Positions 1-64,000 of a DNA stretch of 64,000 nucleotides are shown one piece after another. The position numbers and the translations under genes are program-made. This DNA comes from Ryuthela nishihirai (lineage: Eukaryota > Arthropoda > Arachnida > Araneae > Heptathelidae). Position 1 is the first letter of the stretch. Every line of letters begins with the position of its first letter. The notes below the pieces were generated by a model. The model was not told the DNA's origin. It did no database searches and saw only the letters and a program-made list of their open reading frames with translations. The stretch covers positions 44,054,135 through 44,118,134 of the forward strand of contig JAWZYU010000010.1 in assembly GCA_038380435.1 (NCBI GenBank), read 5' to 3'.

Positions 1-108
1 ATGAATGACATTAAAAGTCAAAATAATGACTTGAAAGCCGATATGGCTACACAGATGAATGACATTAAAAGTCAAAGTAATGACTTGAAAGCCGAAATGG
101 CCGCACAA
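1..108 (+). repeat. 54-bp tandem duplication in the gag-like coiled coil
   Basis: Two 54-bp units (1-54, 55-108) encode near-identical 18-residue segments beginning MNDIKSQ; weaker NELRTE/DDLKAE/AEMRAE units follow, giving an extended heptad/hendecad-like helix. Confidence 0.85.
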
Positions 109-2733
109 AATAATGAGTTGAGAACGGAGATAGTTTCTCAAAAAGATGATTTGAAAGCCGAAATAGCGGCACAAAATGCTGAGATGAGAGCTGAAGTGGC
201 TTCTCAAGTTGGTAAGATTATTGATCAGTTCAAGGATAGTAAAACCGAACTCAATAGACAATGCAATAGTTTAAATGTTGAATTTGTCAGTGAAAAAGGT
301 GATCTTGATAGTGTTAAGTTAGATTGTAAACATGGAAAAGAAAAAGAGAAAGGCAACGCATATAAAAATGTGGATCTGCTACTGAAAATCAAGAATCGTA
401 GAGATAGCGCAGATAATGCCTTTGACCACGCAACTACTGGTGATGCATGGCAGAGTGTCTATGTCGCTGGTGACATGTCTAGGAACTGTGAAGAACAATC
501 ACACAGATCAGAGAGCTGTGAGACTATACAGTACGCTTTGCACTTCAAAATACCTAGGTATACAAGTCTGGCACGATCTGAAGAGAGATCCACACGAAAG
601 GTATTCTATTCCTCGCCGTCAGCAAAATGTGTCATGGACAATTATCGCAAAGGCAGAGTAACGAGTGGTAATGAGGGGGAACGAAACAGAGTTTACGTTT
701 CGCAGAGTGGTCCGAGTAAAGAAGAGGCGTCCATTCATCATAGATACAAAGTGCCCTTCGTCGTTACCGCGGAAGTCGGAGAGATTTTTCCGAAGCATAT
801 AGCCACACTCGAATCGTTTATAGAAAGTGGGGATTTAAGGAAGAGGAATTCCGAAGGATGGCTTAGAAGCATAACAGGTGATGCTAGTAAAAGAGCTTCA
901 GGCAGAGACAGTACTTCAAAGACTAACTTTCTGGATGAAACTAAGCCTCAGAGTTACGATCAGAGAGAAGTGAATCCCTCAGATAATTTCAACGTAGCCA
1001 CGCTGAATTTCTTTTCTGAACAGTCAATGTGCAGATTTGGACATTATAACCATTTAGATTATAAGGATATAGAAAAGTTTTATCACGATTACAATGAGAG
1101 CTCCAAGAAGGTGAATTCGGAAGAAACAGCAACTATGACCTCCTCGGGTCATGTGTTTTGCTGGAGACCCGAGTGGCGCCATCGGATGGTGGATAAACAC
1201 AACACAAGAGGTGTCAGCGACAAAGTGAGTCTTGTCTTGGCTCCTGCACTTGCTGCTTTAGGTCTCAAGGTCCCTATGATCTCCGGTCGTGCTCGCCAAT
1301 TGACGGGAGATACTCTGGACAAATTGGAATCCATCCCTGGCTTCACAGTCGACTGCACTAAAGATAAAATCGAGCAGATGAGGGAAGACGTCGGATGCTG
1401 CATCGTAGGACAGAGAGTGGAGCTGGTGCCAACAGATAAGGAGATTTACCGCTGCAAGGATCTGACGGCTACCGTAGATAGCGTTCCTCTAATGAGATGC
1501 TCAATTGTGTCCAAAAAGCTGGCTGAAGGAGTGTGCGCTTTGGTTTATGATGTTGAATTCGGAAAAGGAGCTATTGATCTCATCAGTACAGAAGATGTTG
1601 CTGTTGATTTAGTTAAGAAAATGGTTACAGCATCACAAACTCGTGGAATGAAGAGTTTGAGTTGTTCAGCTGTTATCAGCAACATGGATTCACCTCTTGA
1701 AAACTCTGTTGACAACTCTCTGGAAGTGATGGAAGCTGTTCAGTGTTTCCTTGGTAACGGATCCTTGGAACTGCAAGAGCTCGTCGAAGAGTTAGAAGGA
1801 GAACTTCTGCGTTTTGTGAACATTGTGGATAATAGGGTAGATGAAGCATCACGTGTCCGTAAGGTTCTGCATAACGGCAATGCTTTGAACAAGTTTCGTA
1901 ACATGTTAATAGAACAAGGAGTATCTGAAGATGTTGCAAGCTGGCTATGTGAAGGTAAAACAGAAAAAATATTGCTAGCAGCCCGACACATCACTGATTT
2001 CACTTATACAGGAGAAACAGGTAAGGTTGTCGGATTAGAAGCTGCAGTTCTAGCAAGAGTATGGAAGGAGGAGATGGACCGAAGAGCTAAAAAGAATTAT
2101 GGAGCTGATATTATATTTGTGAAGCACCTTGGGGATCAAATTGAATCAGGTGAAATATGGCTGAAGGTTCATCACGACAGTTCTGAATTAAGTGAAAGTC
2201 AACTGACAAAAGGGTCAGACTGGAGGATGAAACTCCTCCCTAGATTTTATGTCACTAATGACTTTCATTCCTTGTTACTGTTGATAGAAGTAAAAATCCA
2301 AAGAAGAAAACTTTCGACAAAGAAGAAAACTTTTTACAGGTTTTGCACGAAAACTCTTAGTCGATTCTTCTCCCTGCGGAGACATAAACATGTTCACAAG
2401 GGCTATAGGCCTTACACGTATTATATTTGTGGACGAGGCTTCAGTCAGAAAAGAAATCTAAGTCATAATGAGATTCGCTTTCATTTTGACACAGACGTGG
2501 AATATCGCATTCGTCGACGTCCAGCTACAAAGAGCAAGGTGGTTCACGTGGATCGTTTGACCCCGTTTCATCGAAGAACTGAAGAAACTTTGGAATCCAG
2601 AATTGTTCGGGACGAACAAGACCTAGGAAGGGGGCAGTGTTACGACAGAAGGAATCTGGCAACCGAAAGCAAAAAGTTTCAGCCAACGAATAAGAACGTT
2701 GGGAGAATTTGGAGAAGGAGAGTGGAGCGTTAA
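1..2733 (+). CDS. Chimeric retroelement ORF: gag-like coiled coil, thymidine phosphorylase-like domain, integrase tail
   Basis: Uninterrupted 910-codon frame open at the window edge, so the true start may lie upstream. Residues 1-110 are a K/E/Q-rich coiled coil resembling arthropod gypsy gag. Residues about 111-370 are unrecognised. Residues about 375-737 match the alpha/beta domain of animal thymidine phosphorylase, which phosphorolyses thymidine: VDKHNTRGVSDKVSLVLAPA, then DKLESIPGF, then TATVDSVPL, then SKKLAEG. The family's N-terminal helical domain is absent. Residues about 795-830 hold a one-cysteine zinc-finger relic (CGRGFSQKRNL). Residues 835-860 (RRPATKSKVVHVDRLTPF) are the Ty3/gypsy integrase C-terminal tail. 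The stop lies 11 nt before an LTR. Key residues differ from active enzymes: S86, one glycine and R171 of the E. coli enzyme correspond to N401, R403 and K486, while H400, S501 and K505 remain. I infer a non-autonomous LTR element carrying an intronless captured phosphorylase. Enzymatic activity is doubtful. Confidence 0.75.
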   Translation: MNDIKSQNNDLKADMATQMNDIKSQSNDLKAEMAAQNNELRTEIVSQKDDLKAEIAAQNAEMRAEVASQVGKIIDQFKDSKTELNRQCNSLNVEFVSEKGDLDSVKLDCKHGKEKEKGNAYKNVDLLLKIKNRRDSADNAFDHATTGDAWQSVYVAGDMSRNCEEQSHRSESCETIQYALHFKIPRYTSLARSEERSTRKVFYSSPSAKCVMDNYRKGRVTSGNEGERNRVYVSQSGPSKEEASIHHRYKVPFVVTAEVGEIFPKHIATLESFIESGDLRKRNSEGWLRSITGDASKRASGRDSTSKTNFLDETKPQSYDQREVNPSDNFNVATLNFFSEQSMCRFGHYNHLDYKDIEKFYHDYNESSKKVNSEETATMTSSGHVFCWRPEWRHRMVDKHNTRGVSDKVSLVLAPALAALGLKVPMISGRARQLTGDTLDKLESIPGFTVDCTKDKIEQMREDVGCCIVGQRVELVPTDKEIYRCKDLTATVDSVPLMRCSIVSKKLAEGVCALVYDVEFGKGAIDLISTEDVAVDLVKKMVTASQTRGMKSLSCSAVISNMDSPLENSVDNSLEVMEAVQCFLGNGSLELQELVEELEGELLRFVNIVDNRVDEASRVRKVLHNGNALNKFRNMLIEQGVSEDVASWLCEGKTEKILLAARHITDFTYTGETGKVVGLEAAVLARVWKEEMDRRAKKNYGADIIFVKHLGDQIESGEIWLKVHHDSSELSESQLTKGSDWRMKLLPRFYVTNDFHSLLLLIEVKIQRRKLSTKKKTFYRFCTKTLSRFFSLRRHKHVHKGYRPYTYYICGRGFSQKRNLSHNEIRFHFDTDVEYRIRRRPATKSKVVHVDRLTPFHRRTEETLESRIVRDEQDLGRGQCYDRRNLATESKKFQPTNKNVGRIWRRRVER

Positions 2734-2744
2734 CGGTCGTTGTG

Positions 2745-3264
2745 TGTTGTAACGGTCGGTGAGTTCGAAAATGGCCGGTGGGCTGTTCTGAGACAGTGCG
2801 CGTTAAGTATCAAGAAGTAACTTGATGTGTTGTGTATACGCGGAAGGATAAAAGTGGGATCTTTTATCGTTAAGTATCAAGAAGTAACTTGATGTGTTGT
2901 GTATACACGGAAGTATAAAAGTGGGAACTTTTATGGCTAACTTCGAATGTCTACACGGACTGTCTTTTTGTTCGGCTAGTGTGTGAACAGTTATTAGCAC
3001 AGGACGAGAATTGGTTTACGAGTGAAGATCTTCGGGTGACCTGGTGAATCAAGTAAAAGGTAGTATTTTAGTAAAATACACAGAGCTGATATTGTGTGCT
3101 CTATGCAGGAAGATTGATGACTTGTGCATGTTAATAGTTGATTTGTTAATAAGATACTTCATCCATATTTCCTTTGTAACAATTTACCTTGTATTGAATT
3201 TGGTTTTGAAATATAGCTTTTAATACTCACGCTCAGCGGCTATCCATTTTTGTGATCCGCAACA
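2745..3264 (+). mobile_element. 3' LTR of the chimeric retroelement
   Basis: Begins TGTTG and ends CAACA, a perfect 5-bp inverted repeat typical of LTR ends, 11 nt after the stop codon of the integrase-tailed ORF. A purine-rich stretch (about 2701-2728) just upstream is the candidate polypurine tract. The 5' LTR would be left of the window, so LTR identity, insertion age and the target duplication cannot be read here. Exact ends are inferred from the inverted repeat only. Confidence 0.6.
2801..2934 (+). promoter_or_regulatory. Duplicated 67-bp U3 segment with TATA-like boxes
   Basis: Units 2801-2867 and 2868-2934 are near-identical and each ends with a TATA-like motif (GGATAAAAG, AGTATAAAAG), so the putative LTR promoter is doubled. 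Tandem U3 duplications are a known way LTR elements change promoter strength; function here is inference. Confidence 0.55.
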
Positions 3265-3414
3265 ATATTTTGACTAGCAAACAATATCCTTCTTCCTGGT
3301 CAATTGTGAATTTAATTTTCATACTTAAACCTAATAAACCAGCAGAAGAATTAAAGTCAATATAGACCAGTATCTCTCGCTTCTAATGTTCTTAAAATTT
3401 TTGAAAAATTAATT

Positions 3415-3867
3415 TTGAAAAGACTTCTGTGGTTTCTTGATGAAAAAAATATCATCTTTGATTATTTACATGGATTTAGAAGAGGTAGGTCAATTATAGA
3501 TTGTCTAATTCATCTTGTTGGAGATGTTAACAATGCTTTTCACCACAAAAAGACAGTGGTTGCAATTTATTTTGACCTTACAGATGCTTTTGACTCAGTA
3601 TGGATTACTGATCTTTTATACAAACTTAGTAAAATAGGGAAGTCTAGATATATTACTCCTTTATTAAGTTTTACCATACTAATAAGTGCTATCAGGTTAA
3701 ACTTCATAATGTTTACTCAAATAAACTTAAAATGCATAGTGGAATTTAACAGGGAGGTATTTTATCGCCCACACTTTTTAATATATATCTTTATGATCTA
3801 CCTGAATCTATTAATAAAAATGTTAGCTATTCAATTTATGCTGATGACCTTACCCTATGGGCAATAG
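3415..3867 (+). pseudogene. LINE reverse transcriptase fragment
   Basis: Open frame of 150 codons with RT finger/palm motifs, including FDLTDAFDSVW with the first catalytic aspartates. It runs out of frame before the YADD motif, which is present about 3835-3850 in another frame. Not a functional gene. Confidence 0.75.
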
Positions 3868-4149
3868 AAAAAGAATACAAAGATATGACAAAAACACTTC
3901 AAGAAGCAGTCAAAAACATTCATTTCTACTCTGACAAAGGGCACTTGAAAATAAGTGCAGAGAAGTCATTAGACCTTTTGTTAGGACTAAAGCTGTTATT
4001 CCTCAACTGAATGTTTATCTTTATCATGGCTTGTTGCCTAATGCAGATCAACGTAAGTGTTTAGGAGTAATCTTTGACTCCAGACTCAAATGGGATAAAC
4101 ATTTACAAAAAGTTTATACGACTGGAAATAAACTCTTTAATTTTGACAA

Positions 4150-5145
4150 ATGCTTAGTAACTACAAGTTAGGGATGCTCTTCAACAAATCTCTTTATCTT
4201 TATAAAAATTTCGTTAGACCAAAGTTGGAGTATGGTCTTGGTTTGTTGGTGGGAATACCAGACTATAAATTTAAGAAAGTAAATATCTTGCAAAATAAGT
4301 TTATTAGACTTGCTTCGGGCTTATTGAGAAGTACCGCAAATCTTTCTCTTTTGGCAGAAACAAATCTGCCAATTTTTGAAATTAGAGCAAAATTTTTGTT
4401 CATTAAGGATTATACAAGGTTACAGCTCAAACTTAAAGAACATTTTTTAATAAGGAAGATTATAGAAAAGAATTACGACTTTTGTGCTCTTAATATATTA
4501 AAGAAAGACTTTTATTTTTGTCAAATTTTGGAAATTAAAAATAAAGGTGATTTATATACAAAAGATCGTATTTGGACTTTGAAGTGTCCAAGTATTAAAG
4601 AAAGTATTCCTAATATAATAAAAAAAAGTGATATGGATCAAAAAGTCTTAAAGATTATAACTGAATCCTTCGTTGATAATGACTATGACGATATTTTACA
4701 GACATTTACTGATGGGGCTTACTTCCCCAGCGAAAGTATTTCTACAGCTGCTTTTGACATACCAGCCAAAAATGTTTTTGAACGATTTCAGTTTTCAGCA
4801 GATGCTATTATTTTGCAGGCTGAATTGTTTCCCATATACAAGGCAATTACAGGGGTTGAAATAAATTTACTTAATGAAAATGTGGTGTTGTTAACAGATT
4901 CCAAGGCAGCCTTGTTGGCCTTAGAAGATTATATTCATTATAAGATCATACTAGATAGTTTTAAAATATACATTAAATCCGTAATAAAAGGAAATCATAT
5001 TTTTCTTCAATGGTTGCCTAGCCACTGTGGAGTGGCAGGCAATGATAATGTGGACAAAATATCTAAGGATGCTATTAATTTAGAAGCATCTACAACTTTA
5101 TTTTTATTTCTCATATGTCTTAAAAGGAAAAATAAAGAAAAATAA
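4150..5145 (+). pseudogene. LINE RT C-terminus and RNase H domain
   Basis: 331-codon frame. Residues 1-70 carry the RT thumb signature (VRPKLEYG, KFIRLASG). Residues about 185-325 carry RNase H motifs in order: FTDGAY (D), QAELF (E), LLTDSKAAL (D), LQWLPSHCGVAGND and a terminal D. The four acidic residues look intact although the element is broken by a frameshift upstream and a stop downstream. Confidence 0.8.
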
Positions 5146-5567
5146 ATTCAAGGACTAAATATATATTTCAAATTTCATGCTCTAATTAATAGTAACTTTA
5201 GATATTATCTTGATGAAAATACTTCATTTTTTAAGCAATATAATTTCAGTAGACAAGGTATTAGTAAAATCATAAGGCTGCGTATAGGTACTGCTGCAAT
5301 TAATAACTACCTTTTTAAAATCAAGAAGAACCAGTCCGATTTGTGTAAAATCTGTTAAGTTAAAGAGACTGTTTCCCATGTGTTGCTAAATTGTGAAAAG
5401 TATGATGAAGCCAGAAAAAACTTTTTTGAAGCACTTCGTTACAAATACAATCTAACTGAATATATGTTACCGCTAAAGTGCAGAAATCAGTTATTCTACA
5501 TATTATCTAGGTATTGTGCAGATTAACTAGGGTGATCCGTTAACGTGCGGAAAATTGTTTCATTCCT

Positions 5568-5622
5568 CAAATTACCTAGGTAATCTGCAAATTACCTGGA
5601 TAATCTGCACATTACCTACTAG
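5568..5622. repeat. Short tandem repeat of an ATTACCTAGGTAATCTGCA-like unit
   Basis: Three imperfect units around a CCTAGG palindrome. The same motif recurs at 6010 and 6070, so these belong to one small-element family. Confidence 0.6.
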
Positions 5623-5768
5623 GCACTCGTTAAAGTGAAAATAAGATCTTTGCTGGAACAACAGGAACGTTTCTGTACGCTTAAATTAACATAATGTTAT
5701 TTATCTAGTGTCCGAGAGTAGAGTTGAAACCAGGGTCATCCCTCTGTCAACATGAATCAGTCGTCCGA

Positions 5769-5900
5769 ATTATAAAAAACGCCCCCAAAATTAGCAGGCC
5801 AAGTGAGAACGAATCATTTTAGTGATTCGTTATCAAGAATGAATCACTTTACCGATTCGTTCTCACTTGGCCTCCGCTCATCCGGGGCGTTTTTTATAAT
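5769..5900. repeat. 132-bp nested palindrome (foldback/MITE-like)
   Basis: Outer arms 5769-5785 and 5884-5900 are perfect 17-bp inverted repeats (ATTATAAAAAACGCCCC and complement). Inner arms start GGCCAAGTGAGAACGAATC at 5797 and end in its complement at 5872, and the loop is itself partly palindromic. It could extrude as a cruciform. Confidence 0.85.
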
Positions 5901-5990
5901 GAGGACGAGTGAATCACGTGACACGAAGATTCATATTCAAGAGATTCACCACTATGAGAGAAACAAACTTTTGAACTTTAACGATACGGA

Positions 5991-6095
5991 AGCCGTTAAT
6001 GTGCACATTACCTAGGTAAAATGCGGAAAACACTTGATTCCGCACTTCAACGGAGCAAATCAGCAGATTAGCTAGGTAATGTGCACATTAACGGC
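5991..6095. repeat. Inverted repeat with 26-bp arms
   Basis: Arms 5991-6016 and 6070-6095 are complementary at 25 of 26 positions (core TTAATGTGCACATTACCTAG). The spacer carries a second palindrome (TGCGGAAAACACTTGATTCCGCA-like). Probably a MITE end or solo foldback. Confidence 0.75.
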
Positions 6096-6112
6096 TTTCG
6101 AGTTTTAGCGGT

Positions 6113-6500
6113 TGGGTTGGGTTGTTTTACCTCTGAGCGGCACTTTTTTGCACACCATGGGCTAAATGGCCAGGTCACATGGACCCCGAAGGCTCAGAGA
6201 AGGTTGGGGGAGGGGACCCACTGGAACAGCTGTTGGGAGACAGATGTTAGCCTCCCGTCAAGGCCATCCAGCGTGTTCTTTAACGTGCACAGGGTATGGC
6301 TCTCCAGCACACGGGGCCACGGCTTAACGTCCCATCCGACGGACGGCGGCCTTTCCAAGCCCATCGGTGTCCCCTACTGACCGTGGGCAGGGCGGGGAAT
6401 TTTGCGGAGTAAATCTCAACGCTGACCCAGCTGGGACTCGAACCTGGGAAGTACAGATTACGAGCCTGGCGCGCTACCAACTGAGCCACCCCCGCCCCCA
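6113..6500 (-). mobile_element. SINE family A copy, full length
   Basis: tRNA-like head at the right end (A box TGGCTCAGTTGG and B box GGTTCGAGTCC on the minus strand), conserved GC-rich middle, tail GTAAAACAACCCAACC. Flanked by 9-bp duplications TTTAGCGGT (6104-6112, 6503-6511). Long open frames on both strands are family-wide by-products. Confidence 0.9.
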
Positions 6501-6511
6501 GCTTTAGCGGT

Positions 6512-6843
6512 AACATATACATGTCACGGCGTAAGCCATGGACGGCCAATTGTTTCCTTCATCGTGCCATATATGTTGGAACTATGTTGCCTGACACCCG
6601 GGAGGTGGAACCAGAAGCCACACAGAGCGAATCTAATTTGGAAGAATTAAAACCCGGGAGAATGGAAGAATTAAAATCGGAAGATATGCCACTGTGAAGA
6701 GTTGAGCATCCTACACTTTGGCTACTCCTGTCTCAGGCATTTCGTAAAGCAGAATACCGTGTCCTAGTGGTCCTATAGAGTAGATTCTGCTTCGTGCTGC
6801 CATCTTTCGGCAGTCTCTAGAGCCACATGCAGTAAAGATATTG
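6512..6843. other. Intergenic or intronic DNA, no gene seen
   Basis: Contains a short imperfect duplication (GGAAGAATTAAAA, about 6640-6690) and a TAAA run; otherwise nothing recognisable. Confidence 0.5.
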
Positions 6844-7051
6844 TAAATAAATAAATAAATACCTCCTCAAGCAGCTGCTTGCCACAGAGGTCTGCATGAG
6901 CCATTAAGTTTATATGCCATAGTAGAAGGTCTGAGAGGATGGCAGGACCTCAGCAGAAAAACGACACATACATCCATGCCTTACCCGGGACTCGAACCCA
7001 GATCCCTTAGATCAGTAGCCAAGCGCGCTAACCACTCGGCCATGGGACGGG
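6844..7051 (-). mobile_element. SINE family B copy
   Basis: Head at the right (minus strand GGCCGAGTGGTTAGCGCGCT A box, GGTTCGAGTCC B box), body with CAGCTGCTTGAGG, and an (ATTT)n tail. tRNA-derived, unrelated in body to family A. Confidence 0.85.
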
Positions 7052-7318
7052 GGTAAATGCAAGAAAATTGCAATTCATTTTCTGTTAATAATATATATGA
7101 AGAACATCAGGCCAAATTTGGTATAATAAATCCAATAATACTCACAAAAGTTGTGTCTTTTGAAAAAAAAGTTAAATATTTCATAACGAAAAATGAAAAT
7201 TGTCTTAAGAGCATTAAAAGTTGAACTGTTCCTGCAGTAGCATTTGACAGTTCAATGAAATCCTCCCACTCACAAGGGTTACTAAAGTTCTAAAGCGTTA
7301 AAAAAAGTTTAAACTTAC

Positions 7319-7430
7319 TTTTTCCATCTTGGACAAATGTAAGGCATAGATGTCGTTCGCTCGGAACTGCATAAACCTCATGTTGCTCGACTGACTCAGT
7401 TCTGTGATGATGCGAACGCTGGGAAACATC
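7319..7430 (-). CDS. slo2: Slo2 potassium channel exon (RCK2: [20 protein letters not shown])
   Basis: Reads [11 protein letters not shown]...[22 protein letters not shown], matching the RCK2 segment of Slo2/KCNT channels, Na+-gated K+ channels of the plasma membrane whose cytoplasmic RCK domains form the gating ring. Acceptor TTTTTTGCAG at 7431-7440, donor GTAAG at 7318. The first base completes a lysine codon split from the exon at 12906-12772. It ends in phase 0, and the next exon is outside the window. Confidence 0.92.
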
Positions 7431-8187
7431 CTGCAAAAAACAAAATAACTCAATTTATAGTTACTCATTTTGTCTTTTACTTGATTGTTTTAGAAACACT
7501 CACTATGCTAGAATTGAAATAGTAAATTTTCGAATTAATGTTACAAATGCTGTAGTTTAAAGAAATACGGACTACTGCCGAAAAAATTAATAAGAAAACA
7601 AACGCTAGTCTCAGAAATGCCATTGCGATAATTTTTATTTCTGTGAAGTAAATGTTGTATTTTGCATTTATTAATGGTATCATCATAACTCTGTGTACAG
7701 ACACTAGGGCATAAATCATAAATACGAAAGGGTACAATACAGAAGAGAATGAATGCATGAATAAATTTAGAACAACTTACCTTAAAAGTAGTGAATATCA
7801 ACAATTTCTGAATGAAGTGTTTTGGGTTCATTTCAGATTAGTTAATTTATTCCATTCTCAATTGGAATAAATGCAAAATTTTTCTTAATTCTCCATAGAT
7901 ATTAACGTATGAAACAATTGCTCCGTAGGTAGTCATTGCCTAGATAGAGGCCATTACTTTCAGAATTAGGATCTCAAGCTCTTTGCGATATTCATCTTGT
8001 CAAGGGGCAAGTGCTGAAATTCTCTTAAATGATTGAAAACTTACTTTATGACACACTTTTTTTATCTGACAGAAAAAACTGCGTTTGTAACTCTGTGGGA
8101 AGAAGCTGTTTGAGGGGTGATTTATTTTTTTAAATAAAACACTGATTAGTTAATGTAGAGGCAAGTAACCCGCAACTCTTTGAGTTG
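7431..8187. other. slo2 intron, AT-rich, no feature seen
   Basis: Only short frames; I see no repeat family or exon signal beyond the 3' splice site. Confidence 0.5.
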
Positions 8188-8200
8188 CATATATGTGGCT

Positions 8201-8668
8201 TTGGTTGTGTTGCCTCTGAGCGGCACTTTTTTCCATACCATGGCCAGGTCGGTCACAAGGACCCCGAAGGCTCAGAGAAGGTTGGGGGAGTGGACCCACT
8301 GAAACAGCTGTCGGGAGACAGATGGTAGCCTCCTGTCAAGGCCATCCATCGTGTCCTCGAAGGCTCAGAGAAGGTTGGGGGAGTGGACCCACTGAAACAG
8401 CTGTCGGGAGACAGATGGTAGCCTCCTGTCAAGGCCATCCAGCGTGTTCTTTATCGTGCACAGGGTATGGCTCTCCCACACACGGACCACAGCTTAACGT
8501 CCATCCGACGGACGGCTGCCTTTCCAAGCCCATCAGTGTCCCCTACTGACCATGGGCAGGGCGGGGAGTTTTACGGAGATAAGTCTCAAAGCTGAACCAG
8601 CTGGGACTCGAACCTGGGAATTATTGATTACGAGCCTGACGCGCTACCGACTGAGCCACCCCCGCTCC
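8201..8668 (-). mobile_element. SINE family A copy with internal 93-bp tandem duplication
   Basis: Diverged family A element; CGAAGGCTCAGAGAAGG...GCCATCCA is present twice (8265-8357, 8358-8450). Flanks share a diverged duplication TATATGTGGCT/TATATATGGCT. Confidence 0.85.
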
Positions 8669-8979
8669 ACACATATATATGGCTCTTTATTACGTCAGAT
8701 CTTAATCCCAAAACTTATATTTTTTACCCTGCGCTGCACTGTTTCTCTTTAAATCTGTAAATCATGTTTTGCTTTAAATCTGTAAATCAGTGTTGTGAAC
8801 ACTGCTCCCCCCTACCCTTTAAACACATATTCAACAAGAAGGATTGCTCTGCGTTGCTCAGGCCGTTCCTGATGTCAGAACGCTTTCTCATAGCCCATGG
8901 CTTCGTTTCTATGTACACTATCGAGATTTATACTAACCGTTTCGACACATTTCGCTATCCTGTGGTTCCCGTTGTACTC

Positions 8980-9365
8980 TGAGGGGAGGGGGTGGCTCAG
9001 TCGGTAGCGCGCCAGGCTCGTAATCTGTAGTTCCCAGGTTCGAGTCCCAGCTGGGTCAGCGTTGTGATTTATCTCCGCAAAATTCCCCGCCCTGCCCACG
9101 GTCAGTAGGGGACACCGATGGGCTTGGAAAGACCGCCGTCCGTCGGATGGGACGTTAAGCCGTGGCCCCGTGTGCTGGAGAGCCATACCCTGTGCACGTT
9201 AAAGAACACGCTGGATGGCCTTGACGGGAGGCTACCATCTGTCTCCCAACAGCTCTTCCAGTGGGTCCCCTCCCCCAACCTTCTCTGAGCCTTCGGGGTC
9301 CATGTGACCTGGCCATTTAGCCCATGGTATGCAAAAAAGTGCCGCTCAGAGGTAAAACAACCCAA
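8980..9365 (+). mobile_element. SINE family A copy, full length (reference copy)
   Basis: 386 bp with a perfect 12-bp target duplication CCCGTTGTACTC (8968-8979, 9366-9377). Head reads GTGGCTCAGTCGGTAGCGCG...CTCGTAA...GGTTCGAGTCCC; the anticodon loop CTCGTAA and flanks resemble elongator tRNA-Met with CGT in place of CAT. The 3' end is CAACCCAACC, not poly-A. The middle, with GATGGGACGTTAAGCC and GTGCACGTTAAAGAACACG, recalls widely conserved metazoan SINE domains (possibly Nin), from memory. Confidence 0.95.
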
Positions 9366-9377
9366 CCCGTTGTACTC

Positions 9378-10458
9378 GACCGCAACGTCTCAAATTTCAC
9401 ACCGACTTCCTCTTACGTAACCCCATGTGGGTTTAAAAAATCAGGGTCCTTCCTGCAGTGGCACGTTAATATAATAATGCCTTTGGAAACTGATTTGATA
9501 AACGGTACAAGATGTTAATGTTGTTATGACTTTTAGGTTCACAGTTAAGGATCAGAAAATGGCAACAATGGATTTGGCAGCGATTACAATTTCCTATAGG
9601 ATGGCAAATATTTTAGTTTGTAGTTTGTTGTCGTTTTCGACTTGAAATTTGGTACTGCAACTCGAATGACAACCAAAAGCACTCTGTGAGATTTTGAAGT
9701 TTACCACAGTTTACCGATGAGTTTGACTGCCAGAGACACACAGGCAAGAAAGACATCGTCACTGATTATTATTATGAAGCTGAACGGCGCCCAGCGAAGA
9801 GAAAAATTATCAAAGGCCACATGGTATTTATTTTAAAATTCTAAAGACTGATTAAATCGTTGAAATTTCAATAAAAAATTTATATTTTTTTCTTATTTTT
9901 CTTCACAATTACACGAAAAATTAGAAATTTGAGCCAAGCTCGCATGATTTTCAACTCATCTGTGACATTTTGAGCCAAGCTCGCATGATCTTCAACTCAT
10001 CTGTGACATTTTGAGCCGGCCGGGCTCGGGCTCATCTGGACAAAGGCAGAGTTCAAACTCATATCTACTAAGACCATTTAGACCCATATCTTTTTTAAAT
10101 TTCTGCTATCATTCAGCAGATAAAATGAAGTAAAAATTATATATTCTTGCTTGTAGAAAACAAATCAATCATTTTATTAGAAATTTTCATTTTACACAGA
10201 GTGATTTTAGTTTCTAAAAATAATTAAAAAAGTCAACAGAAATAAATTAGGAGAATCATGTTTATGCATATTGTCAAATCGAATGGGATCTTACTAATTA
10301 AAGGTTAAACAAAGTGCTTTTTCGAAAAGTCGGGAATATTACAATATGCCAAAATAATTATTTTATAATTATTTTATATCCATTCACAGATGCGATTCTT
10401 CTTGTATGCGATTCTTCTTGTATGCAACCTAACATATGAGGGGACAATTCTGATGCTT
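9378..10458. other. slo2 intron with two small tandem repeats
   Basis: A 42-bp unit (GAGCCAAGCTCGCATGAT...) occurs twice at about 9928-10011, and GCGATTCTTCTTGTAT twice at about 10390-10426. The rest is AT-rich and unassigned. Confidence 0.6.
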
Positions 10459-10467
10459 AACTGACAT

Positions 10468-10856
10468 TGGGTTGATTTTACCTCTGAGCGGCACTTTTTT
10501 GCACACAATGGGCTAAATGGCCAGGTCACATGGACCCCGAAGGCTCAGAGAAGGTTGGGGGGAGGGTACCCACTGGAACAGCTGTTGGGAGACAGATGGT
10601 AGCCTCCCGTCAAGGCCATCCAGCATGTTATTTAACGTGCACAGGGTATGGCCCTCCTACACACGGGGCCACGGCTTAACGTCCCATCCGACGGACGGCA
10701 GTCTTTCCAAGCCCATCGGTGTCCCTCTACTGACCGTGGGCAGGGCGGGGAATTTTGCGGAGATAAATCTCAACGCTGACCCAACTGGGACTCGAACCTG
10801 GGAATTACAGATTACGAGCCTGGTGCGCTACCGACTGAGTCACCTCCGCACCACTG
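10468..10856 (-). mobile_element. SINE family A copy
   Basis: Full-length diverged copy with 9-bp duplication AACTGACAT (10459-10467, 10857-10865). Confidence 0.9.
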
Positions 10857-10865
10857 AACTGACAT

Positions 10866-11896
10866 AAATGCAAATTACTTCGCTCTCGAGAAATAGTAGA
10901 AACAGAATTAAAATACGAAAGCTATCCCCTTTGTAGAGAATGTGACACGGAGCCAATGACCTCATTGAATATGGTATACCTTTTGTCCCTCTGGAGAAAG
11001 TTCGACACTTTTCTCTCTGAAAGTTCAACACCAAAGTTTCAGGAAATATTCATCCGCAGAGTGCAATCCCAGGTGCTCGAGAGTGCACACTTGAGAAGCT
11101 TCTTTAATAGTAGTAGTGGCAACTTTATTTATGTCTACAATATGGTTATATACATGAAGCCTTAGTAGCAGGAATTCTTTCAAGTTAATTAAAAATAATG
11201 AAAAATAAACAATAATGAAAAAAAACAACACAGCAAAAAAAACCATAAAAAATAAGTACAATCACGTGTTATTATCAGTTATAAACCTTACTCTGTAAGC
11301 TATATAATTAACAAAATTATCACCTATTGTACAAATCCATCATTTCACAACATTATCTTAGTTGTTTAGAACAATACGTGACACAGGATATATATATTAA
11401 TCAATACTTATATCGAAGAATTATTTCATAACCTTGACTTTAATTTCTGAATGATTATTCAAGCATAGTAGATATCTGGGTAGAGAATTAAAAACTTTGG
11501 AAATTTAAAATATCATCCGTGTTTTACCATAATTATAGAAAAAATTAGGTTCGATAAAATAATATTTACACTTTCTCCTTGTATTGATAACTTTTTTTTG
11601 AAAGACGTTTTAGCATAATGATGTTTGCAAGCACTGCATTGTGAACATCGGGTCTACATCCTGTTGGTAGCATACGAATTCTGAACATTTTCTGCATACC
11701 AACAGAAGCTTCTTTAACAAAGAAAATCCCCAATACTTTGCAGCTCAGTGCAGATTTCGAGGGGGGGGAGGGGCAAGGAGCTCAGTTGCCTTCCCCTGAA
11801 AAATTTGATCAAGAAATATATGTTAAATACCTCTAAGTGTACCAAAAATTAATACTGTTTTCTTCATGACAACTACTATGTTACTGACAAATATAT
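10866..11896. other. slo2 intron, AT-rich, no gene seen
   Basis: No recognised family; a short G-rich run at 11761-11780. Confidence 0.5.
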
Positions 11897-11907
11897 ATGG
11901 TATACTG

Positions 11908-12288
11908 GGTTGGGTTGTTTTACCTCTGAGCTGCACTTTTTTGCACATCATGGGCTAAATGGACAGGTCACATGGACCCCGAAGGCTCAGAGAAGGTTGG
12001 GGAAGGGGACCCACTGGAACAGCTGTTGGGAGACAGATGGTAGCCTCCCGTCAAGGCCATCCAGCGTGTTCTTTAACGTGCACAGGGTATGGCTCTCCCG
12101 CACACGGAGCCACGGCTTAACGTCCCATCCGACTGACGGCGGCCTTTCCAAAAACCCATCGGTGTCCCCTACTGACCGTGGGCAGGGCGGGGAATTTTGC
12201 GGAGATAAATCTCAACGCTGACCCAGCTGGGACTCGAACCTGGGAACTACAGATTACGAGCCTGGCGCGATACCGACTGAGCCACCCC
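11908..12288 (-). mobile_element. SINE family A copy
   Basis: Near full length; perfect 11-bp duplication ATGGTATACTG (11897-11907, 12289-12299). Confidence 0.92.
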
Positions 12289-12299
12289 ATGGTATACTG

Positions 12300-12771
12300 A
12301 CAACTACATTATATTTAAATTCAATAGAGGGAAAACTTAAGACAACTTCACTCACTTCTGCAAAAAATACTCCTTCTATTTCAATTCGCGATTGAGATTG
12401 TCTTCCAAAGAAGTTGCAGTCCTAATGGAACTTGTTTAACACGGACCTACTACACTGGAGGGGGGGGGGGGGCACAGGTTAACATTATACTCGACAAATG
12501 ATGGCTTTTCCATATCCATTTGTATCCTCTTTCTCGCCGATAGGAGGAGGGTTCCAACAAGATTGTAACTTTATCGGAGAATCTTCAGTTTTTCCTACAT
12601 TGAATTTAAATACCTATTCTAAGACAGCCATGAATGTAATAGCTGCAGTGTGTTTTCCGAATTTCTAGATTTGCGGAATTATATGACAAGGCTATGGGCT
12701 ACTAGCGACAAAGTATTCGTTGTGATTTAATGCGCTGTAGACTAAGTTTGTGTTTAAAAGATGTTACTTAC
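12300..12771. other. slo2 intron segment
   Basis: Contains a G homopolymer run (about 12460-12472); nothing else recognised before the exon donor. Confidence 0.5.
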
Positions 12772-12906
12772 TTGAACATTGTCTGGACGGCTACGATGGT
12801 GTTGCAGTCTGCTAGGAAGTCTTCTTCTGCAGAATTCGTAGATTCTTTGTTAACTACCACTACGCTGTCTGCTAAGTTGATTCCAGACCTCAAGAGATCG
12901 TCTAGG
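12772..12906 (-). CDS. slo2: Slo2 potassium channel exon (RCK2: [20 protein letters not shown])
   Basis: Translates to [20 protein letters not shown], then [20 protein letters not shown], then QTMF, a highly conserved RCK2 stretch of Slo2 channels. Acceptor TTTTAG at 12907 side; donor GTAAGT at 12771. Enters with one base that completes Asn from the previous exon and leaves two bases (AA) completed by G in the exon at 7430. Confidence 0.93.
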
Positions 12907-13275
12907 CTAAAAGAAAACGATAACGAATGATAGAATGATATTCATATAGAATAAGGAAACTAAGAAACAAGTTTTCTTCTACGAGGACCCGTCGGCTGTG
13001 AGAGAAGCGTAGGTCAGCTGCATCAGTTAGAACGATAAAATTTTATAGCTCTTTGAAACCGGAGGAAAACTTTCTAAAGGTGGGAGTAGGAGGAGACAGA
13101 AAGTAGTTAATAGTAAAACGTAATGGATTTAGAAACTCATAGTAGAAATGGATTTAGTTAAGAAATGTACAAATTCATATTGAAGCAACTACTTGAATAT
13201 TGTGATGTGACATCAGAGGCCATCGTATTTTGAACGTAGTCAGAAATTTTTACGAGGACAGAAATCAGACATTTT
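12907..13275. other. slo2 intron, nothing recognised
   Basis: Polypyrimidine and acceptor on the minus strand, then unassigned DNA. Confidence 0.5.
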
Positions 13276-13299
13276 ATGCAATATATTTTTATTGACTGT

Positions 13300-13530
13300 T
13301 CTCAAAATGTCGTTGTTTCTGAGTTTTCTGCAATTGATTTGGTGGGTGAAGTATCAGATTCTGATGATACTTTTAGATCCTTTATTATTATAGAGTTTTC
13401 TTGTGTAGATTCCTCGTTTTCCTTGTTTTCCATATCAGTCTTGTTCAAGGGATTATATGATTTATTTCTTTTCACTTTTATTTTAAATCCAGTTGGTGAA
13501 GATTTCTTTTTTGCGAGATCCGTTCGCCAT
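13300..13530 (-). other. Lysine/serine-rich open frame of unknown origin
   Basis: The minus strand reads KWRTDLAKKKSSPTGFKIKV, then KRNKSYNPLNKTDMENKENE, then ESTQENS, ending SETTTF-stop. Composition is protein-like (K/E/S-rich, low hydrophobic) but there is no clear start, domain or splice signal. It could be a retrocopy fragment or chance. Confidence 0.25.
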
Positions 13531-13771
13531 TTTAATGAAATTTCATATTAAAGTGCACACTCACAAAATTCACAAAATTCCTTGATAGAATAAAGCTTTC
13601 CAAGATGAAACATAAAAATTCACTAAATTTACACGCTATAAACTTCAAATAATCTTATTCCCCAGTATTAAACCAGTAAAATCTCTCAGCACACCAAAAC
13701 ACAACCGCATCCTTGAGAGGCCCTGATGCCAGATCCCGCTAGTCTCACTCAAGCATTCATTCCTTTGTATT

Positions 13772-14580
13772 GTGTCAGCTATGTCGTTTTCCAAAAACGA
13801 ACGTATATTTATTGTTGAGACTTATTGTGCGTACAAATCTTACAAACGTGTGAGAGAGGATTTTGAGTTGAAGTTTCCTCAGTCTGCAGTTCTCAACAAG
13901 TCGACAATATCTCGTTTGATTGATAAATTTCGTGACACTGGGTCTGTTACAGTATCGAAAGAGCCCAGGCCGGCCATCCACTGTGTACTGCCGAAGTTCT
14001 TCATGATGTGTCTCAGCATTTAACTCACTCACCCAGAAAATCTCTTAGAAAGTTATCTTCACAGGTTGGACTGTCACCAGATACTGTTTTCAGCGCGACA
14101 AAGAAGATAAAATTTCATGCCTACCGCATTGGTATCATTCATGAACTGAAAGAACCAGACAATGAAAAACGTTAGTAGTGAGAAGAATGAGAGTTCTGGG
14201 CCAATGTTAAAGTATAGGAAAACCCACGTTAACCTATGGGAGAAGTTAAAGAGCAAAATTAGTTTAACCCCTCATCCCCCAAAACTTCTCCCATAGGTTA
14301 ACATAGATTTCCCTATACATTAAAATTGGCCCAGAACTCTCATTCTTCTCAGTACTAACGTTTGCGGTACTGTCGTTGGTTTCATTCTTTTGTTGATGAA
14401 AATGGAATTGAGATGTTGGATTGTTTATTTCAGTGACAAGGCTTGGTTTCACTAGGATGGGTATGTGAACAGTCAAAACAGTCGAATATGGAGCAGTGAA
14501 AATCCTCAAACTTTTCACGAACGACCATTACACGCACGGTAAATTGGTGTTTGGTGTGCAATTTCCCGTTGTCGTGTATA
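13772..14580 (+). pseudogene. Mariner-like transposase remnant interrupted by a foldback element
   Basis: N-terminal helix-turn-helix frame MSFSKNERIFIVETYCAYKS...NKSTISRLIDKFRDTGSV, then in another frame LTHSPRKSLRKLSSQVGLSP; after the insertion at 14168-14362 it resumes as RYCRWFHSFVDENGIEMLD and AWFH.DGYVNSQNSR, the first catalytic region. Stops and frameshifts make it dead. Same protein type as the element at 42134-43439. Confidence 0.75.
14168..14362. mobile_element. Foldback element inserted in the transposase remnant
   Basis: Arms 14168-14247 and 14283-14362 (80 bp each) are inverted copies with about ten differences, separated by 35 bp. Removing it rejoins AAACG with TTTGCGG and restores transposase continuity. 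Confidence 0.85.
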
Positions 14581-14624
14581 CAATTATTGCTGAATAAAAT
14601 CGATTTTATTCAGCAATAATTGTA
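14579..14624. repeat. 46-bp perfect palindrome
   Basis: Centre TCGA; arms TACAATTATTGCTGAATAAAA plus complement with no spacer or mismatch. Confidence 0.95.
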
Positions 14625-14639
14625 GAAATAGTATGTCAA

Positions 14640-15290
14640 TTTAATCAAAGGGGTTCAATCACATTTAAATACTGAATAAGAATCGTTTTCGTACTTGAAA
14701 CAATTGCGATTTTATTGAGCAGTATTAGCATAAAATATTCGGATATATTGCAACTGACGTACAGCGAGCGGCTTTCTGAGTAGGAACAACATGGCTACCG
14801 CCGTTCTACACTCGCGACCTACGCAAAGAGATAGTAAGGGCGCCTCCCCCTCTTCCTACCTCCGTGATGAAATCATTAAGTTCGAAAATTATTTTCGAAA
14901 GATACGGTGGAACAACGTTCTGTCGAATCCACCACAACCAACCAACCGACAATGTCAAAGCCAAAAGCAATAGAAAGATAGATAAAAACAGAATTAACCT
15001 AAATTTGCTCACATGAAGCAAAATTGCAGATTAGAAACACATTGTTGATTAAAAAAAAATAATGAGACGAAAAATATACAAATAATAATATATAGCTGAT
15101 CTTTTAATGTTAGCTTTTTCACTTAACTGAGATACTTTTTGTACTCCTATTTTTGGGAATTGAATTCCAATTTTCAAAGTCGTACTCTTTTTTTCAAATG
15201 AAGTCTTATGAAACAATTCAAATATTGATTTTTATTCATAATATCCTTCGTTGAATAAGTTAAATGTCAGAAGTATTCAAATGTCAATGG
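14640..15290. other. slo2 intron, no gene seen
   Basis: AT-rich; the short frame at 14791-14973 has no recognised domain. Confidence 0.5.
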
Positions 15291-15479
15291 GATGGATCTA
15301 TACGTGATATTTTATAGTTGGTTTTCAAGGCAAGCAATTTATGACTTATATTTTCCACGAGGCCCTAATTTAGAAAGAAATAAAAGGGGAGGGGGGAGAA
15401 AGACCCGATCGAGCCATAAAAACTTAAGCGTGTGGGGAAGGAGGTATGAGACTGGACTTCCTTCTCAGGAAAGCGTTTT

Positions 15480-15940
15480 CCTCTCCGTTTTCATTTCTCA
15501 AAGGGGGGAAGGCGGGTTGGTTCCCTTGACCCCTGTATCCGGCCCTGTTGTCCAGAAACGAGGGGGGGAAGGCGGGTTGGTTACCTTGACCCCTGTATCC
15601 GGCCCTGTTGTCCAGAAACAAGGGGGGGGGGAAGGCGGGTTGGTTCCCTTCCTTCTCAGGAAAGCGTTTTCCTCTCCGTTTTCATTTCTCAAAGGGGGGA
15701 AGGCGGGTTGGTTCCCTTGACCCCTGTATCCGGCCCTGTTGTCCAGAAATGAGGGGGGAAGGCGAGTTGGTTCCCTTGACCCCTGTATTCGGCCCTGTTG
15801 TCCAGAAACGAGGGGGGGGGGAAGGCGGGTTGGTTCCCTTGACCCCTGTATCCGGCCCTGTTGTCCAGAAACGAGGGGGGGGGAAGGCGGGTTGGTTCCC
15901 TTGACCCCTGTATCTGGCCCTGTTGTCCAGAAACGACCTT
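15480..15940. repeat. GC-rich minisatellite of about 60-bp units
   Basis: About seven units of AAGGCGGGTTGGTTCCCTTG...CCTGTTGTCCAGAAACGA separated by variable G runs (6-10). A second module (CCTTCTCAGGAAAGCGTTTT...) occurs twice, at about 15458 and 15650, so the array has a two-module pattern. Long frames are repeat artefacts. Confidence 0.9.
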
Positions 15941-16257
15941 TAAACTCTTTTTGACATCACTAGATACATGTTTCTTATTTTATAATTATTCCTATTTGTT
16001 CCTATTAAAGTGAAACAAAAAAAAATAAAATTATTAAAAGATCAATTATTTCTTATTATTATTATACATTTCGTTTCGTTAATTTACTTAAAATTAACAA
16101 TGTATTTCTATCCTATAATTTTGCTCCATCTGTGTGCAAATTTTGGTTAATTCTATTTATATTTCTCCGAAGGTAAAAGGTTATAAATTTCTGGTCCTAT
16201 TTGTGCTTTCTTTAAAATTTTCTCTTTCAGGCTTGGCATAATCAGATTCCTTATATA

Positions 16258-16773
16258 CAGGGTGTCTCAAAAATATAGGTACAAACTTTTAGGGGAGGTA
16301 GATAACATCTAAAGGAATGAGAATTGCATAGGAACCCATAACCGGAAACGTCACCGTAAGTCAATAGGCGGCGCCGTTCATCAGTGCGCTAGAGGGGAAT
16401 TTAGTGACATGCACTTAGTGTACGGAATAGCTGAGGGCAACGGACGAGCCGCTCAACGAATGTATCAAGAACGCTTCCCACACAGACTTGTGCGGGGCCA
16501 CCGTTTGTTTGCGCGTGCGCATCAAAATTTGTGCGATTATGGGTCATTAAGAGGTAGCAGAAGTGAGGGCAGACCAATCTAGTACGCCATTTGCAATAGT
16601 TATGTCCAATAAATGTTTTCCCATTAATCACTGTCTTGTGTCCTTTCAGATCTTGTACCTCTGCTACCGCTTTCCCATGACGTTTCCGGTTATGGGTTCC
16701 TATACAATTCTCATTCCTTTAGATGTTATCTACCTCCCCTAAAAGTTTGTACGTATATTTTTGAGACACCCTG
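16258..16773 (+). mobile_element. MITE with 96-bp terminal inverted repeats, retaining part of a transposase
   Basis: Arms 16258-16353 and 16678-16773 differ at about 2 of 96 positions (CAGGGTGTCTCAAAAATATA start); TA flanks both ends as expected of Tc1/mariner. The interior (16409-16580) still encodes MHLVYGIAEGNGRAAQRMYQ, then ERFPHRLVRGHRLFARAHQN, a helix-turn-helix like those of arthropod mariner-like transposases. An internally deleted, non-autonomous copy. Confidence 0.9.
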
Positions 16774-17049
16774 TATATGAGTTCCTGCGCTATATTTATT
16801 CCAAAGCAAGGAAAGTTCATCAAAATATTTAAGCACATCGATCACTATTTCATGTTAGATATTATATATAACTTTATTTCCATTTCCATATTCCACATTT
16901 ATTTACAGAAACATTAAAACATGAAATGTACCATCAGATTTGAATGGATGCTGTATATAATATGATGTAAAATGCATGACGAACATAGCACTATATGCAA
17001 AAATTTATTAGTGTCCAGCTATAGCATTAGGAAAAAAACCTGAACATAC

Positions 17050-17121
17050 TTGTCTATTGATCCTTGCATCCAGTATACGAGTGGGAACCAGGAGATTGCA
17101 TCCAGGAATGCCGGATGTGGT
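17050..17121 (-). CDS. slo2: Slo2 potassium channel exon (RCK2: PHPAFLDAISWFPLVYWMQG)
   Basis: 72-nt exon reading PHPAFLDAISWFPLVYWMQG plus SID, corresponding to the vertebrate stretch after IVLLLD in KCNT channels. Acceptor CCACGTAG, donor GTATGT. Its first A completes Arg (AG+A) and its last AA completes Asn with the next exon, so phase supports it despite small size. Confidence 0.92.
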
Positions 17122-17610
17122 CTACGTGGAAGCAGAAAATAATGTCTAAGAAACTTCAAATAATACAATGCTAAAATCGCAAAAATATTTAAAATCTAAG
17201 TTGTTAAAGCTATAATGGAAACAAATATTCTCAAAGCAATGTTTCTTAAACCATATGGTTTCAGTGGCTGAGAGTTTAGTGTTCATGTCTGTTGACCAAA
17301 TGGACATAGGTTCAAATCCAGAAGACATGGAAGTTCGTTGTCTTTCTGTTGAGGTCTCGCTTAGAGTGTATTTCACTGGCAGTCTCTTATCCAGATATCA
17401 AGACAAAGTAGGCGCTTGAGGAGAAATTCTTCTTTGAGACTCAAATAAATTCCAGCTGAGTAGTTTCCAGCTACATTGTAAAAAAAGTATTACTTTATGC
17501 CAGTGTATATGGCAGCTAGCTTACCACCATTTTATGGTGAAAACTAGTACTATATACTGGTGAAATCTAACAGTAGAAACGAGTTTAAGGTAACACTATA
17601 TTCTGGTGAA
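17122..17610. other. slo2 intron, no feature seen
   Basis: Only short shadow frames; no repeat recognised. Confidence 0.5.
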
Positions 17611-17613
17611 AGC

Positions 17614-17945
17614 TTGCGTTGTTTTACCTTTAAGCGGCACTTTTCTTTTGCACACAATGGGCGCAAGCTGACAATGACCCCAAAGGCTCAGAGAAAGTTG
17701 GAGAAGGACTTCCACTGAACAGTTGTTAGGGAGACAGATAAGAAGCCACGTATCAAGACCATCCAGCATGTTCTTTAATGTGCACAGGATATATGGCTCT
17801 CCTTGCACATGGGGCCATGGTTTAAAGTCTCATCAAATGGATGACTGCCTTTTCAAGCCATTTGTTGTCCCAAATTGACTGAGGGCAGGTGGGGGTTTAG
17901 TGAAGATAAATTTCAAAGCTGGCGTCAGAGTCAATCCCGTTCCCC
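17614..17945 (-). mobile_element. SINE family A, old degenerate copy
   Basis: Keeps GTTGTTTTACCT, TAAGCGGCACTTTT and the CAGCATGTTCTTTAATGTGCACAGG core but the head is largely lost. Confidence 0.75.
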
Positions 17946-17956
17946 TGGAGAAAGGA

Positions 17957-18293
17957 TTCTGAGCGGCACTTTTTTTTCACACCATGGGCTTAATGGCCAG
18001 GTCACAAGGACCCCGAAGGCTCTGAGAAAGTTGTAGGCGGGACTCATTGGACAGCTGTTGGGAGACAGATGGTAGCCTCCCATCAAGGCCATCCAGCGTG
18101 TTCTTTAATGTGCACAGGGAATGGCTCTCCCGCACAAGGGGCCATGACTTAACGTCCTATCCGACGGACGGCGGCCTTTCCAAGCCCACTGGTGTCCCCT
18201 ACTGACCGATGGCAGTTCTACAGAGATAAATCTCAACTCTGACCCAGCTGGGACTAAAATCTTGGCCCGCTACTGACTGAGCAACAGCAGCCC
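17957..18293 (-). mobile_element. SINE family A, degenerate copy next to another
   Basis: Starts TCTGAGCGGCAC, ends in a decayed head (CTACTGACTGAGCAACAGCA). Directly follows a second, older copy in the same orientation. Confidence 0.8.
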
Positions 18294-18385
18294 AAAGTAT
18301 CCAGTTCATAAAGTATCCGTTTTAAAATTCCGAAGTATCCAGTTCATAAAGTATCCGTTTTAAAATTCCAAAGTATCCGTTTAAG
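18294..18385. repeat. 38-bp tandem duplication
   Basis: AAGTATCCAGTTCATAAAGT unit twice plus a partial third, beginning right at the SINE head. Confidence 0.8.
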
Positions 18386-18591
18386 TTACTTCTATTTCTC
18401 CACATTTGAAAGAGTGTTTTTTTATGTAATAATTCGCAGATTTAAGCTGGTAATTATGAATTATCATGAAATAAATAAAGTATAAATAAACTGTTTTAAT
18501 GTAGTATTTAAAAAATTGAAAAGAATCCGACCAATCTTATTTTTTAAACACTTTTAAAGTTAAAGCCTCAACTGCCATAGTGGTAAGGGAA

Positions 18592-18648
18592 CTAGTTACT
18601 GTTCCAGCAGGCAAACTCTGCGTGTTTGTCTGCTGGAACAGTAACTAG
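18592..18648. repeat. Stem-loop with 25-bp arms
   Basis: CTAGTTACTGTTCCAGCAG... (18592-18616) pairs with 18624-18648, one mismatch, 7-nt loop. Confidence 0.9.
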
Positions 18649-18815
18649 GCAGTGGTCAGCAGTGATTCGGTCTTAGTAGAGCATTTCCTTCTGAGAATGC
18701 CTTTAATAGCTAGGAGTAGCTTCTAGGATTCTTCTCTGTCCTCTGTGCTCTAAGTGAATGAAATAAAAAAAATTACAGAATAATGAAATTTAATGCCAAA
18801 TTCAACAATAAAATA

Positions 18816-19533
18816 GGGGGTAGAGATAACTCAGTCGGTAGAGCGCCAGGCTCGTAATCTGCAGTTCCTAGGTTCGAGTCCCGCTCGGGCCAGCATTGAG
18901 ATTTATCTCTGCAAAATTCTTTGTTCTGCCCATGGTTAGTTGGGGGCACCGATGGTCTTGGAAAAGCCGCCTTCCGTCGGATAAGACGTTAGGCCCTAAC
19001 CTAATGCGCGGGAGAGCCATAACATATGCTGTTAAAGAACGCACTGGATGGTCTTGATGGGAGGCTACAATGTGTTTCCCAACAGCTGTCCAGTGGGTGT
19101 CCTCTCCCCAACCGTCTGTGAGCTGTAAAGGTCCTTGTGACCTGGCCAAGGCCACCTCAATACAGCAGGCCTGGACACTGCAGTAATTGAAGACCGAATT
19201 ATCGAAACAATATCACTTTCAGTTATATCTATGTTTCTAAAAATTCAATTAAAAGTTATTTATTTAAAAAAAATTGGTAATTAATTTTATAATATTCTGA
19301 AATATAATATATCCTAACGAATAAATTATTTTATTTTAATTGGTTTTAAAATAAATGGCTTTAATTTAAATTTTAAACCAATGAAATCAATTACATGTTT
19401 ATGCATAATTAATATCCCTTCTTTCTTCTCTTCTTTTGTTCAAGGCTATCCATGTCTGGTGTATCAAGTTGGCCTTGACCTGATCACGTAGCCCATTGTG
19501 TGCAAAACAGTGCCGCTCAGAGGTAAAACAACC
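18816..19533 (+). mobile_element. SINE family A copy split by a 331-bp insertion
   Basis: Head 18816-18900, body to 19144, then the family tail (CGTAGCCCATTGTGTGCAAA...GAGGTAAAACAACC) resumes after 19482. The body is diverged. Confidence 0.8.
19145..19475. mobile_element. Unclassified 331-bp insertion in a SINE
   Basis: AT-rich insert flanked by TGACCTG on both sides (19138-19144, 19476-19482) with short inverted ends (AAGGCC/GGCCTT). No coding content. The boundaries assume the repeated TGACCTG is a target duplication. Confidence 0.5.
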
Positions 19534-19835
19534 GAAAAATAAAATATTATAACTCAAATTCAAGAATAAGCCTTTACTTCGAGATTTGTGTTATCTCACA
19601 CCATATTATAGTGTTAAATATAAAAACTGTGTAAAGTCCTGATCATTATATGAGATTTGAGGTGTATGGTCACACCATTAGCTTGTGTAACTTTTTTACA
19701 GTATATGTCCATTAGTTCTATACCTAGTGCACATTAACACATTCGTAGACATGTCGACATTGTCGTTTTGGGATATGTCTGCTCCTTCAGACTCTTGCTA
19801 GTTTTACTTACACAGATTCATTCTTGTTGTCTCAT

Positions 19836-20034
19836 TTTTTTTTACCCCCTCAAGCAGCTGCTTGCCACAGAGGTCTGACAGGAGCCTGTCAGTTTATATG
19901 CCGTAGTAGAAGGTGTGAGAGGATGGCAGGATCTCAGCAGAAAAACAACACACACAACCATGCCTTACCCGGGACTCGAACCCAGGTCCCTTAGATCAGT
20001 AGCCAAGCGTGCTAACCACTCGGCCACGGGACGG
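19836..20034 (-). mobile_element. SINE family B copy
   Basis: Complete head and body with CCGGGACTCGAACCCAGG (minus-strand B box). Confidence 0.85.
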
Positions 20035-20357
20035 TATTGTCCCATTAGTTAATCTAAATATTTATACTATTGATGTTTACTCTTATGTTACTTGATTTAC
20101 ACTATTGATGTTACTATTTATGTTACCAAATAAACAACGCAAATGTCACACTACTGTCATTTCCCGGGACTCGAACCCAGGTCCCTTAGATCAGTAGCCA
20201 AGCGTGCTAACCACTCGGCCACGGTACGGCATTGTCCCATTAGTTAATCTAAATATTTATACTATTGATGTTTACTCTTATGTTACTTGATTTACACTAT
20301 TGATGTTACTATTTATGTTACCAAATAAACAACGCAAATGTCACACTACTGTCATTT
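19968..20357. repeat. 195-bp tandem duplication spanning a SINE B head and flank
   Basis: Units 19968-20162 and 20163-20357 are almost identical and include the tRNA-like head plus about 130 bp of unique flank, so this is a genomic duplication after insertion rather than a second transposition. Confidence 0.92.
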
Positions 20358-20657
20358 CTGTTGTTATATGGTTCAGAAATAGATACGGTCGAAAAAAATT
20401 AAGCCAAAAGGAATTTTTGACTATAATCAATGTACACTGGTACTTAAAATTAAAGTATAATCGACAAAAACGTACATAGCTGCCGATATATGTAAAAGAA
20501 TGCACTGAAAACAGGCGAACATGGAAAATACGTTCCATGGAAAATTATTCCGCATTTACAGTTGCCACACTTAAGCTGGAATATGCAAATTAGGAATGTG
20601 TTAAAAAGACGTGCGAGTTTACTCGCAGCTGTTCTAGGCAACTCGTGTTTTCACTTC

Positions 20658-20997
20658 CCAGGTTCGAGTCCCAGCTGGGTCAGCGTTGAGATTTATCTCC
20701 GCAAAATTCCCCGCCCTGCCCACGGTCAGTAGGGGACACCGATGGGCTTGGAAAGGCCGCCGTCCGTCGGATGGGACGTTAAGCCGTGGCCCGTGTGCGG
20801 GAGAGCCCTACCCCGTGCACGTTAAAGAACACGCTGGATGACCTTGACGGGAGGCTACCATCTGTCTCCCAACAGCTGTTCCAGTGGGTGCCCTCCCCCA
20901 ACCTTCTCTGAGCCTTCGGGGTCCATGTGACCTGGCCATTTAGCCCATGGTGTGCAAAAAAGTGCCGCTCAGAGGTAAAACAACCCAACCCAACCCT
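20658..20997 (+). mobile_element. SINE family A copy, 5'-truncated at the B box, with target duplication
   Basis: Begins CCAGGTTCGAG immediately after TGTTTTCACTTC (20646-20657), which repeats at 20998-21009. The head upstream of the B box is absent, so truncation happened at insertion. Confidence 0.92.
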
Positions 20998-21029
20998 TGT
21001 TTTCACTTCAGTGGCACGTCGAGCTGATT

Positions 21030-22562
21030 ATGTCCCGAAGACATCGTATGGATGATTTTCAGAGGTGGAGAGCGATTGGAAAGATGGAAGCTGCTCAGTC
21101 CCAGACGGAAGTTTCCAAAGCATTGAATGTTCCACAAAATGTCGTGTCAAGACTTTGGAGACAGTTTTAACGGACAGGAGATGTTCGTCGTTAACCAGGA
21201 CAAGGGCGTCCTAGAGCCACAACTGCTGCAGACGATCTTTATAGAACTTACTATCAGACGGAACAGAGTAATGATCGTTAGGCAACTGATTTGGAGCTTA
21301 CAGCAGTTACAGGAACAAGGGTTTCAAGGCATGCTGTTTACAGGAGACTTCGTGAACACTGCCTTTATGCCAGGAGACCTCGTGAGTAACGCCTTTATGC
21401 CACACCTGTTGTTCGTCCCATGGCCGAGTGGTTAGCGCGCTTGGCTACTGATCTAAGGGACCTGGGTTCGAGCCCCGGGTAAGGCATGGCTGTTTGTGTC
21501 GTTTTTCTGCTGAGGGCCTGCCATCCTCTCAGACCTTCTACTATGGCATATAAACTGATAGGCTCCTGTCAGACCTCTGTGGCAAGCAGCTGCTTGAGGG
21601 GGTATTTATTTATTCATTTTTATAACTCTCGCCACCCGACGCAGGCCATCTTAAGGCATGGGCACACTGGGCTTTTGCCCAGGGGCCCCACGATTCTAAA
21701 TTTCGCAAAAGTCTGTGTTGATTAATCCTCGCTTTACAGCATGTTTTTTATGTTTAAACACTGATTTGTTAAAAGTACCAATAAATCTATAGGTTTATTT
21801 TAATTGACCGTTTACATTTTTATTCCCGTAGGTGGGTGGTAGAGGTCCCCAGTGCATTGCTTTGCTCAGTGGCCTAGAATACTGTTAAGATGGCACTGGT
21901 CCGACGAACACATTTAACGTGGAGTCGCCAATATCACACTTGGAGTGCAGACCAGTTGGAGCATGCTATGTTCACAGATGATTCGCGATTCAGCTTAAGT
22001 ACTGATTGGCGACGTATTCTCATCTGGAGTGAACCAGGGACCCGCAACAATTCCTTGAACATCAGAGAAAAGGACTACTATGGTGGCCGTGGCGTGATGG
22101 TTGGGACAGGAATCGTGACGAATGGACGTACAGACCTGCTCATCTTTCCGAGTGGCTCTGTTATTACCTTGCGGTACAGAGACGAGTTCCTGAACCCATA
22201 TATAAAGCCATTCCGGGGAACCGTCGGTCCAGATTTTATTCTTATTGACGATAACGCCCGCCCTCATCGAGCTCATGTAATCAACGATTTTCTCGAAGAG
22301 GATTTATTATTCTCGAAGAGGATTTGTTATTCTCGAAGAGGAATGGTCACCCAGATCTCCTAACCTCAATCCCATTGAGCATGTATGGGATGCTCTAGGG
22401 AGCGCATTGGAGCTCGCCAACCCTCTCCCAAAACACTCTACGAACTCAGAACAGCACTTGTCGAGGAGTGGTCATTAATCTTTCAAAATTTCGTTAATAC
22501 CCTCATAAACAGTATGAGGAGTCGTTGCTTAAGATGCATGGCTGTCAGGGTTGATCATGATC
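21030..22562 (+). pseudogene. Tc1-like transposase remnant, multiply interrupted
   Basis: Starts MSRRHRMDDFQRWRAIGKME with a helix-turn-helix (ALNVPQNVVSRLWRQF, stop). Catalytic region at 21890-22363: MFTDDSRFSL (first D) and FILIDDNARPHRA (second D). The C-terminal NPIEHVWDAL and the final part (YELRTALVEEWSLIFQNFVN) are in other frames. It is split by a SINE B, a 250-bp unknown segment and a pogo element, and carries a 20-bp tandem triplication (TTCTCGAAGAGGATTT, 22291-22342). Confidence 0.85.
21414..21621 (+). mobile_element. SINE family B copy inside the Tc1 remnant
   Basis: Head CGTCCCATGGCCGAGTGGTT, B box GGTTCGAGCCC, body to GGGGGTATTTATTTATT. Best family B copy in the window. Confidence 0.9.
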
Positions 22563-23044
22563 CATATTTACCGTATTTGCCGGCGTATAGGACGCACTTT
22601 TTTCCCCCTCAAAATACCCCTAAAATATGGGGTGCGTCTTTATGCGCCGGTAATCAAAATTATGAGTTGAAATTTCAGTCTAAAACTTTTGGTTTATATC
22701 AATATACATATATAAGTATTCTTTTGCATTTTGTCCTTTTGTGAAAGAGTGGTTTCAAATAAATCGTTTCCATATTTTTTTTTGTTCTGTAAAAATAATA
22801 AGTTGCGTGATGTATTTTAGGTTTCACTACTGATAGAGGGAGCATTCCAGTAAAATAGAGTTCAGATCCACTGACACCTCAATGTTACGATTCATCCAAT
22901 GTGCGCATGTGTGATCACATTTCACCGGCATATTTTTTCGAAAAGCGCGAGCATGGCGCGTCATTACCGATTACAGCGCCTCAAGGCAACCAAAACGTAA
23001 ACTTTTAGTACCGAAGAAGCTTTCTGATGTTTTTGCTGCGAAAC

Positions 23045-24709
23045 ATGGCTCAAAAACAACGCAGATTCTGCTATGATATTGCATTCAAGCTACGAGTAGT
23101 ATGCTAAAGAGTTGGGTTGTTTTACCTCTGAGCGGCACTTTTTTGAACACCATGGGCTAAATGGCCAGGTCACAAGGACCCCGAAGGCTCAGAGAAGGTT
23201 GGGGGAGGGGACCCACTGGAACAGCTGTTGGGAGACAGATGGTAGCATCCCGTCAAGGCCATCCAGCGTGTTCTTTAACGTGCACATGGTACGGCTCTCC
23301 CGCACACGGGACCACGGCTTAACGTCCCATCCGACGGACGACGGCCTCTCCAAGCCCATCGGTGTCCCCTACTGACCATGGGCAGGGCGGGGAATTTTGC
23401 GGAGATAAATCTCAACGCTGACCCAGCTGGGACTCGAACCTGGGAACTGCAGATTACGAGCCTGATGCGCTACCGACTGAGCCACCCCCGCCCCCAGAGT
23501 ATGCTAAAGAAAACGGAAACAGGGCAGCAGAGAGGAATTTCGGATCACCGCCAACAGAAAAGATGATAAGAACTTGGAGAAGACAGGAAGAAGACCTAAA
23601 AAAAAGCTATGCGTAGTAAACATAATCTGCGACATGGAATTGCAAAATGGCCGGAACTAGAAGAAGAATTAAAAACTTGGTTATTAGTCCACCGAAGCTC
23701 GGGATTTTCAGTTTCCACAAAAATGACTATTCAACAAGCAAGAGTGATAGCTACTAACAGAGGCATCGCTGATTTTACAGGATCGACGTCATGGTGTTCT
23801 AGATTCATGAAGAGAAATGACTAACGTATGCGGACTAAAACAAAAATAGCACAAAAGATGCCAACAGAATATGAAGACAAGATTATCGAGTTTCATAAAA
23901 TTGTCATTAATGCAAGAAAAAGTGGAAATTTTGAACTTTCACAAATAGGAAACATGGATGAGGTTCCACTGACGTTCGATGTACCCTCAAACAAAACAGT
24001 AGATTCCAAAGGTGCAAGAAGTGTTATTGTTAAAACTTGTGGACATGAGAAAACGCACTACACAGTCGTGTTGTCTTGTTGTGCCAATGGAACAAAATTG
24101 CCGCCTCTTTTGATTTTCAAAAGGAAAACCTTTCCCAAGGAAAAACTGCCTAAAGGTGTGTTTGTGCACGTTCATCCTAAGGGCTGGATGGGTGAAGGGG
24201 GGATGAAGTTGTGGATAGACAACGTGTGGTCTAGGCGTCCTGGTGGACTGTTAAAGAAACCTGCCTTGGTAGTATGGGATCCGTTTCGGAGTCATAGAAC
24301 AGAAGCTGTAAAAAATAAAATCAACCAACTGAAAACTCAGTTAGCTGTAATTCCAGGTGGACTAACGAGCCAGCTTCAACCTTTAGATGTCTGCATTAAT
24401 AAACCATTTAAAGGATTCATGAAGGAGAAATGGAACAGTTGGATGCAGTCTACAGATTTTGAAGTAACACCATCAGGAAGAAGGAAGAGGCCTAGCATTT
24501 CGCAGATTTGTGAATGGGTCAAAACTTCATGGAATGCTGTGAAACATGAGACAGTTGTAAAGTCATTTAAGAAATGTGGTATTAGTAACTCACTTGATGG
24601 CACAGAAGATGATTTGTTATACGAAGACTCAGTTTCTGAAAAAGAGGCTTCAAGTGGTTTTTCATTTAGTTCTGGAGATGAATTTCTGGGTTTTGAGGAT
24701 GAACATTAA
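23045..24709 (+). pseudogene. Pogo transposase (CENP-B HTH plus DDE), interrupted
   Basis: Begins MAQKQRRFCYDIAFKLRVV, cut by a SINE at 23111-23497, resumes YAKENGNRAAERNF, then HTH_Tnp region (23609-23824: ELEEELKTWLLVHRSSGFSV, SWCSRFMKRN), a TAA at 23822, then a 293-codon DDE frame (23828-24709) with GNMDEVPLTFD, LLIFKR, ALVVWDPFRSHRTEAV and GGLTSQLQPLDVCINKPFK. The acidic C-terminal tail is typical. The DDE frame itself is intact, so inactivation looks recent. Confidence 0.9.
23111..23497 (-). mobile_element. SINE family A copy inside the pogo transposase
   Basis: Perfect 13-bp duplication AGTATGCTAAAGA (23098-23110, 23498-23510) proves insertion into the transposase 5' coding region. Confidence 0.95.
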
Positions 24710-24893
24710 AAGGTACCTAACTACAATGTTCCCTAGTTACATTTTTTGTATACATAAATAACTCTAAAATGAGTACAGTAAATCTTTATGGAAATTCATG
24801 AAACAATGTGGAAATTTTTTTTCCCTTAAAAATGTGTCTAAAAAAGGGGGTGCGTCTTATACGCCGGTGCGTCCTATACGCCGGCAAATACGG

Positions 24894-25817
24894 TATCTAC
24901 CGCATGTCGTACGTAACAGACTTTAAGTATTGTTCCATGTACTGCTCCTTCATCTCTATTGAACGATTATGACCATAATGCATGCTCATTATACGATTAT
25001 CTATTTCTTCTGAATGAATTACATTTGTGAAGTAACAATAAACCTCTTTACCAAATTTCATTCCATTCCCTTAAAAATACTTCGAGTTATGTACGAATTT
25101 ATACGTTATCCTTTAATTGTGAATTCTAGGCTACGTCACAGCTAAGACGGACAGGCGCAAATCCGCCATTCTCCGCACGAGAATTTTCTTCAGCGTATAC
25201 GAGAAACTTTTATGTCCAGTCTCTCTAATTTTTGGAGAAAAATTAAAGAGAACGTCGATAGCAGGTGGCTGGCACGGGTGATATCACATTACTGTGTTAT
25301 CAGCCGTGACAGCCACCTGCCATCAACTGATATATTATTCTTGACATCGTAAAGTAATAAAATGATACAAGACGGTAATATTTTATCTTTCAGATGAAAA
25401 ACTCTTCAATAACTGGATTCGTTTCCGATAAAAAAAATTCTACAAATTAAGCTTTTCGAAGTTTCGGAAAATGCTTTTTAAAACAATGATACATATTTTA
25501 CCTGAAATGAAAGATGGAAGAGGAATTGTGATCAATGATACATCTTGAAATTCTTCATTCGATTCCCAGTGAAAGGCCTTCAGCAAATGTCTCTCTTGAC
25601 ATAACATTAAAAACATTCCACTGCCAGAGAATGAAAATTGCAAGAGCTACGTTTCACGTCGGCGATTTGGTTCAGAAGATGGATCCTCCACGAACATCAC
25701 CTCCACGAAGTACCTAAGTACTTCGTGGAGGCGAAAGATTTACCAGAAGTAATACATCTTTGTGCGCTTGGTATATGTTTTGTAACATTTTATTGAAAAA
25801 AAAATGATAATTTATTG
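24894..25817. other. slo2 intron, possible Tc1 3' end and two hairpins
   Basis: Just after the pogo element the sequence may be the 3' part of the interrupted Tc1. Hairpins: 25259-25322 (GCAGGTGGCTGGCACGG arm, one mismatch) and 25700-25731 (CCTCCACGAAGTAC, perfect 14 bp). No gene recognised. Confidence 0.55.
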
Positions 25818-25830
25818 TTTTGTATGTAGG

Positions 25831-26208
25831 ATTGTTTTACCTCTGAACGGCACTTTTTTGCACACAATGGGCTAAATGGAGGCCACAAGGACCCCGAAGG
25901 CTCAGAGAAGTTTGAGGGAGGGGACCCACTAGAACAGCTGTTGGGAGACAGATGGTAGCCTGCCGTCAAGGCCATCCACCGTGTTCTTTAACGTGCACAG
26001 GGTATGGCTCTCCCGCACACGGGGCCACGGCTTAACATCCCATCCGACGGACGGCGGCCTTTTCAAGCCCATCGGTGTCCCCTACTGACCGTGGGCAGGG
26101 CGGGGAAATTTTGCGGAGATAAATCTCAACGCTGACCCAGCTAGGATTCGAACCTGGGAACTACAGATTACGAGCCTGGCGCGCTACCGACTGAGCCACC
26201 CCCGCCCC
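25831..26208 (-). mobile_element. SINE family A copy
   Basis: Perfect 13-bp duplication TTTTGTATGTAGG (25818-25830, 26209-26221). Confidence 0.93.
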
Positions 26209-26316
26209 TTTTGTATGTAGGTAATAAATAGATTTGTCTTGTAATGTTTTATTGTATAATTATTGTAATGTGTGTAACTTAAAAGCGTAAACACTCAAGA
26301 GTCTCCTCTTTTCGGA

Positions 26317-26668
26317 AGGGCAGGGATTGGGGCTCAGTCGGTAGCACGCCAGGCTCGTAATCAGCCTTCCCAGGTTCAAGTCCCATATCGGCTGGAGTTC
26401 AGATTTATCTCTGCTAACTCTCCATACTGCCCTCGATCAGAAAGGAGACACCGTTGGGTTTTGGAAAGGCCCGTCAATTGGATGGGACGTCAAGCCGTGT
26501 CGCCATGTGCAGGAGAGTCACACCCTGTGCACATTAAAGAACTCTCTGGATGGCCTTGACGGAAGTCTACAAGCTGTCCAGTGGGTTCCCCTTCCCCCAC
26601 TATTCTCTGAGATCTTGGGGTGACCTGATCACCCCAAGCTAGTAAGCCCATGCTAGTAAAACAACTCA
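26317..26668 (+). mobile_element. SINE family A, degenerate copy
   Basis: Head GGGGCTCAGTCGGTAGCACG, body with several small deletions, tail GTAAAACAACTC. Confidence 0.8.
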
Positions 26669-26953
26669 CTTTTTTTCTGGAATCATACACAGAAATCGTC
26701 TTGGTTAACTGCTCATGCAAATTAACAACACTCTACTCTTCCCTTTGGACTAGAAATACGAGACCTACTGGTTACCCACCAGGGCACCTAGGAGGTCCCG
26801 TGTCCTGAGATTAGGAGTTGAAGTAGTATTTTTTATACTCTTTTTCCCTTTTACTGTCTGTACTCATAGTGTAAACATTTCGGTTACTTTTAATTGATAC
26901 TGTTGCCAATTTTAATAATCAGAAAAATCAATAAAACTGTTGAAAAGAGTCAC

Positions 26954-27126
26954 CTTCTTTCTAGAAGCAGAATAATTGGTCTCAGCGTCTGCGGGACATG
27001 AAAATGAGCTCGCAGAGGAACGATGAAATTGTAGATGCCGTTTGAAGCGAAGTCTGCAGCCAAAATGATACATCGGCTCGGCCAGTTGTATTCCTTGGCA
27101 TTGCGGAACGTGCAGTGCTCGCATAC
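26954..27126 (-). CDS. slo2: Slo2 potassium channel exon (RCK2 start: ADFASNGIYNFIVPLRAHF)
   Basis: Reads VCEHCTFRNAKEYNWPSRCI, then ILAADFASNGIYNFIVPLRA, then HFHVPQTLRPIILLLER. The NGIYNFIVPLRAHF signature is diagnostic of Slo2 channels rather than Slo1. Acceptor TTCGTTACAG, donor GTGACT. Starts in phase 0 after the exon ending LAQ and leaves AG for the next exon. Confidence 0.95.
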
Positions 27127-27608
27127 CTGTAACGAAATTGCAATTGTTTTGAGGAAACAATGAATTGGTGAAACGTATTTAAATTAAGAAATTGAAGTTG
27201 AGAGAAGCAAAGCGGTGGAAAAATATTTAAAATATAATTAGTGACAAGAAAATGCAAGCAGTATGCTGATATTATAGAAGAAAAAGGCAGAGTTTAAAGA
27301 GGAAGAAATATATTTTTTTTTAAATTTGTTTCCTAGTTGGATACGAGCTATTCTAAATACGTTGTAAGGTATTCTAAATACGTCAAAGTATAGGTGAATG
27401 GTCAACAGACAAAACCTTTCAAGACACATAAGGAAAAATGGTTCTTGGGGTTTGCTTGTTTTCATTTTTGGCATCCTGTTTTTTGGCATCTTTTGCACTA
27501 TGTAATTAACCGCAACAATATTGCCCTAAGTAGCAAATTTTTCGTAAAAATTCAACGGGTTATTTGAACTCACCAACCATGCTCTTTAATATGTCAGGAT
27601 CTGACATT
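27127..27608. other. slo2 intron, no feature seen
   Basis: AT-rich; minus-strand frames here are short and unsupported. Confidence 0.5.
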
Positions 27609-27618
27609 CCTGCACATT

Positions 27619-28004
27619 GGGGGGCGGGGGTGGCTCAGTCGGTAGCGCGCCAGGCTCGTAATCTGTAGTTTCCAGGTTCGAGTCCCAGCTGGGTCAGCGT
27701 TGAGATTTATCTCCGCAAAATTCTCCGCCTTGCCCACGGTCAGTAAGGGACACCGATGGGCTTGGAAAGGCCGCCGTCCGTTGGATGGGACGTTAAGCCG
27801 TGGCTCCGTGTGTGGGAGAGCCATACCCTGTGCACGTTAAAGAACACGCTGGATGGCCTTGATGGGAGGCTACCATCTGTCTCCCAACAGCTGTTCCAGT
27901 GGGTCCCCTCCCCCAACCTTCTCTGAGCCTTCGGGGTCCATGTGACCTGGCCATTTAGCCCATGGTGTGCAAAAAAGTGCCGCTCAGAGGTAAAGCAACC
28001 CAAC
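27619..28004 (+). mobile_element. SINE family A copy
   Basis: Full length with 10-bp duplication CCTGCACATT (27609-27618, 28005-28014). Confidence 0.92.
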
Positions 28005-28005
28005 C

Positions 28006-28092
28006 CTGCACATTAGGCCACGGCTAAACTGCACATTAGGCCACGGCTACACATTAGGCCACGGCTAAAATGCACATTAGGCCACGGCCTAA
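28006..28092. repeat. 23-bp minisatellite beginning at a SINE target duplication
   Basis: Four units of TGCACATTAGGCCACGGCTA; the first overlaps the right-hand target duplication. A C homopolymer run (about 28107-28122) follows. Confidence 0.85.
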
Positions 28093-28365
28093 CAGACGAT
28101 GCTCTTCCCCCCCCCCCCCCCCGAGAGCAGAGTGAGGGTCAGAGCAGAAAATCTCAATGAAGCACAATGAGGACTCGAACATTGGGAAATCAGGTTATGA
28201 GTCTATGTATTAACCATTAGGAGAAATCCCACCTACAATCAAAGAAGCTTAACATCGCATCTTCATTACGAAGAGGGCTGAAGAAGACTGGGATGCAGTG
28301 GAGTGAAAGAGATCATCACTGATCTGTAACAATATCTAGATAGAATATGCCTAAATTTAGCATGA

Positions 28366-28697
28366 GTGGAAATGGACTCAGTCGATAACGAGCCTCGTAA
28401 TCTCCAGCTCCGAGGTTCGAGTTCCAAAACTGCTTCAGCGATTAAAGGTTCGTTCAGTGCTCGATCTCAGTTAATCCTGCCCGCCGTCGGTTGGGACGTG
28501 GAGTCGAGTGTAGGAGAGACATAACATGTGCACTTTACAGGAGTTACACTCGACGGACTTGACCGGAGGCTTCCATCTGTCTCCTAATCCAGTGGATTCT
28601 CTTCCTCAAACTTCTCTGAACCATTGGGGTCTTTATGACCTGGTCATTTAGCTCATTGTGTGCGCAGAAGTGCAGCTCAGAGATAGAGCAACCCAGC
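28366..28697 (+). mobile_element. SINE family A, old degenerate copy
   Basis: Retains GAGGTTCGAG, GTTGGGACGTGGAG, TGTGCACTTTACAGGAG and the tail CAGCTCAGAGATAGAGCAACCC. Confidence 0.75.
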
Positions 28698-28969
28698 TAT
28701 TCTTTCTATCTATTAGTGACTCTTTTGGTGTCTCGTATAGATATGGTAACAGCTGGTATTGATTTCAAGTTTCATTACAGTAATCTAAATTTGTCAAGTG
28801 ATCTGTAATTTGATGTACTCAAGCCATGAGTAATTAACAATAACGATAATATAGCTAAACCTGATTTAGTCAGATTGATTTAGATTTTGCAATAATTTAG
28901 AATGGCAAACGAACTGCTCCTTTCATAGTATCGTATCTGGAGTTTGTAGGCTCTATTAAATTGTGGATT

Positions 28970-29060
28970 AAATGGGTTGTATTACTTTCGAGAGGTTTGG
29001 TGCACACAATGGGCTAAATGACCAGGCCACAAAATACCAAAGGTTCAGTGCTCGATAGAG
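28970..29060 (-). mobile_element. SINE family A fragment
   Basis: Only the 3' end survives (TGGTGCACACAATGGGCTAA, then ATGACCAGG). Confidence 0.65.
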
Positions 29061-29284
29061 AAGCATAAAAACATGAAGACTTCTCGTCATACAATACGGT
29101 TTGTTCTTTAAGGTGAAATAACTCATCTGAGCAATGGGGTGGAAAAAATTTCAATGAAAGTCTAATTTACATTGTAAAGGATGGAGGTGATCTGGGAGGA
29201 ACCATTCCAGAAGTAAATCTATTTCGAAATCAGTCTTTATGGGAAATCGAGGACTCAAGGCATCAAGAATTCCCTCAACGTGTA

Positions 29285-29654
29285 GGGAAGGGGATGATTC
29301 AGTTCATAGGAGACAGGCTCTTAATCTGTAGTTCCCAGGTTCGAATGCTAGCTGGGCCAGTATTCAGTTCTATCTCCACAAAATTTCCCGCCCTGCCCAC
29401 GGTCAGTAGGAGACACCAATGGGCTTGTAAAGGCTGTCATTCGTCGGATGGGATGTAAAACCATGGCCCCATATACGGGAGAGTCATACCCTGTGCATAT
29501 TAAAGAACACGCCGGATCGCCTTGACGAGAGGCTATCATCTGTCTCGCAACATTTGCCTTGGCTAAATTGGGCTAAATGGTCAGGTCACACGGACCATTT
29601 AGCCCATTGTATGCAAAAAAGTGTTACTCAGAGGTAAAACGCCCAACAACCCTA
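29285..29654 (+). mobile_element. SINE family A, degenerate with internal hairpin
   Basis: Head decayed; GGGCTAAATGGTC (29570-29582) is inverted at 29593-29605, replacing part of the usual body, which suggests a local template switch. Confidence 0.75.
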
Positions 29655-29704
29655 ACGTGTTTATGACTTTTGGTTCCGCCAATTAATTCTTGTACTCAAA
29701 AGGG

Positions 29705-30014
29705 TTCTGTTGTTTTACTTCTGCGAGTCCCTTTCTTCCACACAATGAGCAAATTGTCCAGGATTGAATGAAGGGGACCCAATGGACAGCTATTAGCCTC
29801 CCATGAAGGCCATCCAAGTGTGTTCCTCAACGTGCTCAGTGTATGGTTCTCCACACACGGTACCGCAACCTAACGTCCCATTGCGCAGAGGGCTTTCTTT
29901 TCTAGGCCAAACTCTATCCTCTTTATCACCGAGAGCAGGGTGGACATTATCGGAGATAAATTTCAACGCTGGCACAGTCGGTTTTGTAATCTGAGAATTC
30001 CAGATTGCGAGTCA
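29705..30014 (-). mobile_element. SINE family A, old degenerate copy
   Basis: Recognisable by TTGTTTTACTTCTGCGAGT, CACACAATGAGCAAAT and a decayed head near 30000. Confidence 0.65.
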
Positions 30015-30066
30015 CACTCGCTCTTATTTTAAAGGACTTTTATGACATGATACATTCTTATGAAGT

Positions 30067-31298
30067 ACACTGAAGTGCCATTGAATTAGGGATAGGAGAC
30101 GTTATTCAAATTCAGTACTGCAAGTCCCGCATTTGTGCGAATGCGTGGCTGAAACTCTGGTCATATATAGCTGTCAGCTTTGGCTACCCCAAGTATTCGT
30201 CATGAGAAGCGTAATGGGAAAGGCGCGGGATTTAGATGCATTTGACAGAGGCAGATAGTAGGTGCCCGACTGATGGGACACTCGATCTCCGAAACTGTCA
30301 ACGAACTTGGATTTTGTCGTACAACAGTTTCAAAAGTGTTCCGGGAATATGAAAATTCCGGTAAAAAAAAAAACAAGCACCTGGACACCGTGCAAAGGAC
30401 AACCAGCCTTGAATAATCATGGTCTTCGCCATCTGACCCGCATCGTACAGACCGATAGGAGTCAGACATTATCTAAAATCACCTCCCATCTGAACAGAAG
30501 TTCCAACTGGGAAGTCAGTGCACAGACTACGCAACGCTCACTTCATCGTCTCAGCTTCGGGAGCCGCCGACCTACGAGAATCCCACTTCTAACAGCATGA
30601 CACTGGGCTCAACGCCTTGCCTGGGCTACAGAACATCGAAACTGGACCATCGAAAATTGGCAACCGATAGCCTGAAGTGATGAATCCCGATTTAAACTTC
30701 ATCACGCCGATGGGAGTCTGAGGGTATGGCGCCAACCCCATGAAGCCCATGGATCCTGCATGTTAGGTCGGTACAGTACAAGCTGGTGGTGGCTCAGTTA
30801 TGGCCTGGGGTGTCTTCAGTTGGACGTCTGTGGGACCTTTGGTATGTGTACCGACGACTCTCAAGGCATCCCAGTACATAGAACTCATGGCTGACCATTT
30901 ACACCCATTTATGGCCATCATGCATCCCAATGGAGATGGCGTCTACCAGCAAGACAACTGTTCATCTCACAGGTCCAGGTTGGCTACTGCATGATTGCAG
31001 GAGCATTCTGTGACTTGAAATAATGAAGTAACCACCTAGAAGCCCAGATTTAAATCCCATCGAAAATCTTTGGGATATCGTCGAGGAGAGTGTTCGGGCC
31101 CGTGTCACATCATCGACGACCTTGAGAGAATTGTCGACAGCTCTGGAGGATGCATGGGTCGCCATACCTGTGGAACATTTGCGCAAGCTTGTGTAAATAT
31201 TCCACAGGTATGGCGACCCATATAGCGGCCGTTATCAGGGCCAGAGGGGGATTAACACGTTATTAGGTTGCTATCCCTAATTCAATGGCACTTCAGTG
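30067..31298 (+). mobile_element. Tc1-like DNA transposon, dead
   Basis: Perfect 28-bp terminal inverted repeats (30067-30094, 31271-31298; start CACTGAAGTGCCATTGAATT). Left flank TA; right flank TT suggests one mutated base. Conceptual transposase: SISETVNELGFCRTTVSKVF (HTH), GGGSVMAWGVFSWTSVGPLV, GVYQQDNCSSHRSRLA (second D), then NPIENLWDIVEESVRA in another frame. Many stops. Confidence 0.93.
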
Positions 31299-31370
31299 TT
31301 TACGGCTATTGTTAATTGCATTTTTTTTTATTAATTTGTCTCATTTCATTTACTCATATCAATTTAATCT

Positions 31371-31560
31371 TCGGTTAGCGCGCTTGGCTGCTGATCAAAG
31401 GGACCTGGATTCCCGAATAAGGCATGGATGATCGTATCGTTTTTCTGCTGAGATCTCGCCTTTCTCACAGACCTTCTACTATGGCATATTAAACCGACAG
31501 GCTCCTGTCATACCCCTATGGTAAGGAACTGCTTCAGGGATATTTATTATTTATTTATTT
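31371..31560 (+). mobile_element. SINE family B, degenerate copy
   Basis: CGGTTAGCGCGCTTGGCTGC head with a damaged B box, body to TATTTATTATTTATTT. Confidence 0.8.
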
Positions 31561-31779
31561 TAAAATATTTGAAAGTAAAACACTAGTACATTTATTTAAA
31601 CCTATTCTACTTTGGGCTTCTCTCTAATTCCAACTGGACTTCATCTTTAATTCGAATTAACGAGGCTTTATTGTATAAATATATCGCTGGCTAGTAAAGA
31701 ATGAATTTTGTACATCTATATGTCATGTATTTATTTCACAATTTTTTTCAGATATATTACTGATGAACAATCAAATTCG

Positions 31780-32004
31780 TCAAAGGAGCTTGAAATCCCT
31801 TCCAGGACTGTAATCATCTGAAAGCAACAAGTCTGTGGGCTTTTCCAATTTGTAGAGATGACTACCCCACAAAGAGTTTTTTTTCATAAGGAGTGGACCT
31901 GTGAGCCTGTGACAAAACGGCAGACGTCGGAAACCAGGCCTTTGAGCCGTCGTAAATTTTTGCTTCAATATCCGTAACGTAAACAAATTTTTGTAAAGTT
32001 TCAA
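31780..32004 (-). other. Unrecognised 74-codon open frame in slo2 intron
   Basis: Starts MKLYKNLFTLRILKQKFTTA and ends YSPGRDFKLL. Amino-acid composition is plausible, but there is no known domain and no flanking splice signals that fit the slo2 frame. Possibly part of a repeat. Confidence 0.2.
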
Positions 32005-32368
32005 AATTTAAGAAAATGTTTCAAAAACAGACTAAAGAGCTTGTGGCTTGTCAAACGGTGGGGGAGAGGGGGATCATGCAACTCTCTCTCATTATGGGCC
32101 CATGCCTCTTCTTAATTCAATGGATATGAGAAATAATATTAAAAATATCTGTCTAAGATCTTCTAATCACATAAAAGATTGATACGGTCCATGTTTAATT
32201 TTCAACACGCAATCCTAAACAAAAATAACTTATTTTTATTTAGAAATGTTTCTAAAACTAGGAAATTCTACAAAATACATTCAAGTGCAGTGCATCAATT
32301 TTCTTCTGCTGTAAGTTATATAAGTGCATGAAACAAAGGAAGTATTATCTGTAGGATTCCGCACTGAC

Positions 32369-32431
32369 CTTTGTGGAATCGGAAGTCTGTTGACCATAGG
32401 AACCGTTTGAAGGAGGGAATATGTCAAAAGC
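32369..32431 (-). CDS. slo2: Candidate 63-nt cassette exon of slo2
   Basis: Between acceptor GATACTCTACAG and donor GTCAGT (AAAG before it) lie 63 nt reading AFDIFPPSNGSYGQQTSDST plus K. It sits in the intron between exon 35002-34897 (ends phase 0 after LAQ) and exon 27126-26954 (starts phase 0 with VCEHC), so inclusion adds 21 residues without shifting frame, just before RCK2. The vertebrate protein has no insertion here as far as I recall, so this would be an optional or lineage-specific exon. Splice-site quality is decent, but transcript support is unknown. Confidence 0.45.
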
Positions 32432-32479
32432 CTGTAGAGTATCAAAGTAAATGGACAATTTATGGACAATTTATTCAAG

Positions 32480-33260
32480 AAAAGGAAGGAATAATAAAAG
32501 GGGGAAGGGACATTGGCACATTACTGTTTTAATTCTTAAAGAAACTTTTTTGTTGATTAAGAAAAAGTGATTTTGGTATTTCACTAAATATATTGTGCTC
32601 AAATATTCACTGTTTGGGATTTATTAGTTATTTGGAATTAAGAATTATGTATGAAAATAAAAAGTCGGTTATTTTAAACTATTCATAAAGAATACAGAGA
32701 GAACAAAATTACTTTTACTGATAAATAAAAAAAAATTATTTATTTTAAAAAAGTTAAAATACTGAAATAAGTTAATATTACAATTGACTTAATAGTCCAT
32801 TATATCTAGCCATAAGATAGGTTTTTAAAATTAGTTTGTTTATTAAATAGTCATGAAATTGGCTACATTTTGTAAACAGTTTGCAGAATTTTATTGATTA
32901 AATTTATGTTAACCAACAAGTATATTAACACAGTTTCTTTTTTACACAAATAAATTTTATCCGGAAAAGTATCGTCTAAATGCACTTTATTGAATCCACT
33001 AAATGAACCGACATACCGCTTTAAATGGATTAATTTTAACGATCATAAAACATCTTAATTTCTATATTTTGTAAATAAGAAACACATTAAAGGCATGATT
33101 AAATTAATTGCAAATTTAAATGTAATTTTACCACTGAACTTTCAGTGGTATACTCGGAGAAAAACATTGGAAGAAGATAAGATGTGGGACTGGGGGCGCG
33201 GTTTTATTGAAAGATGGATGAGGGGAGATTATTTCGAGCCACAGCTTAGGACCTTGATAT
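32480..33260. other. slo2 intron, very AT-rich, no feature seen
   Basis: Only a 10-bp hairpin (TACCACTGAA, about 33129-33150). Confidence 0.5.
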
Positions 33261-33264
33261 AGAG

Positions 33265-33932
33265 ATTGGGTTGAGATTTTTTATTTCTGAGCAGTACTTT
33301 TTTGCACACAATGGGCTAAATGACCAGGTCAAAACGACCCCAAGGGCTGAGAGAAGGTTGGGGGAAAGGGATCCACTGGGGAGCTTTAGGAGATAAATGA
33401 TAGCCTCTCGTCAAGGCTATCTAATGTGTTCTTTAACGTGAAGGGTACGGCTCTCCACACACGGAGCTACTGTTTAATTTCCTAGCCTGGGGCGGGAGTG
33501 GCTGAGTCGGTAGCGCGACGGGATCGTAATCTACAGTTCCCAAGTTCGAATCCCAGCCGGGTAAGCGTTGAGATTTATGTCTGCAAAACTCCCCCCCTTG
33601 CTAAAGTCAGTAGATGACACAGATGGGCTTGGAACGACTGCCGTCGTCGGAATGGACGTTAAGTCATGACTCCGTGTGCTGGAGAACCATACCTTGTGCA
33701 CGCTAAAAAACACTGGATGGTGTTGACGAAAGACTACCCTCTGTTTACCAACAGCTTTTCCAGTGGGACTTCTCACCCAACCTTCTATGAGCCCTCAGGG
33801 TTCTTTGTAACCTGGACATTTAGCACATTGTGTGCAAAAATGTGCAGCTCATAGGTAAAAGAACCCAACCCAACTTATCATCCGATGGACGACAGCCTTT
33901 CCAAGCCCATCGGTGTCCCCTACTGACCGATG
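33265..33932 (-). mobile_element. SINE family A copy split by a second SINE A
   Basis: 3' part 33265-33487 in minus orientation; its remaining part (ATCCGATGGACGACAGCCTT...CCCCTACTGACCGATG) reappears at 33873-33932. Between them lies a plus-oriented copy. Confidence 0.8.
33488..33872 (+). mobile_element. SINE family A copy inserted in an older SINE A
   Basis: Head GGGGCGGGAGTGGCTGAGTC, tail AGGTAAAAGAACCCAACC. Both copies are diverged, so the nest is old. Confidence 0.82.
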
Positions 33933-34896
33933 ATAGCACGGTTAGTTTGGTCTAGGGAGTTCTAGAGTTTGGAGGGTTATAAAATCTATTGGTGGTTCAT
34001 TTGGAGAGGGAGGGTTTCTAGATTCTAATGGGATTCAAAATGTGTCAGATAGTAAAGAACTTTAAACACATCACTGCCTTTCCCATTATCCCTTTCCACG
34101 TATGCGTAAAAGTTTTGTGTAAAGGGTCCAAAACAGATTTTTTTTTGAATAAACAAATTTTCTATAATAATATACTGTATATGTAGGCGATTGTTAATGA
34201 TTGGGTGACTCTGAGAGGGGATCATGCTAATTCTAATATGATGCAGAAATGGTAAAGCTCTGAAAATTTGCACCTAGTGGTAATCAGGTCATAGATCTCG
34301 GGAAAAAATCCGAAATGTGACCTCCGATATGTCTTTTAAGGTCAAATGGAGGTTATATATAGAGTAAGTCTAAAAAGTTGATTTTGTGCGTGTGCGTTAG
34401 CGGGTGTCAGTTTGGATGCTGTAATTAATGTACTAGTTTCATTTAAGTCTGACACCTAGCGGTAAACCAATTGAATATAATGCTGAGGATTTAATGCCTT
34501 CACATGTGTATTGAGAGGAATATTGTTACTAGTAAACACTGATTTTATGAAATTGTAAAAGAGTCTTTTAGTAAGAATCAATTTATAATTTGTAATCAAG
34601 AAAAAATTAGTCATTGATTGGCCAAAAATATGGTTGGTCCATTTATTTTTTCAGTGAATTATTCAAGTATTATTTAATTCCTGTAAAATAATTGTTTTTT
34701 CTGTTAAATAAGTTCATTTATTTTTAAGTCTGGTTAATTCGAACTCCTTACATAGTATTCCTAAATGAACACTATTGAAACTTCTCTACAAAATGTAGGT
34801 TATTCTTAAAATAATTAGTGATATTAAAAAGTAAAAAAAAAAACATTGAATTCAGCAGTAGAGAATTAAATAAAGAATTTAGAAGTGAGAACATAC
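33933..34896. other. slo2 intron, AT-rich, no feature seen
   Basis: No recognised repeat or exon up to the donor of the next exon. Confidence 0.5.
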
Positions 34897-35002
34897 CTGT
34901 GCGAGTTGCAAACAACATAGTGATTTCTTTTCTTTGAGCAGATAGCACAATGTAGGGCTTACACCAACATACGGCGTAACTGGTGGAAAACCTTTCACTA
35001 TC
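34897..35002 (-). CDS. slo2: Slo2 potassium channel exon (GFPPVTPYVGVSPTLCYLL)
   Basis: Reads IVKGFPPVTPYVGVSPTLCY, then LLKEKKSLCCLQLAQ, matching the conserved (Y)VKGYPP..PYIGSSPTLCHLL segment that precedes RCK2 in KCNT channels. Acceptor TTATTTAACCAG, donor GTATGT. The first G completes Glu (GA+G). A SINE A lies 146 bp upstream of the acceptor. Confidence 0.94.
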
Positions 35003-35148
35003 CTGGTTAAATAAAAGGTAATTAAGCAGTGATCTTGGAAGTCAAATATCGAAACTAACACTAGACATGAACAAAGGATTAAATATAGAATTAAAAATTT
35101 AAAAATATTAAATTCGGTGCGCTAATACTTCTATTGTGGCAGTGAAGG

Positions 35149-35536
35149 GTCGGGGCGGGGGTGGCTCAGTCGCTAGCGCGCCAGGCTCGTAATCTGTAGT
35201 TCCCAGGTTCGAGTCCCAGCTGGGTCAGCGTTGAGATTTATCTCCGCAAAAATTCTCCGCCCTGCCCACGGTCAGTAGGGGACACCGATGGGCTTGGAAA
35301 GGCCGCCGTCCGTCGGATGGGACGTTAAGCCGTGGCCCCGTGTGCGGGAGAGACATACCCTGTGCACGTTAAAGAACACGCTGGATGGCCTTGAAGGGAG
35401 GCTATTATCTGTCTCCCAACAGCTGTTCCAGTGGGTCCCCTCCCCCAAACTTCTCTGAGCCTTCGGGGTCCATGTGACCTGGCCATTTAGCCCATGGTGT
35501 GCAAAAAAGTGCCGCTCAGAGGTAAAAGAACAACAA
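35149..35536 (+). mobile_element. SINE family A copy near a slo2 acceptor
   Basis: Near-consensus, 9-bp duplication CAGTGAAGG (35140-35148, 35537-35545). Antisense to slo2. Confidence 0.92.
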
Positions 35537-35639
35537 CAGTGAAGGTCAGTCTTGAATCATGTGCACAAAATAAGTGTTATAAAGTTAGTGTATTTTTAGG
35601 AATGTGATGATTTTGAATTAATTTTAGTGAACACTAACA

Positions 35640-36290
35640 GATTTACCCGGCGTTGCTCGGATCTGAAACTCTCTGAAATATAGATGGCATTCCCCACGTT
35701 GCAAGCTTTGGTTCGCATGCAGCTAATTATGATCATGAGCGTTCATGCTCTTCGACTACCCTCCTCCCACATTGATAAAAATTTTATCCCCCTCTTTTAG
35801 GGGAGGTCTGAAACTCTCCAAAGTATATAGTAGATGTCATTTCCCACTTCCATTCGCAAGCTTTCATTTGGCATAAAGCTAATTACGATCCATTCGTCCT
35901 CCTCTCCACGGTATAATCTTTTTTCTTTTCTTGGTGGGAAGTCGGAAATTCTCTAAAATTAGAGTAGATGTCATTCCCCATGGAATTATTGGAGAATCAA
36001 TCATTATCAGAAAATCATGGAATTATCTACGAGAGACACCGGTTTTTAACCGTTGTCCATGGGGATTTCGAGAAATTCAAACCCGGCCACTTCAGTTTTG
36101 ATTGCCCAGGTGGTTCGAACATTGTCTTCACCCAAGGAAGGAGTATAGGCTAAGTTCATTGCAAAGTTCGGTGCCTCTAGCTCTTACTGGGAGGCGACTA
36201 CATAAGCGGACAGATACACAAACAAACATACAAACAAACACACAAGCAAATGTTCTTCTTTATATATTAATTAAAGAAAATGAATAAAAA
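35640..36290. repeat. Unclassified TE-like segment with about 110-bp diverged tandem units
   Basis: Starts ATTTACCCGGCGTTGCTCGG. GATGTCATTCCCCA-like motifs recur three times (about 35685, 35848, 35968). Ends in an (ACAAACAAACAT)n-like tail, usual for LINE or related 3' ends. The phrase GAGACACCGGTTTTTAACCG is repeated at 36033 and 36699. CACCGGGTATATCTAG at 39690 may be an inverted relative of the left end. Confidence 0.5.
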
Positions 36291-37094
36291 AACTGCATGA
36301 ACCGATTAAGGCGTTTTGGAGTCTGATACTAAATGGAATCTCTAGATTTCACGAGTCACTATATGTCGCACACTACAGTTTTAGAAACTGTTATAAGACA
36401 TCCATATGCAACACACAGGGCGAACACAATCATAACGCAGAATTTATTATCTACAAATTCGATAATTTGTAGATACTTAGAGTTTAAAGATGATATATAA
36501 TTAATTGTTTGGTTAAATCGTACTTGAAATATGGAATTACACCTTGGGTTGGCACATATTACTGTAATATTAGCAAATTGATTTAAACTCAAAGCCGAGT
36601 TGTAAAATGTATGTTAAGGAAAAGAAAACGTAATAGTGTCAAACATTGATATTTTACCAGTTATTATTATGGATATTTTACCTAGTGGAATTATCTATGA
36701 GAGACACCGGTTTTTAACCGTTGCAGTCGATTTTTAACGGTTGTCTATGGGGATACACCAAGCAGTGATAATTTTTAAAGCAGTTAGAAAATTACATATG
36801 GATTGAGTTTTAATACATGTGTTAAAAAATTGGTCGGAACAAAATATAAAAATTTGCAGTTATATATAACATAAGATATAGTAATCAATAAATCTTGTTG
36901 AATCTTCTACTTAGAAAGACTGTTTCAAAAACATAACATTTACTTTGCACCAAAATTATTTAATTGTTGCCAGAAAACATAAATATGGGAAAAAAGTATC
37001 CCTAGATTTACTTTTTATAAATATATACAGAACAATGAAAATATTCAACTATATATTTTGTAAGATAAATATATTTTCATTATTTTTTTTTTAT
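36291..37094. other. slo2 intron, AT-rich
   Basis: Holds only a partial repeat of the 36033 motif at 36688-36760. Confidence 0.5.
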
Positions 37095-37800
37095 TTTGCT
37101 TGCTTTAAAATAAAAATTAATCTAAAAAATTTTCAAAATTCATATTTTCCTATATGCGCCCTAAAATGTAGAAAAGAAACCTCAAGTATATATCGATCAG
37201 TCACTGGGTTCGTTCGTATTCACTTCAAAGGAAGATAGGGCGCTGGTAATCTTGTTGAGTAGGTAAATCAGCGCCTATCTTCCTTCGACGTGAATACGAA
37301 TTCATTGACTGATTGCACCATCGATATGCTTTAGGGTGGGGCGGGGGTGGCTCAGTCGGTAGCGCGCCAGGCTCGAAATCTGTAGTTCCCAGGTTCGAGT
37401 CCCAGCTGGGTCAGCGTTGAGATTTATCTCCGCAAAATTCCCCGCCCTGCCCACGGTCAGTAGGGGACACCGATGGGCTTGGAAAGGCCGCCGTCCGTCG
37501 GATGGGACGTTAAGCCGTGGCCCCGTGTGCGGGAGAGCCATACCCTGTGCACGTTAAAGAACACGCTGAATGGCCTTGACGGGAGGCTACCATCTGTCTC
37601 CCAACAGCTGTTGCAGTGGGTCCCCTCCCCCGACCTTCTCTGAGCCTTCGGGGTCCATGTGACCTGGCCATTTAGCCCATGGTGTGCAAAAAAGTGCCGC
37701 TCAGAGGTAAAAACAACCCAACAATGCTTTAGGGTTCTTTCCTACATTTTAGGGCGCACATGGAAAGGCAGTTTTTTAAAAAAATTTTAATTAATTTATT
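37095..37800. repeat. Large inverted repeat (about 150-bp arms) with a SINE in the right arm
   Basis: Left arm about 37095-37240, right arm about 37250-37337 continued at 37724-37790. GCGCCCTAAAATGTAG and GGAAGATAGG...GCGCTG are mirrored. The SINE at 37338-37723 inserted after the palindrome formed. Confidence 0.8.
37338..37723 (+). mobile_element. SINE family A copy, near consensus
   Basis: 386 bp, perfect 12-bp duplication ATGCTTTAGGGT (37326-37337, 37724-37735). Confidence 0.95.
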
Positions 37801-37879
37801 TTGTTTGAATAAAAACACATACCTTCAGAAACTTTACATGATATATGACTCATAAACATCGACCACAATTTTCCTCCCC

Positions 37880-38530
37880 TTGTTTTTGGAGTCGTGTTTA
37901 AAGTAGCCCATGACCTTGGGGACGTCAGAAGCTTTAATTTCAGATATAACTCATCAAGGTCGACTCCCGCAAAATTTCCGTCCCCTTTTGGGGTGAGAGG
38001 ATCGGAAGATATAGTAAAAGAACAACTTTCAAATTTTCTTTTTTTTAAAGGGCAAGAAAGCAAGGGGCGTTTAAATTTTGATAACCATAACCGTTTCCTC
38101 GTCACAAGATTTTATTTGACATATAACGTGTTACGGTCGGCCCTCGCTTTCGAAAGATATACACAGTTTTCCCTAAATTAAAGAACATCCCTATATTATA
38201 TCAATGGGAAGCTAAAGTCAAATCTCTATAACGTCGTCTAAGTTTTTTAATTTTCAAAAGTGTGACAGGAGATAAAATCTCAATCAAATAAATCAATATC
38301 TTGATTTTCAAAATATTCGTTCAGTATTTAATGAGTTATGGAAGTTTGAATATTTAACGATAACAACGCCAACAAAAACTTCACTAACAAAAACTGATTT
38401 TAGAAGTTAATTAAACCTTAGTAATTTTTTTTTTACTTTTTTTACTTTTTCAAAGTGTTTAATAAAATGTGCATTTTAGAAGTTTGTGTAAAGAATTTTT
38501 TCACTATTCATCAGTTTTGTACAAGTTTAT
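37880..38530. repeat. Left part of a complex repeat, inverted relative to the 187-bp units
   Basis: 38170-38400 is an inverted, diverged copy of 38515-38760 (shared CTAAATTAAAGAAC, ATGAGTTATGGAAGTTTGAA). 38105-38165 also resembles 38850-38910 in direct orientation (ATTTGACATATAACGTGTTAC-like). Unknown family. Confidence 0.7.
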
Positions 38531-38533
38531 TAA

Positions 38534-39466
38534 GACTGGCATTGCTGTTGTCCAAAATTCAAACTTCCATAACTCATTGAATACTGACCGAATATTGTTG
38601 AAAAATCGAGATATTGATAAATTTGATTGCGATCGTCATCTTCTATCATATTAAAAAAAACAACAACTTCTTTCATAAGTTATAGAGCTTCGATGTTATC
38701 TACCTTTTGAATTAACATAGAGCTGTTCTTTAATTTATGGAAACCAGTGTAGTAGAACAATTCTAATCATATTTTTCGCTTTCTTTGGGGAAAGGGTATG
38801 GAAGGAGAAGGTATGGGAGAAATTTTTATAACCTGTGTCACTCATTGTATCATAAATTTCATTTGACGCCATAGCACGTTACTTTTGTCTCTCCCTTTGG
38901 GAAGATATAGTACAACAATCGTTTGCGCTATATCTTCTTTCTTTTCTGTTTACTTCATTTGCAAGGCATGACTTAAAAGATTTTAATTAATTTCATGCTG
39001 TTGTTGCTTTTTGGTGGTTATCACGGTGTTCAGAGGTTTTTAACCTCTGAACACCGTGACTGGCATTGCTGTTGTTCAAAATTCAAACTTCCATAACTCA
39101 TTGAATACTGACCGAATATTGTTGAAAACTCGAGATATTGATAAATTTGATTGTGATCGTCATCTTCTATCATATTAAAAAAAACAACAACTTCTTTCAT
39201 AAGTTATAGAGCTTCGATGTTATCTACCTTGTGAATTAACATAGATACAATGATTCATTGAAACTTTCCATAACTCATTGACTGGCATTGCTGTTGTTCA
39301 AAATTCAAACTTCCATAACTCACTGAATACTGACCGAATATTGTTGAAAAATCGAGATATTGATAAATTTGATTGTGATCGTCATCTTCTATCATATTAA
39401 AAAAAACAACAACTTCTTTCATAAGTTATAGAGCTTCGATGTTATCTACCTTTTGAATTAACATAG
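38534..39466. repeat. Three copies of a 187-bp unit with a perfect stem-loop at one junction
   Basis: Units 38534-38720, 39058-39244 and 39280-39466 are almost identical (GACTGGCATTGCTGTTGT...GTGAATTAACATAG). The second starts at a perfect 18-bp hairpin (39021-39038/39042-39059, TCACGGTGTTCAGAGGTT). Confidence 0.92.
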
Positions 39467-39703
39467 AATTTATCCCTGAATCATTAAATGGGATTAATTT
39501 CTTTATTTTCGGAGTTGGAAACACTGCATTTAATCGTTTCTCCTTATTACAGCACCAACGTATATACGTATTGAATATGTGCTAAGGGGTTGGGGGGAGC
39601 AGGGGGTTGTACTCATAAAACTAATTTTTAAAGCTGTGATAATCAGAAGGTGCAAATTGTAACTTAAAAGTGAGACCCAGATTGCACCGGGTATATCTAG
39701 TTG

Positions 39704-39785
39704 TTTTGGGTTGTTTTACCTATGAACGGCCCTTTTTTGCATACAGTGGCTGAACAGTTGAGAGAAATTTGGGGGAGGGGACCTG
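39704..39785 (-). mobile_element. SINE family A fragment
   Basis: Only GGGTTGTTTTACCTATGAAC and the GAGAGAAATTTGGGGGAGGGG segment survive. Confidence 0.65.
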
Positions 39786-39994
39786 TCGTGCACCTGTGCC
39801 AAATGTGATGGGCTTGGCCAAATGTCATGGCTGCCGGAGGACGATGAATTAGTCATTTGATAACCTTCACCTTTATTTCGGTGAAATCACAGGTTCGCGG
39901 TTGTTACACCCATACCGACGTATGACTCAGATTTGCTGCGCCAAGTGATGTACAGAAATATGTCCAAAAATTCATGCACGAGAGTTGTATAAGG

Positions 39995-40379
39995 GTTGGG
40001 TTGTTTTACCTTTGAGCGGCACTTTTTTGCACACCATGGGCTGAATGGCCAGGTCACATGGACCCCGAAGGCTCAGAGAAGGTTGGGGGAGGGGACCCAC
40101 TGGAAGAGCTGTTGGGAGACAGATGGTAGCCTCCCGTCAAGGCCATCCAGCGTGTTCTTTAACGTGCACAGGGTATGACTCTCCCGCACACGGGGCCACG
40201 TCTTAACGTCCCATCCGACGGACGGCGGCCTTTCCAAGCCCATCGGTGTCCCCTACTGACCGTGGCAGGGCGGGGAATTTTTGCGGAGATAAATCTCAAC
40301 GCTGACCCAGCTGGGACTCGAACTTGGGAACTAGAGATTACGAGCCTGGCGCGCTACCGACTGAGCCACCCCCGCCCCA
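39995..40379 (-). mobile_element. SINE family A copy, near consensus
   Basis: Perfect 14-bp duplication AGAGTTGTATAAGG (39981-39994, 40380-40393). Confidence 0.95.
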
Positions 40380-40603
40380 AGAGTTGTATAAGGACCACAT
40401 AGTTTATTCGTACTATATACAATCAGGTACTGGGGATGCGCTAGACTCCGTAGGCCTTTGCTGCTGCAAACAATTATACAATGAGGTGGAGAACAGCACT
40501 TTGCAGATTCTCGCTTTAACGACCTCAAACTGGGCGAAAGGATATCTAATCTTTGTCTACACTGTGGTTCACGCAGAACTGTATTTGATTCAACAAGAAT
40601 CTT

Positions 40604-40827
40604 GATTCTCACATAGAATCGAACCCTTTCCTTACGGTTTTTCTTTGAGTAAGAGCAGCGTCCCTTGACGCATGTTCAAACGTCCTTCCCATTTGACCGC
40701 GACGCTCAAGACTCTGATTCTCACATATAATCTAACCCTCTCTTTAAGGGTTTCGTTTGAGTAAAAGTGACGCTCTGTGACGCGTATTCAAACGTCCTTC
40801 CCGTCTGACCACTACGCTCAAGACTGT
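40604..40827. repeat. 112-bp tandem duplication
   Basis: Units 40604-40715 and 40716-40827 start GATTCTCACATA and end CGCTCAAGACT; about 80-85% alike by eye. Confidence 0.85.
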
Positions 40828-40899
40828 CCTTTCCTTCTTTCGCGTCCCGTCTCTCGCATTCACACTCGCACCCCAGGCTAGTTGTAAAAGGCCATAAAA

Positions 40900-41436
40900 A
40901 TATCCGAACACTATGGTTGATTACAGAATTCAGAAAAAATATCTGGCAACGATTTTTTTAGAAATTAGTGATCTGGTAACCTTCGTGTCACGTGATTACA
41001 GAATTCAGGAAAAATATCTGGAGCGTGTACAGCAACTATACACGCTCCAGTTTGCTGTGAACGGTAACTGCACACGCTCAATATTTCTATGAGTGGGTCC
41101 ACACGATCTAGGTTTTTGTGAACTCACACGATCCAATGTGCTGTGAACATTAAACGCAACCGTTCCAGTTTGCTGTGAACGGTAACTGCAGAAGCTCCAT
41201 ATTCATTGCATTATATATTCATACGCATTACATATATTAAAAAAAATACCCGAACACTATAGTTGATTACAGAATTCAGAAAAAATATCTGGCAAAGATT
41301 TCTTTAGAAATTAGTGATCTGGCAACTTTCGTGTACGTACCCGAATGTTGCCAGATCACTAATTTCTAAAAAACTCGTTGCTAGATATTTTTTTCTAAAT
41401 TCCGTAATCAACCATAGTGTTCGGATATTTTTTTGA
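40900..41436. mobile_element. Foldback/TIR element with duplicated left end
   Basis: ATCCGAACACTATGGTTGAT...GAAATTAGTGATCTGGCAAC occurs at about 40907-40985, again at 41233-41328, and inverted at 41345-41434. 41021-41050 adds a hairpin (CTGGAGCGTGTA), and AGTTTGCTGTGAACGGTAAC is repeated (41049, 41166). No transposase seen. Confidence 0.75.
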
Positions 41437-41439
41437 GCG

Positions 41440-42131
41440 GCTGTACGTACATATACAGGTATATACATCATATTTCATTCATTTCTTTATTCATTTGATT
41501 AATTTATTCAGCTAAAAATATCATTTTTTCATTTAAAAAAATTTGATAGTAAAAATTATACAATGAAAGTTATATGCAAACATATAAAAAACCACAAGTT
41601 ACATTTCAGTTTGACATCTGAAGCTACTGTAAGATGTTTATTATGTTTCATATTAGGTTGCACATTTTCATCAACAATAATATTTAAATGACGGATAATA
41701 GCTTAGGTCTGCCCTATGGTAGAATAGCTTAGGTCTGCCCCATGGTAGAAATATGGCATGAAAAGAGATTTTTCAACACTAATTTCTAAGTGCCCTTTAT
41801 TTAAGGTGACCTACCGTACTGCTTGGAGATTATTTGTACTATCCTATTTGCGTATACTGTTTCCTTGTGTTTTCTTCTTTGTACTGCTTTCAACAAAAAA
41901 AATTCATTATTTTTTTTGCTATTTGTCACTGGTAAATAATGTGTATTTAATCAAGCAGATTTTTATTGCGATAAATTGTTCAGGATAATTTATTTTCAAG
42001 CAACACTGACAAAAATATCGCGCAACTTTTTTTATCAGGCACTAAAGGGTCAAATTGACCAATATACTGCTTTCATGCATCAATGTACTACTTTCGCTCT
42101 TCAGAAATCTAGTCTTCTTAATTTATTAAAA
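41440..42131. other. slo2 intron, AT-rich, one small tandem repeat
   Basis: AATAGCTTAGGTCTGCCC is duplicated at about 41696-41750; otherwise unassigned. Confidence 0.55.
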
Positions 42132-42133
42132 TA

Positions 42134-43439
42134 CAGGGTGATCAAAAAGTCTCTGTGCATCTGATGAGGAATACCCGTGCCATTACAATGAACGTTCAAA
42201 TTGTGTATAGTGCGTCTCGAGACATTTAGGGACACCTGATGGCGTTAGTGTGACGTTACTGGGAGAAACACGGTCGCGGTCTCATGCCTGTCAAGCAGTC
42301 AGGCACTGTAGGCTTGCGTTGTGGCAATGATGTTATCTGCTGAGGAGCGTACGTTCCTTGTGGAACACGTGTTTTGCTGTGGCAGAGAATACACACAAGA
42401 CGTTCAACAACGAATCCAGGCACAGCTTCCGGAAACCAAGGTGCCCCATCGTAATGTAGTGAGGCAGTTGATTCAGAAATTCCGGGAAACCAGTTCCGTG
42501 TGTGTGACACGGCCAGATCCGGTAGGCCATAAACACTGACAGAGGAGAAAGTGTTGGATATCGCAGACCTCATGCTCCGAAGCCCGAAAAAGTCCATCAG
42601 GAGATTGTCACAGAAGGTTGGTGTTTCATGTGGCATGGCCCATACGGCTGTTAAAAATGCCTAGGCCTACACCCTTACAAAATCACATCCGTGCATGAAT
42701 TAAAACCTGCTGACAGTGGTAAGTGGAGTGTGTACAGACGGTGGTTTGTAGACTTTCTTGACCTTGAAGGAGAGGATATTTTGGATGTCACATTCTTCAC
42801 AGACGAGGCGTACTTCCATTTGTTGGGGTACGTATAAAGTCAAAACTCACGCCTCTGTCCTCACACAATCCCCATGAGTTCCACGAGTCACCACTGCATG
42901 ATCAGAAGATTGGTGTTTGGACTGGAATTTCATGTGGGCACATAGTCAGACCCATTTTTTTCTCTGAGACTGCCAACTCCCAACGATACTGTGACAATGT
43001 TCTTTATCCTTTCTTTACGAAAATATCAGAAGATGAACTTAACAGGGCCTACTTTCAGCAGGATGGCGCCACAGCCCACACATCGCATATGTCTATGGCA
43101 CTCTTACACAACGTGTTTGGGGACAGAATCATTTCGAAAAACATTTGGCCTCCAAGATCTCCGGATCTCTCCCTGCCCGATTTTTATCTCTGGGGTGCGA
43201 CGAAAAACTCCGTTTATTCAGACAATCCCCAAAAAATTGACGATTTGAAAACGGCCATCACAGAATATATTCGGAATGTGGACCGTGCTGCTGTGCTGAA
43301 TGACATCTTCCAGAACAAAGTTCGGCGTGTCACTAAATGTCTGGGGACGCATGGGACACACTTTCAACATTTATTGTAAATGTACAGGTATGAATCTCTC
43401 ATTCCTTATAAGGTTCACAGCTACTTTTTGATCACCCTG
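42134..43439 (+). mobile_element. Mariner-like transposon with near-complete transposase
   Basis: 17-bp terminal inverted repeats (CAGGGTGATCAAAAAGT at 42134-42150 and 43423-43439) flanked by TA. Transposase pieces: 42321-42539 helix-turn-helix (MLSAEERTFLVEHVFCCGRE...QLIQKFRETSSV), FFTDEAYFHL (about 42792), AYFQQDGATAHTSHMSMALL (about 43050) and WPPRSPDLSLPDFYLWGATK (about 43146-43205), then a C-terminal part to 43379. Frameshifts and stops separate the parts. Confidence 0.93.
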
Positions 43440-43591
43440 TATAATGATTTTTTTTTATATTGTAGCGTGTAAAATCTTTGAACTTTTGGAAATGGTCTCT
43501 CTTCGGACCGAAAGTGCCATCTCATTAACATAGATTGAAAAGTAGAAATTTTTATTAATAATTTGTGGTACATGGTAGAAATATGTACATA

Positions 43592-44945
43592 CACTGGCGG
43601 AAATTGAAAAAAGAACACCACTAATAATTGAAGTGTAATCTATGAGATTTATGTAGTAGAAACAACTTGTTGAGAAAGGTCAGTGATCACACGTGTGAAG
43701 TGATTCAATGTTTATTTTACCTTTAAATGAGTGTTACATTTTACAGAAAGCATATTTTAATAAGGTGTTGAACCTCCTTGAGTAGCAATACAAGCTTCCA
43801 ATCTGGCATGCAATCGGTCGTACAAATGCTGGATATCATGCTGGGGATCATCCTTGCACTTTCAACTTGGATGCGTAATTCAGTGATGGTCGTTGCCTGC
43901 CGCAGTCTACGGAAGAGTCTTTGTCCGATCCAGTCCCAGACAAGTTCGGAGAGTGTACTGGCCCAGAGAGTTGGTGCACTGCCTGAAGAGCATGTTGAGT
44001 TTCCCGGGCAGAGTATGGGCGGGCTTATTCTGCTTGAATATCGCATTTGGGATTACACTCAAATATGGTAAGATGACTGGCTATACAATGTCGCTGACAT
44101 ATGTATTGCTATTCAGTGTACCCTGTACAAACACCAGACATGTACGAGAGTGATAGCTAATCGCTCCCCACACCATGATGCCCGGCGTGGGCCCTGTGTG
44201 TCGCTGGCGGATGCACGATGGAAGAAGCCGCTCACCTTGTTGCCTTCGTATGCGTAAATGATCATCAGATGCTCCTAAGCAAAATCGGCTTCCATCACTG
44301 AAGACCACAGACTGCCATTCTTCCCTCCAATGAACTCGTTCTTGACACCACTGCAAACGTGCTCGACAGTGACGAGGTGATAGAGGTAACTGTGCTAGTG
44401 ATACGAATGCCCATAGTCCTACTTCAAAAAGACGATTGCATATCATTCTTGTAGACATTCTTGATTGCGACAGAGGATCGAATTTGTGACGCTGTAGCTG
44501 TCTGTTCTGCCACTGCCGTCCTCCTGATATGCAATCCTCTCGTGTGTCCGTAACTCTGTGTTGCTCAGAACCAGGTCTGCGAGTGTGCGAATGCTCTTCT
44601 GATCATCGACGCCACCATCGTACCACTGCCGATACCTCTCGTCCAACGCGGTGCGCAATTTGATGAAAAGACCAACTGCTTCTCGAAGACCCACTATACG
44701 ACCTCGCTGAAACTCCGCTAACTGAACAAATGTTACGCGCCTTCATCGCCCAGGCATTGTAACTTCTTTAAAGAGCACTGAACAACACGACCCAAGATGA
44801 GTAACTCCTTTCTTCACGTTCTAGTCCTTAAATACGTGCTCCGTACATTTGCATGTTGTCGTCCTCAGTGACGTCATTATTTCATCCAGTGACTTTCAAT
44901 CTTGGATCACGGTTTCTGGGTGTTCTTTTTTCAATTTCCGCCAGT
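43592..44945 (-). mobile_element. Tc1-like transposon, dead
   Basis: Inverted ends begin ACTGGCGGAAATTGAAAAAA at 43593 with the complement ending at 44945, a 27-bp match; TA lies on both sides. Minus-strand transposase: FQRGRIVGLREAVG (44694 region), SVVFSDGSRFCLG (first D), GIMVWGAISYHSRTCLVFVQ (44081-44458), then VWDWIGQRLFRRLRQATTIT near 43950 in another frame. Frameshifted. Confidence 0.92.
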
Positions 44946-45840
44946 TATGTTAAAACAACAGGACCCTAGACAAAACGTCAGGTTAACCCTAGACAAATTA
45001 ACGAAACAGCGAAGACTTATTGTATACATAATGATTTCTGATACCTTTCACACATGTACCTCGTTTGTTTTTTTCTTTTACGATATCGTTAGAACAAACT
45101 CCAAATAGAGCTTGTCATTTGAAAACAGAAGAAGCATGGGACTGAGAAATCCCCCAATTACGAACTGATCAGACAGTGACTCCAAGGAAGACAAGATATA
45201 GGGGGGGGGGGGGGAATTCGTGGGTCGTCCCTCCGACCGTCGAGAATGCTAGGAAGAAAAATGAACGGAAAATTATAAAACTTGTGCACATTTCACAAAT
45301 TTTTAAAGAAATTTTTAACGACCTCTAAAATGGAGAGGAAAAAATGTTATACTGCAAAGTTATACTCTCGCGCTCCCACTTTTATTTTTCATTTTTTCCG
45401 GCTCGATCGCGTCACTTGCCCCACTCCCCCTATATTTTTTTTCCTAGATCCTGTTCTGACCCCAAGTGAAAAACCGCTTAACAGTTAAAATTCACAAGAA
45501 TCATTTTGTTAGTTGACTGGAAATCCTGATTAATTAGGAAACATTCCGATGTTGTCCTAATCAACCTTCCTTGCCGACTCCTTACTAAATGGAAAATTAT
45601 TAGTTTTTCAGTATAAAACAATGAAGGCAAAGAATAATGAAGCATTTTCAATCAAAAATAAGTTGGACAGTTTTCTATATAATAACCTTGATTAAAGGCA
45701 AAAAATCTAAACTTCAACAAAATTTCATTCATTATTAATTAACCAATTCTGCTCATTTAATTCGTAGACTGACGCCATAAGTACTCGTACGTAGCGCTTT
45801 TTCCAAAGTAACATTACATGGCACTGTACGTGACCGCTGC
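44946..45840. other. slo2 intron, no gene seen
   Basis: Includes a G homopolymer of about 14 at 45201-45214. Confidence 0.5.
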
Positions 45841-45867
45841 GAAGGATGCTCCACATGCCAAGGTCAT

Positions 45868-47021
45868 TTGGCGTCTACTGCTGTTGTGTTAAGACTGATT
45901 CGAGTTACGTGTCATAGACATTCGTTCAGAATGTCGGAAAATCAGATGGAACAGCGGTATGTCATTCGTTATTGTGTTAGGCAAGACTTAAGTGCTGCTG
46001 CGACTATTGAAGAGATGAGTGAAGCCTATGGTAATGACTGTCTTCGTAGGTCTACCATTTTTAAGTGGCATATGTGATTCAAAGAAGGACGCGAATTTGT
46101 TGCCGATGACCCAAGACCTGGCCAGCCTTCTTCCACAATAACTCCTGAGCTAAGAGCCCTGGCAATCCTGAATGAAGACAGACGAATAACACATTTCATG
46201 ATCTGGCTGTGAAAATGTCAGTTTCATAAGGAAGCTCTCACGCGATTGTGAAAACCCATTTGAAAATGTCACGAACCTGTGCTCAATGGATTCCACACAG
46301 TTTGACTCCAGAACAAAAACAAAAAAGGGTACAGCTGTGCAAGGAGATGCTTAATCGTTTTGAAAGCCAGGGTCCAACCTCCATGAGTCGAATTGTTACT
46401 TGCGATGGAACTTGGATCTTTCACTACGATCCCGAAACAAAACAACATCGAGTCAATGGAAGCATCCCGATTCAAAGAGATTTCAAGAAAATTCAGGTTT
46501 CTCGTTCAGCTGGGAAATAAATGGCTCTTGTGTTTTTTTACATCAAAAGTGTTCTCGTTACTCACTTTGTGCCTCGTGTAACAACCATGCCTACTCGAAG
46601 CCTACTCGAAGGTTCTCAGAACCAATCGTCGTCGTGCCATTAGTGAAAAACTTCCGAAACTTTCTGGTGTGACTTGGTTTCTCCATCACGACAACGTCAG
46701 GCTCCCCATACGTCTAATATTGTGCAGTCAGTGATCACTTCCGTAGGTGCTGAGATTCTTCCACATCCACCATATTCCCTGGACTTAGCACCATGCGATT
46801 TTTTCCTCTTTCCGCGACTGAAGAAAGCTTTGAAAACGAAACATTTCGCATCCGATGACGAAGCTTGTAGAGCCACAACGACAACACTTCGCACGCTTTC
46901 GAAAAATGGCTTCAAAGACGCTTTTAATGCATGGGTACAACGTTGGGGAAGATATGTGAAGTTCAATGGAGAGTATCTTGAGAAAGATAAATGCCAGGAA
47001 GATTCAGAGGATGATATTTAA
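45868..47021 (+). pseudogene. Mariner-type transposase, frameshifted
   Basis: MSENQMEQRYVIRYCVRQDL...STIFKWHM-stop-FKEGREFVADDPRPGQPSS (HTH and linker), LTPEQKQKRVQLCKEMLNRF, RIVTCDGTWIFHYDPETKQH (first D, 46390 region), WFLHHDNVR (second D, about 46675), then a 115-codon frame with HPPYSLDLAPCDFFLFPRLK (third D). Classic mariner DDD layout. No terminal repeats were found by eye. Confidence 0.88.
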
Positions 47022-48167
47022 TGTAAAATTTTGCTTTTGTCCACGAATTAAATGATCACGCTATGTATATCTGATATAGAGTATATATATATAAATATCT
47101 ATTGTATGCAGATTTATTGATATTGTTACAACACATGAACTTGCGACAGTGGCTTGTGACAGGTATATCATGAACGCTCGCATATACTCAGCGTCACGAT
47201 TTACGTTATTAACTAACGTTACTTACGTATAAGGTATAAAGTATTGTTAAGGTTAATTAGTGTAACAAATGAGATTTAATACAAAGTGGTTTGTATTTGT
47301 ACTAAGAGGAATAGAAATATTGTGTTTAAATGAAATTGATTAATTTGTAATGATTTGTGTGATTGTGATAAATTACATCATTCATACTTTAGTAGTATAT
47401 ATATATGATATTTATGAACTCACGCTAAGTCTTCATCTCTTTGAATTCATATCAATATTATAAAAAGTACAAAACACCTTTATAGGAGATGGGTGCATTT
47501 ATTATTATGCAAAGATATGTGCAACTTATATAGCTAGCAGCAATATCGCTGAGCAAGAATTGATAGTCTAAAAGTTTTAAAAAATTCTGTACTTTCTAGC
47601 CAGAAGAGCATGAGACTCAAAACTAATGTATGTTAGACATAGATATATAGCTTGAGCTTTTACGTATTTCTCTGGGAACCTGCAGGCAAGCTTTTATTTA
47701 ATACATACATCTATCGATCAGCCATTATTATTATCTTCATGGCGTATGGTCGCTTAACTGTCAACTGTCGACAAGAAGGTGACTAATGCTTTAACCCCCG
47801 TTGGCCACCCCAGGAGGTAGATCGACCAGTGCCTATATTTAGCTAGATGTATTAACGACGACAGCGTTTGGCTAGAAAGCATCTAAAGTTGAGCTACCTT
47901 GTGTTTTTTGACTGCTAACGGTGAAAAGAACTCCAGCGTCATAAATCATCGAAATTTGTGTAGCGATGTAATATTTAGTCTGTCGTCATAACTTGTGAGC
48001 AAATCGAGTTATACTTTTTTCTGCCTCCAAAACGTGTTCTATTCAAAATAAAAGGAAGTGTGGATGTGGATTGTTTATTTGTTGTGGGCTACTTTTAAAT
48101 TTTTTGACCTTTGATTTTATGACCGAAGGCTAAATAGGTAGATTAAAATGAACTCTAATGATTATAT
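47022..48167. other. slo2 intron, no gene seen
   Basis: AT-rich with a (TA)n stretch at about 47080-47095; 47690-48010 is less AT-rich but has no recognisable family. Confidence 0.5.
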
Positions 48168-48176
48168 TTAGGGAAG

Positions 48177-48628
48177 TTTGGATCACTTTACCTCTGAGCG
48201 TCACATTTTTGCACACCATGGGCTAAATGGCCAGGTCACATGGACCCCGAAGGCTCAGAGAAGGTTGGGGGAGGGGACCCACTGGAAGAGCTGTTGGGAG
48301 ACAGATGGTAGCCTCCCGTCAAGGCCATCCAGCGTGTTCTTTAACGTGCACAGGATATTGCTATCCCGCACACGGAGCCACGGCTTGACGTCCCATCCGA
48401 CGGACGGTGGCCTTTACCAAGCCCATTGGTGTCCCCTACTAACCGTGGGCAGGGCGGGGAGTTTTGCTGAGATAAATCTCAACGCTATTTATAGCGTTGA
48501 GATTATCTCAGCAAAACCAGATTGAGTCCCAGCTGGGGATTATAGCGTTGAGATAAATCTCAACGCTATAATCCCCAGCTGGGACTCGAACCTGGGAACT
48601 GCAGATTATGAGCCTGCGCGCTACCGAC
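48177..48628 (-). mobile_element. SINE family A copy with internal palindromic rearrangement
   Basis: 9-bp duplication TTAGGGAAG (48168-48176, 48629-48637). Within it, a perfect 30-bp-arm palindrome (48524-48553/48558-48587) and a second inverted segment (48475-48515) add about 65 bp made of SINE sequence in both orientations. Confidence 0.92.
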
Positions 48629-48637
48629 TTAGGGAAG

Positions 48638-49204
48638 AAGATAGAAGTTAGGAGCAGTAAGTAAAACTGTAGTTAAGGCTTTCTCTGTTTTCTTTAAATG
48701 TAGAAAGAGTGACATTCTCTGGAATAGGGGAAATAGTAGCCATTAAAGGCTAGCTCATTGGTGATTTCTTTTTCACTGAATGAAAATCTTAGGTGAAAGT
48801 GATTCATCTAACGGATCAATATTTATGCGGAAACGAGAAGATTGCTCCAGTTTGATTCAGTGCTTAAAATGAGGTTTGTTAGTTGGAATTTTTTGTCATT
48901 TTAAATAAGGAGATAGTTAATCATCTCATTGGAAATATCATTACTCTATAATTAAAAATTCCTTATATTTTATATGTATGCAAATGCAAATTTTCAGAGA
49001 ACAGAATACAAATCGCATATATATATTTAAATAAACAAACATGATTAAGGCTCTAACCAATTCAAATTTTATCTGTAACAAGTAGTGAACCTAGTGCAAC
49101 AACGATAAATATATTATCCCTTTACTCAAAGTGCGTTTCAGGATATGGGACCATGTCCAGCCGGTTTGTTTGCCAATACTTCGGTCCAGTTCTGGACGAT
49201 ATAT
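48638..49204. other. slo2 intron, AT-rich, no feature seen
   Basis: Nothing recognised. Confidence 0.5.
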
Positions 49205-49554
49205 AGTTGTTTTATCTCTGAGCAGCACTTTTTTGCACACATTGGATTAAATGGCCAAGTCACAAGGACCCCAAATGCTCAGAGAAGATTGGGGAAAGGG
49301 ATTCACTAGACAGTTGTTGGGAGCTAGATGGAAACTTCCTGTCAAGTTCATCCAGCGTGTTTTTTAACGTGCGCAGGGTATGACTATCCTGCACACGGAC
49401 ATTTTTTATGTCTCATCCGATGCCCCTACCATCCCATTGGTGTCCACTTCCAAACCAAGGACTGGGTAAGGTTTAGCGAAGATAAATCTATACACTGGCA
49501 CAGTTGTGACTCGAACTTGGGAACTACAGATTACGAGCCTACCGCGCTACCGAC
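49205..49554 (-). mobile_element. SINE family A, degenerate copy
   Basis: TTGTTTTATCTCTGAGCAGC start, head at the right with TACCGCGCTACCGA. Confidence 0.8.
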
Positions 49555-49697
49555 CATCCTCTCCAACTTCGGAGAGACACATATTACACATACACACACA
49601 TATTCTTTGAGATGCGAAGCTTCAGAATCTACGTTCCAACATCGTTGATTATAGAGATACACACATATATACATAAAAAAAAGTTTCGAAAACCTAC

Positions 49698-49998
49698 TCG
49701 CAGTTTTCAGCTGGTGTATTCCAAGGATCTTCAAGGTATTTTTCCTCTTCTTCTTCTAAACCTTGATCTTCTTCCTCTTCCTCTTCTTCAGAATCAGCAT
49801 CTTGGCCAAACATCGCGGGCACCGGAGCTATGCTGGGTCTCCTCCCCCGAGCCAAAGCCGTGAATCCATCAGGATTTCCGTCCATTTTGGGAAGTTCAAG
49901 ATGCTTGCCGAATTTTCTCATTATCCCGAAAGAAAACTTTGATCTTATTGGTGACATCTCGAATGATGATCTACCATCTGCAGTTGCAATAAAATCCA
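49698..49998 (-). CDS. slo2: Slo2 potassium channel exon (RCK1-RCK2 linker, polyglutamate tract)
   Basis: Reads DFIATADGRSSFEMSPIRSK...MDGNPDGFTALARGRRPSIAPV, then an acidic run with two Glu blocks (EEEEEEEDQGLEEEEE) and WNTPAENC. RRPSIAPV is conserved in vertebrate KCNT1 and is followed there too by an acidic linker. Acceptor CTTCACTGATTAG; donor GTAGGT after GA. The first TG joins the previous exon's G as Val, and the last GA is completed by G at 35002. Confidence 0.92.
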
Positions 49999-50100
49999 CT
50001 AATCAGTGAAGAGAAAGATATAAATTAAAAAATACTCAATTAATACACAAAGTTTTTAATCTTGATATAAAGTGTGAAGATACTGAATATGTGGCATTTT

Positions 50101-50486
50101 GGGGCGTGTATGGCTCAGTCGGTAGCGCGCCAGGCGCGTAAATTGCAGTTCCCAGGTTCGAGTCCCAGCTGGGTCAGCGTTGAGATTTATCTCCGCAAAA
50201 CTACCCGCCCTACCCACAGTCAGTAGGGGACACCGATGGGTTTGGAAAGGCCGCCGTCCGTCGGATGGGACGTTAAGCCGTGGCCCCGTGTACGGGAGAG
50301 CCATACCCTGTGCACATTAAAGAAAGGGCTAAATGGCTTTGACGGGAGGCTACCACTTATCTTCCAATAGCTGTTCCAGTGGGTCCCCTCCCCCAACCTT
50401 CTCTGAACCTTCGGGGTCTATGTGACCTGGCCATTTAGCCCATGATGTGCAAAAAAGTGCCGCTCAGAGGTAAAACAACCCAACCC
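50101..50486 (+). mobile_element. SINE family A copy near a slo2 acceptor
   Basis: Duplication TATGTGGCATTTT/TATGTGGAATTTT (50088-50100, 50487-50499). About 100 bp upstream of the exon at 49998, antisense. Confidence 0.92.
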
Positions 50487-50499
50487 TATGTGGAATTTT

Positions 50500-51283
50500 T
50501 GTTTTTTTCTAGCTCGCTTTAAGAAAAAGAAGAAAACAAGCTATAATTTTCACTTTGACATCTGTATATATATGTACGATGGTCATACTGAAATTAATGC
50601 TTCTATAGAGCTGTAATAGGTATGGCAATAGCTGTGTGTTTGTTATGCATTTTGTAAGATATGTAAACTACACTTTCTAATGTCTTTCGTATCATATTTC
50701 AATAGATCAATGCTGATGAACCATGGATGCGAAACTAAAACAAATAGCTGTCATTGAGTTTCAGCGTTTCCGGCTTTCATGCCTGCGAAGTGGAAAGTCT
50801 TAACCATATCATCACGGATCAGACACTGTTCACCACAATTTGTCCAAACTGTATTCCAATATAGGGTTCAGAGTTGGCGCAAATGCATCACGTGTATCGT
50901 AGATTATTTTGAAGGGTAGTTTTGTGTAACACAAACAATTGATGTAGATAGATGAGTAACTGGAACCTTCTCTTCATTATAATAAAGACATTATCTAAAG
51001 GACATTACTTTTGACGTATATAGAGCGAGTCCAATATAAATGGGGATAAGCATAAGAAAATTCGACTTTTAAAAAACGGCGCATATGGGACATTTTTCGT
51101 TCTTAAGAATTAGTATAAATGAAGGAAATATGTCCCGTAAAGTCGCCAACTTTGCTATTTAAACCAACTTTGCTATTTAATTTTCACTTCCTGAATAATT
51201 CAATGCCAGTTCTTCTGCAAATGCAATTATTCTCCCTTTAAAATCAAAGTTGCATATGTCGTTTACAAATACTAGAAATAACA
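50500..51283. other. slo2 intron, no feature seen
   Basis: A short duplication of CCAACTTTGCTATTTAA at about 51147-51180. Confidence 0.5.
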
Positions 51284-51486
51284 GAGGCTAACTAGCACGC
51301 TTGGCTACTGATCTAAGGGACCTGGGTTCGAGCCCCGGATTAGGCATGGATGTGTGTGTCGTTTTTCTGCTGATGTCCTGCCATCCTCTCAGACCTTCTA
51401 CTATGGCATATAAACTGACAGGCTCCTGTCAGACCTCTGTGGCAAGCAACTGCTTGAGGGGGTATTTATTTTATTTATTTTATTTA
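51284..51486 (+). mobile_element. SINE family B copy
   Basis: Head slightly decayed (AACTAGCACGCTTGGCTACT), intact B box, (TTTA)n tail. Confidence 0.87.
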
Positions 51487-52209
51487 ACCTACTACTCTGC
51501 TCACAACTGTCATCGGTAACCTACTACACCATGCACAAAGTAGGCGACGGATCCCTTCCCACGGCAACTAGGAAACCTAATCTCTTAACCCAACTGGGCT
51601 AGAACTAAGTGGGGCCATTCCACCAAATTTGGGACCGATCTCTCAAGTCCCCGCCGATCGCAGGGAACTGAAAATTTCTGCAACCAGTGACATCACGCGC
51701 ATCCACACATTCGTCAGACTGGAATTACAGCTATTATATAATACGACGATTATCAGTTTTGAATTAAATCTTTTACAACTATCGTTTTTGACTGTGTGTA
51801 TGAAAGGAAGTGATTTTTGGACTGTGCTCATATCTAGAAAAAGATTTAGGGGAAGCTAAGGGCTGTATCTAGTCAGAAACCATTCCAGTATATACACAAC
51901 CTCTGACTAACATTATGATAGATGTGCACTTCAAAAAATTTCTTGTAAGATTAAATTGTGTTAGTTAGCTCATAATGTAATAGGGGAATATGTGTTCCAG
52001 AATCCCAACCTTATTGATATATTATTAATTTTGTTTCTTTATTATAACTCTACTGTGGTTAAAAAAAACTTTGTGCTTTTTGTTTACTTATGTATAGTTC
52101 ATATGTGTAACACATTTTTATAGAAAAAATGATATGGTATAAGACAACGATAAAAGATCAAAAAAAGGCTAATGATGTTTTAATACATGGTACATATAGA
52201 TGAATCTGT
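51487..52209. other. slo2 intron, no gene seen
   Basis: Short frames only. Confidence 0.5.
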
Positions 52210-53067
52210 AAATGGTAGCTAGGTAGTCACTGGAAGGAGAGCTATGCACCAATCCCCTGTGATGGTGCATAGAACCGGCCAGGCCTAGCACCTAATGTCC
52301 GACCCCGCCTTCTCGTGGTGCAGATCGTTAGTACCTTTCAAAAGAGATACTCTCTTGTGGAAGTGAACGGAAGGCGAGGGCTGCCAGATTAGTGTGGCCT
52401 AATGATCTGGACAACTATGGCTACTTTTCTTTTTTTCTACCCTGCTGAGGAGTGGTCAACCACACAGGGTCCTGGTGCTGACCATATAAACCCACTGGAC
52501 TGGACAGATATATGGCTCTGAGCTTGATTATGGATCCTGATTTTGCTGCACTGGTGGGCTTCTGTGGAGAGAAAATCTTCCGCTGTGTTTTCTGTTTGTT
52601 TGTGGGTTGACAGCCCCAAGTGAATAGATTCACAGGATATGTTTATCAGCTGGTGGATAAACCTGAGCAGAGGTCATCGCAGGCACCTGAACTCTTTGCT
52701 TCTATTGGCATCATCAAATTCTACATTGGAGGAAGTCTTCCAGTGTAGATAGCTTCAGCCTTTAGTGGTGGAGGAACGGGTCTTTGTCCCATGTCTGCGA
52801 TTAGGGGGCTGTTTGATATTGTCGGCATTCCCTCTCTCAATAAACATAGTTTCTTTAAACATCCCACTAACCATTTTCTCTCCATAGGTAGTTGGAATGT
52901 GAGGACTCTGCACAGAGTTTTTCTCTTGATGTACTCACACAAGAATTCCACGATTATAATTTATTCTTGGCTTGTAAGAGACCAGATGGACAGATAAAGG
53001 TCAGATTCTTAAAAAAAATCGTAAATTTCTCTTTTCAGGAAGGGACGACAATAAGCATCACAAAGGC

Positions 53068-53610
53068 GTGGGTCTGCTTCTCAGCAGACACGCTAGTGAA
53101 GCTCTTCTAGGATATGAGTGCATTAATGAAAGGTTTCTTACAGCAAAATTTCAGACAAGCGTTAAAGACTTGAATGTTATCTGCTGTTATGCCCCCACTG
53201 AGGATGACGATGAGGATGAGAAGGATAGGTTTTATGAACAACTTCAGGATATTTTGAATTCTGTGAAGAAAGGAGATATTACCCTTGTTCTTGGTGACTT
53301 CAATGCCAAAGTTGGTACTGACTCTGACCTTTGGGGAGGAGTAATAGGTCCTTTTGGTATTGGTAGCTGCAATGGCAATGGGCAACGTCTCCTACAGGTA
53401 AGTAAACTCAATGGATTCAGAATAACTAACACTTATTACAAACACCGCGACATACATAAGTACACATGGGATTCACCTGATGGGCTGCATAAGAATATGA
53501 TTGATTATATACTAATTAACAGCAAATGGACTAGTTCTGTTAGGAATACCAGGGCATATAGGGGAGCTGAAATTGCATCTGACCATTACCTTGTTAAAAG
53601 TGTCTTGTAA
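53068..53610 (+). pseudogene. LINE endonuclease domain
   Basis: 180-codon frame of the apurinic-like endonuclease with GDFNAKVG, DYILIN and SDHYLV motifs (catalytic N, D and SDH present). The N-terminal part lies in another frame upstream. Confidence 0.85.
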
Positions 53611-53667
53611 CTTAAACTTAAAGAGTGTTGTGCTAGGGTTAAAAAATTTACTTTTAATACTGACACT

Positions 53668-54579
53668 TTGAAAGACCCAGTTATTGCCAAAGCTTACCAT
53701 GATAGGTTACTTACTCATTATGACAGTCATGGTATGCTTACTACTGAAGTTGAGGAAGAATGGAATCATTTTAAACAGGCTTTTATGGACACTAACAGTA
53801 CTCTTTTAGGAATAAAGGTGCAGATGAGGCAGAATTATCTGAGTCAATACCCTACTAGTCCTAATAGAAAGCACTACAGAGAACTTAATAAACGTGTAAA
53901 GGATCAGTTAGCTGCTGATAAGAATCTTTGGCTTGATGGTTTGGCTGATAAAGTCGAGGAAGCAGTTAGACAGCACAACAGCAGAGAGCTGTACCAGATA
54001 GTTAATGTTTTGTGTGGTAGAAAACGGACAGGCATACAAGGATTGAAGGACAAACAAGGTAAGGTTATAGAAGGGGAGGATTCTGTCATGACTAGGTGGG
54101 CTGAGCATTTCAGTGATGTTCTAAACAATGTGGTTAGTTCTACTCCCATTGTTTGTAATGATGATAGATGCATTGGCAGCTTTAATGTTGGCCCTATAAC
54201 ACAATCTGAAGTTATTTTGGCTGTTTCTAAACTTAAACTACATAAATCCCCAGGGGTAGATGAAATTACTACCGTGATGCTTAGAGCTGGGAATGTTTCG
54301 GTTACCATTTGGATGACTGAAATTCTGAATATCTTTTATGATAAAAGCATGGTTCCTAAGGATTTTACCAGAGCTATTGTTATCCCTATTTTCAAAAAAG
54401 TTGATTGCAGTTCTTGTGATAACTATAGGGGTATCAGCCTACTCTCTGTTCCAGGTAAAGTTCTTTCCATGATTGTGCTTAATAGAATTAAGAATCTGGT
54501 TGACAGTCAATTGCGTCATGAGCAATGTGGATTCAGAAGTGGTAGGGGATGTGTGGATCAGATATTTTCACTTAGGTAG
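53668..54579 (+). pseudogene. LINE reverse transcriptase, N-terminal half
   Basis: 303 codons up to CGFRSGRGCVDQIFSLR followed by TAG at 54577; RT motifs 0-2 are present. Confidence 0.87.
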
Positions 54580-54612
54580 ATTCTTGGGAAATGTTTAGAG
54601 TTTCAGAAACCT

Positions 54613-55329
54613 TTGATTGCTAGCTTTGTTGATTTCAAAAAGGCTTTCGACTCTGTTGATCGTCATAATTTGTGGTTGATTGTGAGCTCATATGGTATAC
54701 CTGACAAGTTAGTTAACATAATGAAAGCTCTCTATAATAACACTGAGTCGTGTGTGAGAGTTGGTAAGGCTTGTAGCAATTGGTTTAGCATTACTTCTGG
54801 TGTTCGAAAAGGGTGCATTTTGTATTCTTTTCTCTTTAGCTTGGTTATTGATTATGTTATGCGAAATTCACTTCAAGGGAAAGATTTTGGCCTTAAATGG
54901 ACTGGAGATACGAAAATTTCTGATTTAGATTATGCTGATGATTTAACCCTTTTGGCAAATGATGTTGATGAGATGAACTCTTTCATTCGAGCTGTTGATG
55001 AGACTGGTAATAGAGTAGGTTTGGTTATAAACAGAGAGAAAACTAAAGTGATGAAAATTGGTCAGGCAGGCTGTGATTCAGTTAATCTTAATGGTTGTAG
55101 CTTTGAGCAGGTGTCACAGTTTAATTATCTTGGGAGCTATGTAACAGATAATGGTAATGTGCGGCATGAGATTAACAGACGAATAGGGATTGCTGCCGGG
55201 ACTTTTAAGAATCTATGGAGAGTGTGGAGAAATAGGCGTATACACCTAAAGACTAAAATTAGACGGTATAATAGTTTGGATCTTTCTAGGGTTAGTTGTG
55301 GTAGTGAAACCTGGACACTTTGTAAATAA
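54613..55329 (+). pseudogene. LINE reverse transcriptase, palm and thumb
   Basis: 238 codons with SFVDFKKAFDSVD and LDYADDLTLLA (catalytic D and DD intact), ending CGSETWTLCK before a stop; the LINE continues at 55378-55623. Confidence 0.9.
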
Positions 55330-55756
55330 GATAACAGGAAACTAGATGCTTTTGATTCCAGATGCCTACGCAGTATCTTGGGCATTAGGTGGTTCAACTT
55401 TGTAACTAATGATGAGGTTAGGCAAAGGAGTTTGCAACCTCCTTTAAGCAGCATATTGTGCAGAGAGAGACTCCGGTGGTTTGGCCATGTTGCCCGTATG
55501 AATAATCATAGATTGGCGAATAGGGTTATGAACAGTGTGCCTAAAAGCCTCAGAAAGAGGGGGAGACCTAGGATGCAGTGGACTGACAATGTCAAACAGG
55601 ATCTTGTTAGTATTGGTGTGTAGTGGCCAGATGCAGTAGATGTAGCTCAGGACAGATATGCTTGGAGAACTAAATTGCACGGTCTGGTTGGACCTCCGTA
55701 GCCCATGGCTGCTTGAGGATGATGATGATGATTATGAAAGGAAATATTATTGTTAC

Positions 55757-55995
55757 CTGTCTTGTGCTTTCCCTTGTCATCTTCATTGCCGTGTGGTGTG
55801 AGTCCACCTCCATCTGGCATTCTCGTTCTGTCTTCATCTCCACTGGCTGGTAGAAAAGCACTATTCTCCTCTTTAGTGATATTCATATAGAAGCAAATGT
55901 CCGAGGATTTCATGACGTAAGATGGTCCTGGATTTAACATGATAGGCCATGTGCCTGGGACATCGGTCTGTACACCCACCAGAGCAACACCATAT
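55757..55995 (-). CDS. slo2: Slo2 potassium channel exon ([20 protein letters not shown])
   Basis: Reads [40 protein letters not shown] and KEENSAF, matching the end of RCK1 in KCNT channels ([28 protein letters not shown]), then a hydrophilic linker ending KGKHKT. Acceptor TCTCCCACATAG; donor GTAACA. Its first A completes Lys from 62749; its last G joins TG at 49998. The donor lies about 20 bp from the 3' tail of an antisense LINE. Confidence 0.95.
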
Positions 55996-55996
55996 C

Positions 55997-56391
55997 TATG
56001 TGGGAGAGACATTATAACTCCTAAAAATACAGAAGGAATAGATTCAGATAAAATACACTTTTTTATGGTTATAGAAGGTTTAACATATTTTTCGGTATTA
56101 ATCTGCTTAAGGAGTTTCTACGAGTTCTCGGTTGAAATAAATTTCTGTTTGTTGTCAATACTCTATTTAGTATAAAACAGTTGGTAAAAATTATTGAAAA
56201 CCGATTTCTCCATAAATGTCCGTAAAAATACCAAGAATATATACGAAACATTTCTTTTGTAATTTTTTGCAAACTTTAAACTGGAACCGTCATCGCATTT
56301 CACCTAACATGGATGTGCTGAAAGAAGTTGTATGGAGCTCAGTGTGAAGTTTGAGTTGAATTTAACCAATGCATAAATTAACAAAGTAGTG
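55997..56391. other. slo2 intron, no feature seen
   Basis: AT-rich; nothing recognised. Confidence 0.5.
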
Positions 56392-56570
56392 TACTACTGA
56401 TCTAAAGGACCTGGGTTCGAGCCCCGGGTAAGGCATGGATGTATGTGTCGTTTTTCTGCTGAGGTCCTGCCATCCTCTCAGACCTTCTACTATGGCATAT
56501 AAACTGACAGGCTCCTGTCAGACCTCTGTGGCAAGCAGCTGCTTGAGGGGGTATTTATTTATTTATTTTT
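56392..56570 (+). mobile_element. SINE family B copy, 5'-truncated
   Basis: Starts at CTACTGATCTAAAGGACCTG (the A box is missing), rest near consensus with a (TTTA)n tail. Confidence 0.87.
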
Positions 56571-56599
56571 AGTGTGTATATATATATATATAGTTGTTC

Positions 56600-57255
56600 T
56601 TCTTTTATACTCTATGTTACAAATCAATCTTTATAATTTATGCATCTAATCTTTTATACTTTAAATTACTACAATCTAATATTGTATACTATACATTATT
56701 ATATTATTATAATCAAATATTTAACACTTTGCATCATTATATTATTGTAATATAATCTTTAATACTTTACATTATTACATTAATATACACTATTATACTG
56801 TTATAATCTAATCTTTTATACCTTACGTTAGTGGTTCTCAACCTTTTGTGCTTCACTTACCTCCTGGAAATGTGTATGTAACTGACGTACCCCTTGTATA
56901 TATACTACTTTGTTACTAGATCTAGCGACCTTTGAGCTCTCATGGCGTAACACAAAAATTTTTACCGCGTACCCCACGTTGAGAACCCCTACTTTACGTT
57001 ATTATATTCTTATAATCTAATTTTTATACTATACATTATTATATTATTATAATCTAATCTTTTACACTTTGCATCATAATACTATTATAATATATTCCCT
57101 TATATTTTGCATTATTATATTATTGTAATCTAATATTTTACACTTTACATTATTATATTATTATAATCTAATCTCTTATATTTTACATTGTTATATTATT
57201 ATACTTATAATCTTTTTTACTTTATATTACAAAAATAATCTAATCTATAATGCTA
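56600..57255. repeat. Decayed AT-rich tandem repeat
   Basis: Many imperfect copies of TATTATAATCTAATCTTTTA with CACTTTGCATTATTA, interrupted by the element at 56829-56991. Confidence 0.8.
56829..56991. mobile_element. hAT-like MITE
   Basis: Ends TAGTGGTTCTCAAC and GTTGAGAACCCCTA are imperfect inverted repeats; 8-bp flanks CCTTACGT/CTTTACGT match at 7 of 8. Terminal GGTTCTCAAC is typical of hAT MITEs. Confidence 0.75.
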
Positions 57256-57270
57256 TTTATAAACCATATA

Positions 57271-57852
57271 CCGTATATTTCCGCAGATAAGACGATAGTT
57301 GAATCATAAAAAAAGGCCCCCAAAATCCGGGTCGTCTTATAGGACAGATACAAAAAAAATTAGATTGAAATTTATATAAATTGAAACCATTATTACTACA
57401 ACTATTCGAAAAATCTATCATATTATTTAAATACGTTATATGATAATACATTACATTGTAATAGTAAATAATACATTACATTGTAATAGTAAAACAATTA
57501 AAACAAAATAAATATTAAAAGTTATGTTTATTGAGCTTCTGAGGATAAAACGGACAAACCGTAATTATTTACTAGTACAGAGTAGGGTATGTCCATAAAA
57601 TGGAATAGCCCATACGACGCTTTTGTGAATCGTCAAGGTCATTACCCGAATGCCCGAATCAGTGCGAATGTTTGCGAATAGGACATAATTCCGTATACGC
57701 TATACAGTATTATTATCCAGATGATGATCGCCGATCTAAACTAAATTCATAGGCCGTTGATAGTTTGGGGTCGTCTTATAGGACAGATATATGCTAAAAC
57801 TATAAAACTTAGACGATAATTTATACCTCGTCTTATCTGCGGAAATATACGG
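57271..57852. mobile_element. Pogo-type MITE
   Basis: Perfect 25-bp terminal inverted repeats (start CCGTATATTTCCGCAGATAA; ends 57852) with TA flanks. Subterminal GGTCGTCTTATAGGACAGAT is repeated near both ends. End motif CCGTAT.TTxCCG is like the pogo element at 22571. No transposase. Confidence 0.92.
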
Positions 57853-58110
57853 TAATTAAAAGCAATTGGCGAACGCATAAATTAATAGAGAAGAGGAAAT
57901 TGAATAAAAGAAATTGGATAAAAGAAGTTGTAGTTGTTCAGCTAGCCCTGACGTGACTGTACCAATAGAATGTTAGCCCCTAGATGGCGCCACTAGTAGA
58001 ATTGTAGATATTAAGTCAGTCCAGAAATAAAGATTAATTCAAGTATGAGTAATTACGAATCTTTCTTTTGGTTCACCGAAGCTTTCGATGAATTACTATC
58101 ATCACTTTCA

Positions 58111-60280
58111 TAAAAACCACAGTTCAGTTCTAGGACGTGTAAGTTACAATTCATTACCATAATTATGACCGACTAAACCACAGCTCATCCATAGGATGTG
58201 TAAGCTACAATTCATTACCATAATTATGACCGACTAAACCACAGCTCATCCATAGGATGTGTAAGCTACAATTCATTACCATAATTATGACCGACTAAAC
58301 CACAGCTCATTCATAGGATGTGTAAGCTACAATTCATTACCATAATTATGACCGACTAAACCACAGCTCATTCATAGGATGTGTAAGCTACAATTCATTA
58401 CCATAATTATGACCGACTAAACCACAGCTCATTCATAGGATGTGTAAGCTACAATTCATTACCATAATTATGACCGACTAAACCACAGCTCATTCATAGG
58501 ATGTGTAAGCTACAATTCATTACCATAATTATGACCGACTAAACCACAGCTCATTCATAGGTTGTGTAAGCTACAATTCATTACTATAATTATGACCGAC
58601 TAAACCACAGCTCATTCATAGGATGTGTAAGCTACAATTCATTACCATAATTATTACCGACTAAACCACAGCTCATTCATAGGATGTGTAAGCTACAATT
58701 CATTACCATAATTATGACCGACTAAACCACAGCTCATTCATAGGATGTGTAAGCTACAATTCATTACCATAATTATGACCGACTAAACCACAGCTCATTC
58801 ATAGGATGTGTAAGCTACAATTCATTACCATAATTATGACCGACTAAACCACAGCTCATTCATAGGATGTGTAAGCTACAATTCATTACCATAATTATGA
58901 CCGACTAAACCACAGCTCATCCATAGGATGTGTAAGCTACAATTCATTACCATAATTATGACCGACTAAACCACAGCTCATTCATAGGATGTGTAAGCTA
59001 CAATTCATTACCATAATTATGACCGACTAAACCACAGCTCATTCATAGGTTGTGTAAGCTACAATTCATTACCATAATTATGACCGACTAAACCACAGCT
59101 CATTCATAGGATGTGTAAGCTACAATTCATTACCATAATTATGACCGACTAAACCACAGCTCATTCATAGGATGTGTAAGCTACAATTCATTACCATAAT
59201 TATGACCGACTAAACCACAGCTCATTCATAGGATGTGTAAGCTACAATTCATTACCATAATTATGACCGACTAAACCACAGCTCATCCATAGGATGTGTA
59301 AGCTACAATTCATTACCATAATTATGACCGACTAAACCACAGCTCATTCATAGGATGTGTAAGCTACAATTCATTACCATAATTATGACCGACTAAACCA
59401 CAGCTCATTCATAGGTTGTGTAAGCTACAATTCATTACCATAATTATGACCGACTAAACCACAGCTCATTCATAGGATGTGTAAGCTACAATTCATTACC
59501 ATAATTACGACCGACTAAACCACAGCTCATTCATAGGATGTGTAAGCTACAATTCATTACCATAATTACGACCGACTAACCCACAGCTCATTCATAGGAT
59601 GTGTAAGCTACAATTCATTACCATAATTATGACCGACTAAACCACAGCTCATTCATAGGATGTGTAAGCTACAATTCATTACCATAATTATGACCGACTA
59701 AACCACAGCTCATTCATAGGATGTGTAAGCTACAATTCATTACCATAATTATGACCGACTAAACCACAGCTCATTCATAGGATGTGTAAGCTACAATTCA
59801 TTACCATAATTATGACCGACTAAACCACAGCTCATTCATAGGATGTGTAAGCTACAATTCATTACTATAATTATGACCGACTAAACCACAGCTCATTCAT
59901 AGGATGTGTAAGCTACAATTCATTACCATAATTATTACCGACTAAACCACAGCTCATTCATAGGATGTGTAAGCTACAATTCATTACCATAATTATGACC
60001 GACTAAACCACAGCTCATTCATAGGATGTGTAAGCTACAATTCATTACCATAATTATGACCGACAAAACCACAGCTCATTCATAGGATGTGTAAGCTACA
60101 ATTCATTACCATAATTATGACCGACTAAACCACAGCTCATTCATAGGATGTGTAAGCTACAATTCATTACCATAATTATGACCGACTAAACCACAACTCA
60201 TTCATAGGATGTGTAAGCTACAATTCATTACCATAATTATGACCGACTAAACCACAGCTCATTCATAGGATGTGTAAGCC
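58111..60280. repeat. 61-bp satellite array, about 36 copies
   Basis: Unit CCACAGCTCATTCATAGGAT...AAGCTACAATTCATTACCAT...GACCGACTAAA, period exactly 61, about 98% identity inside and diverged at both edges. Variants (CATCC/CATTC, GGTTG/GGATG, TATTACC/TATGACC, TACGACC) show higher-order order: 366-bp spacing (six units) in 58919-59420, and a 1281-bp offset (21 units) between 58581 and 59862. 61 is not a multiple of 3 and stops occur, so non-coding. Confidence 0.98.
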
Positions 60281-60289
60281 ACTGCCCAA

Positions 60290-60861
60290 TACCATAACAA
60301 AACTATGCTACCGCCTAAGCTTTCATTTTGCGTTCAAAATTCAAACTTGGCATAGAACAGTGAATGTCAACTACTGTCTAAGATAGGGGTCTGAAACATG
60401 TGTCTCGAATGCGACCCATGAAGTAATTTTTTGCTGACCACAGACAAAAAGGTATATACAGTATATATTTGTGGTAATGAACTGCGACCTACTATCTTCG
60501 TTCGATTGCTATGACCTCAGAATACGGTCGCGTTCAGCCGTAGCAGTACTGCAAATGAAATTTAAGATTGCTAAAAGTATGAAACATTTAAATACTAACA
60601 CAATAATATAATTAATTATGTGCTGCTTATTATTGATTAAAATAAAATGCTGTCCTCCATTTATTGAGAAGTAACTGATTTGTTCATATAAGATTGAAGT
60701 TTGATACTTTTGGATTAGAATCCAGGGTCCTGCTTCCATACTCTATTAAGTGTAAGAAATGTATAATTACATCAGTGGCTCCCAACCTGTGGTCCTCGGA
60801 CTCTCAGGGATCCGCAAAGGTAATAATGGGAGTCCTCAAGCTAATTTGAATATTTCAAATA
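60290..60861. other. slo2 intron, possible hAT-like end
   Basis: CAGTGGCTCCCAACCTGTGG at 60773 looks like one hAT MITE end; its partner is not seen. Otherwise unassigned. Confidence 0.5.
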
Positions 60862-61274
60862 CAGTGGCGGCTCGTAGCTAAAATTAGTGGGGGTGCTACT
60901 CCAGAAAATTTTTAGCCTTTGTTTTAAAATTGTGTAAAACTACCTTCAACCAGCACGCCAGGGTCGGCACTGCGGGAACGGCAGTGCTCTCTCTCCCTTG
61001 CAGCCTCGCGTGTAGCTTCCTATGTGCGCATGCGCACAACAGTCAAACACCTCGCCGCTAGTACTGTGAAGCGCACAGTTCCATACAAAGATTTTTGTAT
61101 CTTTTTCATAAACTGGGGGATGGCTACTGACATTAAGCTTAAGGATTATATATTGTACAAGTATAAAGAAAGAATTAAATAAAAAAGGACTCATTATATT
61201 AAATGCTATCGATAATATCAAGTTGAAATTGGGGGTGCTGCAGTTGCACAGTGCCTATACGCGAGCCGCCACTG
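60862..61274. mobile_element. hAT-like non-autonomous element
   Basis: 13-bp ends CAGTGGCGGCTCG and complement, perfect 8-bp duplication TTCAAATA (60854-60861, 61275-61282). 413 bp; GGGGGTGCT is repeated subterminally in inverse sense. No transposase frame. Confidence 0.9.
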
Positions 61275-61780
61275 TTCAAATAGTTATAACGGAAATCATA
61301 CATTCACTGCGATTTCATAACAGCGTCAAGTTTTATTACTTTTAGCTAGAATTATGTCAATTTAATATATCTCTCTTTTCATCAATGCCTGGAAAAGTGT
61401 AAAACAGCAGTATTGACTGCAATTTTGTGCCGTAAAATTTAATACCGGATGATTAAAAATGAATGCAACAATTTTAAATATTTATTATATAAAAATAAAT
61501 GTAACATCAGCCAATTTTCCATGTTTTGAGAAAACACCTAAGAAAATTATTTACATATCGGAAAATGTTCAATACGGTATCATGGATCATCTTACATACA
61601 TCCAGAGTCGGATCAGGGGGGGGGGTGAGAAAGGGGACCACGCCCTTCCTCCTTTTCAAAATGCTAGTAATGGTAGTACAGGCGAAAATTATTAAACCTA
61701 TTTATATTTCGTGCATTTTTCAAGAAGCTTTTAAAGACTTGGAAAACGGAGGGGAAATGTAATACTGTATACGATCGAAT
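61275..61780. other. slo2 intron, no gene seen
   Basis: A G run at 61617-61624; nothing else. Confidence 0.5.
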
Positions 61781-62340
61781 TCCCCCCCCCCCCAAATAGG
61801 GGACCACCTTGTCGTGGTGGTGGTGGTGGTGGGGGGGGGGGGGGGGCTAGGGCCCAGCAAACCGGCTGAAGGCTTTGTCAGCTGGATTGGGTCCCCGGCT
61901 AGAGCATTGCCAAAGCCAACCGAGGTTGACGATGCTGCCGACCGGTTCCCTAGCTGGTTGGTTGGTGACAGAGTCTGAGACCTCACCTATTAGGAGCTCT
62001 GGGTGAGCTGTTCGAGGGCTCGGCAGAACGGGTTTGGCTCCTAGTAGGCCTGAGCCCTCACAAAAGTCTGGGTCTTACTAAGAGTCTCCACCCCGGGAGC
62101 CGATCGAACTTGGATCTATATATCCTTGTTCATGGCTAGCCGGGGAACAGATTAAAGTTAGGTTTCCTCCGGTGGTCAGCTTTCCTTCTATAGGACTGCT
62201 GCCATGTGAGGCTAGGGTTGAGGTGCGCCTATAGGGCGTATTCCTTGCCCCCGGCTCTAGATAGCACGGCTTTTCATAACTGGTAGTGTCGTATAGGCGG
62301 AATCGGGAATTGCCGTGGTTGCACAAAAGAGAACGAATAC
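61780..62340 (+). other. GC-rich island, probable LINE 5' leader
   Basis: ACCACCTTGTCGTGGTGG, a (GTG)n then a G homopolymer, then about 500 bp of balanced, non-AT-rich DNA (GGGCCCAGCAAACCGGCTGA...). Unlike its surroundings. The CTTGTCGTGGTG opening resembles CTTCTCGTGGTG in the leader of the LINE at 52310, so I infer a 5'-UTR fragment of a related LINE. There is no protein homology. Confidence 0.4.
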
Positions 62341-62748
62341 GATCGAATTATCGAAATGTTTCTTCCATGTTCAAAAACCTCCCTAGGATATTCAGTGACC
62401 CAATTCTAACATTGCGACGATTCATCTTGCCAATGACGTGAAAGGTTGCTTTATGAGAGAAGACCAACTTTGTAGCTGGACTTCAATCGTTCTCGAGCCA
62501 TTCATGGAAATCGACAGAAACTGTCCCGCTTCTCTAGATCTGTCGGCTCGATAGCTTGTAGCAATTGCATTCTGTAGCTTTTCATTGTGTAAACACAAAC
62601 TTTCCTATTTTTTTTCTTAAAAACATGCCTAATTTGTTGAATTCGAGTGTATAGCTTCTATATAAGTAAATTTTAAAAAGGTTGCATTCATTCTTTTTTA
62701 AAAAGGTTGCAATCACTCAACATTATTATTATAGAGATAATTTCTTAC
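62341..62748. other. slo2 intron, nothing recognised
   Basis: A short repeat AAAAAGGTTGCA (62675, 62699). Confidence 0.5.
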
Positions 62749-62898
62749 TTTCTATGTGAATGGAAAGATGCATAGGTGAAGCTTTTTCCTTCATACTCTC
62801 CAAAGAAACGACTATCACCCAGACGAATATGGTAAATCTCGTTCCCAGAGCATTTTCCATACAGCCGATGCCATTCCTCAGCAGACGTTTGCCCTTCT
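62749..62898 (-). CDS. slo2: Slo2 potassium channel exon ([24 protein letters not shown])
   Basis: Reads [40 protein letters not shown] and [10 protein letters not shown], near-identical in pattern to the RCK1 segment of KCNT channels (CSGNEVYHI...[16 protein letters not shown]). Acceptor TTATTTTTCAG; donor GTAAGA. It leaves AA, completed to Lys by A at 55995. Upstream exons with S1-S6 and the pore are not in the remaining 1.1 kb, so they lie right of the window. Confidence 0.95.
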
Positions 62899-62901
62899 CT
62901 G

Positions 62902-63254
62902 AAAAATAATTTTTTTTCGTAGGTAAATAATATTTTATGTTATCATTTCACGCACAATACAAAGTTCTGTTTCAGTTTATTTCATTTTGATATATTTGTT
63001 AGATCGATTTAAAAAATTCGAAACTGATACTGCACAAATCTGGATTCTTTTTCATTTTATGACACAAAGATAATATGTTCTGTATGATGCTTTAAATTCT
63101 TGTCTCAATAGAAGAGCAATTGCATTGCTATATGCAAAATGTTTTGCTGGGAGTGGGATATGAACCATGGCTACCTGGTTGGTTAAGGCCATAACAGCTG
63201 TTTTTGGTGATGTCACGAACGAATACAAACTATTTTTTAAATTTAACTGTAATA
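62902..63254. other. slo2 intron, nothing recognised
   Basis: AT-rich; no exon or repeat seen. Confidence 0.5.
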
Positions 63255-63419
63255 TGCTTGGTTACTGAAACCTGGGTTTGAGCTCCGGGTAAGGCATGGA
63301 TGCATGTGTTGTTTTTCTGCTGAGGTCCTGCCATCCTTAAAGACCTTCTACTATGGCATATAAACTGGCAGGCTACTATCAGACCTCTGTGTCAAGCAGC
63401 TGCTTGAGGTTTTTTTTTT
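63255..63419 (+). mobile_element. SINE family B, truncated and diverged copy
   Basis: CTGGGTTTGAGCTCCGGGTA (damaged B box) through CAAGCAGCTGCTTGAGG and a T run. Confidence 0.82.
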
Positions 63420-63769
63420 ACGATATACATTGTTATAAATTTAACGGATGGAAACTGAGCTTGAGTTCAAAAGAACATTTAACAACAATAATTCGAAAAT
63501 AAGGTAATTTATTACAAAAGTATGAATAAAAACATTTTTATTAACTAAATTCAACTAACACAAATATTTTTCTTCATCAGTATGAAAATAAACCTTCAGA
63601 AGAATATATCACTTTATCGCTATTTCTACAAATAGTTGTTTCTTATTAACTCTTACAATCTCTACTCAAAGCATAAAATAAGGCTTTTTACAATACTCAA
63701 TAAATGGCATAATCATATTTGCGAATCTACCAAGAGCAACCTTATCAATTCCTTAAACTAAATAAGCTC
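63420..63769. other. slo2 intron, AT-rich, nothing recognised
   Basis: No repeat or exon signal seen. Confidence 0.5.
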
Positions 63770-64000
63770 ACCGGACAAAAAAATTAATCACCCCTGGCTG
63801 AATGTCACCTAATAGCGCGTAATGCTCTGTGCGACCAAAGAAATCCTGTCTGGCATGGATGCCACCAGTGTGCGGATGTAGTGCACATCAATATTCATCC
63901 ACCCTTCCAGCAGCAAATGCCGCAATTCGGCCAGATTGTTGATGGCTGGGACGGTGCTTCATTCATTGCTCCAAATAGTTCCACAGATTTTCTATGGGAT
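63770..64000 (-). mobile_element. Tc1-like transposon end, cut by the window edge
   Basis: Likely terminal repeat CACCGGACAAAAAAATTAAT at 63769. Minus-strand translation gives PIENLWNYLEQ, then (frameshift) LAELRHLLLEGWMNIDVHYI and RTLVASMPDRISLVAQS, the C-terminus of a Tc1 transposase. Confidence 0.8.

Follow-up and report, generated by a model that had tools for sequence, protein, structure and literature searches.

A 64,000-nt stretch of Ryuthela nishihirai DNA (GCA_038380435.1, contig JAWZYU010000010.1, forward strand, 44,054,135-44,118,134; hereafter the window, within which feature coordinates are given) opens with a member of a young, high-copy, non-autonomous Ty3/gypsy family. In this element, an intron-free host-type gene sequence, that of a thymidine phosphorylase (TP), stands in frame with Gag. 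An autonomous sister element, L073, was also identified in the genome. The features of the window copy are as follows:

1..343, + strand: Gag-derived N-terminal part, a coiled coil of 11-residue repeats (start in common with L073 Gag; alignment, AlphaFold2 helix)
344..1116, + strand: captured segment, open in frame and predicted mostly disordered (without blastn match in L073; low pLDDT)
1117..2214, + strand: captured thymidine phosphorylase domain without introns, residues 373-738, with degraded catalytic motifs (profile and sequence matches)
2215..2493, + strand: captured linker with a degenerate C2H2 zinc-finger remnant at about residues 775-822 (sequence comparison)
2494..2637, + strand: integrase C-terminal tail (Integrase_p58_C) and polypurine tract aggaagggggcag (96.5% to L073)
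2638..3264, + strand: 3′ LTR, TGTTAC...CAACA, 627 bp, identical to the 5′ LTR; the frame ends inside it at 2731
3265..3268, no strand: 4-bp target-site duplication ATAT (the same 4 bp left of the 5′ LTR)

The single 910-codon frame of the initial annotation was borne out: positions 1-2730 are open up to a stop at 2731, where dinucleotide shuffles gave 55.6 expected stops (minimum 32 in 2000 shuffles). Its true start, MPLTRSMDEL, moves to 126 nt left of the window, for a full length of 952 aa. The AlphaFold2 model of the window copy has a helix over residues 2-90, and residues 92-358 are mostly below pLDDT 50. A gag-like start had been proposed, and alignment with L073 supports it for residues 1 to about 114; it does not hold for residues 115-372, for which no protein match was found in the window copy. 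Leader-matched copies carry about 99 nt, in frame, at approximately 1088-1106 that are missing from the window copy. Integrase_p58_C scored 28.0 bits on the piece 2473-2730 (cut-off 27) and 24.1 bits, below that cut-off, on the whole frame; the identity of the tail is settled because L073 matches the same region, in agreement with the Ty3/gypsy assignment made earlier.

Extension to the left, suggested in the initial annotation, recovered both the 5′ LTR and a sequence resembling a primer-binding site. The 5′ LTR starts 783 nt and ends 157 nt left of the window (G000:C10:44053352-44053978) and shows 0/627 differences to the 3′ LTR, which occupies 2638-3264 and takes in the end of the frame; a 67-bp tandem duplication lies inside the LTR. 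Adjoining the 5′ LTR is the primer-binding-site-like TTGGTGTCAGRAGYGGGAT (CAGCAG in L034 and L039), which we take to be of the tRNA-Leu type, and the polypurine tract is found directly 5′ of the 3′ LTR.

A genome search with the TP domain gave 95-100% identity for the best 112 scored of 2546 candidates. The first 42 of these, minus two on contigs C917 and C269, were fetched with flanks, and since these 40 copies were picked from the best TP matches, their TP part is biased toward intactness. All 40 have paired LTRs with a TG start and a CA end, and the pairs are free of substitutions in 27; for L013, L020, L023 and L040, whose LTRs are interrupted or mis-bounded, this comparison is partial in length or counts gaps. 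The 4-bp flanks match in 37 copies (36 by script, L023 added once its boundary was reread), differ in L041 and L044, and could not be judged in L040. The frame from MPLTRSMDEL near the 5′ LTR into the 3′ LTR is complete in 31/40 copies and incomplete in 9/40. L049 is a tandem LTR-internal-LTR-internal-LTR arrangement in which both units go out of frame close to the tail; L050 does not have the usual start. A second sample came from matches to the leader, using a query taken from TP copies; all 40 matches were on contigs C1-C5, and 20 of them were used after three already in the TP list had been dropped. TP sequence was present in 19 of these 20, and all 19 were open over the 1 kb read, including L061, which has lost the later TP part by a large deletion; the match of L070 to the window falls 40 nt short at its end.

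L073 encodes Gag with a zinc knuckle, followed by protease, RT, RNase H and integrase in the Ty3/gypsy order. A domain search of the frame found no RT, RNase H or protease in the window copy, as first noted, whereas all three are present in L073; lacking the protease-RT-RNase H-integrase order of L073, the TP element is therefore non-autonomous. The two have in common a near-identical LTR and leader, the Gag start and the last 144 internal nt. Internal positions 1-499 of the window copy are 68% identical to L073 with gaps counted, and window positions 2494-2637 are 96.5% identical. Between them, 344-2493 (middle segment, TP and zinc-finger remnant) stands where L073 has the remainder of gag-pol, and a sister without the insert supports the original idea of transduction into a retroelement. 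Positions 344-1116 had no blastn match in L073, and an origin of the middle segment from decayed Gag and protease was not supported (best L073-protein match 16.9 bits, shuffle mean 17.5).

The intron-free TP domain reported inside the frame was confirmed by profile and sequence matches: PF00591 matched the window-copy frame at 2.8e-28, the human TP structure sequence at 6e-73, and a profile of eight chelicerate or chelicerate-like TPs at 435 bits over residues 373-738. The TP N-terminal alpha domain was not detectable before residue 373 in the window copy; in 17/19 other copies the TP profile alignment reaches, weakly, model position 17-18.

The presence of several unrelated pieces within one frame could suggest a mosaic that belongs to no family and came about through misassembly or nested insertions. 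However, many copies share the architecture, with LTR pairs in 40/40 on many contigs and target duplications in 37/40. Together with the recovered 5′ LTR they exclude the outcome named beforehand as refuting (no other copy, no 5′ LTR, misassembly or independent nested insertions), and we give a mosaic next to no credence. A working thymidine phosphorylase that shifts nucleotide pools and so aids reverse transcription, as the hint of a dNTP-pool gene in the initial annotation implied, could draw on the TP fold, predicted with high confidence, and on SIVSKK, retained in 38/40 copies. Yet P389R, R486K (presumably human TP R202), K519E, G567E, G571D, L583F and G703D, at positions near-invariant in other TPs, occur in 40/40 copies. 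The phosphate loop KHSTGGVGDK is intact in 1/40 fetched and 0/19 leader-matched copies, so that an intact loop together with the substrate-binding residues is not seen in the element TP. The window copy is changed at 13 of 74 near-invariant columns, compared with 0-3 in the 19 other TPs listed, and amino-acid constraint is lacking. A working enzyme is thus very improbable. With catalytic motifs degraded and residues drifting, a role of the TP part in dNTP pools appears unlikely, and it is best read as a passenger or a pseudoenzyme, not as an active phosphorylase. APOBEC-like hypermutation as a source of the changes was rejected: 9 of the 13 near-invariant-position changes resemble G to A, and the simulations were not robust. 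For 31 changes at 80% conserved columns, P for the G-to-A count rose from 0.005 without mutation bias to 0.05 under a twofold GC-to-AT bias, and to 0.24 and 0.40 when bias was combined with an excess of transitions.

The insert might also be a pure passenger, inert, with the frame open merely through youth and a few intact master copies. The many LTR pairs without substitution speak for this, as do the nine incomplete frames, the two out-of-frame units of L049 and the free drift of TP residues, with differences nearly even over codon positions (30/23/32). What stands against it is the distribution of indels and stops. We compared the window with 42 copies (the 40 minus the window copy, plus L050-L052; L049 left out), calling an indel shared when at least two copies differ from the window, so that sites at which the window copy itself deviates are counted too; definitions of shared and single vary slightly between the variant comparisons. 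No shared frameshift-size indel was found in the frame pieces compared, which for these counts lie outside the TP query (mid, tail), vs. 13 in the LTR (Fisher 5e-7), a control that contains easily shifting repeats and in which the indel at 3066, in 40/42 rows, may belong to the window copy alone, leaving 12. Beside these indels stand 36 shared substitutions in the LTR and 87 in the frame. In the leader-matched sample, moreover, none of the 81 distinct TP substitutions creates a stop. We therefore consider a pure passenger unlikely. Amino-acid constraint among shared variants relative to neutral was 0.73 for mid, 1.33 for TP and 0.75 for tail, none of it significant, and for this reason only the frame appears protected. 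On the best reading, it is translation or packaging that keeps the frame open, and not TP chemistry. Protection had also been suggested by simulating frame decay in just the window copy, a result superseded by the multi-copy comparisons.

We consider it probable that the family goes back to a chelicerate-like TP transcript taken up by LTR-mediated transduction, that it was amplified in trans, and that its frame is kept for translation or packaging. The ancestor would be an autonomous L073-type element that kept its Gag N-terminus and the final 144 internal nt before the 3′ LTR and lost all that lay between them. In that place it would have acquired about 2.15 kb of foreign DNA, a spliced chelicerate-like TP coding sequence among it; the likeliest route is LTR-mediated retroposition, with a switch of template while reverse transcription was under way. 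The shared LTR and leader suggest that L073-type enzymes act in trans to copy and integrate the RNA of the TP element. On this view the fusion protein would be produced, and its Gag coiled coil may assemble together with partner Gag; the frame would be protected through translation or packaging in cis. A genome search for the donor gene with a database TP N-domain gave none at E ≤ 1e-3; its exons may be too short or divergent. Direct repeats flanking TP were considered as LINE-type insertion marks, and the 10-mer at 933 and 2225 was judged a chance match.

The TR-GAG elements of plants are likewise non-autonomous and LTR-flanked, with a frame derived from Gag; they are mobilised in trans and are not known to carry a captured host enzyme. 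The closest known system is Bs1, an LTR element that is not known to encode RT and that also has transduced host sequence in a chimeric frame. It differs from the TP element in being from a plant, maize, and in holding segments of three different host genes (PMC13317346, citing Elrouby and Bureau 2001, 2010). In metazoans, template switching between LTR-element RNA and host mRNA yields LTR-flanked, re-mobile gene copies (Tan et al., as excerpted via PMC5408686); that excerpt mentions no family that was amplified with a single fused frame and whose partner element is identified. Bdelloid rotifer LTR elements carry captured ORF3 genes, e.g., dUTPase, GDSL esterase and DEDDy exonuclease, which are added to gag and pol (PMC5408684), whereas in the TP element most of gag-pol has given way to an insert that appears catalytically dead. 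No gag or integrase domain occurred in the 46 TP matches listed from the protein database (at least 7993 candidates scored); residues 1-372 had no match there, and IMG/VR gave no confirmed match. In open-licence literature on TP with retrotransposon or transposable element, judged by title and abstract start, none of the matches listed placed TP in a retroelement.

Outside retroviruses, the capture of host genes by LTR elements is mostly described in terms of low-copy events, in excerpts of sources including PMC5408686 and PMC13317346. Here a young amplified family coexists in one animal genome with a sister element of near-identical LTRs and leader, which makes it possible to study directly where the capture began and ended, the partner element and what became of the gene. 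TP copies outnumber the autonomous element 19 to 1 in the leader-matched sample (query from TP copies). The contrast between a protected frame and drifting residues makes it testable why non-autonomous elements keep reading frames. We tentatively suggest, as a conceivable though doubtful explanation, that the chimeric Gag-coil/TP/integrase-tail protein co-assembles with partner Gag and that the element thereby outcompetes its autonomous parent. If true, a dead nucleoside phosphorylase would have been recruited into a chimeric retroelement Gag, where TP would serve structure or RNA packaging as a pseudoenzyme.

Positions 1-2730 of the window form one open frame, of a kind that dinucleotide shuffles do not yield. 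The reading in the initial annotation, from a coiled coil through thymidine phosphorylase (TP) to an integrase tail and then an LTR, holds for this frame, whose parts are:

N-terminal part, ahead of the middle segment: coiled coil
Between coiled coil and TP domain: middle segment, no domain assigned
Residues 373-738: TP domain
Between TP domain and integrase tail: degenerate C2H2 zinc-finger stretch
End of the frame, followed by the LTR: gypsy integrase tail

The integrase tail scored 28.0 bits as a piece alone (cut-off 27) and 24.1 bits in the whole frame. AlphaFold2, run with cellular TPs as alignment, gave a confident TP fold that matches human TP (TM 0.77 by target) and predicted the middle segment to be disordered. 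The named proteins nearest to the TP domain are chelicerate TPs (44-48% identity), with other animals close behind (41-46%). In the tree the domain clusters with horseshoe-crab and spider-like TPs (100/97) and adjoins horseshoe crabs (93/73); its end branch is the longest and its exact placement is unsure. On these affinities the host is probably a chelicerate.

A TP search of the genome (3.11 Gb, 1680 contigs) scored 112 matches among 2546 candidates, all 112 free of internal stops under a scoring that favours intact copies. Forty copies, including that of the window, were fetched with flanks. All carry LTRs on both sides, so that the expected 5′ LTR and further copies of the same architecture were indeed found. 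Paired LTRs differ by 0 substitutions in 27 copies, 1 in seven, 2 in five and 8 in one, a few pairs having gaps or being only partly compared. Directly 3′ of the 5′ LTR lies a primer-binding-site-like TTTGGTGTCAG, which we take to be a match to the tRNA-Leu 3′ end, and a polypurine tract precedes the 3′ LTR. The frame starts with MP(L/F)TRSMDEL shortly after the 5′ LTR and is complete, extending into the 3′ LTR, in 31/40 copies; in the other nine it is broken or lacks this start. Four more fetched loci show the same LTR and internal architecture: two have a complete frame (L051, L052), L050 lacks the start, and L049 is a tandem LTR-internal-LTR-internal-LTR in which the frame is left near the tail in both units. 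The 4-bp flanks match in 36 of the 40 copies by script, and in L023 once its boundary was reread; ATAT is the commonest, and target choice may be sequence-specific, with ATAT in most. Two different copies on different contigs (L034, L042) have identical printed flanking bases on both sides, as if the same site of another repeat had been hit twice. Among the Gag parts of the copies (L009-L048), coiled-coil repeats vary widely in number and order.

Directly 3′ of the window copy's 3′ LTR begins a degenerate, LINE-like non-LTR element that retains traces of RT and RNase H (3266-5145); judging continuity by eye, the TP element is probably inserted inside it. Other repeats of the window are:

6114-6500, 8983-9368, 27620-28006, 37338-37722, 39993-40381 and others: short interspersed repeat of ~385 bp (12 copies including itself in the 64-kb window, at least 91% identity over at least 340 bp; some with pseudo-frames)
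15457-15936: tandem array, 62- and 191-bp periods
52978-55329: second non-LTR element, recognised by eye from frames resembling endonuclease and RT
58114-60279: satellite, 61-bp unit, 35.5 copies, 98% matches

Of 1127 candidates for an 86-nt query of leader and Gag start, itself drawn from TP copies, 40 matched it identically. In the 1-kb downstream pieces of 20 of these, TP sequence was present in 19 (one, L061, with a large deletion) and gag-pol in one. This autonomous sister element, L073, is flanked by ATAT and contains:

84-729 and 5686-6329: LTRs, 99.69% alike
761-1996: gag frame with CCHC knuckle
1972-5778: pol frame with protease, RT, RNase H, H2C2, integrase core and p58 tail

Against the LTRs of L009 and L035, the two TP-element copies compared, those of L073 show 95-98% identity. 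Leader and Gag start are common to both elements (68-81%, with gaps within the coiled-coil repeats, whose number and order differ here too), as are the last 144 nt ahead of the 3′ LTR (96.5-97.2%). Between these parts blastn of the TP element against L073 gave no shared sequence, and window 344-2493 is therefore the captured part. Gag and pol occupy separate frames in L073, whereas the TP element reads from Gag start to pol end in one frame.

As for the captured enzyme, 13 of 74 near-invariant TP columns are altered in the window copy, against 0-3 in each of 19 other TPs printed. P389R, R486K, K519E, G567E, G571D, L583F and G703D are fixed across the 40 fetched copies, of which only one keeps the loop KHSTGGVGDK intact, as do 0/19 leader-matched copies; this speaks against the dNTP-pool function hinted at initially. 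The window copy also lacks, in frame, ~99 nt near the TP start that leader-matched copies retain.

To compare frame with LTR we aligned 42 copies to the window. Mid and tail, two pieces of the frame that the search query did not cover, hold 87 shared substitutions and neither shared frameshift-size indels nor shared nonsense changes (copy-specific changes include three frameshifts and two nonsense). In the LTR, by comparison, 13 frameshift-size indels are shared, along with 36 substitutions (Fisher 5e-7, counting all 13; that at 3066, in 40/42 rows, may be a change of the window copy alone). Pile-up stretches (~2739-2772 and 3066-3104) contain nine of these indels, that at 3066 included; three of the remaining four sit in the last frame codons inside the LTR, indicating that the extreme C-terminus is unprotected. 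All 19 leader-matched copies are open across all 333 codons read, without frameshift-size indels, and their 81 distinct TP substitutions include no stop. Amino-acid constraint on shared variants was 0.73 (mid), 1.33 (TP) and 0.75 (tail), none significant; copy-specific TP changes gave 0.53 (P 0.025) and pairwise ratios ~0.7, both in a sample biased by its selection on TP. Thus the frame appears to be protected, but the TP residues do not.

The TP element is a variation on kinds already described, its known relatives being maize Bs1 (PMC13317346), LTR-mediated retroposition (review PMC5408686), bdelloid LTR elements with captured ORFs (PMC5408684) and rotifer host genes framed by Penelope (PMC3846280). 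Among the open-licence papers listed that mention TP with a retrotransposon or transposable element (15 and 10), no title or abstract opening concerned TP in a retroelement.

Transduction of TP by a retroelement, as proposed initially, gains support from L073, a sister without the captured part. The simplest account is that a TP transcript would have been transduced, LTR-mediated, into an L073-type element, which would then have lost gag-pol and been amplified in trans. That the frame but not the TP residues appears protected agrees with a requirement that the RNA be translated throughout, not with one for phosphorylase activity, and L061, open despite the loss of part of TP, agrees with this as well. 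We infer that the frame may be kept for such translation, e.g., for Gag-coil co-assembly or to spare the RNA the decay that premature stops bring about.
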